Of a DNA stretch of 23,524 nucleotides, positions 1-23,524 are shown in pieces. Origin of the DNA: a virus; IMG/VR virus record IMGVR_UViG_3300033571_001641, positions 1 to 23,524 of that record. The stretch is one strand, 5' to 3'. Position 1 is the stretch's first letter, and every line of letters starts with the position of its first letter. The translations under genes and the position numbers were made by a program. Below the pieces are notes generated by a model. The model was given only the letters and a program-made list of their open reading frames with translations. It made no database searches and was not told the origin of the DNA.

Positions 1-1644
1 ATCCTGAGTTTTTGGTGTGTTAGATATAGCCCCAAAGACTGCTCCGCACACGGCATCTGCCAAGTCCTTAGATTTTTTGCGAGGGTGGTCAACTTTATCA
101 TTTTTCATAATTTTTAATTGAGTAAGTTCATCAAACAATAACTCAATAGATGGCATTACTAATCTCTCTTCATAAATTAACATTGCCATATCTTCATAAT
201 GTTTTTTAGCAACAGAAACTGTATTAGTCTTTATTCCAACCTGCTGCAATTCATTTTGAATATCAAACGATTGCCAACGGTCAAATGAAACTAGTCCTAT
301 ATTAAATCCTAATCTTCTTAGATTTTGAATCCATTGTTTTACTTCGGATAAATTTACTGGCCCTTCAATTTTTGGCTCCCACCAAGCAACTGCATCAACT
401 ATAACAATAGGAGCAACTTGTTCGTAGTTATTAATTACTTGAATATTAACCCACTTATCAACATGTGCAATAGCAACTGCACACTTATCATGTTTTTGTG
501 CAAGGTCAGCATGAACGTAATAAACTTTATTCGGATCTGGTTTAAAGGCTTCATCAAATCTTCTGAACTGATCTAAAGGATTCCTTAGTGTCATGCAAGA
601 TCTAACTTTTTCTGATTGTTTAAAAAATGCATCTGAAGCAAAAGTTGGAACACATGCAAATCTCATCATGGCATCTCCCAAGTCTGTATAAAAGGCTAAC
701 TTAAAGTCTTCAATACTTCTTGTTGGATTAACTTCCCACGTCGGTCTTTTTAATGCAAAGACTCCTGGAAATTTATAAGAAATGATAAAGTCCTCATCCC
801 AGAAAACTTCTAAAGAATTTCCACCTGCATTTTCATCAAGAACAGGATTTAAAATAAACTTATGGCTTCTTTGGATAACATCTTTTTCTAAAATAACATC
901 ATCATACTTTTGTGAGATAAAGTCTCCTGGATATCTTGGAAAAGAAAGAAGTACAACCTTTCCTAAATCTGGAAAACGAGAATCTACAGAACCACGAAAC
1001 GCTTTATAAATATTTTCTGCAGTCTTTCCTTGTTCGTTTCCTGTACCAACTTCACTAGCAAATCCAGAAATTTCATCAAGAACTGCAAGTATTAAATTTA
1101 ATCCTTCGTGTGATTCTCTTTCTGAGTGTCCAGAGTATACTGTTATAGATTTATTAAATTCAATTGAGTCAACCTTAGCATTATACTTTCCAGCAAACCA
1201 CGGAGATTTTTCTATCTTAGTTTTAAAACCTTTAAAAAAGACGTTCTTGGCTTGTTGAGCATTGATAGCAACGTTAATAAGGTCAATAGCATCACCAGAA
1301 GGTTTCCCGAAATATCTAGCAGGATCTTTAAGACAAAGAAGTTTATAAACAATGTAAGCACAGGCAACGGTTGAAGTAAAGTCTTTACCAGAACCTTTAC
1401 CCAATTGCAGGATGATTTCATTTTTTGTATACTTTTCATAATATTTTTCTCCTTCTTTTTCTCCTAATAAAAAACATAACTCTTCTTTTTTATAAATCTG
1501 ACTCATTGCTTCAACAATGCTATATTGAATTTCAGATAGTCCTGGTTGACCCAAAAAATTTGCAGACTCTACAAAAGTCTTAGCGTCTACTGGTCTTTCT
1601 TCAAAAACATTATCTTCTAATGCTTCAAGAAAATCATTGAACAT
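1..1644 (-). CDS. terL: Terminase large subunit, partial (C-terminal end cut by the window edge)
   Basis: This is the ATPase-nuclease motor that cuts phage DNA and drives it into the prohead. The reading frame is open from an ATG at 1644 to the left edge, giving 548 residues without a stop. The ATPase part has a P-loop at residues 82-88 (GKGSGKD) and a Walker B at about 185-191 (ILAVLDE). The nuclease part has the expected three acidic positions: D380 (VHADLAQKHD), D455 (VSFDRWQSFD) and D527 or D530 (KSKDLADAV). This is an RNase H-like terminase nuclease pattern. The P-loop ends in Asp instead of Ser/Thr, which is unusual. The start overlaps the end of the small-subunit gene by 11 bases, so the two are probably translationally coupled. 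A GAGG lies about 15 bases upstream, further than usual. Only the last residues are missing. Confidence 0.93.
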   Translation of the reverse strand, partial: MFNDFLEALEDNVFEERPVDAKTFVESANFLGQPGLSEIQYSIVEAMSQIYKKEELCFLLGEKEGEKYYEKYTKNEIILQLGKGSGKDFTSTVACAYIVYKLLCLKDPARYFGKPSGDAIDLINVAINAQQAKNVFFKGFKTKIEKSPWFAGKYNAKVDSIEFNKSITVYSGHSERESHEGLNLILAVLDEISGFASEVGTGNEQGKTAENIYKAFRGSVDSRFPDLGKVVLLSFPRYPGDFISQKYDDVILEKDVIQRSHKFILNPVLDENAGGNSLEVFWDEDFIISYKFPGVFALKRPTWEVNPTRSIEDFKLAFYTDLGDAMMRFACVPTFASDAFFKQSEKVRSCMTLRNPLDQFRRFDEAFKPDPNKVYYVHADLAQKHDKCAVAIAHVDKWVNIQVINNYEQVAPIVIVDAVAWWEPKIEGPVNLSEVKQWIQNLRRLGFNIGLVSFDRWQSFDIQNELQQVGIKTNTVSVAKKHYEDMAMLIYEERLVMPSIELLFDELTQLKIMKNDKVDHPRKKSKDLADAVCGAVFGAISNTPKTQD

Positions 1645-2170
1645 CGTGGACAACTGTGATTACCTCATTTTGTTTAGCAGCATCAGACAGCCTTCTCATA
1701 ATCTTATCTCTGATCTCAGGGTGTTCGCTTGCAATATCTTTTAATATTTCCATTAAAATTTCTTGTCTTTTTTCAATTTCAACCATTTCTTCGGCAAGTT
1801 CTTTGTTTTCTAAAAGACCAGCCTTTTGTAGCATTTCAATTCTAGCCTTTTCAATATCTACTACTAGTTTAATTCCTTGTGTCTTCGCAGATAAATTGTT
1901 ACCCAGACTTGCCTCATCAATAACCTCATAAGCCTTTGTAATTAATTTACCATAGTGGGCATCCATTGATGCTAGTGCTTCTTTTGCTCTAGCACGAATA
2001 GCATCATTTGCAGATGCCATAACTTTCCATTCATTAATTAATGAAACAACACGAGTTCTTGGAATGTCTAATTCTTTAGAAATTTTTGTTGGATCGTTAC
2101 CTTTTAAGTATTCTTCTACAACTTTGTTTACTTCATCAAGATGAGAAACAATATCCTGTTCAGTTGACAT
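1634..2170 (-). CDS. terS: Probable terminase small subunit
   Basis: The 178-residue protein is charged and almost wholly alpha-helical. It has a helix-turn-helix near the N-terminus, residues about 20-50, including the stretch KISKELDIPRTRVVSLINEW, followed by long helices rich in Glu, Lys and Leu (about 85-165). That is the usual build of small terminase subunits: a DNA-recognition head and a helical oligomerisation core. The gene directly precedes the large subunit and overlaps it by 11 bases. It starts with ATG behind a good ribosome binding site (AAAGGAG, 4 bases spacing) and overlaps the upstream DUF1599-like gene by 11 bases. The family role is to recognise the packaging site and regulate the large-subunit ATPase. 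The assignment rests on position and architecture, because small terminases diverge strongly in sequence. Confidence 0.8.
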   Translation of the reverse strand: MSTEQDIVSHLDEVNKVVEEYLKGNDPTKISKELDIPRTRVVSLINEWKVMASANDAIRARAKEALASMDAHYGKLITKAYEVIDEASLGNNLSAKTQGIKLVVDIEKARIEMLQKAGLLENKELAEEMVEIEKRQEILMEILKDIASEHPEIRDKIMRRLSDAAKQNEVITVVHDVQ

Positions 2171-2495
2171 TTTTCTCCTTTGCTATTTTTAATAAAACTA
2201 AATATCCAATCAAATCATCTATATCATTATCTCCAGGATAGTCAGTCCCTTTCATTAAACGACTTAATTTGTCATCAATCCTTACGTGAAGTTGTTCTAC
2301 TGGATCTGCTTTACTAAAAATTCTTACTGGATCTAATGCAGAGTCTCCATAAGATATATTTTTTTCAATTAACATTTGGGCTATTGCCATACAAGTCATT
2401 AAGATGTCATTGCCAGATGGTGCAGAAAGAGCATGCATGTATAAATCGTTGTAAACAAAATCATCTACATCAGTATATACTGGCACTGGTTTCAT
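2160..2495 (-). CDS. DUF1599-like (nucleotide modification associated domain 1) small protein
   Basis: The 111-residue protein has a conserved-looking core: a helix around residues 30-45, then SYGDSALDPVRIFSKADP (48-65), then a basic and acidic stretch (RIDDKLSRLMKG), and finally an acidic helix DNDIDDLIGYLVLL (89-102). From memory this pattern fits the DUF1599/Nmad1 family found in phages and predicted to act on nucleotides or modified DNA. The Asp-rich final helix and the K-L-S-R motif recall metal-dependent helical NTP pyrophosphatases. The ATG at 2495 shares an ATGA with the stop of the upstream helix-turn-helix gene. Function is inferred from family resemblance only. It could instead be a packaging accessory, since it sits just before the terminase genes. 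Confidence 0.6.
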   Translation of the reverse strand: MKPVPVYTDVDDFVYNDLYMHALSAPSGNDILMTCMAIAQMLIEKNISYGDSALDPVRIFSKADPVEQLHVRIDDKLSRLMKGTDYPGDNDIDDLIGYLVLLKIAKEKNVN

Positions 2496-2647
2496 CTTTT
2501 TGACTTCCTAAATCCAAATTTAGCAAGGTACACATAAATAGTTTCCACGCTAGCCCCACACTCCTTAGCAATATCTTGCGGAGACTTTTTATCCATAATA
2601 TATCTTTTACGGAGCCAAGCCTCTGATGTATATAGTTTACCAGTCAT
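2492..2647 (-). CDS. Small helix-turn-helix DNA-binding protein
   Basis: This very small protein (51 residues from the ATG at 2647) is almost entirely one helix-turn-helix: YIMDKKSPQDIAKECGASV followed by ETIYVYLAKFGF and a basic tail RKSKR. The pattern resembles the DNA-binding part of sigma-70 region 4 or transposase-type HTH proteins. I chose the ATG at 2647 because it lies 4 bases after the stop of the upstream gene. The frame is open to an ATG at 2695, but that would add 16 hydrophobic, non-matching residues and a 44-base overlap. Neither start has a strong ribosome binding site, so the call is uncertain. The gene overlaps the next one by ATGA. It might be a transcription regulator or a DNA-recognition helper for packaging. 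Confidence 0.65.
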   Translation of the reverse strand: MTGKLYTSEAWLRKRYIMDKKSPQDIAKECGASVETIYVYLAKFGFRKSKR

Positions 2648-2651
2648 AGGT

Positions 2652-3296
2652 CTATTTGTCAACTTCTGACTCAGAAATATCATAATTGTATGCATTTGAG
2701 TCTTCTAAAATCCACTTATCGTAACTTTCAACATCCCACTTATTTGTATTTACTAGTCTGTGAATTAGAAGATCAGGCTTAGTAACAAATGAAGGCTCGT
2801 ATAATCTAATTCTATTGTTAGGCTGTATAGCAAAATTGCCATCATCTCTTTGGATAACATGGCCACATTTATGTTGACCTGGGTTCTCAGAGTATCCATC
2901 ATCTAGCACATTGCTATCTGGATTATGCCAATCTAAAGTAAATAAATATTTACCAGGCACCTGATTCTTTTCTCTATCTATATACGACATTCTCATGTTG
3001 CTTAGGTTTTCAAATTTTGTAACTGCTACGTGTGGACTAAAAGAATTCCAAAGCACAAGGTTATAGATTGGTTCTTCAGGAACTCCTGGCTTTGTACAAA
3101 ATGCATTAATTGGCATTCTCCACCAAATTCCACCATCTTCCATTAAAAGATGAAATAAAGGACTTCTACTTTTAACACTAGACACACCAAAAATTACACA
3201 TGGGAAATATTTGTCGTGGCTGTCTTCTTGATCTCTTAAAAAATTACCACGAACATAACATTCAATTGGCGGTATATTAGCATTTAACTCTGGCAT
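2652..3296 (-). CDS. Conserved phage protein of unknown function
   Basis: I cannot assign a function to this 214-residue protein. It is soluble, with no signal peptide or membrane segment. It is unusually rich in aromatic and Asn/Asp/His residues, for example MEDGGIWWRMP (52-62), LFTLDWHNPDSNVLDDG (118-134) and GQHKCGHVIQRDDGNFA (141-157), followed by a predicted strand-rich stretch (IQPNNRIRLYEPSF). The His, Cys and Asp residues in the middle could form a metal site, but this is speculative. The composition and a compact beta-rich pattern suggest a folded enzyme or binding domain rather than a structural filler. The ATG at 3296 is set by GAGG 4 bases upstream and overlaps the RuvC-like gene stop by one base (TAATG). 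It sits between the resolvase and packaging genes. From memory, similar proteins occur in other phages of this type. Confidence 0.75.
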   Translation of the reverse strand: MPELNANIPPIECYVRGNFLRDQEDSHDKYFPCVIFGVSSVKSRSPLFHLLMEDGGIWWRMPINAFCTKPGVPEEPIYNLVLWNSFSPHVAVTKFENLSNMRMSYIDREKNQVPGKYLFTLDWHNPDSNVLDDGYSENPGQHKCGHVIQRDDGNFAIQPNNRIRLYEPSFVTKPDLLIHRLVNTNKWDVESYDKWILEDSNAYNYDISESEVDK

Positions 3297-3880
3297 TATT
3301 CCTCAACTCTCATTGCTTTATTCCAATTGTCTAGTGCCCAGTGGCCAATTGCCACAGCATCGGCAACATCGTTATCTGATATTTCTCTATCATAATTAAT
3401 ATTAACAAACCTTATAGTCTTTTCTTTTCTTAGGCTACGCTCATGACTTTTTAACCAAGAGTCAGACTTACCTGGATGTTGAGCCTTTAACGCTATACGA
3501 TCTTCCTTGCTTGGCTTTTTATTACCAATATAAGATTGCCACGTAATTGGTGATACTGATCCTATTTCAGATACCCCGCTTTCCCACAACGCCGCTAAGA
3601 TTCCGCCTTGAACTAATGCTAAATCTGCAGCGGTCTTTGGACTATTAATAAAGACTGTATGTTCTATTACAACTCCGTCAATTGCATATCTGTCAAACAA
3701 TGCTCTTGTTTTTGCATAAGCGTCTCCAATTTTTTCATATATATTGCTTCCCTCAAATTTAATTTTTCCATTACAAACTAGTTTTTTGTTAGTAAAAATA
3801 GCAAAACCTAAACTATTGGTACTGGCGTCTAAAGAACAAATTGTTTCTGGAGAAATCCCTTTTAATATTTTTAGTATCAC
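3296..3880 (-). CDS. RuvC-like Holliday junction resolvase
   Basis: This is probably a structure-specific endonuclease that cuts four-way or branched DNA. The 194-residue protein has the RuvC/RNase H-like arrangement. The first acidic residue is D18 in SLDASTNSLGFAIF. The second is E73 at the end of a hydrophobic strand (GVVIEHTVF). A final acidic helix, DNDVADAVAIGHWAL (169-183), gives D171 and D174. Cellular RuvC is about 170 residues, so the length fits. The start is GTG, four-base coupled (GTGA) to the zinc-knuckle gene upstream. The stop overlaps the next ATG by one base. In a phage that also encodes RecA and terminase, the expected job is to resolve recombination intermediates before packaging. 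Confidence 0.88.
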   Translation of the reverse strand: MILKILKGISPETICSLDASTNSLGFAIFTNKKLVCNGKIKFEGSNIYEKIGDAYAKTRALFDRYAIDGVVIEHTVFINSPKTAADLALVQGGILAALWESGVSEIGSVSPITWQSYIGNKKPSKEDRIALKAQHPGKSDSWLKSHERSLRKEKTIRFVNINYDREISDNDVADAVAIGHWALDNWNKAMRVEE

Positions 3881-4152
3881 TTTGACATTCCTTTTATTTG
3901 TTTTAATACTTTTGTAACGCTTTTTGGATTAATTGAGCATTCATAGCATATTTGATCATCATTATATATTGACAAAGGTCCTTTACAGTTTATACACTTT
4001 CTATCTTTAGACTTTCTTTTTTGTCTTTTTGACATAGAGTATCTTGTAAGAATTTTTTCTTTTGTTGCTGCATTTCTACAGTCGGGACTACAATATATCT
4101 GATAAGATACATTTGGACTGAATCTACCATCACACCAACTACACGGCTTCAC
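3877..4152 (-). CDS. Small protein with two zinc knuckles
   Basis: This 91-residue basic protein has two four-cysteine clusters. The first is C4-x2-C7 with C21-x3-C25 (PCSWC and YCSPDC). The second is C53-x2-C56 with C69-x2-C72 (KCINC and ICYEC). A strongly basic linker, SKRQKRKSKDRK, joins them. Each cluster should bind one zinc ion, and the linker suggests contact with nucleic acid. The start is GTG at 4152, supported by GGAGG six bases upstream, and overlaps the end of the Cas4-like gene by 14 bases. The stop overlaps the RuvC-like start by four bases. The tight packing suggests it acts with the neighbouring nucleases, but the exact role is unknown. Confidence 0.8.
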   Translation of the reverse strand: MKPCSWCDGRFSPNVSYQIYCSPDCRNAATKEKILTRYSMSKRQKRKSKDRKCINCKGPLSIYNDDQICYECSINPKSVTKVLKQIKGMSK

Positions 4153-4960
4153 TCAATTCCTCCAGGGCTGCTATTTTTATAGTCCCCGCTTCAGCACTTG
4201 CACATGCTTTTTGAATTGGACAGTTTTTACAAATCTTTGAATTTGATCTGTAATTTTTTTGTGGAATAGTTCTATCCTTCCACGCTTTCTTTACTGTACG
4301 CATCCATTCAAATGCATCTTCTACCCATTTTCTATAATAATCATTAACTTGAACTGGAATAACTAATAGTTCGTGGTTATTTTTATTTTCATAAATCAAT
4401 ACTGCTTTTTTCTTTCCTAAAATTTTCATATAAATTAATATTTGAATTAAATGTCCAGCCTTAGCCTTGCCAGTATTTTTTCTATACTCAAAGCCTTCGT
4501 TTGGAACTGTTTTAATTTCACCTAGCACGTCTTCGCCATCCCACTTAAGCATGACGTCACCGTAACCAAAAATACCTGGATCTTGGTTTATAATTTTAAA
4601 CTCAGTTGTTTCTTGATTATCTTCATCTCTATAAATATTAGCAATTCCAGCATCCATCATTGCCTGTTGAATTCTTGCGTGAGATAATGTTCCATTAGTT
4701 CTATTTGCTACACCGTAAGCATCAGAATTATCTTCAAACTCTGCTCCGTCGAAAGCCAGGTACCAATACCTAGCACACTCTCCGTGATTGTATGCAATTG
4801 TAGATGGCGCAAAAGTTTTCTTTTGCGTATGCTTTGGAATGTTATTTATAACATACCCTGTTTCAATTTTACTAATTAATTCTTTTGGATCTAAAAATTG
4901 TTCTGGTCTATCTGCTTCTTTCTTTTTAATCATTACTTGCTTTAATAGATTGCTTGTCAT
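4139..4960 (-). CDS. Cas4/RecB-like PD-(D/E)XK exonuclease with iron-sulfur cluster motif
   Basis: The 273-residue protein matches the Cas4/AddB nuclease plan. One cysteine lies near the N-terminus (C62 in GECARYWY) and three near the C-terminus (C244, C247, C253 in CKNCPIQKAC), the usual four ligands of a 4Fe-4S cluster. Between them are the catalytic elements: H94 (TLSHARIQ), D135 (GYGDVMLKW), E148-x-K150 (LGEIKTV) and the Q163-x3-Y167 motif (HLIQILIYM). Such enzymes resect DNA ends. There is no CRISPR array or other cas gene here, so a recombination role next to RecA is more likely than spacer acquisition. The ATG at 4960 has an AAAGGAA site six bases upstream and follows one of the few real gaps in the window. 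Confidence 0.88.
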   Translation of the reverse strand: MTSNLLKQVMIKKKEADRPEQFLDPKELISKIETGYVINNIPKHTQKKTFAPSTIAYNHGECARYWYLAFDGAEFEDNSDAYGVANRTNGTLSHARIQQAMMDAGIANIYRDEDNQETTEFKIINQDPGIFGYGDVMLKWDGEDVLGEIKTVPNEGFEYRKNTGKAKAGHLIQILIYMKILGKKKAVLIYENKNNHELLVIPVQVNDYYRKWVEDAFEWMRTVKKAWKDRTIPQKNYRSNSKICKNCPIQKACASAEAGTIKIAALEELSEAV

Positions 4961-4992
4961 AGTTTCCTTTGTTTGTATAAGTATATCAGAGA
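4961..4992 (-). promoter_or_regulatory. Largest intergenic gap, with a possible -10 element
   Basis: These 32 bases before the Cas4-like gene are the longest gap in the window. Read on the minus strand they contain TATACT, one mismatch from TATAAT, followed closely by TTATAC and then the ribosome binding site. I do not see a good -35 box 17 bases upstream. The AT-rich background makes a chance match easy. It is listed because it is one of the few places where a promoter would not sit inside a gene. Confidence 0.2.
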
Positions 4993-5298
4993 TTAGCGAG
5001 TAACGTATTTTAATGCTGAGACTAAATTATTAATTGATTCTGCTGCAGTGTAGTATATATTTTTCTTTGCTCTGTTGCTTTTATCTACATTTGCCATCCA
5101 AGTAGCCTTTAGCGCTAATTTTGAAGCAATTGCTTGAAGCCTAACAATTTCAATGGTTGCTACTGCAATTGGAATGTCTGGCCTGGTAATTAGTTTAGCA
5201 ATCATTTCTAAAGAGGTGGTCAATTCTTTATCATCCATGTATTCAGCAATTTCTACCAAACCGTTAATAGATTCTAACGTTGTCTTTTCTGGCTCCAT
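4993..5298 (-). CDS. Small helical conserved protein of unknown function
   Basis: The 101-residue protein is predicted to be almost wholly alpha-helical. It has an acidic N-terminal third and a basic later segment (DKSNRAKKNIYYTAAESINN, about 71-90). The pattern LQAIASKLALKATWMA (54-69) is amphipathic and could form a helix bundle or oligomer. I recognise no catalytic motif. The ATG at 5298 overlaps the stop of the second oxygenase gene by one base (TAATG), with no independent ribosome binding site, so translation is probably coupled. It lies between an oxygenase and the Cas4-like nuclease. From memory, similar small proteins occur beside recombination genes in actinobacterial phages. Confidence 0.7.
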   Translation of the reverse strand: MEPEKTTLESINGLVEIAEYMDDKELTTSLEMIAKLITRPDIPIAVATIEIVRLQAIASKLALKATWMANVDKSNRAKKNIYYTAAESINNLVSALKYVTR

Positions 5299-5954
5299 TA
5301 TTTATCGCTTTCTAGTTGTTTTACCTGATTAAAGAATTGCTCCCTATACTCTTTCATTCTTGGAAGATTATTGTGATAGTCAATAATTTTTTGTCTTTCA
5401 TCTTTATCCATTTGTTTTTCAACATAAGGTTGATGATCATTCTTATTAGAAAAATGAAACACTATAACTTCACAACGATCTTCTTCTTTTAATTTAATTG
5501 GATCTCTCCAATGAATTCTTTCTGCTGCCTCAAAAACTAAAACTTGACTGTTTTTTAAAACAAACTTTTCACCTTCAATAACAACAGCCCAATCAATATT
5601 TGAATTCATTTGATAGTCTACACTTATTTTAGTGTAATAATTTTCAGTATCTAAGTGTGGTGGCAACATGGGGGATTGGCCTTTACCATACTTGCCGTAA
5701 TAATCTAAATATTGATAATGACTTAAAATTAAATCTGGATCGTTATAATACTTTTTTGCAAGATCTACTAATTTTTTTTCAATATCTTCTGGCAAAACAA
5801 ATTCAATTTGCATTCTTGACATAGACTCAATAATCATTGGAGCAAATCTACTTGAGTTAGGATCTAGTTGACGATTTGTTTCAACAAGATTACGCAGAAT
5901 ATCTTGATCTTCTTTAGTAAAAAATTCATCTAAAACTGCAGTTACTGTTTCCAT
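5298..5954 (-). CDS. 2-oxoglutarate/Fe(II)-dependent oxygenase-like protein, second paralog
   Basis: The 218-residue protein has the iron-binding pattern of the 2OG-Fe(II) (prolyl 4-hydroxylase-like) superfamily: H100-x-D102 in PPHLDTE, and a distal H148 in RIHWRDP, with basic residues just after that could hold 2-oxoglutarate. The stretch between them (SNIDWAVVIEG, LVFEAAERIHWR, VIVFHFS) aligns closely with the protein encoded at 6236-6844, so the two are paralogs. Family members hydroxylate proteins, small molecules or nucleic acid bases. The substrate here is unknown. The ATG at 5954 has no Shine-Dalgarno sequence but is preceded at exactly six bases by TATAAT. The C-terminal 50 residues are helical and charged. 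Confidence 0.75.
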   Translation of the reverse strand: METVTAVLDEFFTKEDQDILRNLVETNRQLDPNSSRFAPMIIESMSRMQIEFVLPEDIEKKLVDLAKKYYNDPDLILSHYQYLDYYGKYGKGQSPMLPPHLDTENYYTKISVDYQMNSNIDWAVVIEGEKFVLKNSQVLVFEAAERIHWRDPIKLKEEDRCEVIVFHFSNKNDHQPYVEKQMDKDERQKIIDYHNNLPRMKEYREQFFNQVKQLESDK

Positions 5955-5966
5955 ATTTATATTATA
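5955..5966 (-). promoter_or_regulatory. Candidate leaderless-type promoter (-10 TATAAT) before the second oxygenase gene
   Basis: On the minus strand the sequence is GGTATAAT, six bases, then the ATG. Transcription starting 6-7 bases after the -10 would begin at the start codon itself. Leaderless mRNAs of this kind are common in Actinomycetota. There is no ribosome binding site before this ATG, which fits. No convincing -35 box is visible. In AT-rich DNA a chance match is possible. Confidence 0.4.
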
Positions 5967-6252
5967 CCCTATCCACTAGTTCTTCTATAACGCCAAGTTC
6001 TGCTATTAACAATCTTACTTTTTGAGTTCCCTCGCCCAATACAATTATTAATGCTGGAGACTTATCTGTTCCAGATTTTATTGCATCTGTAGTAACTTTT
6101 GCCCAAACTTTTTGATTTAATGTAAAAGATTTTGACGCCTCTTTAATATCAATAACAAAATCATTCCAAGTTGCGTCTCCTTTTTTATTACCACGACCAG
6201 AATTTTTATGTGCTTTTGCATTCATTCTTTTTATTTCAGATTTTTCGGTCAC
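5962..6252 (-). CDS. Small PD-(D/E)XK nuclease, possible Hjc-type Holliday junction resolvase
   Basis: The 96-residue protein begins with a Gly/Lys-rich loop (NSGRGNKKGDATW) that holds the first acidic residue, D26. It then has a strand ending in D35-x-K37 (FVIDIKEASKSF), followed by a helix and a hydrophobic strand (PALIIVLGEG). This is the core of the PD-(D/E)XK fold as seen in small phage and archaeal resolvases. The start is GTG at 6252, with AAGGG seven bases upstream; it overlaps the first oxygenase gene by 17 bases. An ATG at 6225 is an alternative that keeps the whole fold. It lies between two paralogous oxygenases. A non-resolvase nuclease of the same fold remains possible. Confidence 0.68.
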   Translation of the reverse strand: MTEKSEIKRMNAKAHKNSGRGNKKGDATWNDFVIDIKEASKSFTLNQKVWAKVTTDAIKSGTDKSPALIIVLGEGTQKVRLLIAELGVIEELVDRV

Positions 6253-6844
6253 GCTTTAACCCTTCAATAATATCTTGATAAAACTTATCCATATAATATA
6301 TAAGGCTTTTTATGCGTTCTCTAGTTTCTTCAAGAGATATTTTTTTATTATTGTCTACTAAAGAAAAATGACAAAAAACCATATCAATAAAATCATCGTC
6401 TTTAAAGTTTCTTGGAGTTCTCCAATGGATTTGGCTTGTACCAGAAAAAACCAAAGCCTCATTATCTTTTAAAGTATAAGGTTTGCCTTCAACAACAATT
6501 GGCCAAGAAATATTTGACTTTAGTTGCAAGTCAAATGTAAACCTAGGCTCTTCAAAAGTTGAATCAAAATGTGGGCTTAGTATTGGATCTGGGGCGTCAA
6601 TTTTTCTGTAAGTAGCAAAAGATATTTCAGTTAGTTTAATTTTTTCTGGATAAATGTTTTGGACAAACAAAGAGATTTTATCTACAACATGTTTTGGCAA
6701 ATCAACAAAATATGCTTTTTGCCTATAGTGCTGCAAAGTCATTGTTTGACTTTCTTGTGCTTTTTCAATTTCAACATAAATGTCTTTGATGTCTTGTTCT
6801 GACAGTATGTTTTTATATATTTTATTTTCTAATTTAGTATTCAT
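6236..6844 (-). CDS. 2-oxoglutarate/Fe(II)-dependent oxygenase-like protein, first paralog
   Basis: This 202-residue protein has the same double motif as its neighbour: H92-x-D94 in LSPHFDS and H140 in SQIHWRTP, with matching connecting strands (SNISWPIVVEG, LVFSGTSQIHWR, MVFCHFS). These are the Fe(II) ligands of the 2OG oxygenase superfamily. The frame can be extended upstream to a TTG at 6862, but the ATG at 6844 is the better start, with a short AGGT and a TACAAT element just before it. The N-terminal 70 residues are helical and differ from the paralog, so substrate specificity may differ. Its stop overlaps the GTG of the small nuclease gene. The substrate is unknown; protein, nucleotide or DNA base hydroxylation are all possible. 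Confidence 0.73.
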   Translation of the reverse strand: MNTKLENKIYKNILSEQDIKDIYVEIEKAQESQTMTLQHYRQKAYFVDLPKHVVDKISLFVQNIYPEKIKLTEISFATYRKIDAPDPILSPHFDSTFEEPRFTFDLQLKSNISWPIVVEGKPYTLKDNEALVFSGTSQIHWRTPRNFKDDDFIDMVFCHFSLVDNNKKISLEETRERIKSLIYYMDKFYQDIIEGLKRDRKI

Positions 6845-6856
6845 ATACCTATTGTA
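6845..6856 (-). promoter_or_regulatory. Candidate leaderless-type promoter (-10 TACAAT) before the first oxygenase gene
   Basis: On the minus strand TACAAT is followed by six bases and then the ATG at 6844. This is the same spacing as for the paralog at 5954. The only ribosome binding signal is a weak AGGT four bases from the ATG. No -35 box is clear. The repeated spacing in front of two paralogs is the main support. Confidence 0.3.
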
Positions 6857-7031
6857 CCTCAAAATCTTTCTTTCTTTTTTTAGGAGGAACCATGTTTACC
6901 TTTGAAATATGCTTTTCTGAACACATCCACGTTGCATCTCCAGTTTCTGGCCAGTATCTTAAAAGAGCAACTTCAATTCCACATTTCTTACATGGCCATT
7001 TTCCAGGGTATACTGAAAAAGTTTTATCCAA
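6849..7031 (-). CDS. Small zinc-binding protein
   Basis: The 60-residue protein has a CxxC pair (C14, C17 in WPCKKCG) and a later C37 with H41 (WMCSEKH), a possible three-cysteine, one-histidine zinc site. It ends in a basic tail, PPKKRKKDFE. It must start at TTG (7031): an in-frame stop lies three codons upstream and no other start codon comes before C14. The gene overlaps the end of recA by 8 bases, so it is probably translated by coupling. Its size and charge suggest a nucleic-acid or protein adaptor. No function can be named. Confidence 0.65.
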   Translation of the reverse strand: MDKTFSVYPGKWPCKKCGIEVALLRYWPETGDATWMCSEKHISKVNMVPPKKRKKDFEVQ

Positions 7032-8040
7032 GTTCTTCTACCTTATTTTTTATAAGATTAAATAGTTCTTTATCTTCTTTAACGCGATTGACAAAACCAT
7101 CTCTTCCTTGAACTTTTGAGCCATCTGGCAATAAATACCAAGCACCTGTTCGCTCTACAATTCCCATTAACTCAGCAGTGTCAACAAGGTCACCAGCAGA
7201 ATCAAGACCAATATTGTCGCCACGGAAATAAAAGTCATATTCTCCAGATTGAAACCCTGGTGAAGTTTTAGAAAATTGTAATTCCCAACGAATCTTTCTA
7301 CCGATTTTTTCTTCAATCAACTTATCGCCAACCTTTATTTTACCCTTAATGGCTTGGTTGTCAGACTCAGAAGAAAACAATTTAATCACACATGATGAAT
7401 AAAACTTAGTAGCCTGTCCTCCAGAAGGTTGCTGGCTGGTATACATAGCATTAATGTTGTTACGGCTTTGACTAATAAGAACTAAAAGAGTTGGTTTAAC
7501 TTTATTATTTGCATAGTTAAGCATTTTCCAAGCATTACTAAAGTCACGAGACTCTGCTCCAATTTGTTTTGTATTTTCTAAGGCTTTCATTTCATCTGTA
7601 TCTTTTTCAAAATAAATTGCAGGAAGCATTGAAGTTATTGAGTCTATAACAATTAAATCAACTCCAGCATTTATTAATCCAACTCCTACATCAACCATGT
7701 CACTGATAGTTCTTGCTTGTGAATAAATCAATTTTGTTGGATCTACGCCAAGTTGTTTTGCCCAATCTTCAGAGTAAGACATTTCTGAATCAATCCAAGC
7801 ACAAACCTTTCCTTCTTTTTGTGCAAGAGCAATCATTTGTAAACACATAGATGACTTAGCAGATGACTTACTACCCCAGATTAACACTTGACGACCATAT
7901 GGAAGTCCGCCTCCAAGTGCTTTATTTAATCCGTAACTAGGCGTTGGTTGGTGCTCAAAAGAAATTCCTTCCCCAGTTCCAAGTCGCTTTCTTAATTTAG
8001 GGTCTAACTGCGCTAATACTTCATCTATTGTTATTGTCAT
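7024..8040 (-). CDS. recA: RecA-type recombinase
   Basis: This is a strand-exchange ATPase that forms filaments on single-stranded DNA. The 338-residue protein covers the RecA core. The P-loop is at 56-63 (GSKSSAKS). The catalytic Glu region is IDSEMSYSEDW (E86). Walker B is LIVIDSITS (D133). The DNA-binding loop 2 region ends in PSGGQATKFYSS, which parallels the TGGNALKFYAS of bacterial RecA. The C-terminal part has the GAWYLLPDG motif. The P-loop differs from the bacterial GPESSGKT, with Ala before the Lys and Ser after it. Length is similar to bacterial RecA (about 350). The ATG at 8040 overlaps the end of dnaE by 20 bases and has GGAGG nine bases upstream. It probably supports recombination-dependent replication with the nearby nucleases. 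Confidence 0.95.
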   Translation of the reverse strand: MTITIDEVLAQLDPKLRKRLGTGEGISFEHQPTPSYGLNKALGGGLPYGRQVLIWGSKSSAKSSMCLQMIALAQKEGKVCAWIDSEMSYSEDWAKQLGVDPTKLIYSQARTISDMVDVGVGLINAGVDLIVIDSITSMLPAIYFEKDTDEMKALENTKQIGAESRDFSNAWKMLNYANNKVKPTLLVLISQSRNNINAMYTSQQPSGGQATKFYSSCVIKLFSSESDNQAIKGKIKVGDKLIEEKIGRKIRWELQFSKTSPGFQSGEYDFYFRGDNIGLDSAGDLVDTAELMGIVERTGAWYLLPDGSKVQGRDGFVNRVKEDKELFNLIKNKVEELG

Positions 8041-11000
8041 TTATTACATCCTCCAGGATTGTTGTGCCTTCTTTGGTTTCACCAAAAGTAAATTTATAGT
8101 AATTGCCTTCTTTAATATGCATGTATGCTTTTGCAAATGCTGTGGGGAATACTGTTACTGAGTGTAAGTCTCTACTGCTGTCTGCTAATGTTAACAGTCC
8201 CATTTTTTTACCCGCTTTTGTGGTTCTAGATTTAAAAGATATTACATAATGTTGATCGTCAGCATATGGCAACATCTTATAATTTAAGAACTTTACAAGT
8301 GGGTTTGCAGAGCCTTTAAGTTCTTCCGCAGGGATAGCACTAACAATTCTATTATCAGAGGCTAGCAAAAGATATGTCTTGCCACTTTCAATTGTAGTCT
8401 GCTCATCATCAAAAATACCAACAGAACCAGTTTTATCTAAAATATCTACACGAGACCAACCCTTACCACGTTTAATAGTTTTAATCATTCCCATTAATAC
8501 AAAAGATCCTTTTTCTTCAAAATCAGAAACATCATTAATAAATGCATGATAGTGAGATGGAATAGTTATATTGAATTCTGGAAGGTTTAAGAATTCATAA
8601 AGATTGTTTTTAATATCTTCATCATTTCTTGGATTATCTGAAAAGGTTGCTGCGCCAATTGATCTTAATGAATTTAAGGCTCTGCTATTAACCCCGTTAC
8701 CTTTAGTAAAAGTAAACTCTTCTAATTCTTTGTAAGTTTTAAAAGGTCTTGCAGCAATATACCTATCTGCAATTGTATCTGAAATATACTTGATTGATGA
8801 TAAACCAAATCTAATTCCCTTACCTTCAATTTTAAAATCTTTGTCGGAATCATTAATGTGTGGAAGTTTTACTGAAATGTCCATTCTCTTTGCTTCAATT
8901 AAGTATTCAGTCCTATTGTCTGGATCTTTTTCATTCTTAAGCAAAGCAAACATAAACTCTAACGGGTAGTAGTATTTGAGCCACGCCGTCCAATACGAGA
9001 GAGTAGAGTAAGCGACTGCATGGCTCTTATTGAACGAGTACCCCGCATGCGCCTCAAAGTCCTGCCATAGATCACGAGCCAAATTGGGGCTAATATAATT
9101 AGAAGCACCCTTAACAAACTTTTCTTTAAAAACATCGAACTCCCTCGCATTTTTCTTTTTACCAATAATTTTACGGACTTGATCTGATTCAGATTTTGTC
9201 ATACCGCCTAACTCAACACAAGCCTGCATAACTTGTTCCTGATACAAGATACATCCGTATGTTTCTGATGTAATCTTTTTTAAGACATCGTGCAAAAATG
9301 TTACTTTTTGCTTTCCATGTTTTCTTAAAATGTAATCTTTTCCAATAGTATTCATAGCACCTGGTCTAACCAAAGCATTGGATGCTGCTAATTCAGAAAG
9401 ATTTTTAACGCCCATTTTCACTAAAAGATTTGTGTATGGCGTTGCTTCGCATTGAAAAACTCCTTTAGTATATCCAGACGACAACATCTCATAAACCAAA
9501 TCATCATCCATATTTATTTCTAATAAGTTAATTTTTTTAAATTGTCTTTTTTCAATTTCTGCAATTGTATCTTGAACCACACTTAAAGTTTTAAGTCCAA
9601 GGGCATCTATCTTGATAAGTCCAATTTTTTCTGCTTCTTCCATATCAACAGCAACAACTGGAATTCTTTCGTTAGATCCTGGAGAAGAGCGAGTTTCTAG
9701 GGGAGCGTGTTTAAAGATTGGAGTCTTGCTGGTAACAACTCCAGCAGCATGGATACCAGTTCCACGAATACGTCCACGAAGTTGTTCTCCTAGTTTTTCA
9801 ATTTCTGGATATTTTTCTCTAAACCAAACAGTATTTTTATTTGAACAATACTCTTCCCAAGTATCTATTGTTTTTAAAACTTTATTAACATCTGACAAAG
9901 GAACATTTAATGCTCTTGCAACATCTCGAACAACTCCCTTATCTTTAAATTCTAAAAATGTAGCAATAGATGCTACGTGTCTATATTGTCTAACAAGATA
10001 ATCTTTAACTTCATCACGTCTAGAATCTTGAATATCAGTATCTATATCTGGGAAGTCATTTCTTTCTGGATTAATAAAACGGAAAAACAATAGGTCATGC
10101 TCTATTGGATCAATTTCTGTAATGCCAAGTAAATAACAAAGCAAAGAACCAGCAGAAGATCCACGACCTGGACCAACTAAAATTCCTTCTTTTTTTGCCC
10201 AATTTATCATATTGCTTACAACAAGAAAATAAGGTGCAAACTCTTTATCTCTGATTACGGATAACTCTTCGTCAAGTCTTTGTTCGTAAATATCATTTCC
10301 AAGCCAATTAGAATTTAATCTTTTTTCTTCTAGCCCAGCCAATGCTAGATTTGCCAACTCTTCATCTGGATTTTTATATTGAACTGGAAGTAAGTTGAGT
10401 TTATCTTTAATATTATAATCTTTAATCTTATCTGCAATTTCTAAAGTATTAGCATAGATGTCTTCTCTATGGATGTCATGCTCAAGCATTGCATTTTTAA
10501 TTTCATCATATGATAAAAGATGTATGTCAAATCTATTGAAACTCATCATTCTGTCTTTACCATATAGGTAATCAAGGCGACGCATCATGTCTTTAATGCT
10601 TTTAGATTTTTCATATGTAGCATTTTTTTCTAATTTTGCGTGAGTATTTAAAATAAGCATTAACTCTTGGATTTCTTTTTGTGATACATCCGCATGGTGG
10701 CAATCAGGAGTAACAATAGGCTTAATGTGAAACTCGTCTGCCAAATCTAATAAAGCAATGTTAACTTGTGCTGAGTTATGTGGCATAAGTTCAATATAGT
10801 AATCATCGCCAAACACTCTCTTAAACCATAAAATTCTTTCTTTTGCTATTGCGTAATTATCTGACTCTACGGCCTTAGCAATAATTCCACTTAAACATGC
10901 AGAGGTAACAATGATTCCTTTGCTGTATTTTTCTAAAGTTTCAAAATCAAACCTTGGTTTTCTAAAAAACCCTTCTGTCCATGCAATTTCATTAATCTTA

Positions 11001-11320
11001 TTTAAATTTTCCAAACCTTGTTCATCTTTAGCAAGAAGGACTATATGATTGTAAACAGAATCTAATGGTTCAGTTCTTTCTGCTTTTTCTCTACGATCAT
11101 GACGATCATTAGTCATATAGCCTTCTATGCCAAGGATTGGTTTAATGCCCCTCGCTTTTGCCTCACGAGCAAACTCACGATGTCCAGACAAGGTTCCGTG
11201 GTCCGTAATCGCTAAGGAGGTCATCCCTAGCGATACAGCACGATCCAAATATTCTATCGGAGTTGCCACACCATCCATTAAAGAATAATGTGTGTGAACA
11301 TGTAAACCAGTATAATTCAT
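8021..11320 (-). CDS. dnaE: DNA polymerase III alpha subunit, phage DnaE type
   Basis: This is a C-family replicative DNA polymerase of 1099 residues. The N-terminal PHP domain is complete, with all nine metal-ligand positions: H7, H9, D16, H41, E66, H92, C142, D206 and H208. That predicts an intrinsic 3'-5' proofreading exonuclease. The polymerase active site has D425 and D427 in PDIDTDI and D572 in KIDALGL, plus the nucleotide-binding PGRGSSAGS motif and the YGCILYQEQVM motif. The C-terminal part has two OB-fold-like stretches, around FVLMGMIKTIKRGKGW and YVISFKSRTTKAGKKMG. The protein ends near where cellular DnaE would continue to a tau-binding region, and I see no clear clamp-binding motif. 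The ATG at 11320 has no ribosome binding site and lies one base after the SSB gene stop, so it is probably coupled. Confidence 0.97.
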   Translation of the reverse strand: MNYTGLHVHTHYSLMDGVATPIEYLDRAVSLGMTSLAITDHGTLSGHREFAREAKARGIKPILGIEGYMTNDRHDRREKAERTEPLDSVYNHIVLLAKDEQGLENLNKINEIAWTEGFFRKPRFDFETLEKYSKGIIVTSACLSGIIAKAVESDNYAIAKERILWFKRVFGDDYYIELMPHNSAQVNIALLDLADEFHIKPIVTPDCHHADVSQKEIQELMLILNTHAKLEKNATYEKSKSIKDMMRRLDYLYGKDRMMSFNRFDIHLLSYDEIKNAMLEHDIHREDIYANTLEIADKIKDYNIKDKLNLLPVQYKNPDEELANLALAGLEEKRLNSNWLGNDIYEQRLDEELSVIRDKEFAPYFLVVSNMINWAKKEGILVGPGRGSSAGSLLCYLLGITEIDPIEHDLLFFRFINPERNDFPDIDTDIQDSRRDEVKDYLVRQYRHVASIATFLEFKDKGVVRDVARALNVPLSDVNKVLKTIDTWEEYCSNKNTVWFREKYPEIEKLGEQLRGRIRGTGIHAAGVVTSKTPIFKHAPLETRSSPGSNERIPVVAVDMEEAEKIGLIKIDALGLKTLSVVQDTIAEIEKRQFKKINLLEINMDDDLVYEMLSSGYTKGVFQCEATPYTNLLVKMGVKNLSELAASNALVRPGAMNTIGKDYILRKHGKQKVTFLHDVLKKITSETYGCILYQEQVMQACVELGGMTKSESDQVRKIIGKKKNAREFDVFKEKFVKGASNYISPNLARDLWQDFEAHAGYSFNKSHAVAYSTLSYWTAWLKYYYPLEFMFALLKNEKDPDNRTEYLIEAKRMDISVKLPHINDSDKDFKIEGKGIRFGLSSIKYISDTIADRYIAARPFKTYKELEEFTFTKGNGVNSRALNSLRSIGAATFSDNPRNDEDIKNNLYEFLNLPEFNITIPSHYHAFINDVSDFEEKGSFVLMGMIKTIKRGKGWSRVDILDKTGSVGIFDDEQTTIESGKTYLLLASDNRIVSAIPAEELKGSANPLVKFLNYKMLPYADDQHYVISFKSRTTKAGKKMGLLTLADSSRDLHSVTVFPTAFAKAYMHIKEGNYYKFTFGETKEGTTILEDVINDNNNR

Positions 11321-11321
11321 A

Positions 11322-11972
11322 TTACCAATCTGCGTTGGTAGATGATGTTATAGATGGTGAATCAAATCCCATATAAAATGCTTCTTGCTCTGCATATGGA
11401 ATCCGCTTTAATGCTAGTTCAAGTTGATATGGAAGAATGTATGTCAAAGTAAATGGTTCCTTATCTGGTGCTGAAGGAATTAATGTATAACTTGTTTCTG
11501 TTCCTTGACCATTACGTTTTAATTTCCAAGTTAGATTAGAAATGCTTCCCGTTTCAAGTGCATATTCACGAATAGTGTTAAACGATGATTGCTTACTAAG
11601 TCCCATTGACCAGATTGCAACATATGGGGCTTCAATACCGTCGTCTACTAAAACGTTACAGTAGAAACGTAAACGTGCTCTCCATCCAGCCTTTGGATCT
11701 TTGCGATGCATTTCTTCAGCCCAGTCGCGGCCTTCAACATCCATTGTATCTACAGCCTTGCGCTTATAGTCTTTTGGATTTGTGTGTTCTTTAACAACTA
11801 ATGCTAGACCTCTGTCTGCATTATAGTTAGATGAGTCTTCGTCAAGTTCCTCAATAAAGCGAATCTTAACTGATTGTCCATCGGCTAATTTTAACCAACG
11901 TACTTTTGGTGCATCTGATTTTGGCTTGTCGAGCAGGGCATTGATATTCTTTAGTCCCCTAATAACGCTCAT
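11322..11972 (-). CDS. Probable single-stranded DNA-binding protein
   Basis: This 216-residue protein lies directly before the DNA polymerase gene and has the look of the phage SSB family of the T4 gp32 type. There is a basic N-terminal segment (VIRGLKNINALLDKPK), then KVRWLKLADGQSVKIRFI, a charged middle, and RARLRFYCNVLVDDG followed by APYVAIWSMG (about 98-123), which are OB-fold-like strands with aromatic residues. SYTLIPSAP and a TYILPYQLELALKRIPY segment end the fold. It has only one cysteine (C105), so a gp32-like zinc site is absent. The start has a strong AAAGGAG site seven bases from the ATG, suggesting high expression, as expected for an SSB. The C-terminus is short, with an acidic residue near the end but no classic acidic tail. 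Confidence 0.7.
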   Translation of the reverse strand: MSVIRGLKNINALLDKPKSDAPKVRWLKLADGQSVKIRFIEELDEDSSNYNADRGLALVVKEHTNPKDYKRKAVDTMDVEGRDWAEEMHRKDPKAGWRARLRFYCNVLVDDGIEAPYVAIWSMGLSKQSSFNTIREYALETGSISNLTWKLKRNGQGTETSYTLIPSAPDKEPFTLTYILPYQLELALKRIPYAEQEAFYMGFDSPSITSSTNADW

Positions 11973-11998
11973 AGTGTTTTCTCCTTTGTGTTAGTCTA

Positions 11999-12943
11999 TT
12001 AGTTTAGCATAAGAGATATAGATTTGTCAAATTGAAAACTTAATTTCTTTATTGACTCGTCATCCATATCTCCTATATCTTTGTATTCTTTATTTAGTTG
12101 TATAACGGAAGCACGAGAGCCTAGTTTTTCAACTATTCTATTTTTCATGTTTCCACCTGCTTCATCATTATCGGCAATGACAATAATATCATTGAAGTAT
12201 TTCTGAAGCAATTCTATTTGTATTCCTGATACGTTTGCGCCAAGTGTGGCTACGGCTGGTATTCCAACCTGGTCTAATCTAATAACATCAAAAGATGACT
12301 CTACAACAAAAATGTTTTCTGATGTACGAACTCTATGCAAATTAAACAATGTTTTTGCTTTTGGTAAACGTGGGCTATTTTTAAATTCTTTAACATCTAT
12401 GGACCTTCCAACAATTCCGACGCACATACCCGATGGAGAATGAACTGGAACAACAACCATATCTTGTTTTTCTGAATAACCTAATTTAAACTTATTCATG
12501 GAGTCTGTTGTTATTTTTCTATTATTAAAATATTCAATTGCACGAGGAGAGGCAAGAGCCTGTACGTTTAGTTTATCAATTAAATCATTGTCAAACTCAA
12601 TAAATTCTGGCTTTTTTGTTAAACTTCTATTAACAACATCTTCAATGTTTTGATCTTGTTCTTTTGATTTAATAAACCTAACAGATTCAAAATAGGTTCT
12701 TTTGCTTACATGCATCACTAAATCAATTAAACTAGCAGTTTCGTTACAAGAAAAGCAAAAAAACATTCCAGACATTTTATTAACTTCTGAAGATGGTGTT
12801 CTAAAGTTATTATGATATGGACAGAAGATCATAAAATCTCCATCCATTTCTGATTTTATATCTACACCGCATCCAGAGAGAACTCGTTGAACTTGTTCTG
12901 GGGTGTATATATCGGTCTGTACTCGTCTATTGATTCTATCCAT
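11999..12943 (-). CDS. dnaG: DnaG-type DNA primase
   Basis: This makes RNA primers for the replication fork. The N-terminal zinc-binding domain uses C41, H44, C63 and C66 (FCPYHNN and FFCFSC). The TOPRIM catalytic core has E214 (FVVESSFDVI) and the D257-x-D259 motif (IVIADNDEAGG). At 314 residues it is far shorter than cellular DnaG (about 600). It lacks the C-terminal helicase-binding domain, so coupling to DnaB must use another contact. The ATG at 12943 places the first zinc ligand at residue 41, as in bacterial DnaG (C40), which supports this start even though it overlaps the upstream gene by 82 bases. The ribosome binding site is weak. Confidence 0.93.
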   Translation of the reverse strand: MDRINRRVQTDIYTPEQVQRVLSGCGVDIKSEMDGDFMIFCPYHNNFRTPSSEVNKMSGMFFCFSCNETASLIDLVMHVSKRTYFESVRFIKSKEQDQNIEDVVNRSLTKKPEFIEFDNDLIDKLNVQALASPRAIEYFNNRKITTDSMNKFKLGYSEKQDMVVVPVHSPSGMCVGIVGRSIDVKEFKNSPRLPKAKTLFNLHRVRTSENIFVVESSFDVIRLDQVGIPAVATLGANVSGIQIELLQKYFNDIIVIADNDEAGGNMKNRIVEKLGSRASVIQLNKEYKDIGDMDDESIKKLSFQFDKSISLMLN

Positions 12944-13185
12944 TTTATCTTTTCTTTTCCTACCTTTACTCCGTATAGTGTTATTTTTATTATAAACGTT
13001 TTTTTTCTTTTATCATATTTAATTGTAACATCTGGATTAATATCAACCCTGGGAACAAAAAATCCTGCCCTCATTTGAGATATTAATAATTTTACATATT
13101 CATCTTTAATTCTTGGCATAACGGTGTCATTAAGGATTGTTCCCTCAATTGAAAACTTTTTAATTGTTTTATGATGAAATGCCAT
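12862..13185 (-). CDS. Small conserved protein of unknown function between helicase and primase
   Basis: The 107-residue basic protein has a predicted alpha/beta pattern: KKFSIEGTILNDTVMPRIKD, then DEYVKLLISQMRAGFF, then three strands (VTIKYDKRKK, TFIIKITLYG, KIKWIESIDE). I know no function for it. It lies between the DnaB and DnaG genes, so a role in primosome assembly is possible but only inferred. The ATG at 13185 has no Shine-Dalgarno site; TATAAT lies five bases upstream. Its 3' end overlaps the primase gene by 82 bases in another frame. From memory, similar small proteins sit in this position in related actinobacterial phages. Confidence 0.72.
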   Translation of the reverse strand: MAFHHKTIKKFSIEGTILNDTVMPRIKDEYVKLLISQMRAGFFVPRVDINPDVTIKYDKRKKTFIIKITLYGVKVGKEKIKWIESIDEYRPIYTPQNKFNEFSLDAV

Positions 13186-13196
13186 AATATATTATA
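13186..13196 (-). promoter_or_regulatory. Candidate leaderless-type promoter (-10 TATAAT) at the end of dnaB
   Basis: On the minus strand GTATAAT is followed by five bases and then the ATG at 13185. The dnaB stop codon lies inside the TATAAT. The downstream gene has no ribosome binding site. The spacing is one base shorter than at the oxygenase genes. No -35 box is evident. Chance is a real alternative, because the stop codon and AT-richness both favour such a string. Confidence 0.3.
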
Positions 13197-14418
13197 CATT
13201 GCTATCTTCAAAATCCTTGTAGCGATAGTACCCCTTATCAAAATCTACTTGAACCAAGAACTCACCCATAAAACCATTTCTATTTTTTCTAAATACACAC
13301 TCTATAACATCGCTATTAGTTCCTCTTCCTAAGCCAAGAACCCAGTCTGCATCGTATGCAATTTGACGAGACCAGGCTGTTTGGCCTAGCGTTGGAACCG
13401 TCTCTAATTTTGTAATGTCGTCTGGTGTTGCAGAAGATATAGCAATGATAGGAACCTTTTGACTAATTGCTAAAAGTTTTAACTCACGAGATAAATTTTT
13501 CATTCTTACCGTTTCACTCTCGGCTTTTTGATTTGAAGACATTAACTGTAAATAATCCACAATAATAAAATCTGGTCGGTATTGATTTATCTTACCACTA
13601 ATAACAGAGGGAGTAACATCTCCACCGCTGTCATTAGAAATAATATGGAACTCTGGCTTACCTTGTAGATTTTTAGCATGCCAATCTTTAAACATATCCA
13701 ACTCTATTTCACCATTACTTAATTTTCTATGTGACCACAAACCCTCACCCATAATTGTATAAGCACGATTTCTAACTTCTGTTTCTGACATTTCAAGACT
13801 TATAATTAAAGGAGACCTTCCTTGTTTCCAAGCCTGCACTGCAAAATAAAGAGAGAGCCAAGATTTTCCAATTCCTGGATATGCTAAGAAAACGCCAAGT
13901 TGTCCTGGCATAATTCCAGATGGAAGATAGTTATCGAAACCTGGTAAACCTGTTGAGATACCAACCTTACCTTGCTCTTTCATTTTTTGAGTATGAATAA
14001 AGTGAGCAATTGCATCGTCTAAATCAGTTGCATCAATATCTCTAATTGCTGCTGTGTTCTTTTTTAAATCTGATGTTTGTGCTATTAACTCTTTTAACGC
14101 AATATCTCCGTTACCGCTTTGAACATCGCTGGCTGCAGATCTTAATATATCTTTTAACTTACTATTTAAATATTCAGTTTGTAATTCTTCAAGGTGATAT
14201 TTTGTAGCGCCAAAGTCTTTTGATGGCTCAAAATCTCTAAACTTTTCAACGACTAATGAAATTGGTGGAACGGCAGAGTTTGCATCATGATACCTAGAAA
14301 TAAAAGTCCAAATGTCTTTGTGGGTTTGTAGCATATTGCCGACGTCTGATTGCAATAAAACATAAAACTGTTTATCCTCTAAAACGGCTGTGATTAACTT
14401 GTTCTCTGTATTATTCAC
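13192..14418 (-). CDS. dnaB: Replicative DNA helicase, DnaB type
   Basis: This is a hexameric helicase that unwinds DNA at the fork. The 408-residue protein has a helical N-terminal domain (1-130) and a RecA-like ATPase domain. The P-loop is at 179-186 (AYPGIGKS). The SLEM motif is at 207-210. Walker B is FIIVDYLQLM (284-293, D288). The arginine-finger region is FRKNRNG near the C-terminus. The start is GTG at 14418, with AAAGGTGG just upstream, and overlaps the preceding small gene by 8 bases. It is a little shorter than bacterial DnaB (about 450-470), with a reduced N-terminal domain. It works with the primase and polymerase encoded downstream. Confidence 0.95.
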   Translation of the reverse strand: MNNTENKLITAVLEDKQFYVLLQSDVGNMLQTHKDIWTFISRYHDANSAVPPISLVVEKFRDFEPSKDFGATKYHLEELQTEYLNSKLKDILRSAASDVQSGNGDIALKELIAQTSDLKKNTAAIRDIDATDLDDAIAHFIHTQKMKEQGKVGISTGLPGFDNYLPSGIMPGQLGVFLAYPGIGKSWLSLYFAVQAWKQGRSPLIISLEMSETEVRNRAYTIMGEGLWSHRKLSNGEIELDMFKDWHAKNLQGKPEFHIISNDSGGDVTPSVISGKINQYRPDFIIVDYLQLMSSNQKAESETVRMKNLSRELKLLAISQKVPIIAISSATPDDITKLETVPTLGQTAWSRQIAYDADWVLGLGRGTNSDVIECVFRKNRNGFMGEFLVQVDFDKGYYRYKDFEDSNV

Positions 14419-14728
14419 TTAGCCACCTTTTCGCTAGACCCCGCCTTACAAATCTTTCTTCTTTATCTTTATCTTGTTCTATAATATTCTTATAAATCTT
14501 ATCTGCTGAATATACAAAATTTTGCCAATCATGCCTAGTGCTAGCAATAAAATAATACTCTAACATTCTATAGCACATCAACAGAGTATAAGACTCTATT
14601 AAATCTGAAGAGGCCCATTGCTCAATATTTCTATTGTATGTAGGTTTAACCTGATACTTCTCGGTATACAGTTTGTCATACCTACTAAGCAATGAATGCC
14701 TTTCGGCAACATTACTTTTACGTGGCAT
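14411..14728 (-). CDS. Small helical protein upstream of dnaB, unknown function
   Basis: The 105-residue protein is basic at both ends, helical, and rich in Tyr and Trp (SYTLLMCYRMLEYYFIAS at about 46-63). It has no known catalytic motif. It directly precedes dnaB and overlaps it by 8 bases, and its own ATG overlaps the stop of the upstream gene by one base (TAATG). Helicase loaders often sit here, but this protein has no P-loop, so it is not a DnaC-type ATPase. A small ATP-independent loader or adaptor is possible; this is a guess from position. Confidence 0.68.
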   Translation of the reverse strand: MPRKSNVAERHSLLSRYDKLYTEKYQVKPTYNRNIEQWASSDLIESYTLLMCYRMLEYYFIASTRHDWQNFVYSADKIYKNIIEQDKDKEERFVRRGLAKRWLSE

Positions 14729-14934
14729 TACTCTGAGATTGCTTTCTCTGCCTCTTGAATTTTTAAGGTTAGTTTGTCTTCAACAAACTTATAAACTCGC
14801 TCAAAGGCATCATTTACAGTTTCGCCTTCTTTGCGATTATCTGTAACTCCAAGATCTAACCTTAAAGATTGAAAATTACCCAAGTTTAAAGTATATCCCA
14901 ATGTAACATTTACTTTTGTTTCTTCATTATTCAT
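14728..14934 (-). CDS. Small conserved protein of unknown function
   Basis: The 68-residue protein starts with two predicted strands (KVNVTLGYTLNLGNFQSLRLDLGV) joined by a short turn, and ends in a long charged helix (AFERVYKFVEDKLTLKIQEA). The frame extends four codons upstream to a TTG at 14946, but the ATG at 14934 is preceded at five bases by GGGAG, which decides the start. It is coupled to the next gene by a one-base overlap. No function is recognised. The two-strand, one-helix layout could be a small dimerising domain. Confidence 0.68.
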   Translation of the reverse strand: MNNEETKVNVTLGYTLNLGNFQSLRLDLGVTDNRKEGETVNDAFERVYKFVEDKLTLKIQEAEKAISE

Positions 14935-14949
14935 TAGTGCTCCCAACCA

Positions 14950-15495
14950 TTATCTAATCGATTCATTCCACACTGGAATAAATCTTCCATCTTCAGTTTT
15001 TGTATAAGTAAGTATACCATCGCCCATTTTTCTTGTCAACTCTTGCTTTGTTGGTGTCATATTATTTGTAACCAATCCATCTTTTCTAGGTTTGCCAATA
15101 TGTATAGATGCCAGTATATCACGAATCTCTTTTACTTGAGATTCAGAATAATATGCTCTAATTCTAAAACCACGTTTACCATTTTTTGACATTCCAGTTG
15201 GCTCTGGAATAACTCCACGCCTAATTAAACTTGGCATATATTTTCTATGCCTATTGACAATTCTTGCTGCTTCTGATATAGTATACGCTCTTTCTCTATT
15301 TTTTTTAAAATCTAAAATAAAACAAATTTCCAGCCTATCTTTAACTACATTGTAAACTGCAACTGTTCCATCAGAACGATTGTAGTGATGTATTTTTATT
15401 AAATCTTTATTTAAAAACCAAACAGTTTTTTTACCTTTGATTACAGGCGACTTATTGTAATCTTGGCTCTCAATATTTCCTTTTGAAGTAGCCAT
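14950..15495 (-). CDS. MerR-like helix-turn-helix DNA-binding protein
   Basis: This 181-residue protein carries a winged-helix segment of MerR or excisionase type at about 69-130: AYTISEAARIVNRHRKYMPS, then LIRRGVIPEPTG, a basic wing (KNGKRGFRIRAYY) and SESQVKEIRDIL. Before it is a strand-rich N-terminal domain (TVWFLNKDLIKIHHYNR). The C-terminus is basic and then hydrophilic (TKTEDGRFIPVWNES). It probably binds DNA, perhaps as a regulator of this region or as an origin-binding factor, since it is the second gene after the tail module. The ATG at 15495 has GAGGGG just upstream, supporting this start despite a 55-base overlap with the zinc-ribbon gene. Confidence 0.78.
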   Translation of the reverse strand: MATSKGNIESQDYNKSPVIKGKKTVWFLNKDLIKIHHYNRSDGTVAVYNVVKDRLEICFILDFKKNRERAYTISEAARIVNRHRKYMPSLIRRGVIPEPTGMSKNGKRGFRIRAYYSESQVKEIRDILASIHIGKPRKDGLVTNNMTPTKQELTRKMGDGILTYTKTEDGRFIPVWNESIR

Positions 15496-15632
15496 TTCCC
15501 CTCGCTTGATTCACTTGGTGGATTGTAAAATTTTCGTGATCCACATGATAAACAGTATGTTTCTAGATGATTTGCCTTAGTGTAAATCCTATCTATAAAC
15601 ATTCTTTTACTACATTTTTCACACTTAATCAT
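15441..15632 (-). CDS. Small zinc-ribbon protein
   Basis: The 63-residue protein has two CxxC knuckles: C4-C7 (IKCEKCSKR) and C27-C30 (YCLSCGSRK), the pattern of a one-zinc ribbon. The C-terminal half is basic and helical (LLQKEILRAKITIS). It is the first gene after the tail module; its ATG overlaps the stop of the last tail gene by one base (TAATG), so it is likely translated by coupling. A weak AGGA lies about 12 bases upstream. Its last 18 codons overlap the next gene in another frame. It probably binds nucleic acid or protein; the precise role is not known. Confidence 0.72.
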   Translation of the reverse strand: MIKCEKCSKRMFIDRIYTKANHLETYCLSCGSRKFYNPPSESSEGKWLLQKEILRAKITISRL

Positions 15633-16075
15633 TAATTAGGAATTCCTACAATGATAAGATTAACTCCAACAGATAGATCTCCTCCAGACCTAAACTTTAA
15701 CACTCCATCGACTCTAGAAGTAGTTATTGATGTCAATACAACCGTTGCATCTTTTCCAGATGAAGTGTTGCCAATGTTAACAACGCTAGCGGTAACTATT
15801 GGGGCATATTTAAAATCTGCGGGGAAGGTGTAACTAAATGACTTTTCAGATGCAGCAGTTACTGTAGCATTATTATAAACCTCTTGATATCCCGCCACAA
15901 CTCTTAGATCTGATGTTTTTACATTTTGTGGTCCCGCACTAAAGGTATCTACCGTTGCATATTTATAAGTTGCTGAAGAAACCTGTGTAGATAGATCGTT
16001 AATGGCTTCTGCCATTCTATATAAAAATGTTAAATCTAGAGGTTGCCCTCTTTCTGGTAGTGGTACTTTTGCCAT
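15632..16075 (-). CDS. Minor structural protein, probable tail tip component
   Basis: The 147-residue protein has a short helical start (MAKVPLPERGQPLDLTFLYR, then MAEAINDLSTQVSSATYKY) and a beta-rich body (RVVAGYQEVYNNATVTA, FSYTFPADFKYAPIVTASV, VVLTSITTS, GVNLIIVGIPN). The body resembles small receptor-binding or lectin-like beta sandwiches of tail tips. It has no enzyme motif. The ATG at 16075 has an AGGAGG site five bases away, strong for this window. It closes the tail module. It is probably on the virion surface, but its partner is unknown. Confidence 0.72.
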   Translation of the reverse strand: MAKVPLPERGQPLDLTFLYRMAEAINDLSTQVSSATYKYATVDTFSAGPQNVKTSDLRVVAGYQEVYNNATVTAASEKSFSYTFPADFKYAPIVTASVVNIGNTSSGKDATVVLTSITTSRVDGVLKFRSGGDLSVGVNLIIVGIPN

Positions 16076-16092
16076 TTTTGCCTCCTATATGA

Positions 16093-16590
16093 TTATACCG
16101 TATATCCTGATTGAGAATAAACCCGTAGTAGCGTTGTATCTCTAGATATAGGCGTTCCTTTTAAAAATACTTCAATTGCTAATTTGTTCGGCTGTGATCC
16201 TTGAACCACCCCGCCAACTGTGTAGGTAGAAGGAATTGTGATGGATAAGTTTGAAGCGTCAAGTCTTTCTTTATAAATCCAATCTCCACCATCATTTCTG
16301 TCCCATCTTAACCAAACATCATACTCGTGTGCTTCTCTTACAACCGTATCTCCTAATTTAATCGTTACTGGGTCCCAGGCTAATAGTGCAATTCCCCCAG
16401 ATTTATTAAAACTAATATTTCCAGGAACAAAGGTATATTGTGGTTTTATGGTTTGCATGCTTGACCAATGAGAGTATCTATTTTTATCTTCAGACACTAT
16501 ACGATATCTAACTAAATATCCCTCTTCTCCCACTAACATTGGGGGCAAATTGACATTAGGAATTTTATATTTTTTTATTTCCTCTGCCAT
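16093..16590 (-). CDS. Minor tail protein
   Basis: The 165-residue protein is beta-rich. It has an immunoglobulin or fibronectin-like look: YLVRYRIVSEDKNRYSHWS (25-43), AHEYDVWLRWDRNDGGDW and LAIEVFLKGTP. RYRI followed by SHWS is a typical fibronectin type III turn. It starts with ATG at 16590, overlapping the stop of the upstream tail gene by one base, with AGGTG just upstream. It lies within the tail block, so a place in the tail tip or baseplate is likely. No catalytic residues are evident. Confidence 0.72.
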   Translation of the reverse strand: MAEEIKKYKIPNVNLPPMLVGEEGYLVRYRIVSEDKNRYSHWSSMQTIKPQYTFVPGNISFNKSGGIALLAWDPVTIKLGDTVVREAHEYDVWLRWDRNDGGDWIYKERLDASNLSITIPSTYTVGGVVQGSQPNKLAIEVFLKGTPISRDTTLLRVYSQSGYTV

Positions 16591-17702
16591 TATGAAACAC
16601 CTAGTGCAAACCTAAACTCAAGATAGTTGCTTGTATTTGAAGATTTTATAACTGTAGAGGCTGTATCATTTTGAATTACAGAATATCCAGTCAAACCATA
16701 AAGTGGATTTTGAGTGCTAACATTTTCAAATCTAAGAGCATCTAACAGAATATAAAAATCTTCTGGATCTAAAGATGTTGTTGCTACTGATGTATAAATA
16801 TTGATAGTGTTTACTGAGTTCCAAGTAAAATCGTTTGTTGTGTATAACTCTTGTAATTCCTTAGTTACAACACAATATCTGTTATTGTCTAAGTCATATT
16901 CACCAGTACCAGTTCCGTTAGTGATTACTGCTTCAAACCTTGCAAATTTTGCAGTATCAGAACCAGTAAATTCTATTAAAACTTTAACATCGTCTGGGGC
17001 TGTGACGGAAGAACCAGTTTTATTAATAACAGATAAGGCTAGTCGAAGTTGGTCTTTAGGTGTATTTTTAGAAAAATCAATAGATGTTCCATTAATTTTA
17101 ATATATTTTGCACCGCCTGCGATAGTTAAATGATCTCCAACTACAGAAAGAGTTGAGGAATCGCCACGCAGAGCAACAACGTTATTTAAAAACCTACATC
17201 TTTCATATCTTTGTTCTCTGTCTGTATTAAAAAATATTCTATTGTCAGCATTTGTTTTAAAAATGTATTCGGTTGTTTCAATATTATTGTTATTTGCAGT
17301 TCCATCAAGAGGTCCAGAGATGGTTATAATTTCAGTTCCATCTTGTTTTTTCCAGTTTTCATTAGAGGTAAAACCTAAAACAGTCTTACTATCATAAGAT
17401 CCTGCTGCTGGGTTTGAGCCTGCTGAATACATTCCTACTTCAGAAATCTCATATCTTTCTTCTGTTGGTAATTCTGCTGTTAATACTACTTTAGAAATTC
17501 CGTCCTCAATAACGTAGCCTCTAGAACTAATAGGGACCCTAAACATTTCGAAGTCAAGGTTTTCCTTGGCAGAGTAATCTGGGAGGCTGTCAACCGTGTC
17601 TAAAGGCTTTTTACCGCATCCTACGGCAATGTAAGAGGCGTATGCCTGAGCCTGACCAAGCAGGTATTTGGCAATAATAGATTTTCCAGTATTAGTTATC
17701 AT
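16590..17702 (-). CDS. Minor tail protein, baseplate or fibre component
   Basis: The 370-residue protein opens with MITNTGKSIIAKYLLGQAQA followed by a YIAVGCG turn. This is a start I associate with tail proteins of actinobacterial phages, and it recalls the N-terminal attachment domain of tail-collar fibres. The rest is strand-rich, with repeated Asn/Thr/Asp stretches (TIAGGAKYIKINGTS, YCVVTKELQELYTTNDFTWN, YGLTGYSVIQN), as in an extended surface protein. The ATG at 17702 has GGAG five bases before and overlaps the upstream stop by one base. The first 50 codons are clearly more GC-rich than the remainder. It probably attaches to the hub protein, but the receptor is unknown. Confidence 0.75.
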   Translation of the reverse strand: MITNTGKSIIAKYLLGQAQAYASYIAVGCGKKPLDTVDSLPDYSAKENLDFEMFRVPISSRGYVIEDGISKVVLTAELPTEERYEISEVGMYSAGSNPAAGSYDSKTVLGFTSNENWKKQDGTEIITISGPLDGTANNNNIETTEYIFKTNADNRIFFNTDREQRYERCRFLNNVVALRGDSSTLSVVGDHLTIAGGAKYIKINGTSIDFSKNTPKDQLRLALSVINKTGSSVTAPDDVKVLIEFTGSDTAKFARFEAVITNGTGTGEYDLDNNRYCVVTKELQELYTTNDFTWNSVNTINIYTSVATTSLDPEDFYILLDALRFENVSTQNPLYGLTGYSVIQNDTASTVIKSSNTSNYLEFRFALGVS

Positions 17703-18376
17703 TAAAACTCCGTATCATATATTGTACCACCTATACCAATTTGTATTTCTACCTGTTCGTCACTTTCCATACCTACCACTTCAATTATAAGATTTCCAGT
17801 ATCTGCATCTACATAAACGTTAGAGTTGTTTGGGCCACCAGCAGTTACTGGTATTTTTGATTCTAACTTGATAGAGTAGTTAGCAAAATATTTATCCGAT
17901 GTATTTTGTAAGTTTAAAATATTTCTAGAATTATAAGATTGATTTATTTTTGTCATATTTTGAATTAGCCTCTTACTAACAAAATCTCCATTAATAAGAT
18001 CGTGTCTACTTAAACTTAATAACTCTTGTCCACCAATATTTTCAAAAATAAGATCTGTCATAATTTCAATTGGCATTGTGTCGCTATCAAATATAATGTA
18101 TTGTGGCTCTGCAGTTTTTATTAAATCTGTTTTTGGTGGAGCGGGAGGTGGTGGAGAAGTTAGAGGAACTGCAACTAACGATGCTGTAAGTGGAATTCCA
18201 ACTTTAGGCATATTCTGAACAGAAAGATCTACGTACTCGGTAATGCTTGTATATGGTTTGCCCGTTGACGCATTGTTAATTACTTTGCCACTTTCTGGTT
18301 GATATGCAACAGATGGATCAGTATTTGGATTTACATTTAAACCGCTTAATGGATTCCAGTTTGACGATTTAGCCAT
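17702..18376 (-). CDS. Minor tail protein with a proline-rich linker
   Basis: The 224-residue protein has an unstructured N-terminal third rich in Asn, Pro and Ser, then a proline run at 74-81 (SPPPPAPP). This is followed by a more ordered part with a helix-like stretch (PIEIMTDLIFENIGG) and strands (SNVYVDADTGNLIIEVVGM, then VEIQIGIGGTIYD). The proline run probably works as a rigid linker. The ATG at 18376 has GGAGG seven bases upstream. It follows the large hub gene after one base and overlaps the next by one. Position puts it in the tail tip. No enzymatic motif is visible. Confidence 0.73.
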   Translation of the reverse strand: MAKSSNWNPLSGLNVNPNTDPSVAYQPESGKVINNASTGKPYTSITEYVDLSVQNMPKVGIPLTASLVAVPLTSPPPPAPPKTDLIKTAEPQYIIFDSDTMPIEIMTDLIFENIGGQELLSLSRHDLINGDFVSKRLIQNMTKINQSYNSRNILNLQNTSDKYFANYSIKLESKIPVTAGGPNNSNVYVDADTGNLIIEVVGMESDEQVEIQIGIGGTIYDTEF

Positions 18377-18377
18377 T

Positions 18378-21300
18378 TTATACCTCCGCCAAGTATAGAT
18401 TCATGTTTGGACCTTGTGCATTTCTTTCATACTCAATGTTATAAATAACAAACTTAGTATTAATATCAGAAACAACGGAAACATCATCTTTAACATAGTC
18501 TATATTTACAATGTCTCCAAGTTGCAATATTGGCAAAGCAAATATATTCAAACCAACCATTTTCTTTGGGCTCATAGATCTATTGATAACCCAACCCAAA
18601 AGTTCTTCGGCGTCATCTGATTTTTGGATATAAGGAGTCTCTAAGACAAACTCTCTTTTTCCATAACTTAAACGGCTTTCTTTAATCTCATTATATTTTT
18701 CTAATGAAACTAAACTAGATCTAATTAAATTATTATCACTAGTTTCAACATTAGATAAAGAAGCCTTTTTATTAAAATAATCATCTACTGTCAAAGAATA
18801 AGTTGTATCTTGTGTAAAGGTAATACCTTGAATTCTCAAATAATTTCCAGTTGTTTCATCTAAGTTTAATGCTGTATCTGTAGAATTAAATATTAAAAAT
18901 TCTGCTCCATATGGGGTAGCAAAAAATCCAGAAGTTGTATATCCTTTAATTCTATTAAAAGTTGGAGAAAGTTTTGCATATAGGGCTGGATATGCCTTAT
19001 CATATTTAATATTAAAATAGGCGCACTCTCGCATGATGGTTCCAAATTCATCAAAATACATATTGTAATTTGGCGAAGATTGAGTATTAACTCCTGATAA
19101 ATACGTGGACTGAATCATTCCGCTTACAGAATATTTTCGTAATGCTTCTGTAGCATTAATCTCATTGCTTCCAAATGCTGTGGATATAGGGTCTGTTACA
19201 TTAAAAGTTGTGTTCTGTGCAAAATTATTTCCTAATGCATAAATATTTTCAAACATACATTTTGACGATCCTCTAACAAATAAGGCCATATTGTTATATT
19301 TTGGCAAAGGGTTTTCGTCATCTACTGTACCAACATGTTTATTGTTTAAGTACAAATAAAATCTACGAATTTTTCCAATGTCAACATACTCTACAGAAAG
19401 ATCATAAACTGTAGGATTTTCTTCGCCCACATATCTATACTGGCCTGTAAATCTTCCATCATCAACTAATACACTTGCTAGTCCGCCCCAAAGTCTAACT
19501 GGAATAGCATTTTCTGATCCAACTTCTTTTTTAATTTTATAAAACAATAAATTATAAATTACTGTATTCGTTGTGCCATCAGCATTTTTAGGCATATAAG
19601 ACTCAATATTATTTTCTGTTAAAGCAGCAATTTCAAAGTAATAGCCGTTATTGTTTAATGAATTTAGCATTACGGCTAACCCTCCAGAACCTCCACCAAT
19701 GTTAACGTTCTGTTCTGGCAGTGCGCTTGGTATTTGATAATAAGGAACGCTACCTATTGGCGTTTGAACTTTATTTTCATTATTTTCTACTTTACCAATA
19801 ATTCTCATTCTTGTTCCAAAATGTTTATAAGAACTTGGAAGTTCTTTATAAGTATAAGATATAAAATCAATTGGAGATTCATTAGTTTTAAATGTTGGGC
19901 CAGACATGACTAGGGCGGAAGATTGGACCGTTCCAGTTCTTGTAGACTTTAAAGTATTTAAATCTGTTTCAGTTAAATAACTATTTGACAAAAAGTTTTT
20001 AATAATTCCAGTTCTAGATGATTCTCTTGCCAAGGTATTGTTAATGCCAGCATTGCCTAGTTCTGTAAGTGGTAACTCAACAGATGGAGATGTGCTAAAT
20101 AATAAATTAGATTTCATGCTGCATCCACGAACATTATCATTGCTTGACCAGTAACTATTTATTCCAGCATAATGCGTTGCAACATTTGTGCTAAATTGTC
20201 CACGCCCATGTTCAACAACTGCTCCATTCTTAAGTCTTGAAACATTATCAATTGTTTCATAAAATGGCGTTGAAAAAATTCTTAATAAGCCAGTTGGATA
20301 CATTTTTCCATTAAACGGTAACTGCCCAAAATAATCTTGATACTCTTGATTGTTAGTAATCCAAACATTTCCCACACCGCTTACGTTAAATTGAGCAGCA
20401 TCATATTTAATGATTTCTCCAGAAGAATAAAAATATCCTTTATATCTAGTTAAATAATAAATGTTTTCGCCAACGTCGATTGTGTTATTTTTTAAGACGT
20501 GGTTTATAACCTGTGGAAGATCTGAAGTTAAATTTGAGTTTAATGGCATTGCGCCTAAAACATAATTTCCTTGTTTGGAAACTTGTTGGTTAATACTTTT
20601 TGTCGTATCGTCCCCAGAAACTTCCCACAACAGTGCTGGCTTATATACCCAAGTTTTATCTTGATCAACCATGGCTGATTGTTTTATTGAGCCGTACTGT
20701 CTTTGAATGTATCTAGTTGTATAATTAATCTTCCCATCATTATATATTTTTTTATTCTGAGAAGCAACATTAATAATGTTAGGCAAATAGTCTTTTGCAT
20801 TAAAATTAGTTACATACGGAGCAGCAGCATTTGCGTCTAAGTTAAAACCTAATGAGTTGTTTGTTCCAACCATAGTAAAGTCTACGGCTCTTTCTCCATT
20901 TGATGGAATCATATAGTTTTTACTCATTACAATAAAGTTATTATATTCGTCAAAAAACATTCCGCTTTGTGTAGAAACTGCAAGTTGGTTTAAAACTTCT
21001 GCCACGTTCTGTCCAGGTGCTACAAAGAAATATGGAATTATTTGATCAATTTCTCCACCCAATCTTTTAAAAGAATAATTAGCAAAACCAATTGAGTCTA
21101 ACAATATAGATACGGCTGCGCTTAAAGAAACATCTGTCAATAATAACTCTGGGGCTGCATAAGATTCAAGATAAAAATAAAAATCTCTTAGTTGCATTTG
21201 AATAGTTGCATTGGTAACATCTGATTGTGGAAGGCCATCGCAATACAATGTTTTTATTGGAACAAAATAATCAACGCCTTCTTCATTATAAATATTTTCA

Positions 21301-22562
21301 TAAAAGTTAAATTTAATTGTTTTGTTTAAATAGTTTTTAATTATACTGTTGTTGTTATTTTCATTAAAGGAAAAATCTTCATCAAAAATTTGCAAATCTC
21401 CAGTGGATGCCAACAATTGCCCTACTGGTAAAGCCTTGTCGCCCATGTCAGATAACATTTTATTTATTTTAAAACTTAAGACTCTGTTAGAAATGTCTAC
21501 AGCCAGACGTGGTGAAAGTTCAATTAAATCAAAAGTTGAGTCAAACTTATTCATAGAATCTACAACCATTCTAATTCCCTGTATGTAGGTAAACTCTCCA
21601 TAATATTGATTGTTAGCCTCATCAGTTAAAACTTCAGGACTTGTTAAATCGGTAACAAATGGAGTTGCATAATCAACATTTTCAGAAGATGTAAACCACA
21701 AGTTATTTGAATATAATAATTCTAGGTATCCATTTGGTCCAATAATTTCTGATCCATCATTCCTTGTATCATTTTCGTTAACATTAAAAATATCTATCCA
21801 ACTACCATTTCTTAATACTTGAACTTTAAATCTATTGGGAGTGGTCTTGTTTTGAATACCATAAAAAGGGTCATCAATTTGTCCAGAACTTGTTTGGTAA
21901 GTTCCATGGTTGGTGTATCCAGTATTTGTTTGCATTTTAATAATAATTCTATTTGTTGGTATTTCATTTTTATATACTATAAATGGGCAAGTATCTTCTA
22001 TAACGTATCTATTATTAATGATCTGGTTAGCAATACCCCTTTCTTTTTGACCTTCTATACGATATGAAGTCCAGTATTTAAAGTTGTCATTTTTTGAAGG
22101 AATATAGTATCTAGGTTGATTGTTTCCAAAAGTTGTATTGCTTGGCAAATATTTACCAGAAACAACGTCTGAGTTAGAAGATTTTTTTATTGGAAAGTAT
22201 ACAGTTTTATTAATACCAGATCTAGGTCTAAAAGGATAAGTGCAAGACTCTAAAGAAAAACTTGATGATAGTTGATCTTGTACTGAAGAGAACATTTGTA
22301 CTTGATCTGAATCATTTACTTCATTTGCAATAGACACATAGGATAATGTAGCGTCAGTGTAATAATCTCCAAGGTCAGAATTATCGTATGTATTTGGTAA
22401 ATTTTTATATATACTGGTGGCATCGTTTGGCCTGTATCTATAATTTCCAACTTTGTCAATTACATCTGGAATATTTAAATTCCATTCTGCAATGACTACA
22501 GAATTTAAGGAAACAGCACTAGATGATTTTAAATATTCTACCAGGTCACTATTTGAAAACAT
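18378..22562 (-). CDS. Large hub-type minor tail protein with a lectin-like region
   Basis: This 1394-residue protein is the largest in the window. The N-terminal third is beta-rich (NSVVIAEWNLNIPDVIDK). The segment about 455-545 (SAAVSILLDSIGFANYSFKR, then AEVLNQLAVSTQSGMFFDEY) resembles the hub or tail-associated proteins that sit under the distal tail ring. Around 905-1110 a stretch of strands (RMRIIGKV, YYFEIAAL, RRFYLYLNNKHVGTV, ALFVRGSSKCMFENIYALGN) looks like a LamG/concanavalin-type carbohydrate-binding domain. The C-terminus (NIFALPILQLGDIVNIDYV) is again hub-like. No peptidase or hydrolase motif was seen. It probably forms the tail tip and helps recognise the host surface. The ATG at 22562 has AGAGG just upstream. 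Confidence 0.85.
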   Translation of the reverse strand: MFSNSDLVEYLKSSSAVSLNSVVIAEWNLNIPDVIDKVGNYRYRPNDATSIYKNLPNTYDNSDLGDYYTDATLSYVSIANEVNDSDQVQMFSSVQDQLSSSFSLESCTYPFRPRSGINKTVYFPIKKSSNSDVVSGKYLPSNTTFGNNQPRYYIPSKNDNFKYWTSYRIEGQKERGIANQIINNRYVIEDTCPFIVYKNEIPTNRIIIKMQTNTGYTNHGTYQTSSGQIDDPFYGIQNKTTPNRFKVQVLRNGSWIDIFNVNENDTRNDGSEIIGPNGYLELLYSNNLWFTSSENVDYATPFVTDLTSPEVLTDEANNQYYGEFTYIQGIRMVVDSMNKFDSTFDLIELSPRLAVDISNRVLSFKINKMLSDMGDKALPVGQLLASTGDLQIFDEDFSFNENNNNSIIKNYLNKTIKFNFYENIYNEEGVDYFVPIKTLYCDGLPQSDVTNATIQMQLRDFYFYLESYAAPELLLTDVSLSAAVSILLDSIGFANYSFKRLGGEIDQIIPYFFVAPGQNVAEVLNQLAVSTQSGMFFDEYNNFIVMSKNYMIPSNGERAVDFTMVGTNNSLGFNLDANAAAPYVTNFNAKDYLPNIINVASQNKKIYNDGKINYTTRYIQRQYGSIKQSAMVDQDKTWVYKPALLWEVSGDDTTKSINQQVSKQGNYVLGAMPLNSNLTSDLPQVINHVLKNNTIDVGENIYYLTRYKGYFYSSGEIIKYDAAQFNVSGVGNVWITNNQEYQDYFGQLPFNGKMYPTGLLRIFSTPFYETIDNVSRLKNGAVVEHGRGQFSTNVATHYAGINSYWSSNDNVRGCSMKSNLLFSTSPSVELPLTELGNAGINNTLARESSRTGIIKNFLSNSYLTETDLNTLKSTRTGTVQSSALVMSGPTFKTNESPIDFISYTYKELPSSYKHFGTRMRIIGKVENNENKVQTPIGSVPYYQIPSALPEQNVNIGGGSGGLAVMLNSLNNNGYYFEIAALTENNIESYMPKNADGTTNTVIYNLLFYKIKKEVGSENAIPVRLWGGLASVLVDDGRFTGQYRYVGEENPTVYDLSVEYVDIGKIRRFYLYLNNKHVGTVDDENPLPKYNNMALFVRGSSKCMFENIYALGNNFAQNTTFNVTDPISTAFGSNEINATEALRKYSVSGMIQSTYLSGVNTQSSPNYNMYFDEFGTIMRECAYFNIKYDKAYPALYAKLSPTFNRIKGYTTSGFFATPYGAEFLIFNSTDTALNLDETTGNYLRIQGITFTQDTTYSLTVDDYFNKKASLSNVETSDNNLIRSSLVSLEKYNEIKESRLSYGKREFVLETPYIQKSDDAEELLGWVINRSMSPKKMVGLNIFALPILQLGDIVNIDYVKDDVSVVSDINTKFVIYNIEYERNAQGPNMNLYLAEV

Positions 22563-23206
22563 TATGCCTCTTCTAGCGTAACACTAACATTCCATAAATC
22601 AAAGTTATCTCTTCCACGCTTTACAACACTATAAGAAAAATCTTTAAAATACATTTGAACAACTTGTGAATAGTTGGCTAACTCTGTATAAGAAGTTGGG
22701 TCAGTTTTATCTCCAAATGTAGTGTATTTATCATAAGACAAAAATACCCAGAATGGACCAGTGTGGGTTTCATACCAATCTAATAGTTCTACACCGCCAG
22801 CACCGTTATCTGCTGTGTATTCATCTTGTGTATTTTTATAATCTGAAATACCAGTTGTTGCATTAAAATCTGGATTGTTTTTGTGAGATCTAGATGGCAA
22901 CATACTCCAAGATGTTGACAAAGATAACTTATCGGCAATGTGATACGAACGCATAGATCCATTAATCATTCTTTGTCTAGATTGAATTCTTTCTGGTGTA
23001 AATTGTAAATCAGATCTATTATGATCAGATAAAATAATAAATTGATCAACTAGGCTAGCAGCAGTCTCATTAGGGTAGGCTGCTCCTACCTCATAACCAT
23101 TTGGAATAAAAATACCATCGTTTAAAGTTCCTAAGTTATTAGACCAAAGCATGGCTTGTGGCCTGCCATATCTTTTTCTATTTTGGAGGTATTGTTGATC
23201 AGCCAT
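22562..23206 (-). CDS. Minor tail protein, probable distal tail component
   Basis: The 214-residue protein follows the tape measure gene, where siphoviruses usually encode the distal tail protein that links tube and hub. It is polar, with predicted strands and turns rich in Asn, Asp, Tyr and Trp (LSLSTSWSMLPSRSH, GPFWVFLSYDK, QMYFKDFSYSVVKRG, LWNVSVTLEEA). The last three strands resemble the end of a tail-tube-like beta sandwich. The ATG at 23206 overlaps the tape measure stop by one base, with AGGAG nine bases upstream. Sequence alone does not prove the distal-tail role; gene order is the main support. Confidence 0.75.
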   Translation of the reverse strand: MADQQYLQNRKRYGRPQAMLWSNNLGTLNDGIFIPNGYEVGAAYPNETAASLVDQFIILSDHNRSDLQFTPERIQSRQRMINGSMRSYHIADKLSLSTSWSMLPSRSHKNNPDFNATTGISDYKNTQDEYTADNGAGGVELLDWYETHTGPFWVFLSYDKYTTFGDKTDPTSYTELANYSQVVQMYFKDFSYSVVKRGRDNFDLWNVSVTLEEA

Positions 23207-23524
23207 TATCTATTACTCCTAATACGTTGTGCATCCATGTTTCTAATATGTGTTATTACTGTCCTTGCAATATCATCTGGATTTGCACCGTCGGTATTTG
23301 CAGAAACATTCAAACTATAATTATACACTGCCGTGTTGTTATTTGTAGCACTATTTGCAACTGTGGCCATCATTGGCGTGGTAGCAAATGACAAACTACT
23401 TGGATATTTAGAATCATTAATTTGTTGTAATAGTGGGCCAAACTTGTTTGCAGCATTTTTATTAACTACATATTCTCCAGGGGTAAGTAATGTTGGAACC
23501 TTATCTGTCATTCCGCTTCCACTA
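23206..23524 (-). CDS. Tape measure protein, partial (C-terminal end)
   Basis: The frame is open beyond the right edge. In-frame codons before the ATG at 23511 read Ser-Gly-Ser-Gly, so this is the end of a longer protein rather than a separate 101-residue gene. The stretch DKVPTLLTPGEYVVNKNAA followed by a short linker is the typical tape measure C-terminal motif (a Gly-rich loop, D-x-V-P-x-x-L-T-P-G-E-Y-V-V-N). The end has VYNYSLNVSANTDGANPDDI and a helix TVITHIRNMDAQRIR, also typical. The tape measure sets tail length and helps DNA ejection. Most of the gene lies outside this window. Confidence 0.88.
   Translation of the reverse strand, partial: SGSGMTDKVPTLLTPGEYVVNKNAANKFGPLLQQINDSKYPSSLSFATTPMMATVANSATNNNTAVYNYSLNVSANTDGANPDDIARTVITHIRNMDAQRIRSNR

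What the first reader, a model, noticed from the sequence alone, without database searches (positions are those of the whole stretch)
5298..6844. Two paralogous 2OG-Fe(II) oxygenases bracket a small PD-(D/E)XK nuclease
The proteins at 6236-6844 and 5298-5954 share HxD...H iron motifs (H92/D94/H140 and H100/D102/H148) and aligned connecting strands (SNIxW, VEG, LVF, IHWR, HFS). They sit on either side of a nuclease of about 96 residues. Duplication and retention in a compact phage genome suggests two distinct substrates, or a heterodimer. A set of base-modifying enzymes plus a modification-sensitive nuclease is one reading. Hydroxylation of a host protein is another. No such three-gene unit is known to me.
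Basis: partly seen in the sequence, partly recalled or inferred. Interest (0 to 1): 0.62.

Follow-up and report, generated by a model that had tools for sequence, protein, structure and literature searches.

The report
Phage oxygenase pair beside a resolvase
Two old sister genes for oxygen-using enzymes, apparently expressed from their own tiny promoters, have been inserted on either side of a standard DNA-recombination nuclease in a phage probably of actinobacteria; they belong to a widespread phage enzyme family that databases wrongly call 'ferrochelatase'.

Summary
ORFs 5298-5954 (O1) and 6236-6844 (O2) are paralogous Fe(II)/2-oxoglutarate oxygenases: BLASTP E=7e-21, invariant HxD...HxR, confident AlphaFold models that match PHD2/AlkB-type enzymes. 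They bracket a 96-aa PD-(D/E)XK protein.

The 'three-gene unit' is not supported. The nuclease is the core Holliday-junction resolvase (phrog_2002) of a fixed PolIII-RecA-Zn-nuclease-p9818-Cas4-RuvC cassette, also found in Streptomyces phages. In 54 of 108 distinct cassettes it has no oxygenase beside it.

The oxygenases are accessory, moron-like genes. In the whole window the motif TAYAAT-N6-ATG (a -10 box with leaderless geometry) occurs only twice, directly before O1 and O2. In relatives it heads 61/72 oxygenase blocks following Zn or the nuclease, against 0/866 core genes; the box overlaps the nuclease's stop codon.

O1 and O2 come from an ancient duplication and are kept together: 39 of 40 cassettes with an O1-type gene also have an O2-type gene, in changing order. 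That supports two distinct tasks.

No Pfam family covers them. They are homologous to phrog_2954, the 'ferrochelatase' of cyanophages and pelagiphages, very probably a misannotated 2OG oxygenase family used in published ecology. The substrate is unknown; I favour a protein over DNA.

The parts
5298..5954 (-). O1: 2OG-Fe(II) oxygenase, clade A paralogue, 218 aa; Fe ligands H100, D102, H148; invariant R150
5961..5966 (-). -10 box TATAAT of O1, six bases before its ATG (leaderless geometry); overlaps the last Val codon and the stop codon of the nuclease gene (GTA TAA T)
5962..6252 (-). Nuclease: 96-aa PD-(D/E)XK Holliday-junction-resolvase-like protein (phrog_2002), core gene of the recombination cassette
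6236..6844 (-). O2: 2OG-Fe(II) oxygenase, clade B paralogue, 202 aa; Fe ligands H92, D94, H140; invariant R142
6851..6856 (-). -10 box TACAAT of O2, six bases before its ATG; overlaps the stop codon of the upstream zinc-ribbon-like gene
6849..7031 (-). Small Cys-rich (zinc-ribbon-like) protein, core cassette gene 'Zn'
7024..8040 (-). RecA/UvsX-like recombinase, core cassette gene
4993..5298 (-). phrog_9818 protein of unknown function, core cassette gene 'p9818'
4139..4960 (-). Cas4-type exonuclease, core cassette gene
3296..3880 (-). RuvC-like resolvase, core cassette gene

Best explanation
O1 and O2 are working Fe(II)/2-oxoglutarate hydroxylases from an ancient duplication inside a phage-specific family. 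They are moron-like accessory genes: each block has been inserted into a fixed DNA-recombination operon, beside the core PD-(D/E)XK Holliday-junction resolvase, and brings its own sigma-70-type -10 box placed so that transcription would start at the A of the ATG, giving a leaderless mRNA as is usual in Actinobacteria. The resolvase works in phage recombination with or without them. Shown by computation: family, fold, intact metal triad, accessory distribution, promoter-like motif, old paired retention. Inferred: catalytic activity, leaderless transcription, and the substrate. I think the pair most likely hydroxylates protein(s) of the infected cell or phage at two different sites or steps (about 0.4 to 0.45), with nucleic acid next (about 0.3) and a small molecule or glycan after that.
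For: Fold and motif: AlphaFold2 pLDDT 92-93, Foldseek hits PHD2, ALKBH5/6/7, AlkB; HxD...HxR invariant in 57 sequences. Accessory status: 54 of 108 distinct cassettes lack any adjacent oxygenase while the nuclease and its neighbours stay; NootNoot and BillNye have the cassette and no family member in 131 and 127 kb. Own promoter: TAYAAT-N6-ATG occurs only twice in the window, at the two oxygenase starts; in relatives 13/15 blocks after Zn and 48/57 after the nuclease have it, 5/52 oxygenases that follow another oxygenase, 0/866 core genes, 2/490 other genes; spacing exactly 6 in 72 of 80. Old pair: tree with the O1 clade at SH-aLRT 98; A with B in 39 of 40. Actinobacterial host: nearest cultured cassettes are Streptomyces and Rhodococcus phages. 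Protein over DNA: both proteins are acidic, pI 5.1 and 6.2; no TS-family partner in 22 contigs; distant family members sit near tail genes rather than recombination genes.
Against: All 76 independently found O2-like loci lie inside the recombination cassette, which could mean a real link to DNA metabolism rather than a convenient landing site. O2's nearest solved structure is an AlkB-type DNA repair enzyme, although PHD2 scores almost the same. No terminator was found beside the blocks, so the classical moron definition is only partly met, and read-through from the operon is likely. The -35 region is not clearly conserved apart from nuclease coding sequence. The Arg two residues after the distal His is not the usual 2OG-binding position, so cofactor binding is unproven.
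Confidence: 0.72

Rival explanations
1. The oxygenases modify nucleic acid (phage DNA hydroxylation against host defences, or AlkB-like repair of DNA or RNA), acting with the recombination cassette in which they lie.
For: Every O2-like gene found by an unbiased scan lies between RecA and Cas4 genes. O2's top PDB matches are AlkB-family enzymes. Earlier authors noted 2OG-dioxygenase genes next to uvsX and uvsY in cyanophage Syn9 and suggested repair (PMC2984593).
Against: No match to the AlkB or Tet_JBP Pfam models. Both proteins are acidic. No thymidylate-synthase-type partner gene in 22 related contigs, and the closest large relative shows no recognisable hypermodification genes among the 29 proteins scanned. 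More distant family members sit in arrays by tail or structural genes instead.
Confidence: 0.25
2. One reading: base-modifying enzymes plus a modification-sensitive nuclease form one functional unit.
For: Adjacency in the window and in dozens of relatives.
Against: The nuclease occurs without adjacent oxygenases in half of the distinct cassettes and in complete Streptomyces phages that lack the oxygenases. It belongs to the Holliday-junction resolvase family phrog_2002. The oxygenase blocks carry their own promoter-like boxes.
Confidence: 0.04
3. O1 and O2 form an obligate heterodimer or act one after the other on the same target.
For: A-type without B-type occurs once in 40 cassettes, B without A ten times in 49; related pairs keep A and B adjacent, or either side of the nuclease, in several orders.
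Against: B-only lineages exist, so B works alone. Fused double domains are B~B in most cases and x~B once, never A~B. Shared descent inflates the co-occurrence counts. No complex was modelled.
Confidence: 0.3
4. The oxygenases modify collagen-like tail fibres, feeding a GT25-type glycosyltransferase, as in collagen glycosylation.
For: The closest large relative carries a collagen-like tail protein and a GT25 gene near each other; pelagiphage and cyanophage members are found near tail, neck or fibre genes.
Against: Collagen-like genes occur equally in contigs with and without the cassette oxygenases, and GT25 occurs in only 3 of 22 contigs.
Confidence: 0.08

Closest known systems
phrog_2954 / phrog_3531 phage proteins named 'ferrochelatase' (e.g. 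S-SM1 SSM1_060 and SSM1_061; HTVC008M AGE60402)
   Same: Homologous: profile-profile E=7e-17, 98.8%; O1 and O2 hit phrog_2954 at 2.6e-6 and 2.6e-5; same HxD...HxR and WPIVVEGK-type core; also in tandem with other 2OG oxygenases.
   Different: Marine family members lie in oxygenase arrays near structural genes, not in a RecA-resolvase-Cas4 cassette; 19-34% identity. The name is wrong: no ferrochelatase profile match.
Recombination cassette of Stanwilliamsviridae (Streptomyces phages NootNoot, BillNye)
   Same: Same order DnaE-RecA-small gene-Holliday junction resolvase-small genes-Cas4 exonuclease-RuvC.
   Different: No oxygenase family member anywhere in those genomes.
2OG-Fe(II) oxygenases next to uvsX/uvsY in cyanophage Syn9 (PMC2984593)
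   Same: Oxygenase genes next to a RecA-like recombinase gene, discussed there as possible repair enzymes.
   Different: Described there as carrying a prolyl 4-hydroxylase domain, whereas O1/O2 match no Pfam oxygenase model; no paired paralogues around a resolvase described; whether those genes belong to this family was not tested.
HIF prolyl hydroxylase PHD2 and AlkB-family enzymes (solved structures)
   Same: Same double-stranded beta-helix and Fe triad layout, Foldseek E about 1e-5.
   Different: TM-scores only about 0.5, 10-16% identity; the invariant Arg sits two residues after the distal His.

Membership tests
2OG-Fe(II) oxygenase superfamily | Double-stranded beta-helix fold | tested here: met
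   AlphaFold2 pLDDT 92.2 and 93.1; top Foldseek hits all 2OG oxygenases
2OG-Fe(II) oxygenase superfamily | HxD...H metal triad | tested here: met
   invariant in 57 aligned members and in the marine branch
2OG-Fe(II) oxygenase superfamily | Arg/Lys that binds 2-oxoglutarate | tested here: inconclusive
   only the Arg two after the distal His is invariant; no model coordinates were available to place it
2OG-Fe(II) oxygenase superfamily | Fe/2OG-dependent turnover | not testable with these tools
   needs purified protein
AlkB (2OG-FeII_Oxy_2) | AlkB profile match | tested here: not met
   no such match at E<=1 for O1/O2 or at E<=0.1 for 48 members
TET/JBP | Tet_JBP profile match | tested here: not met
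   no such match
Prolyl 4-hydroxylase-type 2OG-FeII_Oxy_3 (PF13640) | Pfam profile match | tested here: not met
   no match for O1/O2 or 48 members, while neighbouring phage oxygenases do match
Ferrochelatase (name given to phrog_2954) | Ferrochelatase profile match | tested here: not met
   no Pfam ferrochelatase match in six 'ferrochelatase'-type phage proteins
Phage Holliday junction resolvase phrog_2002 (nuclease) | Profile match and PD-(D/E)XK residues | tested here: met
   E=2.9e-19; E3/E6, D26, D35, K37 invariant
Phage Holliday junction resolvase phrog_2002 (nuclease) | Cleaves four-way junctions | not testable with these tools
   assay needed
Phage moron | Accessory gene between two genes that are adjacent in relatives | tested here: met
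   empty sites in 54 of 108 distinct cassettes
Phage moron | Own promoter | tested here: met
   by sequence only: TAYAAT-N6-ATG at both genes and nowhere else in the window
Phage moron | Own terminator | tested here: not met
   no terminator-like site in 4900-8100

The most novel reading that the evidence does not exclude
A phage-only hydroxylase family, hidden under the name 'ferrochelatase', forms a co-retained enzyme pair that carries out a two-site or two-step hydroxylation of a key host or phage macromolecule during infection, switched on early from leaderless promoters hidden in the stop codons of core recombination genes.
Probability: 0.25. Interest if true: 0.8.

Novelty: new variant of a known kind. 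Interest (0 to 1): 0.58.

Why it matters
It replaces a speculative three-gene modification system with a testable picture: accessory hydroxylases with their own leaderless promoters, plugged beside a core resolvase. It also shows that the 'ferrochelatase' of cyanophages and pelagiphages, which recent marine-virus papers count as a haem-linked auxiliary metabolic gene, is homologous to 2OG-Fe(II) oxygenases. That changes the reading of its reported co-occurrence with 2OG oxygenases (PMC9599517, PMC11561400): two branches of one superfamily, not iron chelation plus oxidation.

Tried and rejected
(1) Pfam, NCBIfam and PDB-sequence searches gave no family for O1/O2. (2) A collagen/GT25 link was tested and rejected as a general explanation: collagen-like genes occur with and without the oxygenases. 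(3) A canonical base-hypermodification partner (thymidylate synthase family) was looked for and not found. (4) Cellular origin: the one genome-contig scan gave 20 pattern hits, none confirmed; the method is insensitive to distant relatives. (5) The diverse alignment A1 could not be used for collection scans, no conserved stretch. (6) Gene-start artefact as the source of the -10 signal: controlled with 866 core and 490 other genes. (7) A hidden -35 box: the weak TTGA-like signal coincides with nuclease coding sequence, so I do not claim it. (8) A heterodimer model could not be run with the folding tool.

Full report
Observation. The three ORFs are real and lie where stated. O1 (5298-5954) and O2 (6236-6844) align over 75 residues at 39% identity, E=7e-21, and O1 finds O2 in its own contig at E=1.5e-19. 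In 57 aligned family members the invariant residues are L, H, D, W, H, R: HxD...HxR. AlphaFold2 gives pLDDT 92.2 (O1) and 93.1 (O2). Foldseek against the PDB returns only 2OG-Fe(II) oxygenases at the top: for O1 6n1f, PHD2, ALKBH7, ALKBH5; for O2 an AlkB-type repair protein, ALKBH5, ALKBH6, PHD2. TM-scores are near 0.5, so fold membership is clear but the subfamily is not. Pfam, NCBIfam and PDB sequence searches do not classify the family.

The nuclease. The 96-residue protein matches phrog_2002, Holliday junction resolvase, at 2.9e-19, with the PD-(D/E)XK residues invariant in 16 relatives. More than 500 relatives were found in viral contigs. Clustering of neighbours shows one fixed order: PolIII alpha, RecA, a small Cys-rich gene (Zn), nuclease, p9818 (phrog_9818), Cas4-type exonuclease, a small gene, RuvC. 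Cultured relatives of the nuclease and of the Cas4 gene are Streptomyces and Rhodococcus phages; NootNoot and BillNye have the same cassette, annotated 'Holliday junction resolvase', with no oxygenase family member in their whole genomes. The host of the window phage is therefore probably an actinobacterium (inference).

Accessory status of the oxygenases. Among 108 distinct cassettes (identical nuclease plus Cas4 sequences merged), 54 have no oxygenase in the cassette; 39 have both an O1-clade (A) and an O2-clade (B) gene, 10 only B, 1 only A, 4 only other members. The nuclease sample was ranked by similarity to oxygenase-bearing loci, so the oxygenase-free share is if anything too low. From the other side, a scan with O2-like sequences gave 76 newly fetched loci, all in this cassette (74 with the nuclease in view, 2 cut off by the contig end). 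Blocks hold one to four domains, before Zn, before the nuclease or after it, and are fused in tandem in some lineages (422-449 aa). Large relatives carry up to eight family domains, the extra ones elsewhere in the genome.

Age and selection. In the tree (169 domains) the O1 clade has 42 rows (SH-aLRT 98) and the O2 clade 71 rows (87). Both classes occur across lineages in the orders B-N-A, N-A-B and N-B-A, so the duplication is older than these phage lineages and the pair has been kept while the order changed. Deep branches are long and some supports are weak, so the root is uncertain. dN/dS between the window and two relatives is 0.14-0.15 (O1) and 0.17-0.30 (O2), comparable to the core genes.

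Leaderless promoters. Reading upstream of every gene in the window, only O1 and O2 have TAYAAT six bases before the ATG, and the motif TAYAAT-N6-ATG occurs exactly twice in the 23.5 kb on both strands, at 5952-5966 and 6842-6856. In relatives 13 of 15 oxygenases that follow Zn and 48 of 57 that follow the nuclease have it, but 5 of 52 that follow another oxygenase, 0 of 866 core genes and 2 of 490 other genes. Where it occurs, the spacing is exactly 6 in 72 of 80. A -10 hexamer at -12 to -7 puts the transcription start on the A of the ATG. In the nuclease gene the box is made by the last Val codon and the stop (GTA TAA T): 48 of 54 nuclease genes directly followed by an oxygenase have it, 2 of 52 followed by p9818 (Fisher 6.6e-21, not corrected for shared descent). 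So each oxygenase block seems to be headed by its own promoter. No terminator was found. Leaderless genes being common in Actinobacteria is established knowledge, not tested here.

Substrate. Tests: no thymidylate-synthase family gene in 22 related contigs; no Tet_JBP or AlkB profile match; acidic pI 5.1 and 6.2, clade medians 5.2. Collagen-like genes occur with and without the oxygenases (with 63 and 106), so that link fails. The recombination-cassette location argues for DNA metabolism; the structural or tail-gene location of marine relatives argues that location is not diagnostic. I lean to protein hydroxylation at about 0.4-0.45, nucleic acid about 0.3. This step is inference.

The 'ferrochelatase' problem. 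O1 and O2 hit phrog_2954, 'ferrochelatase'. The named phage proteins (S-SM1 SSM1_060/061, HTVC008M, HTVC033P, Mosig) and 12 metagenomic relatives all match phrog_2954 (up to 6e-57), all have HxD...HxR, and align with the O2 profile at E=7e-17. None of the six tested matches the Pfam ferrochelatase model. At least 156 phage records carry a member and most of the best-listed ones are named ferrochelatase. PMC9599517 reports that such genes always lie next to a 2OG oxygenase and discusses haem; PMC11561400 builds a seasonal enrichment on phrog2954 as ferrochelatase. The simplest reading is that the family is a 2OG-Fe(II) oxygenase. That some recent records already say 'oxoglutarate/iron-dependent dioxygenase' for it fits. 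I found no paper that makes the correction, but the library searched is open-access only.

Verdict. Real and well conserved; not a three-gene modification system; a moron-like, promoter-bearing hydroxylase pair of an uncharacterised, misnamed phage family.

Noticed in passing
L058:4157-5273 (S-SM1), L139:3980-4621, L140:4001-4645, L141:3836-4606: Genes annotated 'ferrochelatase' (phrog_2954/phrog_3531) are homologues of the window's 2OG-Fe(II) oxygenases and do not match the Pfam ferrochelatase model; published auxiliary-gene claims rest on that name.
   Followed up: yes
window 5952-5966 and 6842-6856: The only two TAYAAT-N6-ATG motifs in the window are the starts of the two oxygenases; one overlaps the stop codon of the nuclease gene.
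   Followed up: yes
L011:6377-7702, L012:6361-7710, L014:6376-7710, L065:4672-6000: Tandem fusion of two oxygenase domains in one protein of 441-449 aa.
   Followed up: partly
G001 (L146-L148) and G002 (L142-L145): Up to eight domains of this oxygenase family in one phage contig, plus four to five PF13640-type oxygenases, partly near glycosyltransferase- and carbamoyltransferase-like genes.
   Followed up: partly
window 3296-3880 and 5962-6252: Two different resolvase-type nucleases (RuvC-like and PD-(D/E)XK) in the same recombination cassette, kept in nearly all relatives.
   Followed up: no
L229:2572-3303 and L229:9256-10002: Collagen-like tail protein and a GT25-family glycosyltransferase gene in the closest large relative of the window phage.
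   Followed up: partly
window 2652-3296: Conserved cassette protein matching phrog_3704, labelled 'ferredoxin' (E=1e-55), with no Pfam or NCBIfam match; the label may be unreliable too.
   Followed up: no
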